Below, in pieces: positions 1-64,000 of a DNA stretch of 64,000 nt; within the stretch, counting starts at the first letter, position 1, and each line of letters begins with the position of its first letter. The DNA comes from Luteitalea sp. TBR-22 (lineage in GTDB: Bacteria; Acidobacteriota; Vicinamibacteria; Vicinamibacterales; Vicinamibacteraceae), in NCBI RefSeq assembly GCF_016865485.1, contig NZ_AP024452.1:5106501-5170500 (forward strand), given 5' to 3'. A program made the position numbers and the translations under genes. The notes beneath the pieces are model-generated. The model was not told where the DNA came from and did no database searches. It saw only the letters and a list, made by a program, of their open reading frames with translations.

Positions 1-664
1 CGTCGTTGGCCACGACGATGCCCTCCTGCACGTTGGCGGAGATGACGTTCCGATCCCGCACGGAGGGTCCACCGATGACGCCGCCACCGAACGCTCCGCC
101 GGCATTGCCAATCACGACGCCCGCGCCGTTGCCGGAGGGCCCGCCGGCGGGGGTCAGGCCGATGAAGTTGCCGGCGATCGACACGGAGCTGCTGCCTCCG
201 CCGGTGAGCATGACGCCAGCCGTGGTGAAACGCGTGACCGACAGGCCGCTCACGGTGACTCCCGAGCTCGACACCCGCAGGCCGACAGGAAGCACCCCGC
301 CACCGTCGATCTGGACGACGATGGCTGCGTCGTTGCCGATCTCACGTGTATTGGCCTGCGCACCTGTCTGTGAGTACCCGTCGATGAACACGGGGCCGGG
401 AATCGGTGGCAGTTCCGTGGCCAACTGGATCACGTGAGGGCCGGGGCCGGGAAGCGAGAAGAGGATGTAGTCGTACGGGCCGGCGCCATTGGCCGCCGCG
501 TCCAGGAGGGCTTGCCGGAAGGAGCCCGGCCCGCTGTCGGCCGCCGACGTCACGACGAACGTCGCCGCGGCGGCAACCGCACCGCTCGCCACCCAAGCGG
601 CGATGGCCAGCCCCACACGTCGCCACACGCCGCGCCTGCCGTCCAGTGTGCTCACCAGTGTCAT
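1..664 (-). CDS. Secreted parallel beta-helix protein, cut by the left edge
   Basis: The frame is open from an ATG at 664 to the first base, giving about 221 residues with the C-terminus missing. The N-terminus has a basic stretch then a hydrophobic Ala/Val-rich signal segment (about residues 14-30). It continues with TSAADSGPGSFRQALLDA, the usual opening of CSLREA-type beta-helix surface proteins. Further on are repeats of the form NFIGLTPAG, GVVIGN and RNVISAN, each a rung of a right-handed parallel beta-helix. A GGAG lies about 14 bases upstream of the ATG. Such proteins are exported or surface-attached; the ligand cannot be told, and the remainder of the gene would carry more rungs and possibly a sorting signal. 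Confidence 0.8.
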   Translation of the reverse strand, partial: MTLVSTLDGRRGVWRRVGLAIAAWVASGAVAAAATFVVTSAADSGPGSFRQALLDAAANGAGPYDYILFSLPGPGPHVIQLATELPPIPGPVFIDGYSQTGAQANTREIGNDAAIVVQIDGGGVLPVGLRVSSSGVTVSGLSVTRFTTAGVMLTGGGSSSVSIAGNFIGLTPAGGPSGNGAGVVIGNAGGAFGGGVIGGPSVRDRNVISANVQEGIVVAND

Positions 665-904
665 GTGCCTGATATCTCCACGGAGCGGCGAGGACACTCC
701 TGCTGGCCGCCCGACTACCTCATCCGCATCATCCGTCCTTCGGCCATGGTTGCCGCGTTGTTATCCGGACTTATCGGAGTCATGACGCGTGACTTAGTTA
801 CGAGCGAGGGTGCCGACGCATCGTAGCATCATGCCGAGATGGTGCACCCCGCATCCTGACTGCCGCCGTGATTGCGTGGAATCTGGCTGCGCAAGGAGCC
901 TTTG
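665..904. other. Intergenic region between beta-helix gene and pseudogene
   Basis: About 240 bases between the minus-strand beta-helix gene and the plus-strand oxidoreductase remnant. The last 15-20 bases (a GCAAGGAGCC ribosome-binding segment) resemble the leader of the intact oxidoreductase gene at 37986. Nothing else is recognised. Confidence 0.5.
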
Positions 905-1145
905 ATGAGCCACGTCTCGAGACGCACGTTCCTCACCACCACCGCCGCTGGCGCCGGCCTGACGATAGGCCCCGGCACGTGTGGGTCGCGGGTACGGCGA
1001 CAGCAGGATTCACTACGACGCGGCGAACATGCGCGTCACCAACACCATCTAGGGTCCGCACGGGACGGTCACCGATCCCAACGAGTTCCTGCGACGCGAA
1101 TACCGTGCGGCGTGCAGGCTGGCCCAGGAGTCGGACGTGTCGCGG
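905..1145 (+). pseudogene. Internally deleted Gfo/Idh/MocA oxidoreductase remnant
   Basis: The first about 87 bases encode the Tat leader MSHVSRRTFLTTTAAGAGL and match the start of the intact gene at 37986-38074, including its ribosome-binding site. After position 991 the sequence jumps to the last about 155 bases of the same gene (intact counterpart from about 39446), with recognisable GDSRIHYDAANMRVTNTI and DPNEFLRREYR. About 1.37 kb of the NAD-binding and substrate domains is missing. A one-base loss before the junction shifts the frame, a TAG interrupts the tail at 1050-1052, and the original stop has mutated to CAG. It cannot make a functional enzyme. Confidence 0.9.
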
Positions 1146-1149
1146 CGGG

Positions 1150-2379
1150 TCAGGCTCCCGCTGCGACGGGTGACAGCACGCCGCCGCCGATGACGACCTG
1201 CCGCACCTTCAGGCGCGGGCTCAGCACGAGGACGTCGGCGCGCTTGCCCGGCGCGAGGCTGCCGATCTCGTCGGCCAGGCCCGTGCGCTCGGCGGGCGTG
1301 AGGCTCGCCATGCGGACGACGTCCCACAGCGGCGCCTTCGTCGCCGCCGCCATCGTCCGCACCATGTGGTCCATCCCCATCGAGGAACTCGCGAGTCCGC
1401 CACCTGGCGCCCGACCGACCCGGCCGTCGTGCTCGAAGTCGGTGCCCGTCCCCGCATGCCCGAACCGGTAGCGCCCAGGCGGCATGTCCACCGCACGGCT
1501 TGCATCGGTGACCAGCAGCAGGCGGCGCGGGCCGAGCATCCGATGGGCAAAGCGAAGGAGTTCCGGCGCGAGGTGCTGCCCGTCGGCGATCACCTCGGTG
1601 CTCATGTCCTCGTTCACGAGCACGTACTGCTCCATGCTGCCCTGCATCGGCGTGCCGAGCCGCGCACGGACCGACGCGACGCTGCTCATCGCGCACCAGA
1701 AGTGATCCACGTGGCGCATGCCTGCCGCGAACGCGCGCGCCATCTCCGCCCACGAGGCGTTCGAGTGCCCGCACGTCACCAGGCAGCCTTCCCGCGCCGC
1801 CTGGCGGAAGAACCTGTCGGCGCCGGGGAGTTCCGCGGCACAGGTTGCGATCCGCACCATCCCGGTCGCGAAGTAGCGCGCGAACTCCGCGCGTGTGGGG
1901 TCGCGACGCCCTGCCTCCGAGTGGCACCCCACCTTGTCGGGCGCGAAGAACGGGCCGTACAGGTGGATGCCCGCGATGCGCGCGCCCCGCGGCGGACCCG
2001 CCGAGGCGCCGTCCTGGTCGCGCACCGCGCGGCACGCGGCGATCATCCGCGCGATCTCCTGCGGCGATCCCGTCGTCGTCGTCGGAAAGATCGTGGTGGT
2101 GCCGTGGCGCGCGTGGGTGGCGCACGCGGTGCGCACGGCATCGGCGGTGCCGTCCATGAAGTCCGCGCCGCCCCCACCGTGGACGTGCACGTCCACGAAT
2201 CCTGGCGCCGCGTAACCGCCGCGGGCGTCGAGGGTGCGGGCGCCGCGGGGCACGCGCGTCGCCGCCCCTCCCACACGGGCGATGCGGCCGTCCTCGATCA
2301 CCACGCGCGCGCGCGGCAGGAGACGGTCCGGGAGGATGGCCGTGGCGTTCTCGATGACCAGGCAGTCGGCAGCAGGCAT
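1150..2379 (-). CDS. NagA-like N-acetylglucosamine-6-phosphate deacetylase family amidohydrolase
   Basis: 409 residues, cytoplasmic, close to the roughly 380 of E. coli NagA, which removes the acetyl group from GlcNAc-6-P in amino-sugar and cell-wall recycling. Family landmarks in order: PGFVDVHVHGGGG, HLYGPF, CGHSNAS, VDHFWCAM, VIADGQHL, LVTDAS and a C-terminal SLAPGKRADVLVL strand. The two metal histidines, the substrate histidine and the catalytic aspartate are kept. The metal-binding Glu of the usual HLEGP motif is Tyr141 here. The start is the ATG at 2379, because the longer frame upstream has no family similarity. It lies between two gene remnants with no linked PTS or nag genes. Substrate is therefore uncertain; the fold assignment is firm. 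Confidence 0.8.
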   Translation of the reverse strand: MPAADCLVIENATAILPDRLLPRARVVIEDGRIARVGGAATRVPRGARTLDARGGYAAPGFVDVHVHGGGGADFMDGTADAVRTACATHARHGTTTIFPTTTTGSPQEIARMIAACRAVRDQDGASAGPPRGARIAGIHLYGPFFAPDKVGCHSEAGRRDPTRAEFARYFATGMVRIATCAAELPGADRFFRQAAREGCLVTCGHSNASWAEMARAFAAGMRHVDHFWCAMSSVASVRARLGTPMQGSMEQYVLVNEDMSTEVIADGQHLAPELLRFAHRMLGPRRLLLVTDASRAVDMPPGRYRFGHAGTGTDFEHDGRVGRAPGGGLASSSMGMDHMVRTMAAATKAPLWDVVRMASLTPAERTGLADEIGSLAPGKRADVLVLSPRLKVRQVVIGGGVLSPVAAGA

Positions 2380-2559
2380 GCGATGCGCATCGTACCTCCG
2401 CCGACGTGCCCGGCTCTCCGGACGAGCCGCGGCCGCTTGCCGGATGCGGCGATGCGGACGCGAATGGAGACCCTCTGGGCCGACGTGGCCCCGTGATCGG
2501 GCGCCGGCCACGTGGCTGCCGCGCCGAACGAGCACGCCACCTCTGGATGGCAGAGCCAG

Positions 2560-2715
2560 CGCCCCGGCTCACCGCGGCGCCGGCGCACCCGCGCCTTTCC
2601 CTGCCGTCGGCCTTGCCGTACCCATCCCCCCGGTGAGAGCGACACCCATCGCGCCGACCGGGGTGTAGACAGTGGTGTGGTTCGGCGAGTTGACGATCAG
2701 CTTTCTGCGCCGCCG
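2560..2715 (-). pseudogene. C-terminal remnant of an SPFH/prohibitin-family gene
   Basis: Translating the minus strand gives NSPNHTTVYTPVGAMGV followed by ARPTAGKG and a stop at 2569. This matches the C-terminus of the intact SPFH protein at 36731-37702 (NSPNHTTVYIPVGAMGV, ARPTAGKA). DNA similarity covers about 2560-2715 and then stops abruptly, so the membrane anchor and SPFH domain are absent. The fragment fills most of the gap (2380-2740) between the deacetylase and glucoamylase genes. No other gene is seen in that gap. Confidence 0.85.
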
Positions 2716-2740
2716 ACACGGACGCCTGATGGTCCGGCCG

Positions 2741-5287
2741 TCAATGGCGACCAGGCCGTGCGCGCGTCGCGGCGCGGTCGGTTGCATCAGCGGCACCAGT
2801 GGGCACCAGGGGCGGGCGGCACACTTCCCCAGCGGCCGTCGATGAAGGCGTCTCCAGCCCGTCTCGCTGATCGGGACGACATTGCGCGGACGGACTCACG
2901 GTCACCTGGAAGTCACGCTGCTCCCAGCGATCGGCGGTCGTCCAGAAGAACGTGAACAGGATCTCGGCGCCAGCCGGCAGATCGGCAGCCGGCAGGTCGG
3001 TCACGTGCACGCCGAGCAGGGTGTCTCGCGACGGCGTGTCGTGCACCGTGGCCCAGCCGTCGGTGCTCCAGTGGACGGTCGTCGCGGCAAGCGTCTCGAT
3101 GCGCAGGTCGAGGCCCTGCGCCAGCCTGCGGCGCCTGTGATTGAAGCGCCAGCACGCACGACGCGACCGCGTGCGGTTGGTCACGTACCGTTCCCGCACT
3201 CGCGACGGCATGTCGAAGATTCGTTGGTCGTTGATCGACCGCTGCAGCTTGAGGTACTCGGCGTGGGCCCAGACGAGGGGCATGGCGCTGCCGGTCGGCC
3301 CACCGAAGCGAAGCTCGCGCTCCGGTACATCCGCCTCGTCCCACACCTGCTCGGGAATCAGGCCGGTGTCTCCAGCGAACCGTTCGATCGAGGACATCAA
3401 CGCGGCGGCCTCGTCGAATCGGCCTGCCGCAATCTCGTAGTGCGCACGCTCCCCGGTGAGCAGCGGCCAGCCGCGCCCGATGCCGGTGCCGCTGTACGCA
3501 GTGCCATCCTCCTGCTCGCCGTAGCGGTCGCCGTTGTACCGCCGCCACACCGGGCCATGCGGCGTGTCCACCTTGAGGAGGCTGTCGATCGCGCGAATCG
3601 TGTCCACGATCCTCGGATCGTCGGCGGCCCGAAGGCCGAAGCGCACGAGCGCCAGCGCGTCGGGGCTGACGGTCTCCCGGCGACGTTCACGCGGGCGTGC
3701 GTGCCCATCGTCGTCGGGCCCGGATTGGCCCGCCTGCGATGCAGTGTCGAGGGGCTCCGGTGGGGCGATCTTGACGTAGTACCCGGCGACGCCGATGGCC
3801 GCGGCCAGGGCCGTGCCCTCCACGTAGAGCGCCTCGTCGATGGTGTCGTTCCAGCCGTCGGCGATCTCGCAGAGATACGTGGCCGTCTCGGGTTCTCCGA
3901 GCTGGCCGGCGATGTCAGCGGCGACGATGAGCGCGGCGATCTGGACCGCGACCGTGAATGGTGCGAAGCCCGGCTCCTCTTCCCATCGGTCCTGCTCGGT
4001 GACGGGCCCCTGCGTGACGATGTAGCTGACGGCCTGGCGAATCATCGGCCAGAACGTCGCCACCAGATCCTGAGCGTCCCCGTGCCTCTGGAGGAGGTCG
4101 ACGAGCAGGATCGGCAACGCCGTCTCGTCCAGCTGGATCCCGCGCCAGTACGGCGTGCCATCGACCCACATGTTCTGGGGCCATGACCCGTCCGGGTTCT
4201 GCACCACCCGGAGGTACTGCAGCGCTCGCAGCGCATCGGTGCGCGCACCGGCCGCCAGCAGGCCTCCCGCGGCCTCCACGAGATCGCGCGGCCAGACCAG
4301 GTGATAGCCGCCGAGGTCGTCATCGCCCTTGTCGGCCCCCCACGGAATCGACAGGCTGGCAATCATGGCTCCGGGAAGGCGCTTCTCCTCGTGGCAGCGA
4401 AGCACGGTGGCGCTGATGCGAGTCAAGCGGCACGTCGGCGACCTCTCGACCTGTGGTGGGGCGATGTGATGCTGCCACTCGCGCCATTCGGCGACATAGC
4501 CGTCCCACGCGTCGTCGAACGAGCTGAACAAGCTCGCCCGGGCACCATGGGCGGCTTCGCTGACCGTCGAGCCGAAGGCAAGGGCGATCACGAACTGTCC
4601 ATCGCTCCCCACGAGGTCCACCTCACCGACCAGCGCCACGTTGCCGTTTTCGGCTCGGTCGTACTCCCAGGCGAGATGGCGATGGGTCGCCAGGTCGAGC
4701 CACCCGTCAGACCGTCCGACGAAGCCTGCCGAGACTCTCAGCCAACCCTTCGAACACGCGACGGCGAGGGCCGCGCCGTCGCGTTCCGCCGTGAGCATCC
4801 GCACACCCTTGAACTCCCCGACGACGCCCGTGTTCCCCGTGCCGCGATTGGCGAGGTGCGGCGCGAGCAGCACGTGGACGCGATAGTCGGTGATGGCGCC
4901 CACGAGAGGGACGAACCGGACCCGCTGCAGCAGGACGTCGCGTCGAGGGTCGGTGACGATCGCCTTCTCGATGCGGAACCGCCCGTCGCGGCACGTGTTC
5001 ACCAGCCGAAACGCAGGGATGCCGGCGTCGCACCACCGTGTGACGTTCGTGGTGTCCCGCTTCTCCTCCGAGAACCCTGCGCTGCCGTCGGTGACGATGA
5101 GGCCGAGGTCGCGCAGGCACGCCTGGTCGACCCGCGGGTAGTACACCTCGTTGAGAATGCCGTGGCTCAACGTGAACCAGACCTTGCTGCCGGCCCGCAA
5201 TGCCGTACCGACAGCCGACTTGGCGCTGGTAGTCCACCGCGGCTGGATCCCGGGCCAGCCCGGCGCGTGGCGTGGAACGGTGCTCAT
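2741..5287 (-). CDS. GH15 glucoamylase-like glycoside hydrolase
   Basis: 848 residues. The N-terminal about 270 residues form the beta-sandwich typical of prokaryotic GH15 enzymes (LSHGILNEVYYPRVD near the start). An (alpha/alpha)6 barrel follows, with GGYHLVWPRDL (about 325), DETALPILLV (about 390), GIGRGWPLLTGERAHYE (about 605) and the acid/base region IPEQVWDEAD (about 645). The family releases glucose from alpha-1,4-glucans or related alpha-glucosides. No signal peptide is evident, which suggests an intracellular glycogen or maltodextrin role. The ATG at 5287 is preferred over an upstream GTG in the same frame. The last about 45 residues are low-complexity and run toward the SPFH remnant, so the C-terminus may be a read-through extension. 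No other glucan gene is next to it. Confidence 0.88.
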   Translation of the reverse strand: MSTVPRHAPGWPGIQPRWTTSAKSAVGTALRAGSKVWFTLSHGILNEVYYPRVDQACLRDLGLIVTDGSAGFSEEKRDTTNVTRWCDAGIPAFRLVNTCRDGRFRIEKAIVTDPRRDVLLQRVRFVPLVGAITDYRVHVLLAPHLANRGTGNTGVVGEFKGVRMLTAERDGAALAVACSKGWLRVSAGFVGRSDGWLDLATHRHLAWEYDRAENGNVALVGEVDLVGSDGQFVIALAFGSTVSEAAHGARASLFSSFDDAWDGYVAEWREWQHHIAPPQVERSPTCRLTRISATVLRCHEEKRLPGAMIASLSIPWGADKGDDDLGGYHLVWPRDLVEAAGGLLAAGARTDALRALQYLRVVQNPDGSWPQNMWVDGTPYWRGIQLDETALPILLVDLLQRHGDAQDLVATFWPMIRQAVSYIVTQGPVTEQDRWEEEPGFAPFTVAVQIAALIVAADIAGQLGEPETATYLCEIADGWNDTIDEALYVEGTALAAAIGVAGYYVKIAPPEPLDTASQAGQSGPDDDGHARPRERRRETVSPDALALVRFGLRAADDPRIVDTIRAIDSLLKVDTPHGPVWRRYNGDRYGEQEDGTAYSGTGIGRGWPLLTGERAHYEIAAGRFDEAAALMSSIERFAGDTGLIPEQVWDEADVPERELRFGGPTGSAMPLVWAHAEYLKLQRSINDQRIFDMPSRVRERYVTNRTRSRRACWRFNHRRRRLAQGLDLRIETLAATTVHWSTDGWATVHDTPSRDTLLGVHVTDLPAADLPAGAEILFTFFWTTADRWEQRDFQVTVSPSAQCRPDQRDGLETPSSTAAGEVCRPPLVPTGAADATDRAATRARPGRH

Positions 5288-5643
5288 GATCGCACCGCCA
5301 GTCGGCAACGCCGGGTGACCGGCCGACACGCTCGTCGCTCCGGGACACTGCTGCGCGGCACACGAGGCCGGTCCACGTGCCCTGAACTCTCACGATTCAC
5401 GATGCCCTCCACGCCGACCGCCAGCCGGCTGCATGTCGTGGCGGCGCCGCAGTCTCCGACCTGCCGCGTGCGGCCCCCCTCGATGCAGGGCACGAGTGGT
5501 GCCAGGTCGACGCGCGGCCCGCGCGCCGGCCGATGGCCGACCGACGGCGCGGCACGTGAGGCGTGCAGGCGCAGTCGTGCGGCGTCCGGCCCCACGTCAC
5601 CTGTGTGAATCGCCGCCGCGTGCGCGGATGTCGCCGCGGCTGG
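5288..5643. other. Intergenic region upstream of GH15
   Basis: About 356 bases between two minus-strand genes. No convincing coding frame, hairpin terminator or repeat is seen. It should hold the GH15 promoter, but no clear -10/-35 pair stands out. Confidence 0.4.
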
Positions 5644-6147
5644 TCACTCGCCGGCGCGGACGCGCCGAATCAATGGAAGCAGCTCGTGGCGGAGGGTCGC
5701 CTTGAGCAGGACGGCGCGCGCACCGGCGTCGAGGATGGCGTCGACGTTCAGATCGTGATCGTAGGTGGTCATCACGATCACGCGGGCGTCGGGGTGCTCG
5801 TCGAGGAGCAATCGCAGTCCCAGCAGACCCTCGCCGTTGGCCAGTCGACTGTCGAGGATGGTGATGTCCGGCAGGCAGCCAGCGTAGGCGAAGAGCGCCG
5901 CCTCGACCGACGCCGCACGGCCGACCAAGACCATGTCGGTCTGGCTGCAGATCAGCTGCGCCACGCCCTCGCGCATCGGCGCGTGAGCTTCGACCACCAT
6001 GATCCGCGTCGGCGTCTCCACGCCTGCACTATCGCACCGCCGGCGGGACGTCGTTGTACTCCGCACGGACGTGGGTCGCGTACCCATTCCGGGGTACGGG
6101 CCGCCAGTGGAGGCGTGGGCTCGGTCGTGGCCGGTGCGTTCGCTCAC
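5644..6147 (-). CDS. Stand-alone receiver-domain protein (NarL-type receiver without HTH)
   Basis: 167 residues from a GTG at 6147 that overlaps the kinase stop codon by four bases, implying translational coupling. Homology begins only at TRIMVVEAHAPMREG; an internal GTG at 6021 is the alternative start. The phospho-acceptor region is ITILDSRLANG and the switch Lys region is AVLLKATLRHEL. The first acidic pair is EA instead of the usual DD, which may weaken Mg binding. The protein stops just after the receiver (RRVRAGE), where NarL-family regulators continue into a LuxR DNA-binding domain. It could be a phosphate sink or a single-domain effector for the adjacent kinase, or a truncated regulator. 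Confidence 0.75.
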   Translation of the reverse strand: MSERTGHDRAHASTGGPYPGMGTRPTSVRSTTTSRRRCDSAGVETPTRIMVVEAHAPMREGVAQLICSQTDMVLVGRAASVEAALFAYAGCLPDITILDSRLANGEGLLGLRLLLDEHPDARVIVMTTYDHDLNVDAILDAGARAVLLKATLRHELLPLIRRVRAGE

Positions 6148-9089
6148 GTGATTGGTATCGTCAGCTCGACGGTCGTGCCGCGTGAGGCCATCGAGGTGAT
6201 GCGCACGGTGGCCCCGACCGACCGGGCGCGTTCCTGCATGCCGACCAGCCCGAAGTGCCCGACCTTGCCGTGTTCCAGCACTTCCGGGTCGACTCCGATG
6301 CCATCGTCGCGCACCGCAATCCGGATGTGTCGCGTCGCGAACTCGAGATCGAGCGTGATGCGTGACGCTCGCGCATGGCGACCGGCATTGAGGAGCGCCT
6401 CACGGGTGATCCGGTAGGCGGCGCCGTGAACCGGCGGTGACAGGGACCGGCCCTGCCCACTCACCCGCATCCGGATCGCGGCGGCGGTGTGGGCCTGGAG
6501 CTGCTGCACGAGCTGCTCCAGGGAGCTGACGAGCGTGACCGGCATGGCACTGGCGCTGCGGATCTCGGCCACCGTGGCCCGAGCCTCGTCGGACATCTGA
6601 TCGACCCGTCGCAGTATGCCGTCCAGCTCCCGCTGCAGGTCGGTCGTCGTCTGCGGCGGAGCGTCGCGAATCACCTGCAGGTGCATGCCGACGGCCGTGG
6701 CACTCTGCAGGAGCGTGTCGTGCAACTCGTGGGCGATGCGCAGGCGTTCGGCGGCGCGGTCCTCGAGGCGGCGCGTCAGCGTCGCCGAGACACGAGCGAC
6801 GCGCAGCCTGTGCAGCCCCCACAGCGCCGCGCCGAGGCCGGAGATCGCGAGCGTCGCGAACCACGTCGTCTGATAGAACGCCGGAGCGATCGTGAAGGTC
6901 AGAACCGCTGGCGGGTCGGCCCAGGCCCCTCCGCCGTGCGCCGCAGCAATCTCGAGCCGATGAGCGCCCGGCGACAGGCCGTCGAACACGATCTCGCGCG
7001 TCGTCCCCACCCCGACCCACGAACCCCGGTCGCCGTCGAGGCGGTAGCGGAAGCGAACTCGCTGCGGCGCGCTGAAGCTCAGGGCCGTGTAGGCGATCCG
7101 GATGGCCTTGACGCTCGACGGCAGCCGCGGCTCCGGGGCTGTCGCCAGGTTCACGAGCGTGCCGTCGTGCTGCAAGGTCAGGAGCCTCACCGGCGGTCCG
7201 GCTCGCGCCTCGCGCAGTCGATCGAGATCGACCCGGACCACGCCGCGTGTCGTGGCCACCCAGAGGTCGCCACGGCCGTCGATCACGGCGCGCGGTGATG
7301 CCCCGGCGGTCGGGGACGCACGAAAGCCGTCGACGTCGAACACCGTCACGGCATGCGGCTCGATGCCTGCCGGTGACCTCGCGATCAGCGGCCCCCGCTG
7401 GACACGCGCGACGCCGAAGACGCCGGTGAGCCACAGGTCGCCGTGGCGATCATCGACGATCGAGACGATCGGCCCGTCGGGCAGGCCGTGGCGCCTGTCG
7501 AATGCACGCACGGCACCCGAGGGGTCGATGCGGATCACACCGGTCACCGCCGCCACCCACAGAGCCCCCTCGCGATCCTCGTGGATGTCGGTGATCCCAC
7601 CGCCCGGGAGCGGATCGTCGATGGACACGGGCGAAGCGCCGGCGCCATCCACGCGCACGATGCCACCCTCGGTCAGGCCCAGCCACAGGCGACCGTGCCT
7701 GTCGAGCTCGGCGGCCGAGACCCGAGTGCCGGCCGGCCCGAGGGCGATCCGCCGCAGTCCGGCGGTCGTCCAGTGCAGGGCACCGAGCCCCCAATCCCCG
7801 ATCCAGACGCCGCTTGCCCCGTCACCGGTGAGGACGATCGCCCTCGTGGCATCGCGGCTGACGATCGACGGCGCGCTGGCCCGTGCCGTGTCGAGCACCG
7901 ACACGCCTTCTCGTCTCCCGATCCAGAGCCGACCGGTCGCGTCGAGCGCAAGCCCCATGGCCTCGCCGGACATCAGCTGCCGGACACGCCCGTCACGAAT
8001 CCGATCGACGCCTCCGGGCGACCCCACCAAGATCGACCCGTCGGGAGCAGCGACGACCGAGTTGATGAAACTCGACGACAGCCCTTCGGGCGGGCCGAAC
8101 GTCGTCGCCGGTCCATCGGTCACCCGGGCGAGACCCGCATCGGTGCCGACCCAGAGATTGCCTTCACGATCCTCGAGGAGCGCGGTGATGCGATCGTCGG
8201 GGAACACGCCGGCGTCGAACGCTTCCGGACTCGAGGCCTGCGCCGGCTGCGCAATCCTCCACAACCCCTGCCCGAGCGTGCCGACCCACAGCGCGCCGTC
8301 CCGATCCTGCAGGAGCCGCCACGGGCGGGTCGGCCCTTCCTGCAAGGTCGCCGTCGACCGGCACCTCGTGTCGATCGACCGGACGCTGCCCGCCATGTCG
8401 GCAACCCAGATCGCACCGGAGCCCAGGGTGACGACACTTCGGATGATGCCCCGGCACCCGTCGGCCGGCGGAGCCAGGCGGGCGGTAGGCGCCGGCCAGC
8501 GCACGAGTCCCTCGTTGGTCCCCACCCAGGCGGCGTGCGCATCCGGTGCGACCGACAACACCCGCGCCGAGGCCGACGCCGACGTCAGGGCCGCCGGATG
8601 CCACACGCCGCTCTCGTACACAGCGAGTCCCGCCGCCGTGCCCACCCAGACACGTCCGTCCGGGCCTTCGACGATGGTCTCGACATACCCGCGGGGCGCC
8701 CCCGCCGCGGCGTCGACGCGAGAGGACGCGCCATCCGCGAGGCGAATGACGTGACCGGTCGTCGTGCCGATCCACAGTGCGCCGTCGGATGCCGCTCCGA
8801 GGGCAGAGATGTTGACGGTGGGTATGCCCTGGTCCACCCGCTCGAACCGGACCCCATCGAATCGGACGAGCCCCGCGTCGGTGCCCACCCAGATGAAGCC
8901 GTCACGCGTCTGCGCGAGCGCGGTGATGCGCGACGACCGCAGGCCCTCGGCGCGTGTCCACGTCGTGACGATGAACTGCGAGAGGCGCTTGTCCCGATCG
9001 AGCGCCGCGGTCGGACGTGGCTCGCCCAGCAGGATTGCGAGCCCCAGCAGCGTTGGCGCCGAGCAGACGCGGACCAGCCGGAGCATCAC
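6144..9089 (-). CDS. Two-component regulator-propeller sensor histidine kinase
   Basis: 981 residues. A signal peptide (about 1-29) is followed by about 14 Reg_prop repeats of the type GxLWVGTxxGL (about 50-620), enough for two seven-bladed propellers. A Y_Y_Y domain comes next (about 640-720), then one membrane helix (about 735-757, TTWFATLAISGLGAALWGL). The cytoplasmic kinase has a HisKA_3 dimerisation segment with the phospho-histidine in HELHDTLLQSATA (about 785) and an HATPase domain ending HFGLVGMQERARSVGA (about 880-975). The architecture is that of periplasmic polysaccharide or other nutrient sensors, but the ligand is unknown. The gene follows the LuxR regulator by 12 bases and overlaps the receiver gene, so the three form one operon. 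GTG 9089 and ATG 9086 are both possible starts. Confidence 0.93.
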   Translation of the reverse strand: MMLRLVRVCSAPTLLGLAILLGEPRPTAALDRDKRLSQFIVTTWTRAEGLRSSRITALAQTRDGFIWVGTDAGLVRFDGVRFERVDQGIPTVNISALGAASDGALWIGTTTGHVIRLADGASSRVDAAAGAPRGYVETIVEGPDGRVWVGTAAGLAVYESGVWHPAALTSASASARVLSVAPDAHAAWVGTNEGLVRWPAPTARLAPPADGCRGIIRSVVTLGSGAIWVADMAGSVRSIDTRCRSTATLQEGPTRPWRLLQDRDGALWVGTLGQGLWRIAQPAQASSPEAFDAGVFPDDRITALLEDREGNLWVGTDAGLARVTDGPATTFGPPEGLSSSFINSVVAAPDGSILVGSPGGVDRIRDGRVRQLMSGEAMGLALDATGRLWIGRREGVSVLDTARASAPSIVSRDATRAIVLTGDGASGVWIGDWGLGALHWTTAGLRRIALGPAGTRVSAAELDRHGRLWLGLTEGGIVRVDGAGASPVSIDDPLPGGGITDIHEDREGALWVAAVTGVIRIDPSGAVRAFDRRHGLPDGPIVSIVDDRHGDLWLTGVFGVARVQRGPLIARSPAGIEPHAVTVFDVDGFRASPTAGASPRAVIDGRGDLWVATTRGVVRVDLDRLREARAGPPVRLLTLQHDGTLVNLATAPEPRLPSSVKAIRIAYTALSFSAPQRVRFRYRLDGDRGSWVGVGTTREIVFDGLSPGAHRLEIAAAHGGGAWADPPAVLTFTIAPAFYQTTWFATLAISGLGAALWGLHRLRVARVSATLTRRLEDRAAERLRIAHELHDTLLQSATAVGMHLQVIRDAPPQTTTDLQRELDGILRRVDQMSDEARATVAEIRSASAMPVTLVSSLEQLVQQLQAHTAAAIRMRVSGQGRSLSPPVHGAAYRITREALLNAGRHARASRITLDLEFATRHIRIAVRDDGIGVDPEVLEHGKVGHFGLVGMQERARSVGATVRITSMASRGTTVELTIPIT

Positions 9090-9101
9090 ATCGATGCCAC
9101 G

Positions 9102-9716
9102 CTACAAGTGGAGGATCCCGCGCCTGACGGCGATGGTCACCGCATGCGTCCTGTCGTCGGCGGCCAGCTTCCCCAGGATGTTGCGCGTGTGCGCCTTCAC
9201 CGTCTCCTCGGCAATCGACAGCGCCGCGGCGATCTGCTTGTTCTTGCGACCCTCGGCCACCAGGCGCAGCACCTCTATCTCACGCGGCGTCAGCGTCCCC
9301 CGGCCCAGGTGCTCCGCTATGCGCTCGGCGACGACGGCGGGCACGCGGGTGCGCCCGGCGTGCACCTGCCGGATCGTCTCGATGAGCTCGGTACGCAGCA
9401 TGCTCTTGAGGAGGTAGGCGCGAGCCCCCGCTTCCATCGCCCGCGTGATCTCGGTGTCGCCGGCAAACGAGGACAGCACGATGACCAGCGCACGGGGAAA
9501 CTCGCGTCGAATCAGGCCGATCGTCTCGATGCCGTCGATGCCGGGCAACCTGAGATCCAGCAGGATGACGTCAGGACGGTGCGTGTCGACCAGCTCGACC
9601 GCGTCCTCGCCTCGCTCCGCCTCGCCGACCACGGTCATGTCGGCCTGCGTGCGCACGACTGCCGCGATGCCCTCTCGAATCAACGGGTGGTCGTCGATCG
9701 TCACGATCCGGATCAT
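9102..9716 (-). CDS. NarL/FixJ-family response regulator with LuxR HTH
   Basis: 204 residues from the ATG at 9716; upstream in-frame codons show no homology. Receiver domain (1-120) with the acidic pair in IVTIDDHP, phospho-acceptor Asp in VILLDLRLPGIDG and switch Lys in AYLLKSML. The LuxR-type DNA-binding domain (about 140-200) has TPREIEVLRLVAEG and NKQIAAALSIAEETVKAH. It is first in the operon with the propeller kinase, so it is the expected phosphorylation target. Its DNA sites are unknown. Candidate targets are the neighbouring divergent transporter or GH15 genes, by proximity only. Confidence 0.93.
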   Translation of the reverse strand: MIRIVTIDDHPLIREGIAAVVRTQADMTVVGEAERGEDAVELVDTHRPDVILLDLRLPGIDGIETIGLIRREFPRALVIVLSSFAGDTEITRAMEAGARAYLLKSMLRTELIETIRQVHAGRTRVPAVVAERIAEHLGRGTLTPREIEVLRLVAEGRKNKQIAAALSIAEETVKAHTRNILGKLAADDRTHAVTIAVRRGILHL

Positions 9717-9807
9717 GGTCGTGTAGTTGCGTGACTCGCGGGGAAGGCCTGATTGTACCTGATCGACTCCGCGAGCCGCTGCCACCGGCGTGCCACTGCC
9801 GTGGCAC

Positions 9808-12800
9808 TCAGCCCACCTTCCGGGCGATGCGGTCGAGGTAGAGGAAGTAGACAGGCGTCACGTACAAGGTCAGCGCCTGCGACACGAGCAGCCCTCCGAC
9901 GACGGCCAGGCCGAGGGGTTGACGCGTCTCGGCCCCCGCACCGAGTCCCAGAGCAATCGGGAGGGCTCCGGCCAGCGCCGCCACCGTTGTCATCATGATC
10001 GGGCGGAACCGGACCAGGCTCGCTTCGAGGATGGCGGCGTCGGCGGGCGCGCCGCGGCGGACGGCCGCCAAGGCGACGTCGACCATCATGATGCCGTTCT
10101 TCTTCACCAACCCGACGAGCAGCACGACGCCGACGAACGCAAAGAGATCCAGCGGCAGTCCCGCGAGCCAGAGAGTGACCAACGCCCCGGCCGCTGCGGA
10201 GGGCAGCCCTGACAGGATCGTGACCGGATGGACGAAGCTCTCGTACAGGACACCGAGCACGAGGTAGATCACGACGACGGCCAGCACCAGCGTGACGGCG
10301 AGTCCCTGCAGCGATCCCTGGAACTGCTGGGCGACGCCCTGGAACGACCGGGCGATGGAGGCCGGCACCAGTGCCCCGGCCTCGCGCGACACCGCCTGCA
10401 GGGCATCACCGAGGGCGACACCCGGCGCCAGGTTGAACGACAGCGTCACCGATGGCAGCTGCCCGGTGTGATTGATGGCCGATGGGCCCGCCTGTCTGGA
10501 CACCCGGGCCACCTGCGCCAGCGGGACCTCACCGCCGGCACTGGTCTTGAGGTTCAGCAACGACAGCGCCGTCTCGTCCCGCTGGAACTCCGGCGCCACC
10601 CGGAGCACGACCTGGAACTGGTCGTCCGGGCCGTAGATCGTCGACACCTCGCGCTCGCCGTAGGCGCTGTAGAGGGCACTCTCGAATTGATCGAGGGTCA
10701 GGCCGAATGAGGCGAGCTGATCCCGGTCCACCTTGACCGAGAGCTGGGGATCGGCAATCTCGAGATCGGTGGTCACGTCCTGCAGCTCTGGCAGCTTCGC
10801 CAGCCTCGCCAGGAGTCGATCCGATGCCGCGTAGAGCACCCTGGTGTCGGTGCCCTGAAGCGTCAGCTGATACTGGCTCTTCGTCTGGTTGCCGCCCACG
10901 GCTATCGCCGGTGGGCTTTGCAGGAAGACCCGCAGGCCGGAGACCTCGTCCAGCGAGCGGCGCAGCGCCTGGGCGATCTCGCCGGCGCCGAGGCGTCGCT
11001 GCGCCCGTGGGCGCAGCCTGACGAACAATCGACCCGTGTTGAGCGCCGAACTGCCGACGACCGAGGTGACCGACACGACGTCGGGGTGGCGGCGGATCGC
11101 CCGGACGGCGGCGTTCTGCTCGGCCATCATCGCGTCGAAGCCGATGCCCTGGATGGCCTGGGTCTGTCCGACGAGCATGTCGACATCCTGGTCGGGAATG
11201 AACCCCTTCGGGATCCGCGCGAACAGCCACACCGTGCCGACGAGCATGAGGATGGAGGCAGCCAGCACGAGGCCACGGTGGGCGAGTGCGAGGCGCAGCG
11301 TGCGCGCGTACCCGCGCAGGGACGACTCGACGACCGCGTCCAGCCGGCGGATCCAGCGCGGCCGGCTCGCGACGGCGGGCGTCGGCCTCAGGAACCGGCT
11401 GCACAGCATCGGCGTCAGGGTCAGCGACACCGCGCCCGATACGAGGATGGCGGCGGCGATCGTGACGGAGAACTCCCTCAGCAGACGACCGACGACACCT
11501 CCCATGAACAGGACGGGGATGAAGACCGCCGCGAGCGACAGCGTCATGGAGACGATGGTGAAGGTGATCTCGCGAGCCCCCTCGAGGGCGGCGCGCAGGC
11601 GATCGGCACCGGCTTCCATGTGTCTCACCACGTTCTCGAGCATCACGACCGCATCGTCGACGACGAAGCCCATGGAGAGGGTGAGCGCCATCATCGACAG
11701 CGCGTCCAGCGAGTAGCCGAGTGCGGCCATGACGACGAACGTCCCGAGCAGGCACGTCGGCAGGGCCAGCGCCGGAATGAGTGTCGCCGAGGTATTCACC
11801 AGGAAGAGGAAGATCACCAGGACGACCAGCGCCATGGTCAGCAGGATGGTGACGGTCACGTCACGGGACGCGTCCCTGATCGCCTGCGATCGATCCCACA
11901 TGACGTTCATCTGCACGTCCGCGGGCAGCTCCTGCTGGATGCGGGGAAGCGCGTCACGGATGCGATCGACCACCGCGACGGTGTTCGCGTCGGGCTGCCG
12001 CTGCACGGCCAGCAGGATGGCGCGGGTGTCGTCGACGGTGGTCCTGGTCTGATCGTTCTCGACGCCGTCGGTCACCCGCGCCACCTGCTCCAGCCGGATC
12101 GGCGAGCCATTGCGCCACGCGACGACGACCCGGCGGAACGCGGCGGCGTCGTGCAGCTGGCCGTCGACCTCGATATCGAGGTTCCTGGTCGGCGTCTGGA
12201 TGGCGCCCGTCGGCCGGTTCACGCTGGCCGACGAGATGGCGGTGGTCAGGTCATCGATCGACAGCCCGTGGGCCGACAGCGCGTTCGGATCGGCATCGAC
12301 GCGCACGGCATACTTCTGGGCTCCGTAGACGGTCACCTCGGCGACGCCCTCGATCATCGACATCTGCTGCCCGACCTTCGTCTCGGCAGCTTCGTCGACT
12401 TCGGTCATCAGCCGCGTCGGCGAGGTGAGCGTCAGCAGCAGGACCGGCGAGGCCGCTGGATTGACCTTCTGGTACGTGGGCGGCGCCGGCAGGTCCGGAG
12501 GCAGCGCGCGCGCCGCCCGCGCGATCATCGCCTCGACGTCCTGCGCCGCTGCGTCGATGTCGCGCTCGAGGTCGAACTGCAGGGTGATCGACGTCGAGCC
12601 GCGCGTGCTCGTCGAGCTGATCGACGACACGCCGGCGACGGTGGCGAACTGCCGCTCGAGCGGCATCGCCACCGTCGAGGCCATCGTGTCCGGGCTGGCG
12701 CCGGGCAGCGTCGCGGCGACGCTGATCGTGGGGAAATCGACGACCGGGAGATCGCTCACCGGCAGTTGTGGATACGCCAGGCCACCGAAGATGGCCAGGG

Positions 12801-12858
12801 CGGCAGTCAGCAGCGTCGCGGCGACGGGACGGCGGATGCACCACTCCGGGGCCGTCAT
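9808..12858 (-). CDS. RND-family multidrug efflux permease (MdtB/MdtC-like)
   Basis: 1016 residues, full length for a hydrophobe/amphiphile efflux RND pump of the inner membrane. The start ATG at 12858 overlaps the adaptor stop (ATGA), which fixes it. N-terminal RRPVAATLLTAAL, LPVVDFPTISV and LPGASPDTMASTVAMPLER match MdtB/MdtC-type pumps. The proton-relay Asp pair is in MGFVVDDAVVMLENV (about 400-410). The C-terminus has GLVKKNGIMMVDVA and ends LYLDRIARKVG. With the upstream adaptor it forms an inner-membrane pump that needs a TolC channel; a TolC gene starts about 360 bases away on the other strand. Only one RND subunit is present, unlike the MdtBC pair. Confidence 0.95.
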   Translation of the reverse strand: MTAPEWCIRRPVAATLLTAALAIFGGLAYPQLPVSDLPVVDFPTISVAATLPGASPDTMASTVAMPLERQFATVAGVSSISSTSTRGSTSITLQFDLERDIDAAAQDVEAMIARAARALPPDLPAPPTYQKVNPAASPVLLLTLTSPTRLMTEVDEAAETKVGQQMSMIEGVAEVTVYGAQKYAVRVDADPNALSAHGLSIDDLTTAISSASVNRPTGAIQTPTRNLDIEVDGQLHDAAAFRRVVVAWRNGSPIRLEQVARVTDGVENDQTRTTVDDTRAILLAVQRQPDANTVAVVDRIRDALPRIQQELPADVQMNVMWDRSQAIRDASRDVTVTILLTMALVVLVIFLFLVNTSATLIPALALPTCLLGTFVVMAALGYSLDALSMMALTLSMGFVVDDAVVMLENVVRHMEAGADRLRAALEGAREITFTIVSMTLSLAAVFIPVLFMGGVVGRLLREFSVTIAAAILVSGAVSLTLTPMLCSRFLRPTPAVASRPRWIRRLDAVVESSLRGYARTLRLALAHRGLVLAASILMLVGTVWLFARIPKGFIPDQDVDMLVGQTQAIQGIGFDAMMAEQNAAVRAIRRHPDVVSVTSVVGSSALNTGRLFVRLRPRAQRRLGAGEIAQALRRSLDEVSGLRVFLQSPPAIAVGGNQTKSQYQLTLQGTDTRVLYAASDRLLARLAKLPELQDVTTDLEIADPQLSVKVDRDQLASFGLTLDQFESALYSAYGEREVSTIYGPDDQFQVVLRVAPEFQRDETALSLLNLKTSAGGEVPLAQVARVSRQAGPSAINHTGQLPSVTLSFNLAPGVALGDALQAVSREAGALVPASIARSFQGVAQQFQGSLQGLAVTLVLAVVVIYLVLGVLYESFVHPVTILSGLPSAAAGALVTLWLAGLPLDLFAFVGVVLLVGLVKKNGIMMVDVALAAVRRGAPADAAILEASLVRFRPIMMTTVAALAGALPIALGLGAGAETRQPLGLAVVGGLLVSQALTLYVTPVYFLYLDRIARKVG

Positions 12859-13943
12859 GGGACCACCCTCATCCCGGCGGCCAGCCGCACCTGTCCGTCG
12901 GTGACCACGAGTTCCCCGTCGCGGAGGCCCGACGACACGCGGGTCAGTCCCCCGCCTGTGGCAATCGTGCGAACCGGGCGAGCCTCGACGGTGTGATCGA
13001 CGCCGACCACGAAGACGTAGTCTCCCGCCTGTCCCTGCTGCACCGCCTCCGTGGGGACGACGATCGCACGCTCGGCCAGACCGAGGTGCAGCACCACACT
13101 GACGAACTGACCCGGCCACAGGCGACCGTCCCGGTTCGGGTATGCGACCTTCACGCGGATCGTGCCGGTCGCCGGGTCGATCGCGTTGTCGAGGAACACG
13201 ATGCGTCCGTCGGTCGCCACGGTGCCCGTACCGTCGACCGCGGCGTCGGCACGCACCGTGTCCGTCCGGAGCGCCTCGCGGATCCGATCGAGCATGGCCC
13301 CCGGCACGGCCAGGCTGACGTGCATCGGGGCGATCTGCGCGATCGACACCATCGCCGTCGGCGACTCGGCGTCGATCAGGTCGCCGACGTCGACGGGGAC
13401 GTGGCCGGTCCGGCCGGCGACAGGGGCCTGGATCCGCGTCTTGTCCAGCTGCAGCCGTGCCGCTGTGACGTTGGCGCGGTCAGCCGCGACGGCGGCGGCG
13501 GCGGTGCGAGCCGCGGTGCGCGCCGCCTCGAGCTGCTCGGTCGCCACGACCAGGTCGCGGGCGAGCGCCTCGTACCGGGCCTGTTCACTCGTGGCATTGT
13601 CCAGGGTCGCCGCGTCGCGGGCGAGCGTGCCCTGAGCGGCCGCAAGCGCCGCCTCGAAGGGGCCGGGATCGATCGTGAACAGCAGTTGTCCCGCCTGCAC
13701 GTCGGCGCCCTCCGCGAAGTGGATGGCCCGCAGGGTCCCCGTGACTTGCGCGCGTACGTCGACCGTCGAGGAGGCTTCGCTCGTCCCGACCGCCGTGACG
13801 TCGTCGGGCATCGCCTGTACGCTCACGCGGGCGGTGCGCACGGTGACGGGTGGAGACACGGTGTGTGTGGGCTCGCGGCGCGAGCACCCGGCAAGCGTCG
13901 CCGTGAGGAGGATCGCGATGTCCAGGCGTCGGTGCGTGCTCAC
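12855..13943 (-). CDS. RND efflux periplasmic adaptor lipoprotein
   Basis: 362 residues, starting at GTG 13943 with a GAAGAAGGGA ribosome-binding site 6-9 bases upstream. The signal sequence ends in the lipobox LAGC, so the mature protein should be tethered to a membrane by a lipidated Cys. The adaptor body has a barrel-sandwich half (VDVRAQVTGTLRAIHFAEG), a coiled-coil hairpin rich in Ala and Arg (about 100-180), the second half-motif QLDKTRIQAPVAGRTG, and a membrane-proximal C-terminus. It couples the RND pump in the next gene to an outer-membrane channel. Confidence 0.93.
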   Translation of the reverse strand: MSTHRRLDIAILLTATLAGCSRREPTHTVSPPVTVRTARVSVQAMPDDVTAVGTSEASSTVDVRAQVTGTLRAIHFAEGADVQAGQLLFTIDPGPFEAALAAAQGTLARDAATLDNATSEQARYEALARDLVVATEQLEAARTAARTAAAAVAADRANVTAARLQLDKTRIQAPVAGRTGHVPVDVGDLIDAESPTAMVSIAQIAPMHVSLAVPGAMLDRIREALRTDTVRADAAVDGTGTVATDGRIVFLDNAIDPATGTIRVKVAYPNRDGRLWPGQFVSVVLHLGLAERAIVVPTEAVQQGQAGDYVFVVGVDHTVEARPVRTIATGGGLTRVSSGLRDGELVVTDGQVRLAAGMRVVP

Positions 13944-14301
13944 GGTCGATCCCTTCTTCGATGCGCGAGTTGCCGTGTTCAGCGGGCCTGGACCCATCAC
14001 GCTGGCTGACGAGGCCCTCACTGGCCGCTGATGACCGCACGGGCAATCGAGGTCGACGCCACGACCACACGTGCTCGATCGACCATGCGAGCAAACCCCT
14101 GACCACGTCGCGGTCGGGCCTGGTACGAGCGTCGTCGCACGTCGTGGTAGCCGATCGCTGAGGCCATCGGCCACACGGCGATGCGCTTCGGCCACACGGC
14201 CCTGGCACGTCGATGTCTGAAGGCGGGTCTCGGCACGTGGCACGCGGCGGCGTGACAGCCCCGTGCGAGCGGGGCATCGGGATTGCACTGCACGACCGGC
14301 G
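13944..14301. other. Divergent control region of two efflux loci
   Basis: 358 bases between the leftward adaptor-RND operon and the rightward tolC-emrAB-like operon. It has no credible coding frame. A pair of direct repeats (14167-14200) is the only clear structure. It must carry promoters for both directions. Confidence 0.5.
14167..14200. promoter_or_regulatory. Tandem 13-bp direct repeat, possible regulator site
   Basis: TCGGCCACACGGC occurs exactly at 14167-14179 and 14188-14200, a 21-base repeat distance (two helical turns). This places both copies on the same DNA face in the shared region between two divergent efflux operons. No regulator gene of a usual efflux family (TetR or MarR) lies beside it. 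Confidence 0.4.
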
Positions 14302-15669
14302 ATGGCTGTCGAACGACGTGCTGTACGTGTGGGATGGCTGCGTCGCGTGGGCGCGCTGGCGGCGGCGATCTCCGTTGGTGCGGCGACGCCCGATCTCGCC
14401 GCGCAGGACGCCGGTCCAGCGCCCCTGCGACTGACGCTGTCGGAAGCCGTCAGGCGTGCGCTCGAGGCGAACCCGTCGGTGCGCGCGGCGGCGCTGGACG
14501 GCGCCGCAGCCGAAGTGGCGCGCGCCCTCACCAGGGCCACGCTGCTCCCGAGCGTCGGCTTGCGGGCCGGGCGGGACGTGACACGCCTCAATGCCGAGAC
14601 GATGTTCGGCACGGCGCTGGCCACGCCGACCATCGGGCCGTTCTCGACGATGGCCGCCGTCGGCGTCGTCTCGGTGCCCATCGTCGACGTCGCGGCGGTG
14701 CGCGCTCACGCGATCACGCGGCAGCAGGCAGTGGCGGCTCGCGCCGGGGAGCGGGTGGTTCGCGAGGCCAACGTGCTCGCCGCGGCCGGCGCCTATCTGG
14801 ACCTGCTCGAGGCGTTGGCCACCCGCGAGGCGGCGCGGGAGCGACTCCGTCTCGCGCAGGCGCTGCGCGATCTGGCCTCCGATCTCCAGCGCCGTGGGAG
14901 CGGCACGGGACTCGATGCGCTCCGGGCGGACGTGCAATGGCATGCCGAGCGTCAGGCACTGATCGAGGCGGACGCCGATGCACGCGTCGCGACGCTGCGG
15001 CTGGCCAACGTCCTCAACCTGCCGCAGGGGCGTCCGATCGAGTGCAGCGATGCGGAGATCTTCTTCGCGCCGGTGACCCTGGCGCCGAGCCCCGCGACCA
15101 GCCTCCGGCCCGAGCTGCTGGTCGCCTGGACGAACGTCGACATCGCGCGCCTCGGCGTGCGCCGCGCCCTCGATCTCCGCTTGCCCCGCGTGTCGGTGAC
15201 CGGCACGGCGGGAGCGGCGGCCCTCCAGTCCAACCCGTGGCTCGGCACCTACCAGGTCGTCGCCTCAGTGCAGATGCCGCTGTTCACCGGCGGTGAGCTC
15301 CGCGCACGCGAGGCCCTGGCGCGCATCGGCCGTGAGCGCGCCGAGGTGATCGCCGAGGAGGTCCAGAACGCGGTCTCGCTCGAGGAGGCAGCCGCCGCAG
15401 CCCGCCTTGCGGCGGCCGAGGCGCGAGCGCCCCTCGCCGACGACGCCGCTCGGCTCGCTGCCGCCGAGGTCGAACAGGCCCGCGATCGCTTCGCGGCCGG
15501 GGTCGCCGGCAACGTCGAGGTCATCGCCGCCCAGACCGCGCTGGCGCGCGCGCAGGCCAACCGGATTGCCGCCTACGCGAGCGTGCGCCGCGCGCGATTG
15601 TGGCTCGCCCACGCACGCGGGCGAGCGGAACTCGAGTACGTGAGCGCGTCGGTCGCGGACCGGCGCTGA
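14302..15669 (+). CDS. TolC-family outer-membrane efflux channel
   Basis: 455 residues from ATG 14302, chosen because a signal peptide follows directly (hydrophobic ALAAAISVGAA then AAQ cleavage). Two OEP repeats are visible: LTLSEAVRRALEANPSVRAA near the N-terminus, and the second half with VQMPLFTGGELRAREALARI and Ala-rich coiled coils. It forms the outer-membrane/periplasmic tunnel of tripartite pumps. It is first in a rightward operon with a HlyD adaptor and a DHA2 transporter, and it could also serve the divergent RND pump, which has no channel gene of its own. Confidence 0.92.
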   Translation: MAVERRAVRVGWLRRVGALAAAISVGAATPDLAAQDAGPAPLRLTLSEAVRRALEANPSVRAAALDGAAAEVARALTRATLLPSVGLRAGRDVTRLNAETMFGTALATPTIGPFSTMAAVGVVSVPIVDVAAVRAHAITRQQAVAARAGERVVREANVLAAAGAYLDLLEALATREAARERLRLAQALRDLASDLQRRGSGTGLDALRADVQWHAERQALIEADADARVATLRLANVLNLPQGRPIECSDAEIFFAPVTLAPSPATSLRPELLVAWTNVDIARLGVRRALDLRLPRVSVTGTAGAAALQSNPWLGTYQVVASVQMPLFTGGELRAREALARIGRERAEVIAEEVQNAVSLEEAAAAARLAAAEARAPLADDAARLAAAEVEQARDRFAAGVAGNVEVIAAQTALARAQANRIAAYASVRRARLWLAHARGRAELEYVSASVADRR

Positions 15670-15686
15670 GTCGGGGGATGAGAACC

Positions 15687-16907
15687 ATGCCGCATGGGCG
15701 TTACATCGGTCCGAGGGTCATCGCATCGGGAGCGGCGGCCGCGCTGGTGCTTTCGGTGATCGGGATCTATGCCGCCGCGCACCGCGGTGAGGTCTCCACC
15801 GACGATGCCCAGGTGGACGGCCACGTCAGCCCGGTGGCGGCCCGCATCAGCGGGACGATCATCGAGGTGCGCGTCGACGATGGCCACCGCGTCAGGGCGG
15901 GTGACGTCCTGGCGCGCATCGACCCGCGCGAGTACGACGCCCGCGTCGAGCAGGCGCGGGCCGCCCTCGGGGCAGCCGAGCAGCAGGCCCGCGGCGCCGT
16001 CATCAACGTCCCCCTGACCGCCGCGGCGACGACGGCCGCCATCGCCAGTGCCGGCGCCGTCGTGGCTGCGTCTCGTGGGGAGTTGTCGCAGGCCGGCGCA
16101 TGGTTCGAGCAGGCCTCGACGTCGGAGCTCGCGGCGGCGCGCGCCCGCGTCGCGCAACTGGCTGCGGCCGCCGACAAGGCACGCAACGACCTGGCGCGCA
16201 TGCAGCCGCTCGCCGAGAAGGCAGAGATCTCACGCCAGGAGTTCGACGCGTACCAGGCCGGCGCCAGCGAGGCCGCCGCGGCGCTCGACGCCGGCCGACA
16301 GGAAGTGCTGGCGGCCGAGCAGGTGGCCCAGGCACGACGTGCCGCGGTTGCCGCGGCGGAGGCGCACGTCAGCGCAGCCTCAGCCGCGCAGCGGCAGGCA
16401 GAGGCCAGCGGCCGGCAGGTCGACATCAGCGCCGCCGCTGCGGCCGCGGCACGCGCCAACGTCTCACAGGCGAGAGCCGCCTTGCTGGCGGCGGAACTCC
16501 AGGCGAGTTACACGACGATCACGGCACCGGTGAGCGGATACGTGACCGGGCGCACCGTCGAGCGCGGACAGGTCGTGGGACCCGGTCAAGGCCTGCTGAC
16601 CATCGCGCCGGAGGACGACTTGTGGATTACTGCCAACTTCAAGGAAACGCAGCTCGGTCGCCTGCGGCCCGGCCAACGCGCGACCGTTCGCCTCGACGTC
16701 ACCGGTGAGGACTATCCCGCCCGCGTGGAGTCGATCGGCGCGGTCTCGGGCGAGAAGCTGTCGCTCCTGCCTCCGGAGAACGCCACGGGCAACTACGTCA
16801 AGGTCGTGCAGCGCGTCCCGGTCCGGATCCGTCTGGACCGCGGCCACGCGCCCGCCTCCGCCTTGCGGCCCGGCGTCAGCGCGGAAGTGACGGTCCACAC
16901 GCGATGA
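15687..16907 (+). CDS. HlyD/EmrA-like efflux adaptor
   Basis: 406 residues. The ATG at 15687 has GGGGG nine bases upstream; an in-frame ATG at 15678 has no space for a ribosome-binding site. A short cytoplasmic N-terminus precedes one membrane helix (about 12-30). Then comes STDDAQVDGHVSPVAARISG, the EmrA/HlyD signature, a long Ala-rich coiled coil (about 90-270), TTITAPVSGYVTGRTVERG and the C-terminal beta-barrel. It links the EmrB-like transporter in the inner membrane to TolC. It overlaps the next gene by four bases (ATGA). Confidence 0.93.
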   Translation: MPHGRYIGPRVIASGAAAALVLSVIGIYAAAHRGEVSTDDAQVDGHVSPVAARISGTIIEVRVDDGHRVRAGDVLARIDPREYDARVEQARAALGAAEQQARGAVINVPLTAAATTAAIASAGAVVAASRGELSQAGAWFEQASTSELAAARARVAQLAAAADKARNDLARMQPLAEKAEISRQEFDAYQAGASEAAAALDAGRQEVLAAEQVAQARRAAVAAAEAHVSAASAAQRQAEASGRQVDISAAAAAAARANVSQARAALLAAELQASYTTITAPVSGYVTGRTVERGQVVGPGQGLLTIAPEDDLWITANFKETQLGRLRPGQRATVRLDVTGEDYPARVESIGAVSGEKLSLLPPENATGNYVKVVQRVPVRIRLDRGHAPASALRPGVSAEVTVHTR

Positions 16908-18448
16908 TCCGCCATCGTGCCGCCCTCGTCACCGCCCTGGCGGTCATGGTCGCGCCGTTCATGGAGGTGCTCGACACCAGTGTCGCCAACGTCGCGCTGC
17001 CCCACATTGCGGGTGCCCTGGGGGCTGACACCGACGAGTCGACATGGGTCCTGACTTCGTATCTCGTGTCCAATGCCATCGTGCTGCCGCTCAGCGGCTG
17101 GCTGGCACAGGTGTTCGGCCGGAAGCGTCTCTACCAGGCCTGCATCGCTCTCTTCACCGCGAGCTCGGCGCTGTGCGGCATGGCGCAGAGCCTGGACGCC
17201 CTGATCCTCTGCCGTGTGTGCCAGGGCATCGGCGGCGGGGCCCTGCAGCCGTTGTCGCAGGCGATGGTGCGCGACGCCTTCCCGCCCGAGCGGCAGGGCA
17301 TGGGCATGGCCATCTTCGGCATGGGGGTGGTGCTGGCGCCCATCGTCGGCCCCCTGCTCGGTGGCTGGCTCACCGACAACTACTCGTGGCGCTGGATCTT
17401 CTACATCAACGTCCCTGCCGGCCTGCTGGCCATCATCCTGACCGCCCTCGTCGTCGACGATGGCTCGGACGGGCGCGCACGCCGGGGACGCATCGGCGGG
17501 GACATCCTCGGCGTGTCGTTGCTGGTCATCGGCATCGGGTCCCTCGAGATCTTCCTCGACGAGGGTCAGCGCCTCGATTGGTTCTCCTCGCAGTTCATCC
17601 TCACCTTCGCGGTGCTGGCGGCCGTGGGCCTGGCGACACTGGTGGTCTGGGAACTGCGCGCACCGTCGCCGGTGCTGCACCTGCGCTTGCTCGCGCAGCC
17701 GAACTTCGCGGTCGCCTGCGTGATGATGTTCGCGCTGGGCTTCGTGCTCTACGGCTCGACACTGATCCTGCCGCTCTTCGTCCAGACCCTCCTGGGCTAC
17801 TCGGCAACCCTGAGCGGCCTGGTGATGTCGCCGGGCGGGGTGGTCGTGCTGTTGTCGATGCCGGTGGTGGGCGCGTTGCTCTCGCGCGTGTCGCCGCGCA
17901 TTCTGACGACCTGTGGACTGATGTGCGGGGCGGCCGGTATGGTGCACCTCTCCGGGCTCGACCTCCAGGCCGACACGCAGGCGATCGTCATCGGCCGGAT
18001 GATCCAGAGCCTGGGCATGGCCTTCCTCTTCGTGCCGATCAACACCGCAGCGTTCATCGCCGTGGCGCCGGCCGACAACAATCACGCCAGCGGCCTCATC
18101 AACCTGATGCGCAACATCGGCGGCAGCAGCGGGATCGCCCTGATCACCACCTTCATCGCACGACGCTCGCAGGAACATCATGCCCGCCTCGCCGAGCACG
18201 TCAGCCTCGTGGATCCGGTGGTCCGCGCGCGCCTGGAAGGCCTCGAGGCTCGCCTGGTCGAGGCTGGCGCCAGCGCGGCCGACGCGGTCCGGCAGGCCGA
18301 CGCGCTGCTGCAGGCCGCGTTGCAGCGCCAGGCCGCACAGCTGGCCTTCCTGGATGCCTTCCTGCTCCTCGCCAGCATCTTCGTCGTGCTGATTCCCCTT
18401 GCGCTGACGCTGCGCGGCCGCCCGCACGGCGCCGTTGGCATCGACTGA
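16904..18448 (+). CDS. DHA2-family MFS drug transporter (EmrB/QacA-like)
   Basis: 514 residues with about 14 hydrophobic segments. The N-terminus has the DHA2 motif VAPFMEVLDTSVANVALPHI and the MFS loop motif GWLAQVFGRKRLY. Motif C, GMGVVLAPIVGPLLGGWL, marks it as a drug/proton antiporter. The gene is translationally coupled to the adaptor, and with TolC the three genes give a complete EmrAB-TolC-type tripartite exporter. The C-terminal last helix is followed by a basic tail. Substrates cannot be predicted. Confidence 0.93.
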   Translation: MIRHRAALVTALAVMVAPFMEVLDTSVANVALPHIAGALGADTDESTWVLTSYLVSNAIVLPLSGWLAQVFGRKRLYQACIALFTASSALCGMAQSLDALILCRVCQGIGGGALQPLSQAMVRDAFPPERQGMGMAIFGMGVVLAPIVGPLLGGWLTDNYSWRWIFYINVPAGLLAIILTALVVDDGSDGRARRGRIGGDILGVSLLVIGIGSLEIFLDEGQRLDWFSSQFILTFAVLAAVGLATLVVWELRAPSPVLHLRLLAQPNFAVACVMMFALGFVLYGSTLILPLFVQTLLGYSATLSGLVMSPGGVVVLLSMPVVGALLSRVSPRILTTCGLMCGAAGMVHLSGLDLQADTQAIVIGRMIQSLGMAFLFVPINTAAFIAVAPADNNHASGLINLMRNIGGSSGIALITTFIARRSQEHHARLAEHVSLVDPVVRARLEGLEARLVEAGASAADAVRQADALLQAALQRQAAQLAFLDAFLLLASIFVVLIPLALTLRGRPHGAVGID

Positions 18449-18473
18449 CGGCGTCGGCCGGTGCGACGCCGGC

Positions 18474-19862
18474 CTAGGCCGAAGCGGCGGTCCTCCCCGG
18501 GATACCCTCGACGTTGTAGCGCTCGAGCATGCGATAGAGCGACCGGCGATCCACGTTCAGCTGCACGGCGGCCCTCGCGATGTTCCCTCGCGTGCGGGCC
18601 ACGACGTGCAGGATGTACCGGCGCTTCATGTCCTCGAGCGTGTCGCCGGCGGCGAACAGCGCGGCGGCCGTATCCCCGTCGCGGCGCGACGGGGACGCGC
18701 CCGTCGGCTGCAGCACGTCACGAGGCAGATCCGCTTCGACGATGGTGCGCCCGCTCGAGAGGGCCACCACCCGCTCGATCGTGTTCTGCAGCTGGCGGAC
18801 GTTCCCGGGCCACTGGTACTCACAGAGCCGGCGCAGCGCCCCGCGCGAGAACGCTTCGGCGGCGCGACCATGCCGGGTGGCGGCATCGAGCAGGAACTGC
18901 TCGGCCATGGCCGGGATGTCCTCCACGCGTTCGCGCAGGGGCGGCAGCTGGACGGTCACGACGTTCAGGCGGTAGAAGAGGTCCTCGCGGAACGTGCCGT
19001 CGCGTACCATGCCCGGCAGGTCGCGGTTGGTGGCCGCGACGATCCGCACGTCGACGGGTGTCCACATGTGCGCTCCCACCCTGCGCACCTCGCCTTCCTG
19101 CAGCACCCGCAGGAGCTTGGCCTGGAGGTCGGGCTCGAGTTCCCCGATCTCGTCGAGCATGCACGTGGACCCGTGCGCCTGTTCGAGCAGCCCGCGCTTG
19201 TCCGTCACGGCACCGGTGAAGGCGCCGCGCACGTGCCCGAACAGCTCGCTTTCCATGAGCGACTTCGGGATGGCGGTGCAGTCGATGACCATGCAGCGCT
19301 TGCTGGCGCGGGGGCTGAGGTCATGCAGCGCCCGGGCGACGAGTTCCTTGCCCGTGCCGCTCTCGCCGGTGATCAGCACGGTGGCCCTGGTGGAGGCGGC
19401 TCGGACGATGGTCTTGTAGACCTCGACCATGGCCGGGCTGCGCCCGATGATGCGCCCCTCGGTCGCGTCGAGCGGTATGCCCGCGGGCGAACGCAGAGCG
19501 CTCGAGGCGCAGCCGCGCTCGAGCGCCTCGAGGACCCGCTCGTGGCCGACGGGCCGCACCAGCAGGTCGAAGGCGCCGCTGGTCAACAGTCTCGCGGTCG
19601 AGCGGAGGGAGGCGTCGGTGGTCACCACCACGGACGGGACGTCGGGTGCGATGCGCCTGATGCGCCCCAGCAGGTCTCCGACCGGCTCGCCGCCAGGGCA
19701 GTCGTAGATGGCCACGGCGTCCCACCGTCGGTGGAGGAGCTGGTGGACGCACCCGGCGTGATCGCGAACGTGGGTGACGTCGTGGTCGCGATCGGCAAAG
19801 CCGCGAGCGACGACCTGCCCTTCGTCACCGTCGGCATGAGCGAGCAGAATCTTCAGTTTCAC
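18474..19862 (-). CDS. Sigma54-dependent activator with degenerate receiver domain
   Basis: 462 residues from GTG 19862, which has GAGGAG seven bases upstream. The N-terminal about 115 residues have receiver-like secondary structure, but the pocket is weak: LLAHADGDE for the acidic pair, VAIYDCPGG at the phospho-Asp position, and Arg in LLVRPV where Lys is usual. The AAA+ domain (about 135-375) has Walker A GESGTGKE (about 162), the sigma54-contacting loop GAFTGA (about 216), CMLDEIGELE and the sensor ATNRDLP. A Fis-type HTH closes the protein (NIARAAVQLNVDRRSLYRML). No kinase gene is adjacent. A sigma54-type promoter lies in the divergent intergenic region, so the next operon is a likely target. 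Confidence 0.93.
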   Translation of the reverse strand: MKLKILLAHADGDEGQVVARGFADRDHDVTHVRDHAGCVHQLLHRRWDAVAIYDCPGGEPVGDLLGRIRRIAPDVPSVVVTTDASLRSTARLLTSGAFDLLVRPVGHERVLEALERGCASSALRSPAGIPLDATEGRIIGRSPAMVEVYKTIVRAASTRATVLITGESGTGKELVARALHDLSPRASKRCMVIDCTAIPKSLMESELFGHVRGAFTGAVTDKRGLLEQAHGSTCMLDEIGELEPDLQAKLLRVLQEGEVRRVGAHMWTPVDVRIVAATNRDLPGMVRDGTFREDLFYRLNVVTVQLPPLRERVEDIPAMAEQFLLDAATRHGRAAEAFSRGALRRLCEYQWPGNVRQLQNTIERVVALSSGRTIVEADLPRDVLQPTGASPSRRDGDTAAALFAAGDTLEDMKRRYILHVVARTRGNIARAAVQLNVDRRSLYRMLERYNVEGIPGRTAASA

Positions 19863-20022
19863 GACGAACTCCTCGGGAAAGGGACGCACACGAGGATCGT
19901 GCGAAACACGGACGCCGGTATCCCCCGCTCGCAGCACCGACCGCACCCTCAATGAGGGGAGCACCTCTCTAGACCGTATGGGGTACGCACCTGACGCGGC
20001 CGCGGCGGACGCCGCGGGTCGG

Positions 20023-20039
20023 CGTGGCGTGCGGCCACG
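20023..20039. promoter_or_regulatory. Inverted repeat, possible enhancer for sigma54 activator
   Basis: CGTGGC and GCCACG flank a 5-base spacer. The site is about 75-90 bases upstream of the sigma54-type promoter, a normal distance for an upstream activating sequence bound by a Fis-HTH activator. No second copy was identified, so this is only a candidate. Confidence 0.4.
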
Positions 20040-20113
20040 GCGACGCGGCGCGACGTCACACCACTTCCACGAGACCTCCACGGCTTCGCGCACGAGAGTG
20101 CCGACGCCCACGA

Positions 20114-20129
20114 CGGCACCAGGGTTGCT
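20114..20129 (+). promoter_or_regulatory. Sigma54 (-24/-12) promoter
   Basis: CGGCAC, then five bases, then TTGCT. This differs from the TGGCAC-N5-TTGCW consensus only at the first base and keeps the invariant GG (-24) and GC (-12) at correct spacing. Transcription would begin near 20140, leaving about 140 bases of leader before the stress-protein ATG at 20279. A GAFTGA-type activator is encoded divergently next to it. Confidence 0.75.
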
Positions 20130-20278
20130 CCTCGGATCGGCAGGAGGCAGGCACATGCCCCTCCGCGGCAACGTCGGCAGCCCAGATGGATCGCGCCCGC
20201 GCCGAGACGCGGGACCGGCCGTTGTCGGGAACATTCGGTACGCCACACAGCTGCACATCGAATCGTAAGGAGATCGAC

Positions 20279-20821
20279 ATGAATCCATCCACCACCACCG
20301 CGACGGTCGCTGCGGGCACGGCCCCGCCCGACCGGATGATCGGCGACATCACCGTCTCCATGTTCCAGAGCCAGGCCGACGCCGAGGCCGCGGTGCGGTC
20401 ACTGCAGGCCGCCGGCTTCGACATGACGAAGCTGTCCATCGTCGGGACCGACTACCGCACGGACTCGCACGTCGTCGGGTTCTACTCGACGGGTGACCGC
20501 GTCCGGACGTGGGGCGGTGTCGGGGCCTTCTGGGGCAGCGTCTGGGGCATGCTGTTCGGCGCCGCGTTCTTCGTCATCCCCGGGATCGGCCCGGTGCTCG
20601 TCGCCGGGCCGCTGGTCGCCGCCATCGTGGGGGCCATCGAGGGCGCCGTGGTCGTCGGCGGCCTCAGTGCGGTCAGTGCCGCCCTGATCAGCCTGGGCGT
20701 ACCGCGCAACAGCGTCCTCGACCTCGAGACGGCCATCAAGGCGGGCAAGTACCTGCTGGTCGCGCACGGAACGCCCGGCGAAGTCGAACGGGCCCGTCAA
20801 CTCCTGGGTTCTCCCGCCTGA
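20279..20821 (+). CDS. General-stress-type membrane protein (YflT/DUF1269-like)
   Basis: 180 residues from ATG 20279, with TAAGGAG seven bases upstream. The N-terminal half has the alternating pattern of the general-stress domain (ITVSMFQSQADAEAAVRSL, then LQAAGFDMTKLSIVGTDY). The middle is a hydrophobic Gly-rich hairpin (about 75-140, GAFWGSVWGMLFGAAFFVIP), and the C-terminus returns to the soluble fold (GKYLLVAHGTPGEVERARQLL). This family is typically stress-induced, with unknown biochemistry. It is the first gene downstream of the sigma54-type promoter and 34 bases before the MgtA-type ATPase, so the two are likely co-transcribed. Confidence 0.75.
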   Translation: MNPSTTTATVAAGTAPPDRMIGDITVSMFQSQADAEAAVRSLQAAGFDMTKLSIVGTDYRTDSHVVGFYSTGDRVRTWGGVGAFWGSVWGMLFGAAFFVIPGIGPVLVAGPLVAAIVGAIEGAVVVGGLSAVSAALISLGVPRNSVLDLETAIKAGKYLLVAHGTPGEVERARQLLGSPA

Positions 20822-20855
20822 CACCGCCGCGCGAGCGGAGAAAGGACGGCGGCCC

Positions 20856-23390
20856 GTGTCATCGACCGCGGAGGCCCAGGCCTCCTTCTGGGATGTACCC
20901 GTCGCGGATCTGCTGCGGGACCTGCACACGTCCCGTGAGACCGGCCTCCCGGAGGACGTCGCCGCCACGCGCCTGCGCATCCACGGCCCGAACACGCTTC
21001 GCGCGACGACGCGGTTCGGGCCGCTGCGACTCCTGCTGCATCAGTTCACGTCGCCGATCGAGCTGCTGCTGGTCGTGGCGGCCACCCTGTCGTGGGCACT
21101 CCACGACTCGACCGATGCCGCCATCATCCTCTGCATCGTGCTGGCCAGTGGCGTCCTGGGCTTCTGGCAGGAACAGGGCGCCTCGACGACCATCGCGAAG
21201 CTTCTCGCCGTCGTCGAGGTCTCGACGACGGTCGTACGCGCCGGGCAGCAGGTGCGACTGCCTGTCGATCGGCTCGTCCCCGGCGACATCGTGCTCCTGC
21301 AGGCAGGATCGAGCATCCCGGGCGACGGACGGGTGCTCGAGTCGCGCGACCTGCAGGTCAACGAGGCGACGCTGACCGGGGAGACGTTCCCGGTGGAGAA
21401 GCGCCCCGGAGCAGTGCCGTCCGCGACGCCACTGGGCCAGCGATGGAACTGCGTGTTCATGGGCACGAGCGTGGTCAGCGGTACCGCCGCGGTGCTGATC
21501 ACCCGCACCGGTGGCGCCACCGAGCTCGGTCACCTGTCGCAGCTCACCCAGTCGCGTGCGGCGGCGACCGAGTTCGAGCGCGGCATCAGACGTTTCGGCG
21601 CGTTCCTGATGGACCTGACCGTGGTGTTCGTCCTGGCCATCTTCGCCGTGAACGTCTACCTGGCCAGACCGGTGGTCGACGCGTTCCTGTTTGCGCTCGC
21701 GCTCGCCGTCGGACTGACGCCCCAGCTGCTGCCCGCGATCGTCACCGTGACCCTGGCGCGCGGCGCCCGGCGGATGGCCGAGCGGCGCGTCATCGTGAAG
21801 CGCCTCGCCTCGATCGAGAACTTCGGCAGCATGGACGTATTGTGCTCGGACAAGACGGGCACCTTGACCGAGGGCCGCGTCAGGGTCAGGGCCGCTCTCG
21901 ACATCGGCGGGGTGGACAGCGAGGCGGTCCTGTTCCACGCCTTCCTGAATGCGTCGTTCCAGACCGGCTATGCCAACCCGATCGACGCAGCCATCCGCGA
22001 GGGACGTCCACTCGACGTCTCCGCGTGGCGCCGCGTCGACGAGCTGCCGTACGACTTCACGCGCAAGCGCCTCAGCGTGCTCCTCCAGAACGGGGACGCG
22101 ACGGTCATCGTGACCAAGGGGGCCGTGGAGTCGGTGCTGTCGGTGTGCACGCTCGCCCTGGGCGCCGATGGCTCCGAGGTTCCGCTCCAGCCCGTGATCG
22201 ATCGCGTGCGAGCCGTCTATGCATCGGTCAGCGCGCAGGGCTTCCGCACCCTGGCCGTGGCGCGCCGTCCGACGTCCGCGGCCATGCTGCAACCCGGTGA
22301 CGAACGCGATCTGACGTTACTGGGCCTGCTGGTGCTCGATGACCCGCTGAAGGCCGATGCCGCGACCACCGTCGCGTCGCTGGCGGCGCTCGGCGTGTCG
22401 CTGAAGATCATCACGGGCGACAACCAGCTGGTCGCCGCCGAGATCGCCCGACAGCTCGGCATGGACCCGCGAGCGCTCCTCACGGGCGCACAGGTGCACG
22501 GCCTGAACGACGACGCCCTCGCGCTGAGGGTCGCGGACGTGGAGGTGTTCGCCGAGATCGAGCCGAACCAGAAGGAGCGGCTGATCCGAGCGCTGCGGGC
22601 CAGCGGTCATGTCGTCGGCTACATCGGCGATGGCATCAACGACGGGCCGGCGCTCCACGCTGCCGACGTCGGCATCTCCGTGCAGGGGGCGGCCGACGTC
22701 GCCAAGGGCGCTGCCGACATCGTGCTCCTCGAACACAGCCTGCGCACGCTCGAAGACGGCGTGCGCGAGGGTCGACGGACGTTCGCCAACACCATCAAGT
22801 ACGTCCTGATGGCGACCAGCGCGAACTTCGGCAACATGTTCAGCATGGCAGGTGCAGCCTTGTGGCTGCCGTTCCTGCCCCTCCTCCCGAAGCAGATCCT
22901 GCTCGCGAACCTGCTGACCGACGTCCCCGAGCTGACGATCGCGACCGATCGTGTGGACGACGAGTGGATTGCCCGTCCTCACCGCTGGGACGTCGAGGCG
23001 ATCCGTCGCTTCATGATCGTGTTCGGCATCCTGAGCTCGGTCTTCGACTACGCGACCTTCGCGGTGCTCGTCTGGGGCATGCACGCCAACGCCGACGAGT
23101 TCAGGACCGGCTGGTTCGTCGAATCGCTGGCCTCGGCGACGCTGATCGTGCTGATCGTGCGCACCAGACACCCCGTGCTCACCCGCCTTCCGTCGCAGCC
23201 GCTGTTGCTCTCGACTCTCGCGGTCCTCGGCCTGTCGCTGGTCCTGCCGTTCTCGCCGGTCGCAGGCCTGTTCGGCTTCGTGCCGCTCCCCGCTTCCTTC
23301 ATGTTGTCGATGGCCGCGATCGTCGCCGCGTACGCCGCGGCGGCCGAGGTCGTCAAGCGGGCGTTCTACCGGCGGTTCGCGAGGTCGTGA
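20856..23390 (+). CDS. mgtA: MgtA-type magnesium-translocating P-type ATPase
   Basis: 844 residues from GTG 20856. It is a type IIIB P-type ATPase of the inner membrane that imports Mg2+ using ATP. Seen in order: N-terminal cation-ATPase segment (TGLPEDVAATRLRIHGPNTL), actuator motif LTGETFPVEK, membrane segment VGLTPQLLPAIVTVTLARG typical of MgtA, phosphorylation site DKTGTLTEG (about 331), nucleotide-domain ITGDNQLVAAEIARQLG, hinge GDGINDGPAL (about 591), and C-terminal membrane helices. It sits directly after the stress protein and overlaps the TSUP permease start by one base. Placement behind a sigma54-type promoter, not an Mg riboswitch or PhoP-like box, is unusual. Confidence 0.93.
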   Translation: MSSTAEAQASFWDVPVADLLRDLHTSRETGLPEDVAATRLRIHGPNTLRATTRFGPLRLLLHQFTSPIELLLVVAATLSWALHDSTDAAIILCIVLASGVLGFWQEQGASTTIAKLLAVVEVSTTVVRAGQQVRLPVDRLVPGDIVLLQAGSSIPGDGRVLESRDLQVNEATLTGETFPVEKRPGAVPSATPLGQRWNCVFMGTSVVSGTAAVLITRTGGATELGHLSQLTQSRAAATEFERGIRRFGAFLMDLTVVFVLAIFAVNVYLARPVVDAFLFALALAVGLTPQLLPAIVTVTLARGARRMAERRVIVKRLASIENFGSMDVLCSDKTGTLTEGRVRVRAALDIGGVDSEAVLFHAFLNASFQTGYANPIDAAIREGRPLDVSAWRRVDELPYDFTRKRLSVLLQNGDATVIVTKGAVESVLSVCTLALGADGSEVPLQPVIDRVRAVYASVSAQGFRTLAVARRPTSAAMLQPGDERDLTLLGLLVLDDPLKADAATTVASLAALGVSLKIITGDNQLVAAEIARQLGMDPRALLTGAQVHGLNDDALALRVADVEVFAEIEPNQKERLIRALRASGHVVGYIGDGINDGPALHAADVGISVQGAADVAKGAADIVLLEHSLRTLEDGVREGRRTFANTIKYVLMATSANFGNMFSMAGAALWLPFLPLLPKQILLANLLTDVPELTIATDRVDDEWIARPHRWDVEAIRRFMIVFGILSSVFDYATFAVLVWGMHANADEFRTGWFVESLASATLIVLIVRTRHPVLTRLPSQPLLLSTLAVLGLSLVLPFSPVAGLFGFVPLPASFMLSMAAIVAAYAAAAEVVKRAFYRRFARS

Positions 23391-24223
23391 TGACGCTCGA
23401 ACCTGCCTTGCTGCTGCTCGTCGGCGGGTCGGTGCTGGCCGGCGCGCTGGGCTCGTTGACCGGGCTCGGCGGTGGCGTGCTGCTCGTCCCGATGCTCACG
23501 CTCGGATTCGGCGTCGACATCCGCTACGCCGCCGGGGCGTCGCTGGTCTCGGTGATCGCGACGTCGTCTGGTGCTGCAGCCACGTACGTCAAGGAGGGAT
23601 ACAGCAACATCCGGGTGGCGATGGTGCTCGAGCTCGCGACGACGACCGGCGCCATGGCCGGGGCGACTCTCGCGCTCCTGCTGGCGCCTTCGCTCGTGGC
23701 TACGCTCTTCGGCGTCGTGCCGCTGCTCTCCGCGCTGCCGTTCGACCCTGCACCGGCCACGATCGTCGACGGCCCGTCGGACAAGCTGTCCAGGCTCCTG
23801 CGCCTCGACGGCTCCTACCCCTCGGCGGCCGGGTCCGTGCATTACCGCGTCCGACGCATTCCGGCCGGGTTCCTCGTCATGGCGATCGCAGGCGCGCTGT
23901 CGGGCCTCCTCGGCATCGGCTCCGGGGCACTGAAGGTGCTGGCCCTGGATCGACTCATGGGGTTGCCCTTCAAGGTGTCCACGACCACGAGCAACTTCAT
24001 GATCGGGGTCACCGCCGCGGCCAGCGCCGGCGTCTACCTGCGACGTGGCTACATCGACCCGTTCATCGCCGCTCCCGTTCTGGTCGGCGTGCTCGCTGGC
24101 GCATGGGCCGGAGCGCAGATCCTCACGAAGGCGCGACCCGCCCGACTGCGGTCGGTGTTCCGCGTCGTCCTCGTGCTCCTGGGACTGCAGATGATCCTCG
24201 GCGCCGCGGGGGTCATCCCGTGA
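23390..24223 (+). CDS. TSUP-family sulfite/anion permease (TauE/SafE)
   Basis: 277 residues starting at ATG 23390, whose A is the last base of the mgtA stop (TGATG). About eight hydrophobic segments occur in two halves, each with the Gly-rich TSUP motif: LGSLTGLGGGVLLVPMLTLGFG and ALSGLLGIGSGALKVLALDRL. The family moves sulfite, sulfoacetate or related small organic anions across the inner membrane. The next gene, DUF1634, is a common genomic partner of TSUP permeases. Substrate is not predictable from sequence. Confidence 0.88.
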   Translation: MTLEPALLLLVGGSVLAGALGSLTGLGGGVLLVPMLTLGFGVDIRYAAGASLVSVIATSSGAAATYVKEGYSNIRVAMVLELATTTGAMAGATLALLLAPSLVATLFGVVPLLSALPFDPAPATIVDGPSDKLSRLLRLDGSYPSAAGSVHYRVRRIPAGFLVMAIAGALSGLLGIGSGALKVLALDRLMGLPFKVSTTTSNFMIGVTAAASAGVYLRRGYIDPFIAAPVLVGVLAGAWAGAQILTKARPARLRSVFRVVLVLLGLQMILGAAGVIP

Positions 24224-24597
24224 CGGCGTCGGGTGGGTCGACACGTCGTGCCGAGCAGGCGATGGCTGCGCTGCTCCGGGCGGGCGTCCTGGTGGCCGCG
24301 ACCCTGGCCCTCGTCGGAGGCACGCTGACGCTGCACGCCGGCCAGTTCCACAGTCCCGTGCTGGACCACGTGTTCCGCGGCCAGCCGCGGGCCCTGCGAT
24401 CGGTGAGCGCCGTTCTCGCGGGCGCGTCGCAAGGCGAGGGGCCGAGCATGATGATGCTCGGCGTGCTCGTCCTGATTGCCACGCCCGTCGTGCGCGTGGC
24501 GGCGTCGGTCGCGTTGTTCGTGGCCGAGCGAGACCCCGTCTTCATCGGAACGACGCTCGCGGTGCTCGGCGTCCTCCTGGTCGGCCTCATCGGCTAG
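24220..24597 (+). CDS. DUF1634 family membrane protein
   Basis: 125 residues from GTG 24220, which overlaps the permease stop by four bases (GTGA). It has three hydrophobic helices (about 18-40, 70-90 and 100-122) and the DUF1634 pattern LLRAGVLVAATLALVGG, then MMLGVLVLIATPVVRVAASVALFV. DUF1634 proteins usually accompany TSUP permeases and may be small accessory subunits. The function is otherwise unknown. Confidence 0.8.
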   Translation: MTASGGSTRRAEQAMAALLRAGVLVAATLALVGGTLTLHAGQFHSPVLDHVFRGQPRALRSVSAVLAGASQGEGPSMMMLGVLVLIATPVVRVAASVALFVAERDPVFIGTTLAVLGVLLVGLIG

Positions 24598-24922
24598 GCG
24601 GGCTGCCGGACCCTGCCAGGGCCACCCGCACGAAGCGGCGCTCGAGCCGCGAGGGTCGGGCCCCGCCGACCGGGCCCGGCAGTCCACACACCGCAGGAGG
24701 CTCGCTCGCCCTTGACCTCTCGCAGGGCGCCGTGCCGACGCGCGGCCACCGACCAACCGGCGTGCGTCCCTGGACGCACTGAGACCCGAATGCACCGGTC
24801 GTGGCGTGCCACCACACCGCGCACCGGCGGCACCTCCGGCGCGCGGCGCGTTTCCGGAGCGAATGCATCTCCCGTGACGCGGCACGGCGGGTGCACCACA
24901 GGGCGTCGGAGGTATCACGCAC
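24598..24922. other. Intergenic region before the sortase/MprF gene series
   Basis: 325 bases with no convincing gene. GC-rich complementary runs near 24655-24690 could form a hairpin ending the mgtA operon, but no U-tract follows. No -24/-12 promoter was found. Whether the downstream series is co-transcribed with mgtA is undecided. Confidence 0.4.
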
Positions 24923-25480
24923 ATGTCCACTCGATTCCTGTTGACCGCTCTGGCTGTACTGACCCTGTCGGGGGTCGCGCACGCCGAGACGCACTCCGAT
25001 TTCAACAAGCAAGTCGACCTGTCCTCGATGAAGACGTTCGAGTTCAAGGCGCAGCGACGGTTCTCGAAGGACCCGGTGGCCGACAACCCGATCTGGGCCG
25101 ACCAACTGCGCATGGCCATCCGCAGCGACTTCGCCGCGCACGGCATCAAGGAGGTCAGCGGAGGGAACCCGGACTTCTTCGTGGCGTTCTATGTCGGCCT
25201 CAAGGATCGCTACGACGTCCGCTACGTCGACTACGGCTTCCCGCTGTGGCACCGAGGCCTGCGCGGGGCGTGGGGATGGCCGCCCGCCTACGACACGTGG
25301 GCGGTGCCCTACACCCAGTCGACGCTGATCATCGACGTCATCGACGCCCGCACCAACCAGTTGGTGTGGCGCGGCTATGACAAGGACGCGATCGACCTCA
25401 AGAAGACCGAGAAGGACTTCGGCAAGGCCGTCGAGAGCGTCCTGAAGCGCTTCTACCGGGACAGCCGTCAGTCGTCGTAA
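24923..25480 (+). CDS. DUF4136-family exported protein
   Basis: 185 residues from ATG 24923. A signal peptide (FLLTALAVLTLSGVAHAE) precedes the DUF4136 fold: DFNKQVDLSSMKTFEFK, then DQLRMAIRSDFAAHGIKEV, PDFFVAFYVGLKD and a C-terminal STLIIDVIDARTNQLVWRGY with an acidic/basic helix. DUF4136 proteins are periplasmic or outer-membrane-associated, often lipoproteins; there is no lipobox Cys here, so it is probably soluble in the periplasm. The gene leads the series containing the sortase pair, 29 bases before the substrate gene. Confidence 0.85.
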   Translation: MSTRFLLTALAVLTLSGVAHAETHSDFNKQVDLSSMKTFEFKAQRRFSKDPVADNPIWADQLRMAIRSDFAAHGIKEVSGGNPDFFVAFYVGLKDRYDVRYVDYGFPLWHRGLRGAWGWPPAYDTWAVPYTQSTLIIDVIDARTNQLVWRGYDKDAIDLKKTEKDFGKAVESVLKRFYRDSRQSS

Positions 25481-25509
25481 CCATCCATCCGCATCGAAGG
25501 AGAATCACC

Positions 25510-26184
25510 ATGACACGTCGAGACCTCGCATGTTCCATCGCCACTGCCGTCGTGGCGCTGACCGTCTGCGCCGGCGCCCAGGCGCAGCCCAGCGATCGCC
25601 AGACCTTCCTCACGTTCAGCGGCCCTGTCGAAGTGCCCGGGCGCGTGCTGCCGGCGGGCAAGTACGAGTTCCGCCTCGTCGACGACGAGTCGAGCCGCGA
25701 CATCGTGCAGATCCGCAGCGGCAACCGGGTCATCGGCACGTACCTCACGGTGCCGACCGACACCCTGAAGACGCCCGACAAGTCGTTCGTCACGTTCGAG
25801 AAGCCCGTCGCCGGGTCGCCGCTGGCGATTCGTGCGTGGTTCTACCCGGGCGATACCGTCGGGCAGGAGTTCGTGTACCCCAAGCGCCATGCGGTGGCGA
25901 TCGCCAAGGCCGCGCAGCAGCCGGTCAAGGTGACGACCGACGCGATGGCGCCGCACATGAGCGCCGAGGAGCCGGCCGCGCAGCAGCAGGCGGTGGCCGC
26001 CCTGAAGGCTGCGCCGATTCAGGTTGCACGACCACAGGGTGACGATGTCGAGATCGTGGAGATGGCGCTCGTCGAGCTGCCCAGGACGGCGAGCACGCTG
26101 CCACTGCGCCTTCTCGTCGGGATCGCACTGATGGGCCTCGGGTTCGTCGTCGTCGGCCAGCGACGCGTCACGATCGGCGCGTAA
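25510..26184 (+). CDS. Exported protein with C-terminal LPRTA sortase signal
   Basis: 224 residues from ATG 25510 (AAGGAG upstream). It has three parts: a signal peptide (about 1-25, ending AQAQ), a beta-rich domain (about 26-130) with VLPAGKYEFRLVDDE and FYPGDTVGQEFVYPKR, and a Gln/Ala-rich linker (about 135-188). The C-terminus is a classic sortase cell-wall sorting signal: LPRTA at 190-194, a hydrophobic helix (about 198-216) and a short basic tail QRR. The class D recognition motif is LPNTA, so LPRTA fits the sortase three bases downstream. The globular domain resembles a recurrent, uncharacterised acidobacterial exported family. The final anchoring partner is unknown. Confidence 0.8.
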   Translation: MTRRDLACSIATAVVALTVCAGAQAQPSDRQTFLTFSGPVEVPGRVLPAGKYEFRLVDDESSRDIVQIRSGNRVIGTYLTVPTDTLKTPDKSFVTFEKPVAGSPLAIRAWFYPGDTVGQEFVYPKRHAVAIAKAAQQPVKVTTDAMAPHMSAEEPAAQQQAVAALKAAPIQVARPQGDDVEIVEMALVELPRTASTLPLRLLVGIALMGLGFVVVGQRRVTIGA

Positions 26185-26187
26185 GTC

Positions 26188-26814
26188 ATGGAGCGCACCG
26201 ATCGGCACGGGCACGCCGCCAGCCTCGGGTGGACGCTCGTGGCGATCGGTGTCTGCCTGACGGCGACGGCTGGCGCCACCTACTGGGACATGTGGGCGTT
26301 CCAGCAGGCGATGCGCCAGGTCGTCGCCAGGGAACACCGGGCGTCGACGTCGGCGGGCGAAGAGGCAACCGCGGGGCACATCGGGTTCCCGTGGATCCTG
26401 TCCGTCCCTCGGCTCGACCTGTCGGTCAGCGTCCTCGAGGGCACGGCGCCGGAGACACTGCAGGTGGCCGCCGGTCACATCCTCGGCACGGCGCGTCCGG
26501 GGTCACCCGGGACCACCGGCATCGCCGCCCACCGGGACACGCTCTTCCGGCCGCTGCGACGGATTCGCGCCGGGGATGCGCTGGAGATCCGGACGGCCGG
26601 ACGTCGTTTCGGCTACGTTGTCACCAGCACCACGGTCGTCGCCCCCGGAGACACGCGGGTCCTCGCGTCGAGCTCCGAGGAACGCGTGGTCCTGGTCACC
26701 TGTTACCCGTTCTGGTTCGTCGGTGCGGCGCCCCACCGCTTCGTGGTGTTCGCCCGACGCGTCGAGTCACCGGTACGGCCGCCGGCACCAGGCCTTCGCC
26801 CGGAGGAACGATGA
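26188..26814 (+). CDS. Class D sortase (Gram-negative)
   Basis: 208 residues from ATG 26188, three bases after the substrate stop. One N-terminal membrane helix (about 13-32) anchors it with the catalytic domain in the periplasm. The catalytic triad is visible: His115 in AAHRDT, Cys172 in VVLVTCYPF and Arg184 in PHRFVVF. The early strands IPRLDLSVSV-like (VPRLDLSVSVLEG) and GHILGTARPG match class D enzymes. The enzyme cleaves the LPxT-A bond and transfers the protein to a nucleophile. In this envelope the acceptor (peptidoglycan peptide or other amine) is not known. The stop overlaps the next ATG. Confidence 0.9.
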   Translation: MERTDRHGHAASLGWTLVAIGVCLTATAGATYWDMWAFQQAMRQVVAREHRASTSAGEEATAGHIGFPWILSVPRLDLSVSVLEGTAPETLQVAAGHILGTARPGSPGTTGIAAHRDTLFRPLRRIRAGDALEIRTAGRRFGYVVTSTTVVAPGDTRVLASSSEERVVLVTCYPFWFVGAAPHRFVVFARRVESPVRPPAPGLRPEER

Positions 26815-27599
26815 ACATGCGCGTCACCACGAGTCGCTGCTGCATCGCCATGACGATCGCCTGGCTCGCGACGTCGGGCGGGCCGGAGGTCGGGGCGCAG
26901 GCGACCGAGACCATCATGTTGCGCGGCCGCGCCCAGACGCTGCATCTCTACGGCCGGCGCGGCGCCCCACCGGTCATCGTGTCGAGCGGCGACGGGGGAT
27001 GGATCCACCTGGGACCGCAGGTGGCGGAGTTCCTTGCCAGCCGGGGCTTCTTCGTCATCGGCGTCGACGTCAAGGCGTACCTCGAGAGCTTCACCACCGG
27101 CGAGGCGACCCTGCGCCCCGAGGACGAACCCGGCGACTACAGGGTCCTGGCCCAGCATGCGGCACGGGGCGCCAGCGAGCGGCCGATTCTCGTCGGTGTC
27201 TCGGAAGGTGCAGGTCTCTCCGTTCTGGCAGCGACCGACCCGGCGACCAAGGCAGTCATCGGCGGCGTGATCGGCCTGGGGCTGCCCGACCTGAGCGAAC
27301 TCGGCTGGCGTTGGCGTGACAGCCTGATCTACCTCACGCACACGACGCCCAACGAGCCGACCTTCAGCGCGACCAGCGTGATCGCCCGGGTCAGCCCTCT
27401 TCCTGTGGCGGTGATCCATTCGACGCGTGACGAGTTCGTGCCCCTGGCCGAAGCGCAACGGATCGTCGGGGCGGCCGCGGAGCCCAAGCGCTTCTGGGTG
27501 GTGACGGCATCGGACCACCGCTTCAGCGACAATCGGCCCGAGTTCGAGCGCCGGCTCGTCGAGGCGATCGAGTGGGTGCGGATCCATGCCCCGAAGTGA
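26811..27599 (+). CDS. VirJ/AcvB-type periplasmic serine hydrolase
   Basis: 262 residues from ATG 26811 (ATGA overlap with the sortase; GGAGGA upstream). The signal peptide is about residues 1-29. The alpha/beta-hydrolase core has the VirJ hallmark SSGDGGW, GFFVIGVDVKAYLESF, nucleophile elbow GVSEGAG and a late acid/His pair (HSTRDEF, TASDHRF). AcvB proteins of alpha-proteobacteria hydrolyse lysyl-phosphatidylglycerol in the periplasm and are encoded with the LPG synthase. The same pairing occurs here with MprF. This version has a single VirJ domain, like VirJ and the C-terminal half of AcvB. Confidence 0.85.
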   Translation: MNMRVTTSRCCIAMTIAWLATSGGPEVGAQATETIMLRGRAQTLHLYGRRGAPPVIVSSGDGGWIHLGPQVAEFLASRGFFVIGVDVKAYLESFTTGEATLRPEDEPGDYRVLAQHAARGASERPILVGVSEGAGLSVLAATDPATKAVIGGVIGLGLPDLSELGWRWRDSLIYLTHTTPNEPTFSATSVIARVSPLPVAVIHSTRDEFVPLAEAQRIVGAAAEPKRFWVVTASDHRFSDNRPEFERRLVEAIEWVRIHAPK

Positions 27600-30156
27600 C
27601 CCGATGGTGTCCGACAGAATGCGCCGCGCGGCGCCGATCGCCGTCAGCCTGGTGCTCCTCCTGGCTGCGCTGGACGTGCTGCGGCTCGAGCTGCGCATGC
27701 TGGCCTGGCACGACGTGTCGGCCGCCGTGCGCAACGTGCCTCCGTCGCGACTCGGGCTCGCCGTGCTGCTCACAGCCCTGAACTACCTGGCGCTCACGGG
27801 GTACGACGTGCTGGCGTTTGCGTACATCGGGAAGAGGCGACCCACACGACACATCGCAGCGGTCTCGTTCCTGGCCTACGCAGTGTCGAACAGCCTCGGT
27901 CTCGCGATGCTGTCCGGTGCCTCGGTGCGGTACCGCTTCTACACCCGGTGGGGAGTGACCGCCGAAGAACTCGGTCGCATCGTCTTCTCGTACTCGGTGA
28001 CGTTCTGGCTCGGGCTGCTGGCGATGGGAGGCGTCAGCCTCATCGCGACGCGACTCCCGGCCGAGGTGCCGTGGGTAGGAGGGCATGCCTTGGCACCGGT
28101 GGGCTGCGTGCTGGCCCTGCTGCCGGTGTCGTACGTGATCGCGGCGGTGCGTCGACGCAGGCCACTGAGGGTGTGGCGGCTGCAGGTGACCCTGCCGTCG
28201 CCGCGTCTGGCGCTTGCGCAGCTCGGACTCTCGATGCTCGAGTGGACGCTGGCCGGGACCGTGCTGTACGTCCTGCTGCCCGCGGGAAGCATCCCGTTCC
28301 TTCCGTTTCTCGGCCTGTTCCTGGCGGCCGTCCTGGTCGGGATGGTGAGCCACGTCCCGGGCGGCCTCGGCGTGTTCGAGGGACTGATGGTGTTGCTGAC
28401 CCGGCCGTACCTGCCATCCGCAGCGCTGCTGCCGTCGCTCGTGGCGTTCCGGGCTGTCTACTACCTGCTGCCGCTGTCGATTGCTCTGGTCGGCCTGGTG
28501 GTCGACGAGGCCCGGCAGCGGCGGGGCCAGGTGGCCCGGCTCGGCAAGGCGGCGGGACGCGTGACGGTCCGGCTCACCCCGGCGGTCCTGGCGGTGTTCA
28601 CCTTCGCCGCCGGGCTGATGCTGCTCCTTTCCGGGGCGACGCCCACCGCTCCGGGACGGCTGCAACTGCTCCACCAGTACCTGCCTCTGTCGATCATCGA
28701 GGCCTCCCACTTCGTCGGCAGTCTCGTGGGCGCCGGTCTGGTCGTTCTGGCGCAGGGCGTGGCGCGACGCCTCGACGCGGCGTATTACGCGGTGGCGCTG
28801 GCGATCGTCACGGGCATGGTGACGTCGCTCCTCAAGGGGTTCGGCTACGAGGAGGCGGCGCTGCTGCTGCTCGTGCTGGCGCTGCTGCGGGTGGCTCGCC
28901 CGGCCTTCGACCGCCCGGCCTCGTTCTTCGACACGCGCTTCTCTCCGCCCTGGATCGCCGCCGTGGTCGGTGCCGTCGGTGCGTCCGTGTGGTTGGGCCT
29001 CTTTGCGTTCGACCACGTGGATTACTCGCACGAACTCTGGTGGCAGTTCGAACTGCAGGGCGGCGCGCCGAGATTCCTGCGCGCGTCGGTCGGCGCCGCG
29101 GTCGTGATTGCGCTGGTCGCCCTGCGGCACCTCACGTCGCGGGCGCCGTACGCGGCCCCGCCGGCTACCGATGCCGATCTGATCGACGCCGACCGGGTCA
29201 TCGCCGCGCAGTCGGCAACCTCGGCCTTCCTCGCGCTCCTGGGAGACAAGTCGCTGATGTTCAACGACACGCGGAGCGCCTTCATCATGTACGCGGTGCA
29301 GGGGCGCACCTGGGTGGCTTTCGGCGACCCCGTAGGCCCGCCGTCGGAGGCCCCGGCGCTCATCCACCGGTTCCTCGATCGATGCGCCGACTTCGGGGGC
29401 GTGCCCGTCTTCTACGAGATCGGCAAGACGCGCCTGCACATGTACGTCGACCTCGGGCTCGGCTTCGTGAAACTCGGAGAAGAAGGCTGCGTCGACCTCG
29501 CGCGGTTCTCGCTCGAAGGCGGCCGTGCTGCGAAACACCGGCAGGCGCTGCGCCGGCTCGAGAAGGCAGGTGCCGCCTTCCGCATCGTGGAGTCGCCGGA
29601 CGTCGCTTCGGTGATCGACCAGCTACGCGCGGTCTCCGACGATTGGCTGGCCGCGAAGGCGGGCGCCGAGAAGGGATTCTCGCTGGGCTTCTTCGATCCC
29701 CGCTACCTGCGTCGCTTCCCGATCGCCGTGGTCGAGCGCGACGGCCGCATCCTCGCCTTCGCCAACCTGCTGCCGGGCGCCGATCGGCAGGAGCTGTCGA
29801 TCGATCTCATGCGCTACCACCGGGATGCACCGACCGGCGTGATGGAGGCGCTGTTGGTGCACCTCCTGGTGTGGGGGCGCGCGCATGGCTACCGTCGCTT
29901 CATGCTGGGGATGGCTCCGCTCTCCGGCGTCGAGGCCTCGCCCATCGGGCCGTTGTGGCACCGATTCGGGGCCTTCGTGTACGAGCACGGGGAGGCGGCC
30001 TACCACTTCCAGGGTCTGCGCGCCTACAAGGAGAAGTTCGATCCGGTATGGGAGCCACGGTACCTCGCCTACCCCGGCGGCTTCCGGCTGGCGCGCATCC
30101 TCGCGGACGTGTCCGCGCTGATCGCCGGCGGATACCGGCACATCTTCGGCAAGTGA
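27586..30156 (+). CDS. mprF: Lysylphosphatidylglycerol synthase/flippase MprF
   Basis: 856 residues. The N-terminal about 520 residues carry many membrane helices of the flippase module (SFLAYAVSNSLGLAMLSGASVRYRFY, SHVPGGLGVFEGLMVLL). The C-terminal soluble synthase (about 540-850, DUF2156) has MFNDTRSAFIMYAVQGRTWVAFGDPVG, GRAAKHRQALRRLEKAG and NLLPGADRQELSIDLMRY. It transfers lysine (or alanine) from aminoacyl-tRNA to phosphatidylglycerol and flips the product, lowering envelope negative charge and giving resistance to cationic peptides and acid. ATG 27586 overlaps the hydrolase gene by 14 bases; ATG 27604 is an equally possible start. Confidence 0.93.
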   Translation: MPRSDPMVSDRMRRAAPIAVSLVLLLAALDVLRLELRMLAWHDVSAAVRNVPPSRLGLAVLLTALNYLALTGYDVLAFAYIGKRRPTRHIAAVSFLAYAVSNSLGLAMLSGASVRYRFYTRWGVTAEELGRIVFSYSVTFWLGLLAMGGVSLIATRLPAEVPWVGGHALAPVGCVLALLPVSYVIAAVRRRRPLRVWRLQVTLPSPRLALAQLGLSMLEWTLAGTVLYVLLPAGSIPFLPFLGLFLAAVLVGMVSHVPGGLGVFEGLMVLLTRPYLPSAALLPSLVAFRAVYYLLPLSIALVGLVVDEARQRRGQVARLGKAAGRVTVRLTPAVLAVFTFAAGLMLLLSGATPTAPGRLQLLHQYLPLSIIEASHFVGSLVGAGLVVLAQGVARRLDAAYYAVALAIVTGMVTSLLKGFGYEEAALLLLVLALLRVARPAFDRPASFFDTRFSPPWIAAVVGAVGASVWLGLFAFDHVDYSHELWWQFELQGGAPRFLRASVGAAVVIALVALRHLTSRAPYAAPPATDADLIDADRVIAAQSATSAFLALLGDKSLMFNDTRSAFIMYAVQGRTWVAFGDPVGPPSEAPALIHRFLDRCADFGGVPVFYEIGKTRLHMYVDLGLGFVKLGEEGCVDLARFSLEGGRAAKHRQALRRLEKAGAAFRIVESPDVASVIDQLRAVSDDWLAAKAGAEKGFSLGFFDPRYLRRFPIAVVERDGRILAFANLLPGADRQELSIDLMRYHRDAPTGVMEALLVHLLVWGRAHGYRRFMLGMAPLSGVEASPIGPLWHRFGAFVYEHGEAAYHFQGLRAYKEKFDPVWEPRYLAYPGGFRLARILADVSALIAGGYRHIFGK

Positions 30157-30158
30157 CC

Positions 30159-31238
30159 ATGCAGGCGTGGACCGACACCGCATCCGGATTGGCCCGCGTG
30201 GCCATCGTCCCGGCCGCCGTCGGGTGGGCGACTGGCGCGGCCCTCACGTGCTACGTCGTGACGGGACTGCTCGAGGCGATGGCCATCCGGATCCTCCGAC
30301 CAACGGCGCTGGAGCTCGATTGGATCAGCGATGTCCTGCCGTCGGCGGCGCTCGGCCTGTCGGTCCATCTCTGGTTGCACCTCCGCGCCACCCGAGTCGC
30401 CCTGACGGATCGGGAGCGTGCCCAGTTGGTGGTGGATACGCAGTTGGCGCTGGCCGCGGAGATGCAGCGCCGGTTGCTGTCCCCGGTTCCCGAGCCGGAC
30501 GACGGACTGGAGTGGGCGGTCACCCTTACGTCGGCCAACACGATCGGCGGCGATTTCTACGACGTCATCGAACTCGACCCGCATGTGCGCCTGCTGCTCG
30601 TCGCGGACGTCTCGGGGAAGGGGATCGCCGCAGCCATGGCCCTCACGCTGGTGCGCTCGACGTTCCGGCGCCTCGCCAAAGAAGCGCACGACCCGGCGCA
30701 GCTTGCCGAGAGGTTCTCCGCCGCTCTGCACGACGAGTGGCATGGCACGCCGTACGTTACGGCCATCGTGGCCCGGTTCGATCTCGTGTCGCGCAGCGTG
30801 ACCTACACCAATGCCGGCCACCCGCCGGCGCTCCTCGTGCGTGGGCACCACGCCAGCAGGCTCTCGCACGGCGGACCTCCTCTCGGCCTGCTTCGCGACG
30901 CGGCGTTCGCTCAGCAGCGTCTCGCGATCGCACCGGACGACCTGTTCGTCCTCGTGACCGATGGCGTCTCGGAGGCGCTCGAGGAGCCCGGCCGCCCCTG
31001 GAGCGCCGCGATCCTCGACGTGCTCGGAAGCGACACGGCCCAGCCTGCAGCAGCCGTCTGCGCTGCGGTGGCCACCCTCGCCGCGCACGGCAGCGGCCCT
31101 GCCGAAGTCGAGGACTGGAACGACGACCGGACGGTGGTCGTCGTGCGGGTGACACCAGGGCCGACGGCGCATGCAACGGGTTCGACGATGAAGGAGGACA
31201 CATCGGTGTCTCCCTCTGGGGCACCGCTGACCGCGTGA
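30159..31238 (+). CDS. SpoIIE/RsbU-type PP2C serine phosphatase
   Basis: 359 residues from ATG 30159, two bases after the mprF stop. Two N-terminal hydrophobic helices (about 10-35 and 55-70) anchor it, followed by a short coiled linker (about 80-105) with the LAAEMQRRLLSP motif that precedes RsbU-like domains. The PPM domain (about 115-340) has NTIGGDFYDVI, LLVADVSGKGIAAAMAL, TNAGHPPALL and DLFVLVTDGVSEA, keeping the metal-binding Asp residues. Such phosphatases dephosphorylate anti-sigma antagonists or other STAS proteins. No partner is adjacent. Its place at the end of the sortase/MprF series suggests it controls or reports envelope stress, which is inference. Confidence 0.9.
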   Translation: MQAWTDTASGLARVAIVPAAVGWATGAALTCYVVTGLLEAMAIRILRPTALELDWISDVLPSAALGLSVHLWLHLRATRVALTDRERAQLVVDTQLALAAEMQRRLLSPVPEPDDGLEWAVTLTSANTIGGDFYDVIELDPHVRLLLVADVSGKGIAAAMALTLVRSTFRRLAKEAHDPAQLAERFSAALHDEWHGTPYVTAIVARFDLVSRSVTYTNAGHPPALLVRGHHASRLSHGGPPLGLLRDAAFAQQRLAIAPDDLFVLVTDGVSEALEEPGRPWSAAILDVLGSDTAQPAAAVCAAVATLAAHGSGPAEVEDWNDDRTVVVVRVTPGPTAHATGSTMKEDTSVSPSGAPLTA

Positions 31239-31459
31239 CGGCCTGCGCCGCGCCAAGCCGCGCCGCCGCACCGCGTCGCAGGCGACATGCCCAGCATGTG
31301 GACACCGACCACCCCGGCGGCTCGCGACACGACACTCGCGCGCGACGGTCGCGGCGGCACAAGCCCTGACCACTCGAAGCGACACGAACCGCAGCGGGCC
31401 ACCGCGAGCCGATCACGGTCGGCCCGGGCACGACGCCGTGAACGGTGGAAGAATGAGCC

Positions 31460-33007
31460 GTGACCAAGACGCTGCTCCTGCTGCTCGGAACCCTCACCCT
31501 CGTTTCCTGTCGCGCGGCGGAGAAGCCGCGCATCGCCATCGCCGGCCTGGCGATCGAGTCGAGCACCTTCTCCCCGGCGACGACCGACGAAGCGGCCTTC
31601 CACGCCAGCACCGGGCAGGCCATCCTCGACACCTACCCCTTCTTCTCTGGGCCGGCATCGCTGCGCGACCGCGCGGTGTGGCTGGGCACGGTGCAGGGAC
31701 ACGCGCTGCCAGGCGGCGCGGTGACCCGCGAGGCCTATGAATCCCTGATGCGCAAGACGCTCGACGGCTTGCGCGCGCAGCTGCCGCTCGACGGGCTGTT
31801 CTTCGACATCCACGGCGCCATGAGCGTCGTCGGCCTCGACGACCCCGAAGGCGACATGATCGCGAGGATCCGGGAGGTGGTGGGCCCGAAGACGCTCATC
31901 TCGACGTCGATGGACCTGCACGGCAACGTGTCGTGGCGACTGGCGGCCGAGTCCGACCTGATCACCTGCTTCCGCATGGCGCCGCACGAGGACGAGGTGG
32001 CCTCCAAGCAGCGCGCCATCGAGAACCTGCTCACGCGCCTCGAGAGCGGCAAGGGTCGGCCCGCGTACAAGGCGTACATCGCGATCCCCGTGCTCCTGCC
32101 GGGCGAGAAGACCAGCACGCGGATCGAGCCGGCCAAGAGCATCTACGCCGCCATCCCGGCCATCACGGCGCGCCCCGGCATCATCGACGCCGCGATCTGG
32201 ATCGGCTACGCCTGGGCCGACGAACCCCGCAACCATGCCGCCGTGATGGTGACCGGCGACGACGAGGCCGCGGTCAAGACGGCGGCGGAGAGCCTCGCCG
32301 CCAGCTTCTGGCAAGCGCGCACGAAGTTCGAGTTCGTCGCGCCGACGCTGTCGTACGAGGCCGCGATGGACCGCGCGCTGAAGAGCGACAAGCATCCCTT
32401 CTTCCTCAGCGACATGGGCGACAACCCGACGGCGGGCGGCGCCGGCGACGTCACCTGGACGCTGACGCGCATCCTCGAGCGCCCCGAGTTCCAGCGGCCC
32501 GACGGTCCCTCCCTGATCTACGCCTCGCTTCCCGGGCCGGAACTGGTGGCGCAGGCCGTCAAGGCCGGCATCGGCGGCAAGGTGTCGGGCACCGCTGGGG
32601 CGGCCGTCGACAGTCGCTATGCGCCGCCCGTACGCATCGAGGGAACCGTGACCGCCATCCGCCAGGGCGACAAGGACGCCAAGACCGAGGTGGTGATCAG
32701 GACCGGCAGTGTCAGCGTGATCGTGACCGCGCTGCGGAAGCCGTATCACTACGAAGCCGACTTCACGCAGCTCGGGCTCGCCCCGCGCAAGGCCGACATC
32801 GTCGTGGTGAAGATCGGCTACCTGCAGCCCGAGCTGTACGACATGCAGGCGGACTGGGTGATGGCCCTCACGCCCGGCGGCGTCGACCAGGACCTCGAGC
32901 GCCTGCCCTACAAGCGCATCACGCGGCCCATGTATCCGCTCGACAAGGACATGAAGGAGCCGGACCTGTCGGCCAGGTGGGTGCCGACCTCTGACCGTTA
33001 CAAGTGA
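31460..33007 (+). CDS. M81-family metallopeptidase (MlrC-like), exported
   Basis: 515 residues from GTG 31460. The N-terminus is a lipoprotein-type signal (LLLLLGTLTLVSC), so lipidation is likely. The body matches MlrC (microcystinase C) and M81 proteins: GLAIESSTFSPATTD, LFFDIHGAMSVVG, STSMDLHGNVSWRLA, CFRMAPHEDEV and DMGDNPTAGGAGD, including the metal-ligand His/Asp/Glu positions. Characterised MlrC cleaves linear microcystin peptides, but most homologues have unknown substrates. It stands alone: 221 bases of unrecognised sequence precede it and hairpin repeats follow. Confidence 0.88.
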   Translation: MTKTLLLLLGTLTLVSCRAAEKPRIAIAGLAIESSTFSPATTDEAAFHASTGQAILDTYPFFSGPASLRDRAVWLGTVQGHALPGGAVTREAYESLMRKTLDGLRAQLPLDGLFFDIHGAMSVVGLDDPEGDMIARIREVVGPKTLISTSMDLHGNVSWRLAAESDLITCFRMAPHEDEVASKQRAIENLLTRLESGKGRPAYKAYIAIPVLLPGEKTSTRIEPAKSIYAAIPAITARPGIIDAAIWIGYAWADEPRNHAAVMVTGDDEAAVKTAAESLAASFWQARTKFEFVAPTLSYEAAMDRALKSDKHPFFLSDMGDNPTAGGAGDVTWTLTRILERPEFQRPDGPSLIYASLPGPELVAQAVKAGIGGKVSGTAGAAVDSRYAPPVRIEGTVTAIRQGDKDAKTEVVIRTGSVSVIVTALRKPYHYEADFTQLGLAPRKADIVVVKIGYLQPELYDMQADWVMALTPGGVDQDLERLPYKRITRPMYPLDKDMKEPDLSARWVPTSDRYK

Positions 33008-33027
33008 CGCGTCGGCCACTCGAGGGC

Positions 33028-33138
33028 GTAGCCGTCGCCCTTGGGCGACGGTCAACGGTCCGTCCCCTGCGCGTCGGCCAAGGCCGACGCCTACACCTCT
33101 GCGACGTTGGGTGTAGCCGTCGCCCTTGGGCGACGGAC
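33028..33138. repeat. Three-unit REP-like hairpin cluster
   Basis: Three copies of a short hairpin unit. Two are forward (33028-33053 and 33111-33137) with perfect 8-bp arms CGTCGCCC and GGGCGACG around TT, each preceded by GTAGC. The third, in opposite orientation (33070-33096), has arms around GGCCAAGGCC and ends CCTACA. They sit between two convergent genes and could act as a bidirectional terminator or mRNA-end stabiliser. Confidence 0.8.
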
Positions 33139-33150
33139 TGCGTTCCGCCC

Positions 33151-34935
33151 TCAGCTCTCCCGCGTGTGGTGCAGCAGCAGGTCGAGCGCGTCCTGCATCG
33201 AGCCGGCGCGCGTGACCTCGCCGGCGTTGATGAACAGGATCTCGTCGGCGTTGGCGATGGTGTTCAGGCGATGCGCGATGATCACCCGTGTCGTCGACGA
33301 CGGCAGGTCACGCAGGATGCGCTCGAGCAGCTGCTCGGTGACCGTGTCGATGTTGGCGGTCGCCTCGTCCAGAATCAGCAGATCCGGCTCGCGCAGCACG
33401 GCGCGCATGAACGCGACGATCTGCTTCTGCCCGAGGCTCAGGCCCTGCCCGGCCGACGTGACCGGTGTCGCCAGCCCCTCGGGAAAGCGCTCGAGCAGTG
33501 CGTCGAGGTGCGTCGCGCCGATGCGTGCCGCGAGATCCTCGTCCGAGAGCTTCAGCAGTCCCTCGTGGCCATACACGAGGTTGTCTCGCACCGTCCCCGT
33601 GAAGAGGAACGGCTCCTGCAGGATGAAGCCGATGCGCGCCGCGCGCTCGGCGGCACTCACGCTGCGAATGTCGCGTCCATCGAGCAGGACACGACCGCCG
33701 GTCGGGTCGTACAGGCGGGCCATCAGGAGGGCGGTCGTGGTCTTGCCGCCCCCGGTCGGTCCCACCAGGGCGTACGTCCGTCCACGCTGGAACTCGAAGC
33801 TCACGTCGCGCAGGACCGGAGCGCCCCCGCCGTAGCCGAACGTCACGTGCTCGAACGCGAGCAGGGGGCCGGACACCGCCTCGACTGCCGGCGCCTGCGG
33901 CATGTTGCTGTCCAGCGAGAGGACGGCGGAGATCCGGTCGAGGCTGGCGAGCGCGAGCTGGAACGACGACCAGAGCGCCGCCAGCTGGCGTAGCGGCATG
34001 TAGAAGCTGTTCACGTACAGCAGGAACCCGATCAGCAGGCCGACGGTGAACCGTCCGGCGGAGATCAGGTGAAACCCGTACGCGATGACCACGATCTGCG
34101 CCACGTGCAGCGCGAGACCGTAGAGCGGCAGGAGCACGGTGTTGGCGATGCCCGCGGCCACCGACGCCCTGAAGTTGCGGTCGTTGGCGACCGCGAACTG
34201 CTGCTCGAAGTAGTCGACGCGGTTGAACGCGAGGATGACGCGGAAGTTGCTGACGCTCTCCTGCACCTCGCCGCTCAGCGCACCGAGGGCCTGCAGGCTG
34301 CCGAGGTTCTTTCGCTGCATCCAGCCGGCCGTGAGGCGGGTGATCGCCAGGACCGCCGCGGCCGGCGCAAGCGCCGCCAGTCCCAGCCGCGGATTGAGTG
34401 ACAGCAGGAACAGTCCGGCGCCGATCATCACGATCACGTTGGCCGCGAACTGGACGAGCGCCTGCGAGAAGAACTGGTTCAGCTTGTCGGTGTCGTTGTT
34501 GATCCGCGAGATCAGGTCGCCGGCCTTGTTCTCGTTGAAGAACTCGAGCGGCAGGCTCTGGAGCTTCGTGAACAGCGTGTTCCGCAGGTTGAACAGCACG
34601 AACCGCCCGACGCGCCCCATCTGCTGCGCCTGGACGTAGGTGGCGACCAGGCCCGTCAGGTAGGCCACCAGCAGCAGCGCCGCCGAGGTCAGCACCCCGT
34701 GGAAGTCGCCGCTCCTGATCGACCGGTCGACGGTGCGGCCGATGATCATCGGCCCGAGCAGACCCATGATCGCGCCGACGACCGTCGCGGCGAAGGCGAC
34801 GACGAGACGACGATGCTGATCGGCGAGCACCGGCGCGAGGCGAGCCAGCGCGCCGAGAATCGACGGGCTGGCGATCGCCTGCGCGGTGCTAAGCCTGTAC
34901 GGATTCGTAATGGCTGGTGCTTCGCTGGGACTCAT
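33151..34935 (-). CDS. ABC exporter half-transporter, catalytically competent subunit
   Basis: 594 residues: membrane domain with six helices (about 30-330) then NBD (about 360-590). Walker A is GPTGGGKTT (about 397), Walker B LLILDEATAN keeps the catalytic Glu, and the switch His is in IIAHRLN. The signature loop is LSLGQKQ instead of LSGGQ. The gene starts inside the end of the upstream ABC gene (47-base overlap), so the two are made together and should pair as a heterodimer. It belongs to the multidrug/lipid exporter class (MsbA/TmrAB-like). Substrate unknown. Confidence 0.93.
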   Translation of the reverse strand: MSPSEAPAITNPYRLSTAQAIASPSILGALARLAPVLADQHRRLVVAFAATVVGAIMGLLGPMIIGRTVDRSIRSGDFHGVLTSAALLLVAYLTGLVATYVQAQQMGRVGRFVLFNLRNTLFTKLQSLPLEFFNENKAGDLISRINNDTDKLNQFFSQALVQFAANVIVMIGAGLFLLSLNPRLGLAALAPAAAVLAITRLTAGWMQRKNLGSLQALGALSGEVQESVSNFRVILAFNRVDYFEQQFAVANDRNFRASVAAGIANTVLLPLYGLALHVAQIVVIAYGFHLISAGRFTVGLLIGFLLYVNSFYMPLRQLAALWSSFQLALASLDRISAVLSLDSNMPQAPAVEAVSGPLLAFEHVTFGYGGGAPVLRDVSFEFQRGRTYALVGPTGGGKTTTALLMARLYDPTGGRVLLDGRDIRSVSAAERAARIGFILQEPFLFTGTVRDNLVYGHEGLLKLSDEDLAARIGATHLDALLERFPEGLATPVTSAGQGLSLGQKQIVAFMRAVLREPDLLILDEATANIDTVTEQLLERILRDLPSSTTRVIIAHRLNTIANADEILFINAGEVTRAGSMQDALDLLLHHTRES

Positions 34936-36661
34936 GAATCTGCACGTACTCCGGACAGCTCGCCAGCAGTTCCTGGTGCGTCCCCGTGGCGAGCACTTCC
35001 CCTTCCATCAGCAGCACGATCTGCTCGTAGTCCTCGACCGGCGCGATCTTCTGCGTCACCGACACGAGCGTCAGGCCGGGGTACAGCCGGCGCACGTTGT
35101 CGAGAATCATGCGCTCGGTCCTGACGTCCACCCGCGCCGTGAAGTCGTCGAGCAGCAGCACGCGCGGGTTCAGCGCCAGCGCCCGCGCCAGCATGATGCG
35201 CTGCTGCTGTCCGCCAGACAGGCTGCTGCCACGCTCGGCGACGACCGTGTCGAGGCCGTCCGGCAGGGAGCGGACGAACTCGCTGAGCTCGGCCGCGGCG
35301 ATCGCCTGCTCGAGGTCGGTGTCGCTGACGGTCTTGCTGAAGCCGATGTTCTCGCGCAGCGTCAGGTTGAACATCGTGGTGTCCTGGAAGACCAGCGCCA
35401 CCTGCTGGTGCAGCGTCCTCCTGTCGTACTCCTCGATGTTCCGGCCGTCGTAGGTCACGGTGCCGGCGGAGGGCGCGATCAGTCCCGTGAGCAGGTAGAG
35501 CAACTGCGTCTTGCCTGCCGCCGTCGGGCCGATGATGGCGGTGCGTGTGCCGGGCTGCACGCGCAGGGACACGTCCCTCAGCGCCGGCTTCTCGCCGAAC
35601 ATCAGCGTCACCCGGTCCAGCGCGATATCGCCGCGCAGGTTCGCGACCACCCCACCCCGGGCCGCCGGCGGCGGCGCCGCGAGCACCGCGCCGATCCGGC
35701 CGTACGACGCGCTCGATTGCGCGATCACGTTGCTCATGAAGCCGATCATGATGACGGGGAAGATCAGGATCGCGAGGTAGCTGTTGAAGGCGGTGAACTC
35801 GCCCAGCGTCATCGATCCGCCGATCACGAACCGTCCGCCGATGATCAGGATGGCCAGCGTCGCGAAGTTGGTGCAGAACATGATCATCGGAATCAGCCAG
35901 GCGAACAGGCGCAGGATGCGCAGGCTGATGTCGCGCGCGTCGGTGTTGGCGGCGAGGAACCGATCGTACTCGTACTGCTGCGAGTCGAGCAGCCGGACCA
36001 GCGCCGCGCCGAGGATGCTCTCGTTGATGACCTTGTTGAGCACGTCGACGGCGCCCTGCGCCCGCGTGAAGAGCGCCCGGACCCGCTTGAGTACCGCCTG
36101 GAAGGTGATGCCGATCACCGGCAGCACCGCCAGCACCACGAGGCCGAGCTTCCAGTTGATCGAAAGGAGCAGCGCGCTCGCGCCGAGGATGAGGAACACC
36201 GAGGCGACGATCGTGCCCACCGCCTGGGCGACGAACAGCTTGACCGCGTCGACGTCGGAGGTCAGGTTGGTCAGCAGCGTTGCGGTGGTCACCTGCTGGA
36301 TGTAGCCGAGTGACTGCTTCGCAAGCGTGGACGCGATCTTCGTGCGCAGGTCGCGCGCGACCCGCTCGGCGGCCACGGTCTGGGCGATGTTCTGCAGGTA
36401 CGAAAAGACGAACACGCCGATCGCGACGAGGGCGAACTCGAGGAGGAGCGCATTCGGCACGTGGCGACTGGCCGCGAAGGTGTCGATGGCGCGCGACAGC
36501 AGCGTCGGGACCGCCAGGCTGAGCGCGTTGCCGGCGATCGTCAGGCACACGATCCCCGCGACCAGGGGGCGATACGGCGTGAGCAGCGAGGTGAGCGTCG
36601 GTCCGGCCGGCCGGGCGGAGATCGTCCCGGCGTCGGCGGCCGCGCGGGTCGTGTCGGCCAC
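34889..36661 (-). CDS. ABC exporter half-transporter, degenerate-site subunit
   Basis: 590 residues: membrane domain (about 30-330) and NBD (about 350-580). Walker A GPTAAGKTQ (about 377) and signature LSGGQQQR are intact. The residue after Walker B is Asp, not Glu (LLLDDFTA, about 504), and the H-loop His is Gln (VTQKIA, about 535). This is the pattern of the non-hydrolysing partner in heterodimeric exporters. It is first in the two-gene operon and overlaps its partner. The membrane half starts from a hydrophilic N-terminus with no signal peptide. About 70 bases separate it from the SPFH gene end. Confidence 0.93.
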   Translation of the reverse strand: MADTTRAAADAGTISARPAGPTLTSLLTPYRPLVAGIVCLTIAGNALSLAVPTLLSRAIDTFAASRHVPNALLLEFALVAIGVFVFSYLQNIAQTVAAERVARDLRTKIASTLAKQSLGYIQQVTTATLLTNLTSDVDAVKLFVAQAVGTIVASVFLILGASALLLSINWKLGLVVLAVLPVIGITFQAVLKRVRALFTRAQGAVDVLNKVINESILGAALVRLLDSQQYEYDRFLAANTDARDISLRILRLFAWLIPMIMFCTNFATLAILIIGGRFVIGGSMTLGEFTAFNSYLAILIFPVIMIGFMSNVIAQSSASYGRIGAVLAAPPPAARGGVVANLRGDIALDRVTLMFGEKPALRDVSLRVQPGTRTAIIGPTAAGKTQLLYLLTGLIAPSAGTVTYDGRNIEEYDRRTLHQQVALVFQDTTMFNLTLRENIGFSKTVSDTDLEQAIAAAELSEFVRSLPDGLDTVVAERGSSLSGGQQQRIMLARALALNPRVLLLDDFTARVDVRTERMILDNVRRLYPGLTLVSVTQKIAPVEDYEQIVLLMEGEVLATGTHQELLASCPEYVQIHESQRSTSHYESVQA

Positions 36662-36730
36662 GGGCTGGCTAGTTTCTCATACCGGCCGATGGGCGTGGAG
36701 CGGGCATCACCCACTCCACGCCAGGCACGA

Positions 36731-37702
36731 TCAGCGAGGCGCCGTGGCGCTCGAGGCCTTCCCCGCCGTGGGCCGCGCCGCATCCATCGTCCCCGTGAGC
36801 GGCACGCCCATCGCGCCGACCGGGATGTACACGGTCGTGTGGTTCGGCGAGTTGACCATCAGCTTCTGCGCCTCGATCGCCTCGTGCTGTACGTACAGCG
36901 ACGTGAGCTGGCCGCGGATGATCTGCATCGACGCGGCGATGCCCGTTGCCTGGATCTCCCGCTTGGTCCGCTCCTTGCGCTCGATGGCGATCTCGGTGTC
37001 CTTCCGCTCGAGCTCCTGCGTGGCGGCCAGCTTGCGCGCCACCGCATCAGCCACTTCGGCCGGGTACTGCACGTTGCCGACGACGACGCTGCTGATGATG
37101 AAGGGGCTGGTCGCGGCATAGGCCCGGATGCGCTGCAGCACCGCCTCGCCGATCGGGATGAGGTCGTCCTTGACGCGCAGGCCCTCGCGCCGCTGCACCT
37201 CGTCGCGCGCGAAGGTCCGCAGCGGCTCGCGCACGAAATGCCCGTACGCGACCTTCACGATCGCGTCAGGCGACCGTTCCATCGCGCCGTCGGCGACGGT
37301 GGTGCTGAACCGCTCCATGAAGAGCGGCACGCGCGCCTGGTCGACACGCCACACCGTGTGCACGGCAAACGAGATCTTCAGGTTGTCGCGACTGAGGACG
37401 GAGTCGTCTCCCGCGAACGTCTCGGTGTACGTGTAGGGCGTCACGCTGACGTTGGTGACGTCGAGCAGCCACTGGCGCCCGGGCGACGTCGGCCCACGCT
37501 GCACGCCGTAGAAGCGCGACTGTCCGAACACCGCACCCTTCGTGAGGTAGCCGACGTACCCGGCAGGCGTGTACGGGTTGTTCGAGCCGGCGAGCCACAC
37601 GCCGACGAGGAGCGCGATGGCGACGCCGACGAGGGGAATGGTCGAGGACGCGAGGGTGCGGAGAGACGCGACGACGCGCTCCCCGTGCAGGCGATGCAAC
37701 AC
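36731..37702 (-). CDS. SPFH/prohibitin-family membrane protein
   Basis: 323 residues from GTG 37702 (GGAG five bases upstream; ATG 37765 is an alternative). One N-terminal membrane helix (about 20-40, IPLVGVAIALLVGVWLAG) is followed by the SPFH/Band-7 domain (about 60-250) with VSVTPYTYTETFAGDD, KISFAVHTVWRV and GLRVKDDLIPIGEAVLQRI. A charged helical region follows (LERKDTEIAIERKERTKRE), then the C-terminal segment NSPNHTTVYIPVGAMGV that recurs as a fragment near 2.6 kb. Such proteins form membrane-bound rings organising proteases or lipids. No NfeD or FtsH partner is nearby. Confidence 0.88.
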   Translation of the reverse strand: MLHRLHGERVVASLRTLASSTIPLVGVAIALLVGVWLAGSNNPYTPAGYVGYLTKGAVFGQSRFYGVQRGPTSPGRQWLLDVTNVSVTPYTYTETFAGDDSVLSRDNLKISFAVHTVWRVDQARVPLFMERFSTTVADGAMERSPDAIVKVAYGHFVREPLRTFARDEVQRREGLRVKDDLIPIGEAVLQRIRAYAATSPFIISSVVVGNVQYPAEVADAVARKLAATQELERKDTEIAIERKERTKREIQATGIAASMQIIRGQLTSLYVQHEAIEAQKLMVNSPNHTTVYIPVGAMGVPLTGTMDAARPTAGKASSATAPR

Positions 37703-37794
37703 GGTGACTCCACACGCCGACGAGGTTAGCTGACGGGCTCGAGCCTGGAGTTGCTCTATCCGCATCGCTCCGAAGAGCTCCGCGGAATTCGCCC

Positions 37795-37871
37795 CGGTGC
37801 GCGGGAATTCGCGCCTTGGGTCCCCCGTGACGTCCACTGGACGTCTTTGGCGTTTTCCCGAACATACGCCT
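37795..37871 (+). repeat. Left copy of 77-bp direct repeat flanking oxidoreductase gene
   Basis: About 77 bases nearly identical to 39613-39690, differing at only a few positions. Inside is a palindrome with arms GACGTCC and GGACGTC around two variable bases. It lies in the 283-base gap between the SPFH gene and the oxidoreductase. Same orientation as the right copy. Confidence 0.9.
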
Positions 37872-37985
37872 CGCCGATACGGCCGTCAAATGCCCGGCGG
37901 CGCGCCGGCGCGGACCGATGCCGCACCGGCTGCCGCCTCTGCTCGCCCGTGCGGCGATAGAATCCCGGCTCGACAAGGAGCCTTC

Positions 37986-39578
37986 ATGAGCCAGGTCTCG
38001 AGACGCACGTTCCTCTCCACCACCGCCGCCGGCGCCGGCCTCACCATCGTGCCGCGGCGCGTGCTGGGTCGCGGCTTCCAGGCCCCGAGCGACACCGTCA
38101 ACATCGCGACCGTCGGCTTCGGCGGTATGGGCGGCGGCAATACCCGCCGCCTCATGACCCAGAACATCGTCGCGATCTGCGACGTCGACGACGTGCTCGT
38201 GGATGCCCAGCTGAAGCGCATGACCGAGGACGCCGCCAGTGCAACGCCGGCTGCGTCGACGCCACAGCCGATCTCGAAAGCCCAGGCGGCTGCGAACGCA
38301 CGGCGGCCACCGGTCGACAACCAGGCTGCCCTGCGACGCTTCACGAGCGAGCAGCTCCCGCGCCTGAAGCGGTACCGCGACTACCGCGAGCTGCTCGACA
38401 GGCAGAAGGACCTCGACGCCATCGTCGTCGCCACGCCCGACCACATGCACGCGCTGATCGCGCTGGCGGCAATGGACCTCGGCAAGCACGTGTACGTACA
38501 GAAGCCCCTGTGCTGGTCGGTCGAGGAGGCACGCGCCCTGGCCCGCAAGGCGAAGGCGATGCCCCGCGTCGTGACGCAGATGGGCAACCAGGGCCACTCC
38601 AGCGACGGATCGCGCACCGGTTACGAGTACATCCGCGGCGGGGCGATCGGCGACGTGCGCGAGGTGCACGTGTGGACGAACCGTCCGTATGGCTACTGGC
38701 CGCAGGGCATCCCGCGCCCCGCGCCCATCCAGCCCGAGACCGGTCCGCGACCGCTGCGCTACCCCTCCGCACGCGCCACCGCCCTGACGGCCGACGCGCT
38801 CTACCGCGAGGCGGGGCCGGTGCCGTCGACGCTCTCGTGGGACCTGTTCCTCGGGGGCGCGCCGATGGTGGAGTACAACCCGCTCTACCACCCGCGCAAC
38901 TGGCGGGGCTGGGTCGACTGGGGTCAGGGCGCGATCGGCGACATGGGCGCGCACCTGATCGATCACCCATTCCGATCGCTGGACCTCGGCATGCCGACCG
39001 TGATCGAGACGGTGTCGACGCCGTTCAACGGCGCCTGCTATCCCACGGCCTCGATGACCCACTACCAGTTCGCGGCGCGTGGCAGCATGCCGGCCGTGAA
39101 GCTCACCTGGTACGACGGCGGCCTCACGCCGCGGCGCCCGGAGGAACTCGGCGACGAGATGCTGAACGGCGAGGGCGGCATCATCTACGTCGGCACGAAG
39201 GGCAAGATGATCCAGCTCACCTACGGCCACGAGCCGCGACTGCTGCCGAAGTCGTTGCACGAGAAGACCGGCGAGCCGAAGGCGCTGCTGCCGCGCGTCG
39301 CGCACGGGCAGGACGAGCACGAGATGAACTGGGTCGAGGCGATCCAGGGCAAGGCCCAGATCTCGTGCCCGTTCGAGTACGCGGCGCGCCTCACCGAGGT
39401 GATGCTGCTCGGCGTCGTCTCGCTGCGCGCCGGCCAGAAGACGCCCGGCGACAGCAGGATCCACTACGACGCGGCCAACATGCGCGTGACCAACACCATC
39501 AAGGGCCCGAACGGGATCGTGACCGATCCGAACGAGTTCCTGCGGCGCGAGTACCGCGCGCCCTGGCGGCTGGCTTAG
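37986..39578 (+). CDS. Gfo/Idh/MocA-family oxidoreductase, Tat-exported
   Basis: 530 residues from ATG 37986 (AAGGAG six bases upstream). The Tat leader SRRTFLSTTAAGAGL is followed by the NAD(P)-binding fold (TVGFGGMGGGNTRRL, VAICDVDDVL, AIVVATPDHMHALIAL), then EKP-like VYVQKPLCWSV and the substrate domain with GNQGH, IGDMGAHLIDHPF and WYDGG. Family members oxidise or reduce sugars and polyols using tightly bound NAD(P); a few, such as glucose-fructose oxidoreductase, are exported folded by Tat. The gene is enclosed by 77-bp direct repeats, and a deleted copy exists at 905-1145. Substrate unknown. Confidence 0.92.
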   Translation: MSQVSRRTFLSTTAAGAGLTIVPRRVLGRGFQAPSDTVNIATVGFGGMGGGNTRRLMTQNIVAICDVDDVLVDAQLKRMTEDAASATPAASTPQPISKAQAAANARRPPVDNQAALRRFTSEQLPRLKRYRDYRELLDRQKDLDAIVVATPDHMHALIALAAMDLGKHVYVQKPLCWSVEEARALARKAKAMPRVVTQMGNQGHSSDGSRTGYEYIRGGAIGDVREVHVWTNRPYGYWPQGIPRPAPIQPETGPRPLRYPSARATALTADALYREAGPVPSTLSWDLFLGGAPMVEYNPLYHPRNWRGWVDWGQGAIGDMGAHLIDHPFRSLDLGMPTVIETVSTPFNGACYPTASMTHYQFAARGSMPAVKLTWYDGGLTPRRPEELGDEMLNGEGGIIYVGTKGKMIQLTYGHEPRLLPKSLHEKTGEPKALLPRVAHGQDEHEMNWVEAIQGKAQISCPFEYAARLTEVMLLGVVSLRAGQKTPGDSRIHYDAANMRVTNTIKGPNGIVTDPNEFLRREYRAPWRLA

Positions 39579-39612
39579 GAGTCGAACGCGTCACGGCCGC
39601 GCGCTGCAGGGC

Positions 39613-39690
39613 CGGGTGCGCGGAGATTCGCGCCTTGGGTCCCCCGTGACGTCCTCTGGACGTCTTTGGCGTCTTCTCGAACATACGCCT
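39613..39690 (+). repeat. Right copy of 77-bp direct repeat flanking oxidoreductase gene
   Basis: Direct counterpart of 37795-37871 in the same orientation, beginning about 35 bases after the oxidoreductase stop. With the left copy it encloses the gene in a cassette of about 1.9 kb. Confidence 0.9.
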
Positions 39691-39925
39691 GCCGGGGACG
39701 GTCGCCATCTCGACCCACACCGCGACGTCGCGGCAGCCGTGCCGCTCCCGCTGCTCAACCTGCTGGCCGCCGTCTTCGCCTGACGCCCCCGCCTCGGGCC
39801 CAATGCGCCTCGCTGCCGGCGCTTCCCGTTCCAGCGCTCGAGCGATTACCTCGAGGAGACGCCAGGCCTGCACATCCAGGACGAGTTGCCACGTCCCGTG
39901 CCGCCCCGGGTGCCGAGCCGTCAGC

Positions 39926-39953
39926 TTGACAGCGCGAAATCGATCAGTATTAT
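39926..39953 (+). promoter_or_regulatory. Sigma70 promoter of the marR/TTT operon
   Basis: A perfect -35 TTGACA (39926-39931), 16 bases, then -10 TATTAT (39948-39953; five of six consensus bases). Transcription would start near 39960. It stands out as an AT-rich patch in otherwise GC-rich DNA. Confidence 0.8.
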
Positions 39954-39977
39954 GATGATCAGACTTCTGAACATCAT
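39952..39977. promoter_or_regulatory. Near-perfect 26-bp palindrome, MarR operator
   Basis: Arms ATGATGATCAGA and TCTGAACATCAT (11 of 12 positions complementary) around CT. The palindrome overlaps the -10 box, the predicted transcription start and the regulator's start codon. A bound MarR dimer would block its own promoter. Confidence 0.8.
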
Positions 39978-40512
39978 GACACGCGCCCGGAAGGCCTCCA
40001 CGCCGAAGGTGGGAGCAGATGCCGCGCTCTCGCCGATCGCACTCGGTCGACGCTTCTATCAGATCGCCGTCGCGCGAACGGCAGAAGTGAACGAGCCGCA
40101 TGGCCTGCGGCCGCTGGAGTTCGGCGTGCTCGTGCGCCTGCACGACACACCCGGGCTCGACCAGAACTCCCTTGCCGAACGCATGGCGCTCGACCGCACG
40201 ACGGCGGGGGCGATGGTGCAGCACCTCGAGGAACTCGGGCTGGTCGAGCGTACGGTCAACGGTCGCGATCGGCGGGCCCGTGTGCTCCGCCTGAGTCCGG
40301 CCGGCCGGGCACTGCACGATCGACAGCGCCCTGCGGCGGTCGCCGCGCAGCTCAGGATGCTCGAGGTGCTGAGTCCCGCCGAGCGCGCCTCGCTCATCGA
40401 CATGCTGGCGCGCGTCGTCGAAGCGAACCAGGCCTACGTCCGCCCCGGTGCCGGGCGTCGACCGCGCAACGCGCGGCGCCCGGCCAGCCTGGAGTCGACA
40501 CGCGCGAAGTGA
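39976..40512 (+). CDS. MarR-family transcriptional regulator
   Basis: 178 residues from ATG 39976. The two upstream ATGs (39952, 39955) lie before the predicted transcription start, so this one is preferred; it has little leader and no clear ribosome-binding site. The winged helix has PLEFGVLVRLHDTPGLDQNSLAERMALDRTTAGAMVQHLEELGLVERT and the wing DGRDRRARVL-like NGRDRRARVLRLSPAGRAL, classic MarR features. It lies nine bases before the TctC gene and is probably in the same transcript. MarR proteins usually respond to aromatic or phenolic ligands, possibly the solute of the TTT transporter. Confidence 0.92.
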   Translation: MTRARKASTPKVGADAALSPIALGRRFYQIAVARTAEVNEPHGLRPLEFGVLVRLHDTPGLDQNSLAERMALDRTTAGAMVQHLEELGLVERTVNGRDRRARVLRLSPAGRALHDRQRPAAVAAQLRMLEVLSPAERASLIDMLARVVEANQAYVRPGAGRRPRNARRPASLESTRAK

Positions 40513-40521
40513 GGAGGAGAC

Positions 40522-41511
40522 ATGTCCTGGACGCGACGTCGGTTCGTGCTGCAGACGGTCGGCCTGACTACCCTCGCAGGCTGTGCGCGCCAGGCAGGCC
40601 AGGCCGCCTGGCCGACCGGACCCGTGCGACTCGTGGTGCCGTTCGGCGCCGGCACGAGTGCCGACCTGGCGGCCAGGGTGTTCGCGCCGCGCCTGGCGTC
40701 ACGCTGGCAGCAGTCGGTGGTGGTGGACAACCGCCCCGGCGGCGACGGCGTCGCCGGCGCGCAGACCTTCGTCGAGGCGCGGGACCCGAACGCCCTCTTC
40801 TTCTCGCCGATGGGCATCGTCACCACCAGCGCCTGGCTGCACGGGCGACTTCCCTTCGATCCGGACGCGGATCTCGTGCCGATCGCTGCTGCCGTACGGC
40901 CGAACATCGCGATCGCCGCCGCCTCGTCGCTCGGCGCATCGTCGCTGTCGGCGCTTGTCGCGCTCGTGCGGGACCACGCGGATGACTACGTGTGGAGCGC
41001 AACGCCCGGCCTGCCGACGCTCGTGTTCCGCGGCTTCCTCAAGGTCGAAGCGCTCGCCATGCGGCACGTCGCGTACCGCGACATCGCCCCGGCGGTGCGC
41101 GACCTCGACGCCGGACGGTTGCACCTGCTGGTGGCGGCCATCCCGACGCTGACGCCGGCCCTGACCTCGGGTGGCGCGCGCTTGCTGGCAGTGACGACGA
41201 GCACACGGGCGCGGTCGTGGCCCGACGTCCCCACGACCGGCGAAGCCGGCTATCCCGCACTGACGGTCGAGGGACCGTTCGGCCTCTTCGGCGGCCGGGG
41301 CATGCCGGCAGCCCTGCGGCAGCGAATCGCCGCGGACGTCCGCGCAGCGAGCACAGATCCCGAATTGACGGCCCGCTTGACGAGGGCCGGTTTCGCCATC
41401 GAGGCCAGCACGCCGGAGGCATTCGAGGCAGCCCTCGCCGCACAGCGGCGCCAGGTGGACGGCCTGGCCCGTCTCGTCGGCCTGTCACGACCCGAGGAGC
41501 CAACGCGATGA
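40522..41511 (+). CDS. TctC/Bug-family periplasmic solute-binding protein
   Basis: 329 residues from ATG 40522 (AGGAGGAG upstream). A Tat-like RRRFVLQ signal with possible lipobox LAGC precedes the Bug fold: VRLVVPFGAGTSADLAAR, VVDNRPGGDGVAGAQ, and the C-terminal LLAVTTSTRARSWPDVPTTGEAGYP. It captures a small carboxylate for the tripartite tricarboxylate transporter encoded downstream. It overlaps the methyltransferase gene by four bases. The ligand (di-/tricarboxylate or aromatic acid) is undetermined. Confidence 0.92.
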   Translation: MSWTRRRFVLQTVGLTTLAGCARQAGQAAWPTGPVRLVVPFGAGTSADLAARVFAPRLASRWQQSVVVDNRPGGDGVAGAQTFVEARDPNALFFSPMGIVTTSAWLHGRLPFDPDADLVPIAAAVRPNIAIAAASSLGASSLSALVALVRDHADDYVWSATPGLPTLVFRGFLKVEALAMRHVAYRDIAPAVRDLDAGRLHLLVAAIPTLTPALTSGGARLLAVTTSTRARSWPDVPTTGEAGYPALTVEGPFGLFGGRGMPAALRQRIAADVRAASTDPELTARLTRAGFAIEASTPEAFEAALAAQRRQVDGLARLVGLSRPEEPTR

Positions 41512-42269
41512 CCTACATCTTCGAAAACGCCGCACCCCAGGCAGGCATGCGGTTGGGCGTCCTCGCGGACATCTTCGACGAGACGACCAGGCAGTGCCTT
41601 GCCGCACGAGGTGTGCAGGACGGATGGCGATGCCTCGAGGTCGGCGGTGGGACAGGCACGATCGCGGCGTGGCTGGCCTCGCGCGTCGGCCCGACCGGGT
41701 CGGTGCTCGTCACCGACATCGACCCACAGCTGATGTCGACGGTCAGCGCCAAGAACCTCGAAATTCGCCACCATGACATCGAGAGCGACCCGCTTCCAGC
41801 TGACGCTTTCGACCTCGTTCATGCCCGGCTGGTGTTGTCGCATCTCGCTCGACCCGACCTGGCGCTCTTCCGCATGGTGTCGGCGTTGAAGCCAGGCGGA
41901 TGGCTGGTGGTCGAGGACTTCGAGGTACCACCGCCGGGCGACGGCGACGACGCACTCTCGGCGACGGCGCTGGCGATGCGCGGACTCACCTCCGCGGCCA
42001 GCGACCACAGGCTCGGTCGCACGTTGGCGCGTCGGCTGGTGCACGCAGGCCTGGAGGACGTCGAGATCGAGGGCCGGGCTCGCCTGGTGCGCGGCGCCAC
42101 CCTCGGTGCTCGGCTGATGCAGGCCAACTTCGAGCAGCTGCGCCCCCGGTTGCTCGCCACCGGCTTGTCGGCCGAGCAGTTCGCCGCTGACCATGCCGAG
42201 CTCGATGATCCCCGCTTCGAGATGCGTGCCCCGACCATGTGGACGGCCTGGGGCCGCCGAGCGGCCTGA
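41508..42269 (+). CDS. Class I SAM-dependent methyltransferase
   Basis: 253 residues from ATG 41508 (ATGA overlap with tctC). SAM-binding motif I is LEVGGGTGTIAAWLA, followed by VLVTDIDPQ (motif II acidic residue), AFDLVHARLVLSHL and LKPGGWLVVEDF. The fold is that of small-molecule methyltransferases of the UbiE/type 11 group. It is translationally coupled on both sides inside a TTT transporter operon, which is not standard for these operons. It may modify the imported compound or a derived ligand; this is inference. Confidence 0.9.
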   Translation: MTYIFENAAPQAGMRLGVLADIFDETTRQCLAARGVQDGWRCLEVGGGTGTIAAWLASRVGPTGSVLVTDIDPQLMSTVSAKNLEIRHHDIESDPLPADAFDLVHARLVLSHLARPDLALFRMVSALKPGGWLVVEDFEVPPPGDGDDALSATALAMRGLTSAASDHRLGRTLARRLVHAGLEDVEIEGRARLVRGATLGARLMQANFEQLRPRLLATGLSAEQFAADHAELDDPRFEMRAPTMWTAWGRRAA

Positions 42270-42511
42270 TGCGGCAACAGGAACTGCGCAGCCTGCTCGC
42301 GGTGACCGGGAGTGTGGTCGCCTTCGCGCTGACGGTCGAGCGTGTCGGGCTGCTGGCGGCGGTCATCGCCACCACGCTGCTGGCCTCGGTCGGCGCCGGT
42401 CGCCTGCCGGTGCGAGTCGCCTTGCCGTATGCGGCAGCCCTGGCCATTGCCGTAGGGCTGCTGTTCGTCGGTGGGCTGTCGCTGCCGATCCCGCTGATGC
42501 CGTGGCCGTGA
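42269..42511 (+). CDS. Short TctB-like membrane subunit
   Basis: 80 residues from ATG 42269 (TGATG with the methyltransferase stop). It has two to three hydrophobic helices (SLLAVTGSVVAFALTVERVG, LLAAVIATTLLASV, ALPYAAALAIAVGLLFVG) and ends in LPIPLMPWP, the tail seen in TctB proteins. Typical TctB subunits have about 140-160 residues and four helices, so the N-terminal half is missing. The four-base overlap with TctA (GTGA) indicates it is still translated as part of the operon. Confidence 0.8.
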   Translation: MRQQELRSLLAVTGSVVAFALTVERVGLLAAVIATTLLASVGAGRLPVRVALPYAAALAIAVGLLFVGGLSLPIPLMPWP

Positions 42512-44001
42512 CCGGCATGCTGCAGCCGCTAGCCGCGGGCTTTGCGACGGCGCTGGCCACGCCGCAGCTCCTCGCCTGTCTCATCGGCGCCTTGCTCGGC
42601 ACCGCGGTCGGTGTGCTGCCCGGCCTCGGCCCGATCACCACCATCGCGTTGCTGCTGCCCTTCATCTTCGCAGTGTCGCCGACCGCCGCCGTGATCATGC
42701 TGGCCGGCATCTACTACGGCGCGCAGTACGGGGGATCGATCACCGCCATCCTCGTCAACGTGCCGGGCGAGGCGTCGTCGGCCATCACCTGCGTCGACGG
42801 GCATGCGATGGCGCGGCAGGGACGCGCCAGGTTCGCGCTCTCGGTGGCGGCGATCAGCTCCTTCGTGGGAGGAACGGTCGGCACGTTGCTGGTGGCCGTC
42901 GCAGCCCAGCCGCTGTCGCGCCTGGCCTCCTACGTGCAGGCCGCCGATTACGCATCCCTGATGGTCTTCGGCCTGGTGGCCGCCGTGCTGATGGGCCGCG
43001 GCGCCATCTGGAAGTCGTTGCTGCTGACCGTGGTCGGCGTGATCCTCGGTGCCGTTGGTACCGACGTCGCTAGCGGCGAGGAACGGTGGACCCTGGGCAT
43101 CCCCGCGTTGTACGACGGCATCGGGTTCGTGCCGGTCGCCATCGGCCTGTTCGGCCTGGCCGAGATCATCCGGACACTGGCGAGTGGGCGGCCCGCCCGG
43201 CTCGACGTGCTGCCCCTCAGCGGCCGCGCCGCCACCGCCGACGAGCGCTGGCGAGCCGCGGCCGCAACACTCCGGGGAACGGCGACCGGCGCGGTGCTCG
43301 GGATGCTACCGGGCGGTGGCCCGGTGCTCGCGTCGTTTGCCTCGTACGGCGTGGAACGCGCCTGGGCCCGGCACCCGCACATGCTGGGACGAGGCGCGGT
43401 CGAGGGCGTGGCCGGTCCGGAGGCGGCCAACAACGCCGCGGCCCAGACCTCGTTCGTGCCGCTGCTCACGCTGGGGTTGCCCTCGAACCCGGCCGTCGCC
43501 CTGCTACTCGGCGCACTGATCGTGCACGGTGTGCAACCCGGGCCCGGCATCATCGCCCAGGAGCCCACGCTGTTCTGGGGGCTGGTCGCGAGCATGTGGG
43601 TCGGCAACGCGATGCTGCTCGTGCTCAATCTGCCGTTGGCATCGCTCTGGGCGCGGGTCGCGCAGCTGCCGTACGACTATCTCTACCCGGCCACCATCGT
43701 CCTCTCCTGTGCCGGCGCCTACGCCGTCGGGCGCAACGTCATCGATCTGTGGATTGCCGCCGTCTTCGGCGTCGTGGGGTGGTTGCTCCGACGATGGAGA
43801 TGCGACCCGTCGCCGCTGCTGCTGGGGTTCATCCTGAGCCGCCCGCTCGAGGAGAACCTGGGACGCGCGCTGGCGTTCTCCGCCGGCGATGCGACCATCT
43901 TCCTTCGGCGGCCCCTGAGTGCGGCGCTGCTGGGCGTGGCGGCGGCACTGACGCTGATGGCGGTGCGCCGCCCACGGCCACTGGCGGAAAGCGAAGAGTG
44001 A
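42508..44001 (+). CDS. TctA-family large transporter subunit
   Basis: 497 residues from GTG 42508. About 12 hydrophobic segments; family hallmarks GVLPGLGPITTIALLLPF, GIYYGAQYGGSITAILVNVPGE and the mirrored GMLPGGGPVLASFASYGVE, followed by GPEAANNAAAQTSFVPLLTLGLPSNPAVALLLGA. It is the conducting inner-membrane component of the tripartite tricarboxylate transporter, driven by an ion gradient. It closes the operon of MarR regulator, binding protein, methyltransferase, short TctB and TctA. Confidence 0.94.
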   Translation: MTGMLQPLAAGFATALATPQLLACLIGALLGTAVGVLPGLGPITTIALLLPFIFAVSPTAAVIMLAGIYYGAQYGGSITAILVNVPGEASSAITCVDGHAMARQGRARFALSVAAISSFVGGTVGTLLVAVAAQPLSRLASYVQAADYASLMVFGLVAAVLMGRGAIWKSLLLTVVGVILGAVGTDVASGEERWTLGIPALYDGIGFVPVAIGLFGLAEIIRTLASGRPARLDVLPLSGRAATADERWRAAAATLRGTATGAVLGMLPGGGPVLASFASYGVERAWARHPHMLGRGAVEGVAGPEAANNAAAQTSFVPLLTLGLPSNPAVALLLGALIVHGVQPGPGIIAQEPTLFWGLVASMWVGNAMLLVLNLPLASLWARVAQLPYDYLYPATIVLSCAGAYAVGRNVIDLWIAAVFGVVGWLLRRWRCDPSPLLLGFILSRPLEENLGRALAFSAGDATIFLRRPLSAALLGVAAALTLMAVRRPRPLAESEE

Positions 44002-44056
44002 GGCCCGGGCTCTAAGTCGCGCCACGTGTGCGCTCCGGCAACCGGTGCGTTCGCCG

Positions 44057-45340
44057 CTACATGTCGAAACCGCGGATGTACGGGAGGCCCGGCGGCCGCG
44101 CGCCGGTGCTGAACTGCGCGCTGTGCGTCGGGCGATACGTCATGTCGAGGAACGGCGTCTCGACGCGGCGCCCCACCGCAGAGTAGCGACCGTTCTGCCA
44201 GTGCGACTCCAGCGCGAAGTTGACGATGCCCGTCGACAGCAGCAACCGCTGCGCGTCGAACGGCTCCCTGCGGGTGACCATCGTCTCCACGATCCAGTGC
44301 GGCTGCCCGTTGGAAGCGTGGTACTGATCGAACGGTCCCGGGAATCCGAGCATGGACACCACGGTCGGATCCGGCTGGCCGGCGATCTCACCCGCCCACG
44401 TCCAGCCCACCTCACGCGCGTTGTAGATGGCGGCCTTCGTGCCGTCGCGGTACTCGATCACGCAGACGTTCGGCGCGTTGATGGCCTGGAAATGCCCCGG
44501 CTTCAGCGACAGCCGGGTGCGTGCGGCCTCGAGCAGTCGGCCCGCCCACGGGGTGCGCTCGGTCCAGGCCCACGTCTCGGGTCCACGGATGTACTGCACC
44601 GAGGCGACGCCCGTCTCGCCGCCCTTGCGCCGCTCGACGAAGGACTGCAGCACGTCGACGGTGTGAAAGAAGCCACCTTCGTCCGGAGCGCCCCCCAGCG
44701 AGATCGACGCGGTGATCGGCGTGTCGTTGGCCAGCTCGATCTCCGGCGTGCGGTAGTAGGTCGGGATCGACGAACCGCCCGTCAACGCGAACTTCAGCTC
44801 GCGGGACTTGTCGAACATCCACTTCGCTTCGTCCCAGTCGTACGAGAGGTGCTTGTCGTTGAACACCGGCACCGACCGTCCGCTCTGCTCGAACGCCTTC
44901 ACCATCTGCTGGTACATCCACCAGCGCGGCAGCAGCCAGTGTCCCTTGAGGTCCACCGGATACTGGCCGTGCTCGCCGACGATGACCACGCCGTCGACGT
45001 CGAGGGCCTTGCCGCCGAGGGTGAGGGCGTCGCCGACGGTGTCGAAGATGGGGATGCCCTTGGCCTTGCACACCTTCTGGCCGAGGGTGCTCGTCTCGCG
45101 CTGGTGCAGGTAGACCGACGCGACCTCGATCCGTGAGGGCGTGTGGGCGCCCTGCCACCAGTAGCCGTCGATGAGCTTGGTGATGATCCAGTCGGCGTGC
45201 GAGCGTGTCGCGCCCCAGTAGCTGACGAGGCAGGCGATGCGCGGGCGGCGAGGCGGTGTTTGTGCAACAGCGGAGGGGCCGGTGAGGGCGGATACGCCGG
45301 CCATCGCAGTCGACGCGAGCAGTTCACGGCGAGTAAGCAT
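44057..45340 (-). CDS. Tat-exported protein of unknown function
   Basis: 427 residues from ATG 45340. The leader TRRELLASTAMAGVSALTG is twin-arginine type. The mature part begins PRIACLVSYWGATRSHADWI and contains VDGVVIVGEHGQYPVDLKGHWLLPRWW, VFNDKHLSYDWDEAKWMFD and SLGGAPDEGGFFHTVDVLQSFVERRKGGETG. I do not recognise the family. The opening beta-alpha pattern and a conserved-looking GEHG and ND resemble a Rossmann-like oxidoreductase or hydrolase, but no catalytic motif is certain. It follows the M19 dipeptidase gene, separated by tandem hairpin repeats. Confidence 0.75.
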   Translation of the reverse strand: MLTRRELLASTAMAGVSALTGPSAVAQTPPRRPRIACLVSYWGATRSHADWIITKLIDGYWWQGAHTPSRIEVASVYLHQRETSTLGQKVCKAKGIPIFDTVGDALTLGGKALDVDGVVIVGEHGQYPVDLKGHWLLPRWWMYQQMVKAFEQSGRSVPVFNDKHLSYDWDEAKWMFDKSRELKFALTGGSSIPTYYRTPEIELANDTPITASISLGGAPDEGGFFHTVDVLQSFVERRKGGETGVASVQYIRGPETWAWTERTPWAGRLLEAARTRLSLKPGHFQAINAPNVCVIEYRDGTKAAIYNAREVGWTWAGEIAGQPDPTVVSMLGFPGPFDQYHASNGQPHWIVETMVTRREPFDAQRLLLSTGIVNFALESHWQNGRYSAVGRRVETPFLDMTYRPTHSAQFSTGARPPGLPYIRGFDM

Positions 45341-45380
45341 GTGGGCCACGTGGATTCCTCGATGGGTACTGCGACATGCC

Positions 45381-45479
45381 AACGGCGCGGTGGGACACCG
45401 CGCCCTACCTATTCGAACGGCGCGGTCGGAGAACGCGCCCTACGTATTCGGACGGCGCGGTCGGAGAACGCGCTACCTC
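45381..45479. repeat. Three tandem 35-bp-period hairpin repeats
   Basis: Units begin at 45381, 45416 and 45451, an exact 35-base period. Each carries GGCGCGGT and a complementary GCGCC arm and ends CCTAC or CTACC. The same element, in both orientations, occurs at 60969-61158, with a degenerate copy near 50763. The third unit overlaps the end of the dipeptidase gene and supplies its TAG stop. Confidence 0.85.
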
Positions 45480-46687
45480 TGGCGATTGGTGACCTGGCGG
45501 AACACGCGGAGCAGGTTGCCGCCGAGGAACTTCCTGATGCGTGCCTCCGAGTATCCGCGACGGAGCATCGCGTCGGTGATCATCGCGATGTCGCGCACGT
45601 CGCGCATGCCCCTGGGTGGCGTCGGGCCGCCGTCGAAGTCCGACCCGAGCGCCACGTGGTCCTCGCCGACCAGCTGGATCGCGCGGTCCACCACGCCCAC
45701 CCACTGGTCCACCGACATGAGGAGTTCTTCGGGCGCGCGGGCCTCCACCATCGGGAACTGCGGGATGAGGCGCTTGTCGATCTCGGCCATGGACAGCCGG
45801 GCCCGGTCGGCCGCGACCTCCGTCGTGTCCCAGAACGGCTTGCCGGCGTGCCTGGTGAGCCAGTCGAACTGGGCGCGATTGTGGAACGCATTGCCGATGT
45901 GGAAGCCGATGACGCCGCCCTTCGCGGCCAGCTTGCGCAGCAGGTCGTCGGGCATGGTGCGCGGGATGTCGTTGAGGCTGCGCAGGCCGTGGTGCGTGGC
46001 GACGATCGGATCGGTGCTCACCTCGAGGGCCTGCGCGATCGTCTCGTCGGAGGCGTGCGACACGTTGATGACGATCCCGAGCCGGTTCATCTCGCGCACC
46101 ACGGCGCGGCCGTGCTCGGTCAGGCCGTGCCAGCGTGCCGGCGCGCAGCAGGAGTCGGCGTATTCGTTGGACCAGTTGTGCGCGGGTAGCTGCACGACGC
46201 GCAGACCGAGCCGGTACAGCGCGCGAAGCACGTCGAGGTCGCCCTCCAGATCGAAGCTGCCCTCGAGGTCGAGCACGGCGGCCATCCGGCCGGATGCGTT
46301 GATCCGGTCGATGTCGTCGGCGTCGCGCGCGAGTTCGACCAGGTGCCTGTTCTGCTCGAGCTGATCGATCGCCATGTTCACCAGGCGCAGCGTCTGCTTG
46401 GTCTCGTAGCGCGCCGGGTAGTACTGCTCCATGACGTACAGCGTCATCATGAAGGCGTCGAGCCCGCCCTCCTTCATGCGTGGGAGGTCCACCTGGCCGT
46501 CCGGCAGGCGATCCCCGATGTTCCCGCCGAGGTGCAACTGGCGGTTGATCATGTGGAGGTGGCCGTCGAAGACGAAGGCCGAGTCGTGCACGCGCCGGGC
46601 CTGGTCGGACACGCGCGGCGCCTCCTGTGCGTGCATCGACAACAGGAGCGCGAAGGGGACGACCGCGGCAAGAATCTGGGCTCTCAT
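45473..46687 (-). CDS. Membrane dipeptidase (peptidase M19) family protein, exported
   Basis: 404 residues from ATG 46687. The signal peptide (about 1-20, ILAAVVPFALLLSMHAQ) leads into the M19 amidohydrolase barrel: FVFDGHLHMINR (first metal pair), MAAVLDLEGSFDLEGD, QLPAHNWSNEYADSC, GIVINVSHASDETIAQAL, PIVATHHGLRSL and HVALGSDFDGG. Characterised members hydrolyse dipeptides including D-amino-acid or beta-lactam substrates. The stop codon lies in a tandem hairpin repeat, so the last residues may have been shaped by repeat insertion. Confidence 0.92.
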   Translation of the reverse strand: MRAQILAAVVPFALLLSMHAQEAPRVSDQARRVHDSAFVFDGHLHMINRQLHLGGNIGDRLPDGQVDLPRMKEGGLDAFMMTLYVMEQYYPARYETKQTLRLVNMAIDQLEQNRHLVELARDADDIDRINASGRMAAVLDLEGSFDLEGDLDVLRALYRLGLRVVQLPAHNWSNEYADSCCAPARWHGLTEHGRAVVREMNRLGIVINVSHASDETIAQALEVSTDPIVATHHGLRSLNDIPRTMPDDLLRKLAAKGGVIGFHIGNAFHNRAQFDWLTRHAGKPFWDTTEVAADRARLSMAEIDKRLIPQFPMVEARAPEELLMSVDQWVGVVDRAIQLVGEDHVALGSDFDGGPTPPRGMRDVRDIAMITDAMLRRGYSEARIRKFLGGNLLRVFRQVTNRQR

Positions 46688-46787
46688 CGACAGGGCTCCG
46701 GCGCCAGGGGCCGGTCGCCCCGCCCCGCGCCGCCCAAGCATATCGCTGAGTCCGGCGGCTTCCCACCCGCCGGGCACGGCCGTGTCG

Positions 46788-47093
46788 CTAGCGTGTGCCG
46801 AGCGTCTTCACCAGCTTGTTGTAGATGCCCATGACCAGCAGCGGCGTCGGCCACTGCCCGACGAAGCGGCTGGCCCGTCGGCGTCCGGTCAGCTCGAGCA
46901 CGAGTGACGTCCCCATCGCGCCCAGGGCCGCCATGAGGAACCAGTGCGAGGGCAGCTTGGCCGACTGTTGTTCGATGACGCGGGCGATGTCGCCCTCGGC
47001 GTGTTCGGCACGCAGGACCGGCGCGGGCGGCCCGAGTGCCGAGGCTTCGGCGGCGGGATTGACGTCGAGTGTGGAGACGTCGCGTGTGGACAT
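46788..47093 (-). CDS. Small membrane protein of unknown function
   Basis: 101 residues from ATG 47093. A hydrophilic N-terminal half (RAEHAEGDIARVIEQQSAKLP) is followed by one clear helix (WFLMAALGAMGTSLVLEL, about 52-70) and a second weaker hydrophobic stretch (PLLVMGIYNKLV). No family is recognised. It is divergent from the DUF1990 operon with only 27 bases between start codons, which suggests shared control or a mis-set start on one side. Confidence 0.6.
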   Translation of the reverse strand: MSTRDVSTLDVNPAAEASALGPPAPVLRAEHAEGDIARVIEQQSAKLPSHWFLMAALGAMGTSLVLELTGRRRASRFVGQWPTPLLVMGIYNKLVKTLGTR

Positions 47094-47120
47094 GTCGTCC
47101 CGAGATGCAAACAAGGCACC

Positions 47121-47714
47121 ATGCTTGCTAGACACAACGGCATGGTGGATGGATGGCAGCCGGCGAGCGACGGGGCCGGACCGCTCCTGCAACGCGATTA
47201 CTGGGCGGTGTTGAGTGGCGGTGCGCTCAGCCCGCCTGACGTGATCGCGGCGGTCAAGGCCCACTTCTGTGAATTGCCGCCCGACGCGCTGGTGCGATTC
47301 GACGCACCCGACGGCCTGTCCACGGACGCAGAACTGGACATCCGCATCAGGCCCGCGCAGTCCTGCCGCGTCCGCGTGGTGCACCAGGACCGGAACAGCA
47401 TCACGCTCGGCACGCTCGAAGGTCACCCCGAAGCCGGCCGCATCACGTTCGGCGCCTACCGGAACACCGACGGCGAGGTCGTCTTCCACATCCGGAGTCG
47501 CGCCCGTTCGTCGTCGACGGCCACACGGTTGGGGTTCCTGGCCATCGGTGATGCGATGCAAACCAATACGTGGACCGACTTCATCAACAACACGGCCGTG
47601 CTGGTGGGCTCGCAGGTGCGTGACGCCATCCGTGCCGACGTGGAGGAGGTGCAGGAACAGCCCGACGACGGGCCGCCGCTGCAGGCCCCGACCTATGTCG
47701 CGGCGGGCGACTGA
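47121..47714 (+). CDS. Divergent DUF1990-like protein
   Basis: 197 residues from ATG 47121 (ATG 47142 is an alternative). Soluble, no signal peptide. The core ITLGTLEGHPEAGRITFGAY and GEVVFHIRSRARSSS, with FLAIGDAMQTNTWTDFINN, fits the second half of DUF1990 proteins. The N-terminal half is less similar. It is immediately followed by a second, canonical DUF1990 gene (TGATG overlap), so this is probably an ancient duplication with divergence. Biochemical role unknown. Confidence 0.65.
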   Translation: MLARHNGMVDGWQPASDGAGPLLQRDYWAVLSGGALSPPDVIAAVKAHFCELPPDALVRFDAPDGLSTDAELDIRIRPAQSCRVRVVHQDRNSITLGTLEGHPEAGRITFGAYRNTDGEVVFHIRSRARSSSTATRLGFLAIGDAMQTNTWTDFINNTAVLVGSQVRDAIRADVEEVQEQPDDGPPLQAPTYVAAGD

Positions 47715-48400
47715 TGGCCGACTGGCGACTGTGGCGCTCGTGGCCGGCGAGTACCGTGCGGTCCCGACTCGACGCCGCGAGGGCGTTGCCGACCAACGTC
47801 GACGCCGCGGAAGAGGAGATGACGGCCGAGCAGGGCTGGCATCACTACTACTCCGAAGCCGTGATCGCCCGCGACAGCGAAGGCACCGAGCGCTTCGAGC
47901 GCGCCCGGAATGCGCTCGAGCACTACCAGTTCTCGGAGCCGCGCATCGTCATGGCCCACTTCGATCCGGCAGAACCGTTGCTCCGGCGCTGCATCCTGCT
48001 GGAGATTCGCGTGCTCGGCCTGCGTTACCTCTGCCCGGCCCTGGTGAGCCGCGTCCGCGACCGGCCCGACGAGTTCGGCTTCCGTTACGACACCCTGGAG
48101 GGTCACATCGAACGGGGCGTGGAATGGTTCGTGCTCACCCAGGACGCACGAGGCGACATCAGGTTCCGCATCGAGGCTCGCTGGAAGGAGGGGGAGTTCC
48201 CCAACTGGTGGAGCCGCCTGGGCTTCAGCCTGCTGTCCGGGTACTACCAGCGCAAGTGGCACCGACTGGCGCACCAGCGCCTGTCCCTGCTCGCCCACTA
48301 CGGGTCGACCCGTCGCCCGCCGCGCGACGCCAGCGGCCTCACGCACCAGGGGGTCGACGTGACCTTCACCTACTTGACGAAACGGCAGTGGTTCCAATGA
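47714..48400 (+). CDS. DUF1990-family protein
   Basis: 228 residues from ATG 47714, sharing a base with the previous stop. Typical DUF1990 features: GWHHYYSEAVIARDSEGTERFERARNAL, IVMAHFDPAEPL, RVLGLRYLCPALVSRV, GFRYDTLEGHIERGVEWF and the aromatic C-terminal part NWWSRLGFSLLSGYYQRKWHRLA. The family is widespread in bacteria and plants with no established activity. Coupled by ATGA to the DUF4126 gene downstream. Confidence 0.85.
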   Translation: MADWRLWRSWPASTVRSRLDAARALPTNVDAAEEEMTAEQGWHHYYSEAVIARDSEGTERFERARNALEHYQFSEPRIVMAHFDPAEPLLRRCILLEIRVLGLRYLCPALVSRVRDRPDEFGFRYDTLEGHIERGVEWFVLTQDARGDIRFRIEARWKEGEFPNWWSRLGFSLLSGYYQRKWHRLAHQRLSLLAHYGSTRRPPRDASGLTHQGVDVTFTYLTKRQWFQ

Positions 48401-48801
48401 GACGAGAGACGATCGGCCGCATCATCGCCCTGGGCGCGCTCACCGGTACCCGGAGCATGTCGGGACTCACGACGCTGCTGGCCCCACGCGGCGGCGCGAT
48501 CGGAGCGGCACTGCTGATGGCGACGGCGGGCGAGATGATCGCCGACAAGTCGGGACTGATCGGCGATCGCATCGCCCCCCTGCCGCTGGCCGGACGGGCA
48601 GCCATCGGCGCGGTCGTGGGCGCCGTGGTGGCGCGTCAGCACGACCAGGATGCACTCCTGGGCGGGGTGCTCGGCGCGACCACCGCGGTGGCCGCCGCCC
48701 ACCTGGCGTACCTGGCACGCACGCGGTGGGCGCCGGACGGCGTCGCCGGTGGACTTGTCGAAGACGCGCTGATCGTCGCCCTGTCCAGTCGATTGGCGTG
48801 A
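48397..48801 (+). CDS. DUF4126-family small membrane protein
   Basis: 134 residues from ATG 48397 (ATGA overlap). Three hydrophobic, Gly/Ala-rich segments with the family pattern ALTGTRSMSGLTTLLAPRG, GEMIADKSGLIGDRIAPLPLAGR, AIGAVVGAVVARQ and a C-terminal GLVEDALIVALSSRL. Function unknown. It is the last gene of the three-gene DUF1990 operon. Confidence 0.85.
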   Translation: MRRETIGRIIALGALTGTRSMSGLTTLLAPRGGAIGAALLMATAGEMIADKSGLIGDRIAPLPLAGRAAIGAVVGAVVARQHDQDALLGGVLGATTAVAAAHLAYLARTRWAPDGVAGGLVEDALIVALSSRLA

Positions 48802-48846
48802 ACCGCCGGGCGACGGGCCAGTGCCGGACCGTCGGGACAGTGGACC

Positions 48847-49749
48847 TCAGGGCACCGGCGCGTCCTCACGCGCCCTCGCTGCGGGCGGCATGGACCCGCT
48901 GGTCGCTGCGACCACGGCATCGAACAGGCCGTGGGTCGTGTACCACGCCCGGATGCGCGACAGCACCAGCGGGTCGGCAGCGACCTCGGCGTGCCGGAAT
49001 CGCGGGTACAGGTAGCCCTCGTGGGGGGCCGTGAGGACGGCGTCGAGCCGCCGATCCAGCAGGAATGGCACGGCATAGTCCAGCAGGCCGTGGTGCCACT
49101 GGTAGGGAGCCCGGATGCGACGGGCTTCCTCGACGCTCGGCAGCGGCATCTCCTCCTTGTGCAGGGCGTCGAGCAGGACACCGCCGGAGGTGTGCGACGC
49201 CACTCGCACGTCGTCCGGGTACGCCGACGCGAAGGCGGTGGTGACGAACGCGCCCATGCTGTGACCGTGAGCCGCGACACGCCGGGTGTCGACGTAGCGC
49301 AAGCGTGCCAGCACGGTGACGGCCGCGTGGGCGCGCAGGACGTTGGCCGGACTCGCCCCCTGCTGCAGGGACCCGCCGGGCGCGCCGATGGGCACGCCAC
49401 TGGCGTGCGTGTAGTTGACGGCAATGCAGACCAGTCCCCACGTCCGCATCACGCCACCGAGCCCGCCGCCATACCTCGCGGCGTTGCCGCCCGCCCCGTG
49501 GCTGAGCACGACGGCCGGAAAGGGGCCGCGCCCGCGCGGCTTCAGCAGGATGCCTTCGAGATCGACACGCCTGCCGCCCAGCCTGCCCACGAGCGTCCAG
49601 GTGGCGCCCGACTCCGATTCCGGATCGCCGATGATCGAGAGGACCGGGTCACCCGGCGCCCCGGGCACCGTCGAGATCGCATGACGATGGCAGGCCGGCA
49701 GCATGCCCAGCAGCGACAGGACCAGGGCGGCCCGGAGCATGCGCGCCAT
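48847..49749 (-). CDS. Alpha/beta-hydrolase lipoprotein (dienelactone-hydrolase-like)
   Basis: 300 residues from ATG 49749 (an in-frame ATG three codons on is also possible). The lipoprotein signal LSLLGMLPAC is followed by the hydrolase fold: GPFPAVVLSHGAGGNAARYG (oxyanion region), nucleophile elbow GHSMGAF, and a late YQWHHGLLDYAVPFLLD and HEGYLYPRF, where the acid and His may lie. Probably a periplasmic esterase or depolymerase-like enzyme of unknown substrate. Convergent with the DUF4126 gene. Confidence 0.85.
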   Translation of the reverse strand: MARMLRAALVLSLLGMLPACHRHAISTVPGAPGDPVLSIIGDPESESGATWTLVGRLGGRRVDLEGILLKPRGRGPFPAVVLSHGAGGNAARYGGGLGGVMRTWGLVCIAVNYTHASGVPIGAPGGSLQQGASPANVLRAHAAVTVLARLRYVDTRRVAAHGHSMGAFVTTAFASAYPDDVRVASHTSGGVLLDALHKEEMPLPSVEEARRIRAPYQWHHGLLDYAVPFLLDRRLDAVLTAPHEGYLYPRFRHAEVAADPLVLSRIRAWYTTHGLFDAVVAATSGSMPPAARAREDAPVP

Positions 49750-49906
49750 GAGGCATTGAACCACGGCACGCCGGACCGAGTCCGATACCATCGGATATCC
49801 CGTGCCGGGCGTCTCGACCGCACGCCCTTCTCGCCCGCGCGCTTGACGGCTATCATCCCCACCGGTTGGCGTTCCGTCCGGAACGCTCGAACACACGAGG
49901 AGCCGC

Positions 49907-50722
49907 ATGAAGTACACCGTCGTTGTCGCCTGCCTGCTGGCTGGCGCCGTCGTCAGCGCCCAGCAAGCCCAGACTCCCCCCGCGACGCCGCCGCCATCGC
50001 CGACCGGCTACCAGGACACGCCGATGCAGCCCAACGGCAAGTGGCACATCCACGACGGCACGCGGCCACAGCCGCGCGTGGTGACGCCCGGACCGCTGGC
50101 ACCTCTCGCGCCGCCGTCGGACGCCATCGTGCTGCTCGGGCCCGGTCAGGACCTGAGCAAGTGGCAGATGACGCAGGGTGGGGGGCCGGTCGGCTGGCCG
50201 ATCGCCGACGGCGTGATGTCGAGTGGCAAGGGAATGATCCGCACCAGGCAGGACGACTTCACCGACTACCAGCTGCACCTCGAGTTCGCGACGCCGTCGG
50301 AAGTCAAGGGCAACAGCCAGGGCCGCGGCAACAGCGGTGTCTTCCTCAACGGCGTGTTCGAGATCCAGGTGCTCGACAGCTACGAGAACATCACGTACCC
50401 CGACGGCCAGGCGTCGGCGATGTACGGGCAGTACCCGCCGATGGTCAACGCCTCGCGCAAGCCCGGCGAGTGGCAGTCGTACGACATCATCTTCAAGGGG
50501 CCGAAGTTCGAGGGCGAGACGCTGAAGCAGCCGGCGATCGTCACCGTGCTGCACAACGGCGTGGCCGTGCATGCGGCGCAGGCGTACCTGGGACCGACCG
50601 GCCACAAGCAGATCGGCAAGTACGCGCCGGCGCACGCCAAGGGCTACATCGGCCTGCAGGACCACGGCAACCCGGTGCGGTTCCGCAACATCTGGATCCG
50701 GCCACTCGCCGAAGCGCAGTAG
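49907..50722 (+). CDS. DUF1080 (3-keto-disaccharide hydrolase-type) exported protein
   Basis: 271 residues from ATG 49907. Signal peptide (VVVACLLAGAVVSAQ), a Pro-rich segment (about 25-60), then the concanavalin-like DUF1080 fold: GPGQDLSKWQ, PIADGVMSSGKGMIRTRQDFTDYQLHLEF-type strands, QGRGNSGVFLNGVFEIQVLDS and a C-terminal IGLQDHGNPVRFRNIWIRPL. The family is known from glycan-degrading bacteria and acts on modified sugars. It could work with the Tat-exported Gfo/Idh/MocA enzyme made in this window, which is inference. Confidence 0.88.
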   Translation: MKYTVVVACLLAGAVVSAQQAQTPPATPPPSPTGYQDTPMQPNGKWHIHDGTRPQPRVVTPGPLAPLAPPSDAIVLLGPGQDLSKWQMTQGGGPVGWPIADGVMSSGKGMIRTRQDDFTDYQLHLEFATPSEVKGNSQGRGNSGVFLNGVFEIQVLDSYENITYPDGQASAMYGQYPPMVNASRKPGEWQSYDIIFKGPKFEGETLKQPAIVTVLHNGVAVHAAQAYLGPTGHKQIGKYAPAHAKGYIGLQDHGNPVRFRNIWIRPLAEAQ

Positions 50723-50762
50723 CCCGAGACGGCCAGCACACGTCTCCCTTGACGCACCGTGG

Positions 50763-50792
50763 GGCGGCGCGGTCGACGACTGCGCCCTCTCC
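50763..50792. repeat. Degenerate single hairpin repeat
   Basis: A single imperfect copy of the GGCGCGGT / GCGCCCT element seen at 45381 and 60969, in the gap after the DUF1080 gene. Arms are partly mutated. Confidence 0.6.
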
Positions 50793-50919
50793 TCGGTCAT
50801 CATTCGCTCGACCGTAGCACCGCGTCAGCCCTCCCACGCGTCTGATCGAGGCACGGAGAGCGCCTCGCGCGACGTTCCGCGCGGCCGCTGTCCTCTCCCT
50901 GACAGACGCGAGGACCCTG

Positions 50920-52236
50920 ATGCGCGCAATGCTCGTCGCCGCCCTGACGCCGCTGCTGGCCACGCTGGTCGCGGCCCAGGCGCCGGCCCCGCCCACCACC
51001 CTCTTCCGCAACGTTCGCATCTTCGACGGTGTGGAGCCGAGGCTCTCGCCGACCACCAACGTGCTGGTGCGCGGCAACACGATCGCGGCCATCGGTCCGG
51101 GCGTCACCGATGCTGGCGCCACGGTGATCGACGGCGCCGGCAGGACGCTCATGCCGGGCCTGATCGACGTGCACGTCCACATGACGTTCTCGTCCCTGGC
51201 GCTGCCGCAGTTGTTGGCGCCGGACCTGACGCCCGCCAGCGTCGAAGCCGCGGCGGCCGCTGGCGCCGAAGCGATGCTGCTGCGTGGCTTCACGTCGGTG
51301 CGCGACGTCGGCGGCCCCGTGTTCGAGCTGAAGGCCGGCATCGACGCGGGACGGCATCGAGGTCCACGCATCTGGCCGTCGGGTCCGGCCCTCAGCCAGA
51401 CTTCCGGCCACGGCGACATGCGGCTGCCCGACGAGCCGTCGCGCCGCTTCACGGGCAAGGTGCCACGCTTCGAGCAGTTGGGCGCGGGGATCATCGCCGA
51501 CGGCCGTGACGAGGTGCTGACGGCGGTACGAGAGAACCTGCGTCGCGGCGCCAGTCAGATCAAGGTGATGGCCGGCGGCGGCACGAGCTCCGCGTACGAC
51601 CCGCTCGACGTCACGCAGTACACCCTCGACGAGATGAAAGCCGCCGTCGAGGCCGCCGAGGACTGGAACACCTACGTGACGGTGCACGCGTACCACCCCC
51701 GGGCCGTCCGCCGCGCGATCGAGGCGGGCGTCAAGTGCGTCGAGCATGGCCAGTTGCTCGACGAGGACACGCTGCGGCTGATGGCCGCGAAGGGCGTCTG
51801 GCTGTCGCTGCAGAACCTGATGGAAGACTCGCCGAACATGGAAGAGGCGCGTCGCCGCAAGCGCCAGCCCGTGCTCGAAGGGCAGGCCCGCATCTGGCCG
51901 ATGGCCAGGCAGCTCGGGGTGAAGCTGGCGTGGGGCACCGACTTCCTGTTCGAGCCCGGGATGAACAAGGAGCAGAACGCCTACATCCTCCGGCTGCGCC
52001 CGTGGTTCACGCCGGCCGAGATCCTGAAGCTGGTGACCCACGACAACGCGCAACTGCTCGCGCTCTCCGGTCCGCGCAGTCCCTACACCGGCATCCTGGG
52101 TGTCGTGAAACCGGGCGCACTGGCCGACCTGATCCTCGTCGACGGCGACCCGCTCGCGCGCCTCGAGCTACTGACCACCCCGGACACGAGCTTCGTGGTG
52201 ATCATGAAGGACGGGCAGATCGTGAAGAACCGCTGA
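50920..52236 (+). CDS. Exported imidazolonepropionase-like amidohydrolase
   Basis: 438 residues from ATG 50920. Signal peptide (about 1-20), then a beta-sandwich strand block and the amidohydrolase barrel: GLIDVHVHMTF (HxH metal site), IKVMAGGGTSS with the Lys that is carboxylated in relatives, VTVHAYHP, CVEHGQLLDE, GTDFLFEPG and the C-terminal GILGVVKPGALADLILVDGDPL. Related enzymes act on Xaa-Pro or lysyl dipeptides or cyclic amides. Location is periplasmic. Its 3' end faces the outer-membrane protein gene. Confidence 0.9.
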   Translation: MRAMLVAALTPLLATLVAAQAPAPPTTLFRNVRIFDGVEPRLSPTTNVLVRGNTIAAIGPGVTDAGATVIDGAGRTLMPGLIDVHVHMTFSSLALPQLLAPDLTPASVEAAAAAGAEAMLLRGFTSVRDVGGPVFELKAGIDAGRHRGPRIWPSGPALSQTSGHGDMRLPDEPSRRFTGKVPRFEQLGAGIIADGRDEVLTAVRENLRRGASQIKVMAGGGTSSAYDPLDVTQYTLDEMKAAVEAAEDWNTYVTVHAYHPRAVRRAIEAGVKCVEHGQLLDEDTLRLMAAKGVWLSLQNLMEDSPNMEEARRRKRQPVLEGQARIWPMARQLGVKLAWGTDFLFEPGMNKEQNAYILRLRPWFTPAEILKLVTHDNAQLLALSGPRSPYTGILGVVKPGALADLILVDGDPLARLELLTTPDTSFVVIMKDGQIVKNR

Positions 52237-52254
52237 GGGCCCCCGGATGGCGCG

Positions 52255-53124
52255 CTACCAGGCCAGGTTCCCGTACACGATGGGCCCCTGGAAGCGGTAC
52301 ACGATCTGGCCGTCGGTCCTGGTCTCCCGGCGCGTGACGCGGGCGCGATTGAAGTAGTAGGCGCCGCCGACCGACAGGGGACCCGCGAGCCGGACGTCGA
52401 GGCCGGCCCGCGCCTCGGCCAGCGCCGCGGAATACTCGTCGATGGCGCCCTTCAGTCCGCGGGTCGACGCCCTGACGGTGACCCGCGGGTGCACGCGGGC
52501 ATTGACGAAGAGGCCCGGGAGAGGAATCGGCAGGTCGTAGTCGAGCTGGGAGCTCACCGTCCGGCCCGACGAGCTGCTGCCCGAGACGCCAGCCGTCGCC
52601 TCGATCCCACTCTGGAGCCGCACGGCGGTGACGCCGATCGACGCGCCGAACTCGACCCGTGGCGTGGCGACGAACGCGAAGCCGTAGTCGATCGAGACGT
52701 ACTGCGCCTCGACAATCGCGCCGACCTCGGCGCCAACGCCGAAGGTGCGATCGCCGAAGCGGATCTCGCGATCGAGGATGGTGCGCGAGAGTTCGCGCGA
52801 GAAGCCCTGGTAGCTGGCCGAGAGCTGGTTGCGGCGCGAGATGCGCCAGAGCCCCTGGACGAACCACGTGCCGGATCGGGTATCGAGGCCCAGGTCGTCC
52901 TCGAAGTCCACCGTCGTCCCCTCGATCCCGCGCACGTCGTCGAGTCGGACGGAGGTGTCGAAGGCCGCGACGAGGCCGCCCCCGCTCAGTTCGACACGCG
53001 GCCAGTCCCCCTGCGCGCGAGCCGGCGCCGCCCAGAGCACCGCACACAGGAACAGGTGGCCGAGCAGCGCGGCGCGGCGGGCGGTCCGCGGCAGGTGTCC
53101 GCGACGGGCGTGTCGTTCTACCAC
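52255..53124 (-). CDS. Outer-membrane beta-barrel protein of unknown function
   Basis: 289 residues from GTG 53124 (AAGGAGACAG upstream). A long signal (about 1-38, LFLCAVLWAAPARAQ) precedes repeated amphipathic strands (GTWFVQGLWRISRRNQLSASYQGFS, YVSIDYGFAFVATPRVEFGASIGVT, LSVGGAYYFNRARVTRRET), and the last residue is an aromatic Trp as in BAM substrates. No family motif is recognised. It could be a porin-like or adhesin barrel. Confidence 0.75.
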   Translation of the reverse strand: MVERHARRGHLPRTARRAALLGHLFLCAVLWAAPARAQGDWPRVELSGGGLVAAFDTSVRLDDVRGIEGTTVDFEDDLGLDTRSGTWFVQGLWRISRRNQLSASYQGFSRELSRTILDREIRFGDRTFGVGAEVGAIVEAQYVSIDYGFAFVATPRVEFGASIGVTAVRLQSGIEATAGVSGSSSSGRTVSSQLDYDLPIPLPGLFVNARVHPRVTVRASTRGLKGAIDEYSAALAEARAGLDVRLAGPLSVGGAYYFNRARVTRRETRTDGQIVYRFQGPIVYGNLAW

Positions 53125-53295
53125 GACCTGTCTCCTTCTCCACCGAACGCCAGCCCCTCTTCAGCCGGGAGACCGACGAGCCTCGGCCGGCGCCAGCGTA
53201 CGACCGGTGTAATGCCCGTAGGACGCGAGGGCCCACAGAGTGGTTGCGATGCGCTTACGGAAGAGATGGCAGCCGACGCGATCGCGTAACGCTTA

Positions 53296-53323
53296 ACGCC
53301 GGACGCCGGACGCCGAACGCCGG
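53296..53323. repeat. Four tandem copies of a 7-bp repeat
   Basis: ACGCCGG repeated four times (one copy reads ACGCCGA) upstream of the outer-membrane protein gene and downstream of the DUF5916 gene's 3' end. Such short tandem arrays change length by slippage. Confidence 0.7.
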
Positions 53324-53367
53324 AGACAGGCCAGGGCGGCTGCCTGCTCGCGGTTCGGTGAGTCGAC

Positions 53368-55575
53368 TCAGAACCTGAACTTGTAGGTCCACTTCACCAG
53401 CAGCAACCGGTTGCGCGGCGCGAGCGTCGGCGACGCGAAACGATCGCGCACCTCGTCGTACACGAGGAAGATCTCGCTGCCGGGACGATATTCCCACCCG
53501 ATCAGCAGGTTGCCCGAGAGCTTGTCGTCGAGGTCGTTCCATTGCACGAACGTCTTCACGAACAGGTCGGTGGTGAAGGCGTACAGCACGCGATTGCTGA
53601 TGGTGGTCGTGTCGAACGCTCCGGCCGGGTGGTCGACCGTGTTGTGCGTGTAGATCAGATCAATCGACAGGTTCGGCGTGGGGTGCACGTTGGTGGAGAG
53701 GGCCAGCTGCCGACGGTCGCCTCCCCAGTAGTCCATCAGGCCGAGGCCGACGGTCGCCGAGACGCGGCGGCTGGCGTTGCTCGTGTAGGTGATGTCGTGC
53801 GTGCGGTTGTCGTAGTCACCGGGCCGGATCGTGATCGGCCCGACGGCGAAAGGGACGACGATGCGCTCGCGCGCCGGGCTCCACGCGTAGCCGACCTTGT
53901 CGTTGGACTCGAACAGGACGTCGGCGGCGGCCTTGCCTCGCCGCCCCAGGAAGCCGTGATCCCAGAAGGCGTCGTAGGCATACGACCCGGAGTACACCAC
54001 GTTGCGCACCCGCGACTGGTTGATCCACTGCGTGTAGGACAGGTCGGCCGACGATCGCCGGAGGTCGTTCTGCGTCACGAACCCCATCTCCGGCACGAAC
54101 GTCCTGCCGACCGCCGTGTAGCGGACGTCGGCCACGACATTGCGCTTGGAGTACATCAGCCGTCCCATGCCGACCACGTCGTCGCGGGCACCGTCCGGGT
54201 TGAAGGTGCGCGCGAACAGCACCTCGCTCTTCAGCGCCGGGTTGAACCAGAGGTTGCCGTCCACACCCGCGAGCCGGCTGAAGCTCGACGAGGTCTGCTT
54301 GCTGGTGACGATGGCGCCAACGCTGCTGTTGCTGAACAGGTTGCGCTTGACGCGAAGCACGGTGTAGTTGGTCGCGGGCGTCGTCACGCGCGGGCCGCCG
54401 GGCAGCGAGACGTCGGCCTCCTGCGTCTGCACGTTCATCACGCCGATCGAATAGGGACCGGCGCGTCCCGACACCTTCCCCGCCGCGAGGATCGGCACCT
54501 GCTGGCCGTTCACCAGGCCGATGCGGCGGCTGTAGAACGGCATCAGTTCCTGCTCGAGCCCGGCGCTGAACAGGCCCGCGTCCTCGAGGAAGAAGTCGCG
54601 GCGCTCCGGGAAGAACAGCGGGAAGCGCGTGAAGTTGATCACCTCCTGGTCGGCTTCGACCTGCGCGAAGTCGGTGCGGATCGAGACGGTGCCTCGCAGG
54701 TTCGGCGTGAAGTCGTACAGGATGTCGCCGCCGGCGTTGAACCGCGGGTCCGAGGACGGGGGACGCCAGCCGTGCTGCGCGCCGCCGAGCACGTAGGGCT
54801 CGGCCTCCCACCTGGCGTACGCGGCGTCGGTGCGGATGCCCACGAGTTGCCCGAACCGCTCGGCACGCCAGGTCGCGCGCCCGCCCAGCCACCGCGGAAT
54901 GGGCGCCCAGTACACCGATTCCTGCTTGCGCCGGATGGCGCGACTGAGCTGCAGCCCCCACGTCATCGGCTGGTCACCGCCGAAGCGCAGCGTGGAGAAC
55001 GGGATGCGGAACTCGGCGGTCCAGCCGGTAGCAGTGACCCGCGTCTTGACCTCCCAGATGCCGTTCCACGCGGTGTTGTAGGACCGCGCATCGGTGACGA
55101 TGCCGTCGCGCCGGGTGCCGAGCGAGTTGGTCGAGAAGTAGTAGAAGTTGCGATGGTCGTGGTAGGTGTCGAGGTAGATCCCGACGTAGTCGTCGTTGGA
55201 CAGCGGCGCGTCGCGCCGCATGTCGAGCGTGATGATGCCCTTCGGGTTCGAGTCGTGGCAGGTGATGCCGAAGTAGAGGGCGCGCTCGTCCTGCACCACG
55301 CGCACCTCGGTGTTCTCCGTCGCGACGCCGCGATCGAGCGGGGCGTACTGCCAGAAGCGCGTGGCCGGCACGGCCTGCGTCCAGACCGCCTCGTCGAACA
55401 CGCCATCGAGCCTGATGGTCTCGCCGCCGGGGATGATCTGGACGTTGAGTTGGTCGGGCGTCGGCAGGTCGGGCCGATCCTCCTGTGCCCGGGCGATCGC
55501 GGGCCACAGCGACGCCGCGAACACCAGCGCGAGTAGGAATGGGCGAGGGCGCCCGGCGACACGATCCGAAGCCAA
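53368..55575 (-). CDS. CBM9-like/DUF5916 outer-membrane protein
   Basis: About 735 residues if TTG 55575 is the start; GTG 55641 in the same frame would add 22 residues, and neither has an ideal ribosome-binding site. A signal peptide (PFLLALVFAASLWPAIARAQ) leads to a CBM9-like domain (about 35-230; IRLDGVFDEAVWTQA, YFGITCHDSNP, WTAEFRIPFSTLRF). The rest (about 240-735) is the DUF5916 beta-barrel with FFPERRDFFLEDAGLF and the C-terminal LLVKWTYKFRF ending in Phe. Such proteins are abundant in Acidobacteriota and Bacteroidota and are thought to bind or transport glycans or peptides. Confidence 0.88.
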   Translation of the reverse strand: MASDRVAGRPRPFLLALVFAASLWPAIARAQEDRPDLPTPDQLNVQIIPGGETIRLDGVFDEAVWTQAVPATRFWQYAPLDRGVATENTEVRVVQDERALYFGITCHDSNPKGIITLDMRRDAPLSNDDYVGIYLDTYHDHRNFYYFSTNSLGTRRDGIVTDARSYNTAWNGIWEVKTRVTATGWTAEFRIPFSTLRFGGDQPMTWGLQLSRAIRRKQESVYWAPIPRWLGGRATWRAERFGQLVGIRTDAAYARWEAEPYVLGGAQHGWRPPSSDPRFNAGGDILYDFTPNLRGTVSIRTDFAQVEADQEVINFTRFPLFFPERRDFFLEDAGLFSAGLEQELMPFYSRRIGLVNGQQVPILAAGKVSGRAGPYSIGVMNVQTQEADVSLPGGPRVTTPATNYTVLRVKRNLFSNSSVGAIVTSKQTSSSFSRLAGVDGNLWFNPALKSEVLFARTFNPDGARDDVVGMGRLMYSKRNVVADVRYTAVGRTFVPEMGFVTQNDLRRSSADLSYTQWINQSRVRNVVYSGSYAYDAFWDHGFLGRRGKAAADVLFESNDKVGYAWSPARERIVVPFAVGPITIRPGDYDNRTHDITYTSNASRRVSATVGLGLMDYWGGDRRQLALSTNVHPTPNLSIDLIYTHNTVDHPAGAFDTTTISNRVLYAFTTDLFVKTFVQWNDLDDKLSGNLLIGWEYRPGSEIFLVYDEVRDRFASPTLAPRNRLLLVKWTYKFRF

Positions 55576-55886
55576 GGCTCCGGAACATAGCGGCAATTGG
55601 CGCCCATGCCAAGGGGCGCGTGGCTCGACGCCGCGATTCACGGCCGGACGGGCCTGCCGTAGTATCGCGGATTTGTCCGCAGCATCCGCGAAGTATCTCG
55701 CCGTGGGCGCACCGATTCCGGCGGCGGCCTGACGACACGAGGCGAAGGGCTCGCCTGTTGGTGGCAAGCCTGTTGCACATCCCCGCGATGGCCACGGCAT
55801 CCCCGCAAGCGAGTCCCTCCCAGGTCGGCGTCTCCCGCCGGCGACGGGGGCCGGCATGGCCAGGCACGTCTCGCAAGGGAGGTCTC
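55576..55886. other. Divergent intergenic region
   Basis: 311 bases between two outward-reading exported-protein genes. Apart from the alternative upstream start of the DUF5916 gene, no promoter, repeat or RNA structure is recognised. Confidence 0.4.
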
Positions 55887-57236
55887 ATGCGCGTCCACGT
55901 TCGAAGACCGCTCGTCGCTCTCGCCGCTCTGTGCTCGGGTCTGTTCCTGTCCGCATCACCCGCCCGCGCCGACATCTATCTCGAGGCGATCCCCGGCAGC
56001 CTCGACGACACCGCTCGCATCGAGGCGGCTCTCGATGCCTGTTCGTCGCCGGCGCCGGCCTGCACCGTGCGCCTGGGGCCAGGCACGTTCCATGTCGGCC
56101 TGATCGTCGCCGAGGAATTCAATGGCGCGTTCGTCGGCGCAGGCATGGACGTCACCATCGTGAAGGCGATGCCGGACATACCCGCCAACTTCTCCTTGCT
56201 CCTGCCATACGGCAAGGACAACAGGGTGCCCAACCTGATCGGCTTCCTTGGCGGCCGGGTCAGGGTGGCGGACATGAGCATCAGGGCCGAGGAGTACCAC
56301 CCGATGCAGGGCTACGCCTGGCTCCCCGGGTTACCCACGACGTACTTCCTGAACACCTTGCTCTGGTTCTCGCAGAAGGAGGGAGGCACGGCTCCGCACG
56401 CGCGCGTCGAGCGGGTGGAACTCACCGGATCCGATGGCGACGCGGGTCTGTTCTACGGCAAGCCGCTCCCGGTCGGGCAGGGCGTGAACGTGAACACGCT
56501 GCTCGGCTTCGGCGGGTTGCTCTTCAACCCGGTGGTCACCGGCGGCACGTTCGAGGCGCGGGACGTGCGCCTGCACCGCGCCATCGCGGGATTCCACATC
56601 CTGCGCGTCGAGGACTCGCGCATCACCCTGACCGATTCGGTGATCACGGCCGCGGTGACGGGGCTGAGCGGCTTCCTCGCCAGCGCCAGCGAGATCCGCT
56701 ATGAGCGGAACTCGGTCGATGCCTGGCAGTTCGGCGTCGACGTCTCGCAACCGGCCACGCTGGACCCGGAGGGCTGGATTCCGTCGAAGCCGTCCCGATT
56801 CGCGATCGCCGGCAACGTCCTTCGTGTCGCGCAGAACATGCCGCTGGTGACCGCGGGCATCCGGGCGGTCGACGACTTCGCGGGCTCACCGGGAGGACGA
56901 CGCCTCGAGGCGTGGATCGCCAACAACCGCATCGAGGCGACCGGCCCGACGGCCATGCGGTTCGGCATCCGGCTGATCGCCTCGGAAGGCGCGCAGGTGA
57001 TCAACAACAGCATCGCCGGCACGGGCTGGGCCGGCGTGTTCCTCGACTACGCGCTGGGCGTCCGCATCCAGTCGACGGCCTTCTCGGCCTTCACCCCGGG
57101 AGGCCCCGCCGGTGCGCCTATCGCTCACCTCGTCTTCGGGCCGCACACCTCGGACTGCGTCGCGGTGACGGTGCCCATCTCCGCCACGGTGATCGACGCC
57201 GGCACGAACAACGTCGTCCGCCGCACCGCGAAGTAG
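55887..57236 (+). CDS. Secreted parallel beta-helix protein
   Basis: 449 residues from ATG 55887 (GGGAGG seven bases upstream). Signal peptide (about 1-28, LVALAALCSGLFLSASPARA). The mature protein has a cap region (DDTARIEAALDACSS), a VGAGMDVTIVKA strand pair typical of pectate-lyase-like helices, and later rungs (FEARDVRLHRAIAGFHI, IAGNVLRVAQNM, WIANNRIEATG, QVINNSIAGTG). Cys pairs suggest periplasmic or extracellular location. No catalytic motif is certain; it may be a glycan lyase relative or a structural surface protein. Its stop is four bases from the aldo/keto reductase remnant. Confidence 0.82.
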   Translation: MRVHVRRPLVALAALCSGLFLSASPARADIYLEAIPGSLDDTARIEAALDACSSPAPACTVRLGPGTFHVGLIVAEEFNGAFVGAGMDVTIVKAMPDIPANFSLLLPYGKDNRVPNLIGFLGGRVRVADMSIRAEEYHPMQGYAWLPGLPTTYFLNTLLWFSQKEGGTAPHARVERVELTGSDGDAGLFYGKPLPVGQGVNVNTLLGFGGLLFNPVVTGGTFEARDVRLHRAIAGFHILRVEDSRITLTDSVITAAVTGLSGFLASASEIRYERNSVDAWQFGVDVSQPATLDPEGWIPSKPSRFAIAGNVLRVAQNMPLVTAGIRAVDDFAGSPGGRRLEAWIANNRIEATGPTAMRFGIRLIASEGAQVINNSIAGTGWAGVFLDYALGVRIQSTAFSAFTPGGPAGAPIAHLVFGPHTSDCVAVTVPISATVIDAGTNNVVRRTAK

Positions 57237-57240
57237 GGGT

Positions 57241-57480
57241 TCAGCGGCCCACCATGCGCTGCGCCGACTCCGGGTAGCGCTCGCCGTGCACCTCGATGGC
57301 CGCCACGGCCTGCTCGATGTCGCGCAGGTCGTCGCGCGGAGGATTTCTCGCTCGGGCCTCGCCACCGGCTGCACGGCGTAGGCCCGGCGGATGCTCTGCG
57401 CGCCGGCCTCCGGCATCCGATGTGGCCGACCGTGCCCTCGCGGATCACGTCCTGCACCGCGTCGGGCACGGCCGCGCGTC
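57241..57480 (-). pseudogene. Mosaic, deleted aldo/keto reductase remnant
   Basis: 57241-57334 is 93/94 identical to the end of the intact gene (58552-58645), stop codon included. From 57335 the sequence jumps about 330 bases along the gene and continues to about 57480 with clearly lower similarity (roughly three-quarters identity by eye) to about 58975-59140, coding AGAQSIRRAYAVQPVA and VQDVIREGTVGHIG in different frames. The N-terminal half with the catalytic Tyr/Lys is absent. The unequal divergence of the two blocks points to gene conversion or two separate events. Confidence 0.9.
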
Positions 57481-57520
57481 GGGGCACCGGTCGGCGTACC
57501 CTGACCGCCGCTTCCCGGGA

Positions 57521-58375
57521 TCAGTTCGTGCGGCGTCGCGCGCGACGACGCAGGGCGGTCGCGAGACCCACGGCCGCCAGCGCGAGGCCGGCCGGTTCGG
57601 GCACCGGGTTCAGGAGGTCGGACGTGAGCGACGCGCCGTCGATGTCGTCGCCGTTGGCATCGACGATCCGGTAGCCCGCAAGCCGAAGGCGGATGTCGCC
57701 CCCGACCGGACCGCCGGCCTCGAGCACGCCCGGCAAGGCCGAGACACCCAGGTTGATGAAGAAGAACAGGTTGAACGGCTGGTCGAACGTGAACCTGGTC
57801 GAGAGGCCGACCGTCGGCGTGTACAGCACGTCGATGGGCTGGACGCCGCCCTGCGAGAAGCCCAATCCGGTGAGCGGGCACGACGGGATGCCGGCGCAGA
57901 TCGAGAGCGTGCTCGCTGCGGTGGCATGTGCGTCGTCGAAGGCGCCGTCGACGCCGAACGTCGGCAGCAGATACGCCTGCCCCGAGCCCCCGGTGACCAG
58001 CAGGCCGTCTTCCTGGACACGCGACTGCACGATCGAGACGATGCTGGTCGGATCGTGCGGCGCGATGTTGAACTGGAGCGCCGTCGAGGACGCCGCCTCG
58101 ATCCGCTGCGACACGGTGAGCTCGAAGGGGGATCGGCGGTTGGTCGCCAGGGCGGTGAAGACCACGGGCGTTGGCCCGCCCGTCGAGAAGGTATACGGCA
58201 GGCTCTCACTCGCGCCAGGCCCGAGTGTTCCCGCCTCGACGATCTCCCGGGTGGGACCCGGTACGCCGCCGAAGAAGTGCGCGTCTCGCAGCGTGTACGA
58301 GATGGGGCCGGCGGTGGCCGGCGCGGCAAGGGCCAGCGCCACGATGAGCGACGCCGCGACTGACAGGCGAGTCAT
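57521..58375 (-). CDS. PEP-CTERM-anchored exported protein
   Basis: 284 residues from ATG 58375; GGAGG is six bases before it, whereas the ATG at 58381 touches that site. Signal peptide (LIVALALAAPATAG). The middle is a beta-rich domain without recognised family (FNIAPHDPTSIVSIVQSRVQEDG). The C-terminus is a full PEP-CTERM signal: VPEP, a hydrophobic helix (AGLALAAVGLATAL) and RRRARRR. Such proteins are processed by an exosortase and linked to exopolysaccharide-producing envelopes; no exosortase is in this window. Confidence 0.88.
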   Translation of the reverse strand: MTRLSVAASLIVALALAAPATAGPISYTLRDAHFFGGVPGPTREIVEAGTLGPGASESLPYTFSTGGPTPVVFTALATNRRSPFELTVSQRIEAASSTALQFNIAPHDPTSIVSIVQSRVQEDGLLVTGGSGQAYLLPTFGVDGAFDDAHATAASTLSICAGIPSCPLTGLGFSQGGVQPIDVLYTPTVGLSTRFTFDQPFNLFFFINLGVSALPGVLEAGGPVGGDIRLRLAGYRIVDANGDDIDGASLTSDLLNPVPEPAGLALAAVGLATALRRRARRRTN

Positions 58376-58551
58376 GTACATCCTCCGGGGACACGGGTGT
58401 GCCCGGGCCCGGATGCACATCCAGCGCCACTGCGTCTCTCAGGCCCTCTGGGCAGCGACACACGCCCGCGCCGCGCCAGTCACCCCACGAGAAGACCGAA
58501 GTTCTTCGTCACCGCGCCGCAGGCGTGGCGTGACGGCGGAACGCCCGGTCG

Positions 58552-59607
<1,056 letters not shown>

Positions 59608-59614
59608 TCAGGAA

Positions 59615-60199
59615 TCACCGCATGGCGGCGCGATCGAGGCGCCACACCTGCGTGGGCCCGGCGCCCGTCTCGGGCGCCGCAAGGACGAACCCCAGCCGCT
59701 GCGCCACGGCGCCGCTCGCCGCATTGCGCGGGTCGCACCGGATCTCGACCAGTCTCCCCTGTGGCAGCGCCGTGGCGACGTCGAGCATCGCCCGCGCGGC
59801 CTCGGTGGCCAGGCCCAGTCCCGTCATGTCGCGGCGAAGCCAGTAGCCGATCTCGACGCGGTCCGCGTCGGCCAGTGGCACGCGGCCCGTCGCGTCACGC
59901 GGGAACAGCGACACCTCGCCGAGCAGACGACCGTCTGCCGCCAGGAAGGAGGCGTACCGCCAGGCCGTGCCGGCCACGAAGGCTGCGGCGCGCTCCTCGA
60001 GGCGGGTCGCAAGCTCCTGAAGCGGAACGATCTCCGAGACATGCCGCGGAATCCACGGTGCGATGTGCGCCTGGTTGGCCTCGAGCAGCGGCAGCAACCC
60101 TGCCGCGTCGGCGGCGCGCCAGGGACGCAGGCGCAGGCGACCGGTCGTGATGAGATCTGGCACGGACACCTGGACACGGTATCGCGGCGCTGGTGCCAT
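59615..60199 (-). CDS. GNAT acetyltransferase (RimJ/RimL-like)
   Basis: 194 residues from ATG 60199 (an in-frame GTG at 60169 nearer the domain is possible). GNAT core: ITTGRLRLRPWRAADAAGLLPLLEANQAHIAPWIP, VEIGYWLRRDMTGLGLATEAARAML (acetyl-CoA loop) and EIRCDPRNAASGAVAQRLGF. RimJ/RimL-type enzymes acetylate protein N-termini or small amines. Stands alone, 76 bases upstream of the aldo/keto reductase start on the same strand. Confidence 0.9.
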   Translation of the reverse strand: MAPAPRYRVQVSVPDLITTGRLRLRPWRAADAAGLLPLLEANQAHIAPWIPRHVSEIVPLQELATRLEERAAAFVAGTAWRYASFLAADGRLLGEVSLFPRDATGRVPLADADRVEIGYWLRRDMTGLGLATEAARAMLDVATALPQGRLVEIRCDPRNAASGAVAQRLGFVLAAPETGAGPTQVWRLDRAAMR

Positions 60200-60270
60200 T
60201 CGGAACGCCGTGACTGGAAGCAGCCCGTGGCGACGCAACCGGGCCGCCTCGTCGCACGTACAGGACTGAC

Positions 60271-60966
60271 ATGAATCGACGCACGTTCCTGACCGCCACT
60301 GCCGCCGGCCTGGCCGCCGCCCACGCCGACCTCCGGGCCCAGGCCGGCCCGCGCCAGTTCGCCCTCGACACCCCGGCCGGGCTCCGGCTGCACAACGTGA
60401 CGGCCGTCCCTGCGACGCTCGACGGCAAGGCGGGCGTGCGCGTGCGTTCCGACGAGGCGGTGCGGGGACAACTGCAGGCCGAGACGCTCGCGGTCGTCGA
60501 GGGGCTCACGTTCGGCGACGGCGTGATCGAGCTGGAGGTGGCAGGCTCGCCGCGCACCGACGTGTTCAAGGACGCACGTGGGTTCGTCGGCGTGGCGTTC
60601 CGCGTGCAGCCCGACCTGCGCACGTACGACGCGTTCTACCTGCGCCCGACCAACGGCCGGGCCGACGACCAGGTCCGCCGCAACCACTCGGCGCAGTACA
60701 TCGCGCATCCCGACTGGCCGTGGCAACGCCTGCGGAAGGAAACGCCGGAGAAGTACGAGAGCTACGTGGACCTCGTGCCCGGCGCGTGGACGCGCATGCG
60801 GATCGAGGTGCGCGGTGCGCAGGCGCGACTGTTCGTGCACGGGCAGGCGCAGCCGACCCTGATCGTGAACGACCTGAAGAGCGGCGCCGGCGCGCAGGGC
60901 GGCGTCGCGCTGTGGATCGACGTCAGCACCGACGCGCACTTCCGCAACCTCACGGTCGCGCGTTGA
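60271..60966 (+). CDS. Tat-exported concanavalin-like protein of unknown function
   Basis: 231 residues from ATG 60271. Leader NRRTFLTATAAGLAAAHA is twin-arginine type. The mature part is an all-beta lectin-like sandwich similar in layout to DUF1080 or LamG domains (GVIELEVAGSPRTDV, FVGVAFRVQPDLRTYDAFYLRPTNG, RMRIEVRGAQARLFVHGQ, GGVALWIDVSTDAHFRNLTV). Family unknown; a glycan-binding or -processing role is possible. Followed by a cluster of hairpin repeats. Confidence 0.75.
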   Translation: MNRRTFLTATAAGLAAAHADLRAQAGPRQFALDTPAGLRLHNVTAVPATLDGKAGVRVRSDEAVRGQLQAETLAVVEGLTFGDGVIELEVAGSPRTDVFKDARGFVGVAFRVQPDLRTYDAFYLRPTNGRADDQVRRNHSAQYIAHPDWPWQRLRKETPEKYESYVDLVPGAWTRMRIEVRGAQARLFVHGQAQPTLIVNDLKSGAGAQGGVALWIDVSTDAHFRNLTVAR

Positions 60967-60968
60967 CG

Positions 60969-61158
60969 AACGGCGCGGTCGGAGACCGCGCCCTACCTTT
61001 GTCAGAGGCAGGGCGCGATGGTCGCGCGGCCCTGCCACCGAGGTAGGGCGCGGTGTCTTCACCGCGCCGTTCCCGTGCCAGAGGTAGGGCGCGGTGTCCT
61101 CACCGCGCCGCTGGAGGATGAGGAGACCAACGGCGCGGTCGGAGACCGCGCCCTACCT
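60969..61158. repeat. Five-copy REP-like hairpin cluster between convergent genes
   Basis: Five 30-base units: forward at 60969-60998 and 61129-61158, inverse at about 61006-61036, 61041-61071 and 61082-61112. Each can fold with arms GGCGCGGT and ACCGCGCC and has CCTACCT at one end. It fills the gap between the exported-protein gene and katG, both of which read into it. Confidence 0.85.
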
Positions 61159-61160
61159 CG

Positions 61161-63906
<2,746 letters not shown>

Positions 63907-63928
63907 AACCTCGGCAGTGTAGCTCAGG

Positions 63929-63945
63929 TTTGGAGTGACTCCAAA
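63929..63945. promoter_or_regulatory. Perfect 17-bp palindrome, Fur-family operator
   Basis: TTTGGAGTGACTCCAAA, centred at 63937 and 23 bases upstream of the fur GTG. It overlaps a weak -35-like TTGGAG, which is followed after 17 bases by TACACT as a possible -10. It would place the regulator over its own and katG's promoter. Confidence 0.75.
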
Positions 63946-64000
63946 ATTCGAGACTCCCAACGTCGAGGCTGGGGCCAGGACTTCAGAGGCAGGGCGGAGC

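Follow-up and report, generated by a model that had tools for sequence, protein, structure and literature searches.

The window, a 64,000-nt stretch of the Luteitalea sp. TBR-22 genome (Acidobacteriota, Vicinamibacterales; NZ_AP024452.1, 5,106,501–5,170,500; positions below refer to the window), contains five consecutive genes on the forward strand that are the subject of this analysis. The first (24923–25480, +) encodes an exported DUF4136 protein of 185 aa (PF13590, E 7.8e-30) and ends 29 bp before the gene of an exported 224-aa protein (25510–26184, +; identified from its reading frame and translation, with 20 homologues aligned), here called the substrate. Three bases separate the substrate stop codon (TAA, 26182–26184) from the ATG (26188) of a sortase gene (26188–26814, +; PF04203, E 1.5e-26), the 208-aa product of which consists of an N-terminal helix, by eye a probable membrane anchor, followed by the catalytic domain. 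The start of a gene for a VirJ-type hydrolase (26811–27599, +; PF06057, E 1.4e-7) lies over the sortase stop, with 4 bp shared (ATGA, by eye). The fifth reading frame (27586–30156, +) we take, from its sequence, to encode an MprF-like lysylphosphatidylglycerol synthase/flippase. With intergenic gaps of 29, 3, −4 and −14 bp, co-transcription of the five genes is likely. The preliminary description of this DNA had placed at 25510 a substrate ending in LPRTA, a helix and QRR, and a sortase three bases after it; both statements agree with the reading frames.

The substrate is built from a signal sequence, a domain of ~100 residues, an Ala/Pro/Gln-rich linker and a C-terminal sorting signal. Judged by eye, the Sec signal peptide (25510–25584, +) is probably cleaved after AQA (residue 25). 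The last 37 residues, VELPRTASTLPLRLLVGIALMGLGFVVVGQRRVTIGA, comprise LPRTAS, a hydrophobic stretch at about 197–215 and QRR at 217–219. In a set of 28 tails, P and T of the LPRTA motif (residues 190–194; 26077–26091, +) were invariant and L nearly so, an invariance of P and T that is partly built in, as the set was picked by an LPxT-like pattern. The membrane helix and basic QRR tail (26098–26181, +) belong to a match to our tail profile at E 2.5e-11. This profile was made from the 28 related tails, the window tail among them, with seeds taken from sortase neighbourhoods by the LPxT-like pattern; unlike tails elsewhere could therefore be missed. A single seed (L032) belongs to a genome outside the order, and a Silanimonas locus (L036) was omitted because it is proteobacterial and has an MPDTA motif. 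By analogy with class D sortases, cleavage would be expected between Thr193 and Ala194.

The curated sorting-signal models miss the window substrate, with scores of 12.9 bits against a cut-off of 15.9 for the LPXTG anchor and 13.8 against 32 for the LPxTATN signal. TIGR03788, the model of class GN sortase targets, aligned only to residues 160–214, near the C-terminus (12.2 bits, cut-off 551.65). No Pfam or NCBIfam family matched the substrate above its cut-off and the substrate alignment found no match in the PDB, in keeping with the earlier view of an uncharacterised exported domain. A low-confidence structure model from two sequences (pLDDT 40.8) placed a helix at 196–222 and strands in the ~100-residue domain. 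DUF2911 matched 11 of the 21 members of the substrate-domain family at E values up to 1 (best 0.0017) and the window substrate at 14.7 bits (cut-off 27), so that a kinship with DUF2911 is only a lead.

The assignment of the neighbouring enzyme to the sortases is firm at the level of the superfamily (PF04203, 93 bits, cut-off 26.6; TIGR01076, 78.2, cut-off 39.35). Its structure model (pLDDT 80) has the sortase fold and gave 137 PDB matches at E ≤ 0.001; all 50 among the matches listed were sortases, and several sortase classes were matched at similar E-values. The catalytic residues His115 (codon 26530–26532, +), Cys172 (26701–26703, +; in the sequence TCYPF) and Arg184 (26737–26739, +) were invariant in 34 aligned sequences, which confirms the triad as originally proposed.

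The class of the enzyme was less clear-cut. It had been described as class D, and class D is indeed the nearest and best-scoring class, with an adjoining gene for an LPxTA protein as found with class D enzymes; what did not stand is the strict assignment, as no class cut-off was reached and a tree grouped the enzyme away from class D. The class D model NF033746 scored 110.6 bits on the window sortase (cut-off 165) and 103.9–135.4 bits on ten relatives, one of them proteobacterial, so that all 11 enzymes tested fell below the cut-off and class D in the strict sense was rejected. With the SrtD LPxTATN-specific model NF058671 the window sortase reached 118.2 bits (cut-off 140), and three of the ten relatives exceeded the cut-off. 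Class GN was rejected as well (TIGR03784, 85.7 bits, cut-off 158.25); the upstream VIT/vWA sortase target (TIGR03788) that belongs to that class is missing. In a tree of 48 rows, the window sortase fell on a long branch (0.97) together with acidobacterial, Steroidobacteraceae, Silanimonas and class GN rows, while the class D rows (Bacillaceae/Planococcaceae) and the class C rows were on the other side of a split with support 93/87. This support is short of the star given by the tree tool; the class D rows numbered only four, three of them with deviant composition, and three of the six class C rows were assigned to that class by us and not by their records. On sequence criteria the enzyme is thus best called class D-like, class D being an approximate, nearest label.

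The window genome (one contig, 6.47 Mb) encodes one PF04203 sortase. When the best 150 of its 234 candidates were scored with the tail profile, the window tail (E 2.5e-11) was followed at a distance by the next best candidate (E 0.027). As far as these searches reach, the genome holds one sortase and one tagged protein, encoded by adjacent genes, which supports the dedicated pair of the preliminary description. The genome also encodes a tail-less paralogue of the substrate domain (C1:5033179–5033802; L157 from 1635 onward), after which a further unfamiliar stretch continues in frame. The pair is patchy within the genus: among four other Luteitalea genomes in the sample, only G003 had sortases, two in number, with 47% and 44% identity to the window enzyme, and the search for sortase relatives in the order found none in G016, G037 and G047. 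In G003, one sortase is followed by a differently built tagged protein (L078) and the other has no visible tail beside it (L079).

Across the order, relatives of the window sortase were present in 34 of 149 genomes, a count that includes one partial match (G067, residues 16–99, E 7e-4) that is probably not a sortase. The sorting tail was found in 29 of the 149 genomes (best ≤51 candidates per genome scored), 28 of which also had the sortase (Fisher p 2e-23). In the lone tail genome where no sortase was found (G011), the contig with the substrate stops 1.1 kb downstream. Among 39 loci examined (the window, L032 from outside the order, and L047–L083), a tail was visible at 27. Five of the 12 loci without one are at an upstream contig end (L048, L055, L059, L069, L081); the genome of L048 has a cut tail at a contig start, and that of L081 a tail on another contig. 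The remaining seven (L050, L052, L068, L074, L079, L080, L083) have room upstream of the sortase and no visible tail, the open frames that hold the sortase matches of L068 and L083 being 132 and 111 aa long, respectively. Three Steroidobacteraceae relatives (L033–L035) showed no tag within ~4 kb.

The association held in the phylum. PF04203 sortases were detected in 80 of 396 Acidobacteriota genomes, and the tail (E ≤ 1e-4; best ≤19 candidates per genome scored) in 55 of the 396. All 55 tail genomes possess a sortase, compared to the background of 80/396 (Fisher p 3e-48, a value not to be taken literally because the sampled genomes are related), and with the same scoring of the best ≤19 candidates per genome, none of the 316 remaining genomes yielded a tail. 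The preliminary description had set the co-occurrence of LPxTA tail and sortase in relatives beforehand as the test on which the proposal could fail, and the proposal passed it in the order (28/29) and in the phylum (55/55). Based on the sortase positions of the tail-bearing genomes, with two partial matches in G275 left out, 55 of 69 tails were within 3 kb of a sortase, spread over 49 of the 55 tail genomes. Of these near tails, 54 were on the strand of the sortase (47 upstream, 7 downstream) and one was on the other strand.

In 25 of the 80 sortase genomes, the profile found no tail. By eye, 16 of these 25 have a weaker tag-like protein beside the sortase (G153 by profile only), with tags such as MPQTAS, MPVTGG, LPATGS and similar, or at the end of a protein of 668–936 aa. 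Three of the large tagged proteins were tested, and two were VIT/vWA proteins while one (L277) was not. At L270 and L273, the sortase is preceded by a VIT/vWA protein (691 and 671 aa, respectively) that resembles the proteobacterial class GN targets, which indicates that both kinds of sortase system occur in the phylum. At L277 (1697–3832), the protein adjoining the sortase has 711 aa, an MPVTAG tail and a putative peptidoglycan-binding domain (PF01471). No tag was visible by eye in the other nine genomes (G102, G179, G333, G386, G393, G435, G442, G450, G489), of which G102 has its locus at a contig end.

The tail behaves like a suffix that is joined to different domains. Scoring the best ≤17 candidates per genome and leaving out a 47-aa fragment at a contig start in G039, we found tail-less relatives of the substrate ectodomain in seven genomes of the order in which no sortase was found (G018, G039, G058, G124, G138, G141, G144). 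Tail-less copies are also encoded in sortase-bearing genomes, for example L157 in the window genome, L159, L161–L164, L166, L167, L171, L174 and L179–L182, and hence tail and sortase are separated there by paralogue and not by genome. Tailed and tail-less copies thus have the look of distinct paralogues. G133 has three ectodomain copies, two of which are cut by contig ends. Conversely, at 20 loci of the phylum outside the order (from 19 of the 55 tail genomes), nine sortases were accompanied by a domain of the window type and 11 by another ectodomain (by eye), in some cases a repeated type and in others a short acidic stretch. The short, acidic, low-complexity ectodomains with the same tail at L263, L265 and L269 (by eye) recall a Planococcus protein encoded next to a class D sortase, the 'processed acidic surface protein'. 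A common tail on differing domains, present only where the enzyme occurs, is the reported logic behind LPXTG, PEP-CTERM and GlyGly-CTERM (PMC3237569). Given the co-occurrence of tail and sortase and the existence of tail-less relatives, the LPRTA tail very probably serves as a sorting signal, with the neighbouring gene encoding its enzyme.

At most loci of the order, a further gene accompanies the sortase. A vWA gene was located immediately upstream of the sortase in 26 of the 39 loci; at nine of the 26 the two genes share exactly 4 bp (start codons being first-in-frame guesses). It was detected with a local profile built from five proteins, and all five vWA proteins tested were over the TIGR03436 cut-off. 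None of nine vWA proteins inspected by eye showed a sorting tail. The gene is absent from the window and from 12 other loci of the 39, one of which (L081) is at a contig end, and the substrate gene is directly beside the sortase at the window, L049 and L071. Outside the order, a vWA match was found at three of the 20 phylum loci (L251, L252, L254), hence the gene is characteristic chiefly of the order. That vWA recurs with two kinds of sortase, as a separate gene in the order and within the target in class GN, is worthy of note.

The outer neighbours of the pair are probably co-transcribed genes and not conserved components of the system. The DUF4136 gene was rejected as a component, since no relative was present in the compared loci of other genomes (tblastn, E 1e-6). 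For the VirJ gene, the ten nearest VirJ loci of other genomes (L301–L310) were compared: an MprF gene was beside VirJ in eight of the ten, and no sortase relative was found in the stretches of up to 1.5 kb on each side. Hence, the VirJ–MprF pair, which occurs without a sortase elsewhere and is absent from the compared sortase loci of other genomes, was likewise rejected. In other genomes of the order (L301–L308), VirJ and MprF are paired with no sortase in the stretches compared, and the sortase stop overlaps a VirJ start only in the window genome among the loci compared.

Sortases are textbook enzymes of Gram-positive bacteria, where they staple proteins to the cell wall, and the host here, a soil bacterium, had been described as Gram-negative. 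An outer membrane is supported at the sequence level by a BamA match over its cut-off in the window genome, in line with that description. The LptD model gave no match in this genome; it recovered LptD in just 2 of 14 control genomes and the miss is therefore attributed to the limits of the model.

We propose that the substrate would be exported by the Sec route, lose its signal peptide and stay anchored in the inner membrane through its C-terminal helix. The membrane-anchored sortase next to it would then attack the Thr193–Ala194 bond through Cys172, as the conserved triad and motif suggest. Most likely, diaminopimelic acid, either in peptidoglycan or in a precursor of it, would resolve the acyl-enzyme with its side-chain amine, and a covalent bond would then tie the exported domain to the thin wall in the periplasm. 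The LPNTA-specific class D enzyme of Bacillus is reported to cleave after Thr and to transfer its substrate to the m-diaminopimelate of the wall (PMC3297441). DapF is present in the window genome, so diaminopimelate is probably made and the acceptor of the Bacillus class D enzyme probably available. Two partial FemAB matches in one 440-aa frame (31.9 and 24.2 bits, cut-off 24) leave room for an amino-acid bridge in the wall. We hold it as close to certain that sortase and tail form a recognition pair. Peptidoglycan as the acceptor, argued from the Bacillus enzyme, has our guarded preference, and the explanation as a whole, a dedicated acidobacterial pair tethering its substrate to the periplasmic peptidoglycan, we regard as reasonably probable. 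Counted against it are the absence of the vWA gene from the window, the missed class cut-offs and the long branch (0.97), as well as the partial FemAB matches, the sortase loci with room upstream and no tail (7/39), the Steroidobacteraceae relatives with no tag, the tail-less domain copies in sortase-bearing genomes and the 25 of 80 sortase genomes with no profile tail, nine of which show none by eye either.

Other fates of the substrate are conceivable. The sortase may cleave the tag and pass the substrate to an amine other than that of peptidoglycan, which might belong to an aminolipid, to a glycolipid of the outer membrane or to a partner protein, for instance the vWA protein; the product would be lipid- or protein-linked. 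We consider this unlikely overall. In its favour is the vWA gene directly upstream of the sortase at 26/39 loci (with 4 bp shared in nine), the product of which was over the TIGR03436 cut-off in five of five cases tested and had no tail in the nine inspected; vWA is, moreover, part of the class GN targets themselves, and the window sortase overlaps the VirJ–MprF pair. However, vWA is missing at the window and 12 other loci of the 39 and is present at only 3/20 phylum loci outside the order, and no compared sortase locus of another genome has the VirJ–MprF link. A more elaborate version, in which an acidobacterial envelope system of three parts bypasses the wall and joins the LPxTAS protein to a partner located in the periplasm or beyond it, either an aminolipid or the co-encoded vWA protein, appears to us rather doubtful. 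In the window genome the pair has no vWA gene beside it and adjoins the lysyl-lipid operon, and to our knowledge the chemistry of linkage to a vWA partner or an aminolipid is not known for diderm sortases.

Sortases can hydrolyse their substrate if no amine is at hand, and the enzyme might thus simply free the substrate from the membrane into the periplasm or the medium. The existence of tail-less domain relatives as plain proteins implies that a soluble form would be workable, but release requires no membrane tail to begin with, and that the entire tag is conserved together with the sortase speaks for transfer; we judge hydrolysis improbable. Least of all do we expect the tail to be a mere C-terminal membrane anchor, with sortase and substrate adjoining and never reacting. 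The scores of the tail under the curated sorting-signal cut-offs would fit such an anchor, but the strict co-occurrence and proximity across 396 genomes argue strongly against it, as does, to the extent that it is not built in by the LPxT-like selection, the invariance of the motif P and T in the 28 tails.

Dedicated sortase–target pairs in Gram-negative bacteria have been published (PMC3237569), and a 2006 paper reported one sortase-related enzyme in a small proteobacterial subclade (PMC1586193). Since such pairs are already known from class GN with its VIT/vWA target, the acidobacterial LPxTAS pair is not new in kind. The class GN system (TIGR03784/TIGR03788) resembles it in having a dedicated sortase that adjoins a single target in a Gram-negative host, and in the link between vWA and sortase (PMC3237569). 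A further likeness is the close spacing of target and sortase genes, which overlap in three of four class GN plasmid loci. The class GN tag, however, is on one large VIT/vWA target, whereas in the window it is on a small unlike protein; most loci examined from the order, though not the window, have vWA as an independent gene ahead of the sortase. With the class D sortases of Bacillus (SrtC/D, BasI), the window system shares the LPxTA motif, the substrate gene beside the sortase and the best class score (PMC3297441, PMC4498605). It differs from them in the outer-membrane host, the unrelated substrate domain and the lack of a two-component pair alongside, and the window enzyme and its ten tested relatives are all under the class cut-off (11/11); in the tree, the window enzyme is separate from the class D rows, four in number. 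The suffix of motif, helix and basic tail is also reminiscent of rhombosortase/GlyGly-CTERM and exosortase/PEP-CTERM, where one-to-one pairs likewise are reported to tend to adjoin (PMC3237569); there, the processing enzyme is intramembrane, whereas in the window system it is a cysteine sortase.

In the open-licence literature we found no account of an acidobacterial sortase or LPxTAS system; the one trace was a table row in a Solibacter genome paper ('Sortase 6 1 6.0'), which we take to mean six sortases in that genome (PMC3174227). A sortase is carried by 80 of 396 genomes of an outer-membrane phylum, usually beside a tagged protein (within 3 kb by profile in 49 genomes, by eye in a further 16). 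What a sortase acylates in a two-membrane cell becomes testable in the window system, which offers a single enzyme with a single substrate, a built-in control in the form of the tail-less paralogue, and relatives that also encode a vWA partner. Outside the phylum, the proteobacterial Silanimonas sortase at L036 (4379–5113) is followed by a protein that ends in MPDTAG, a helix and RKRG, possibly a further dedicated pair.
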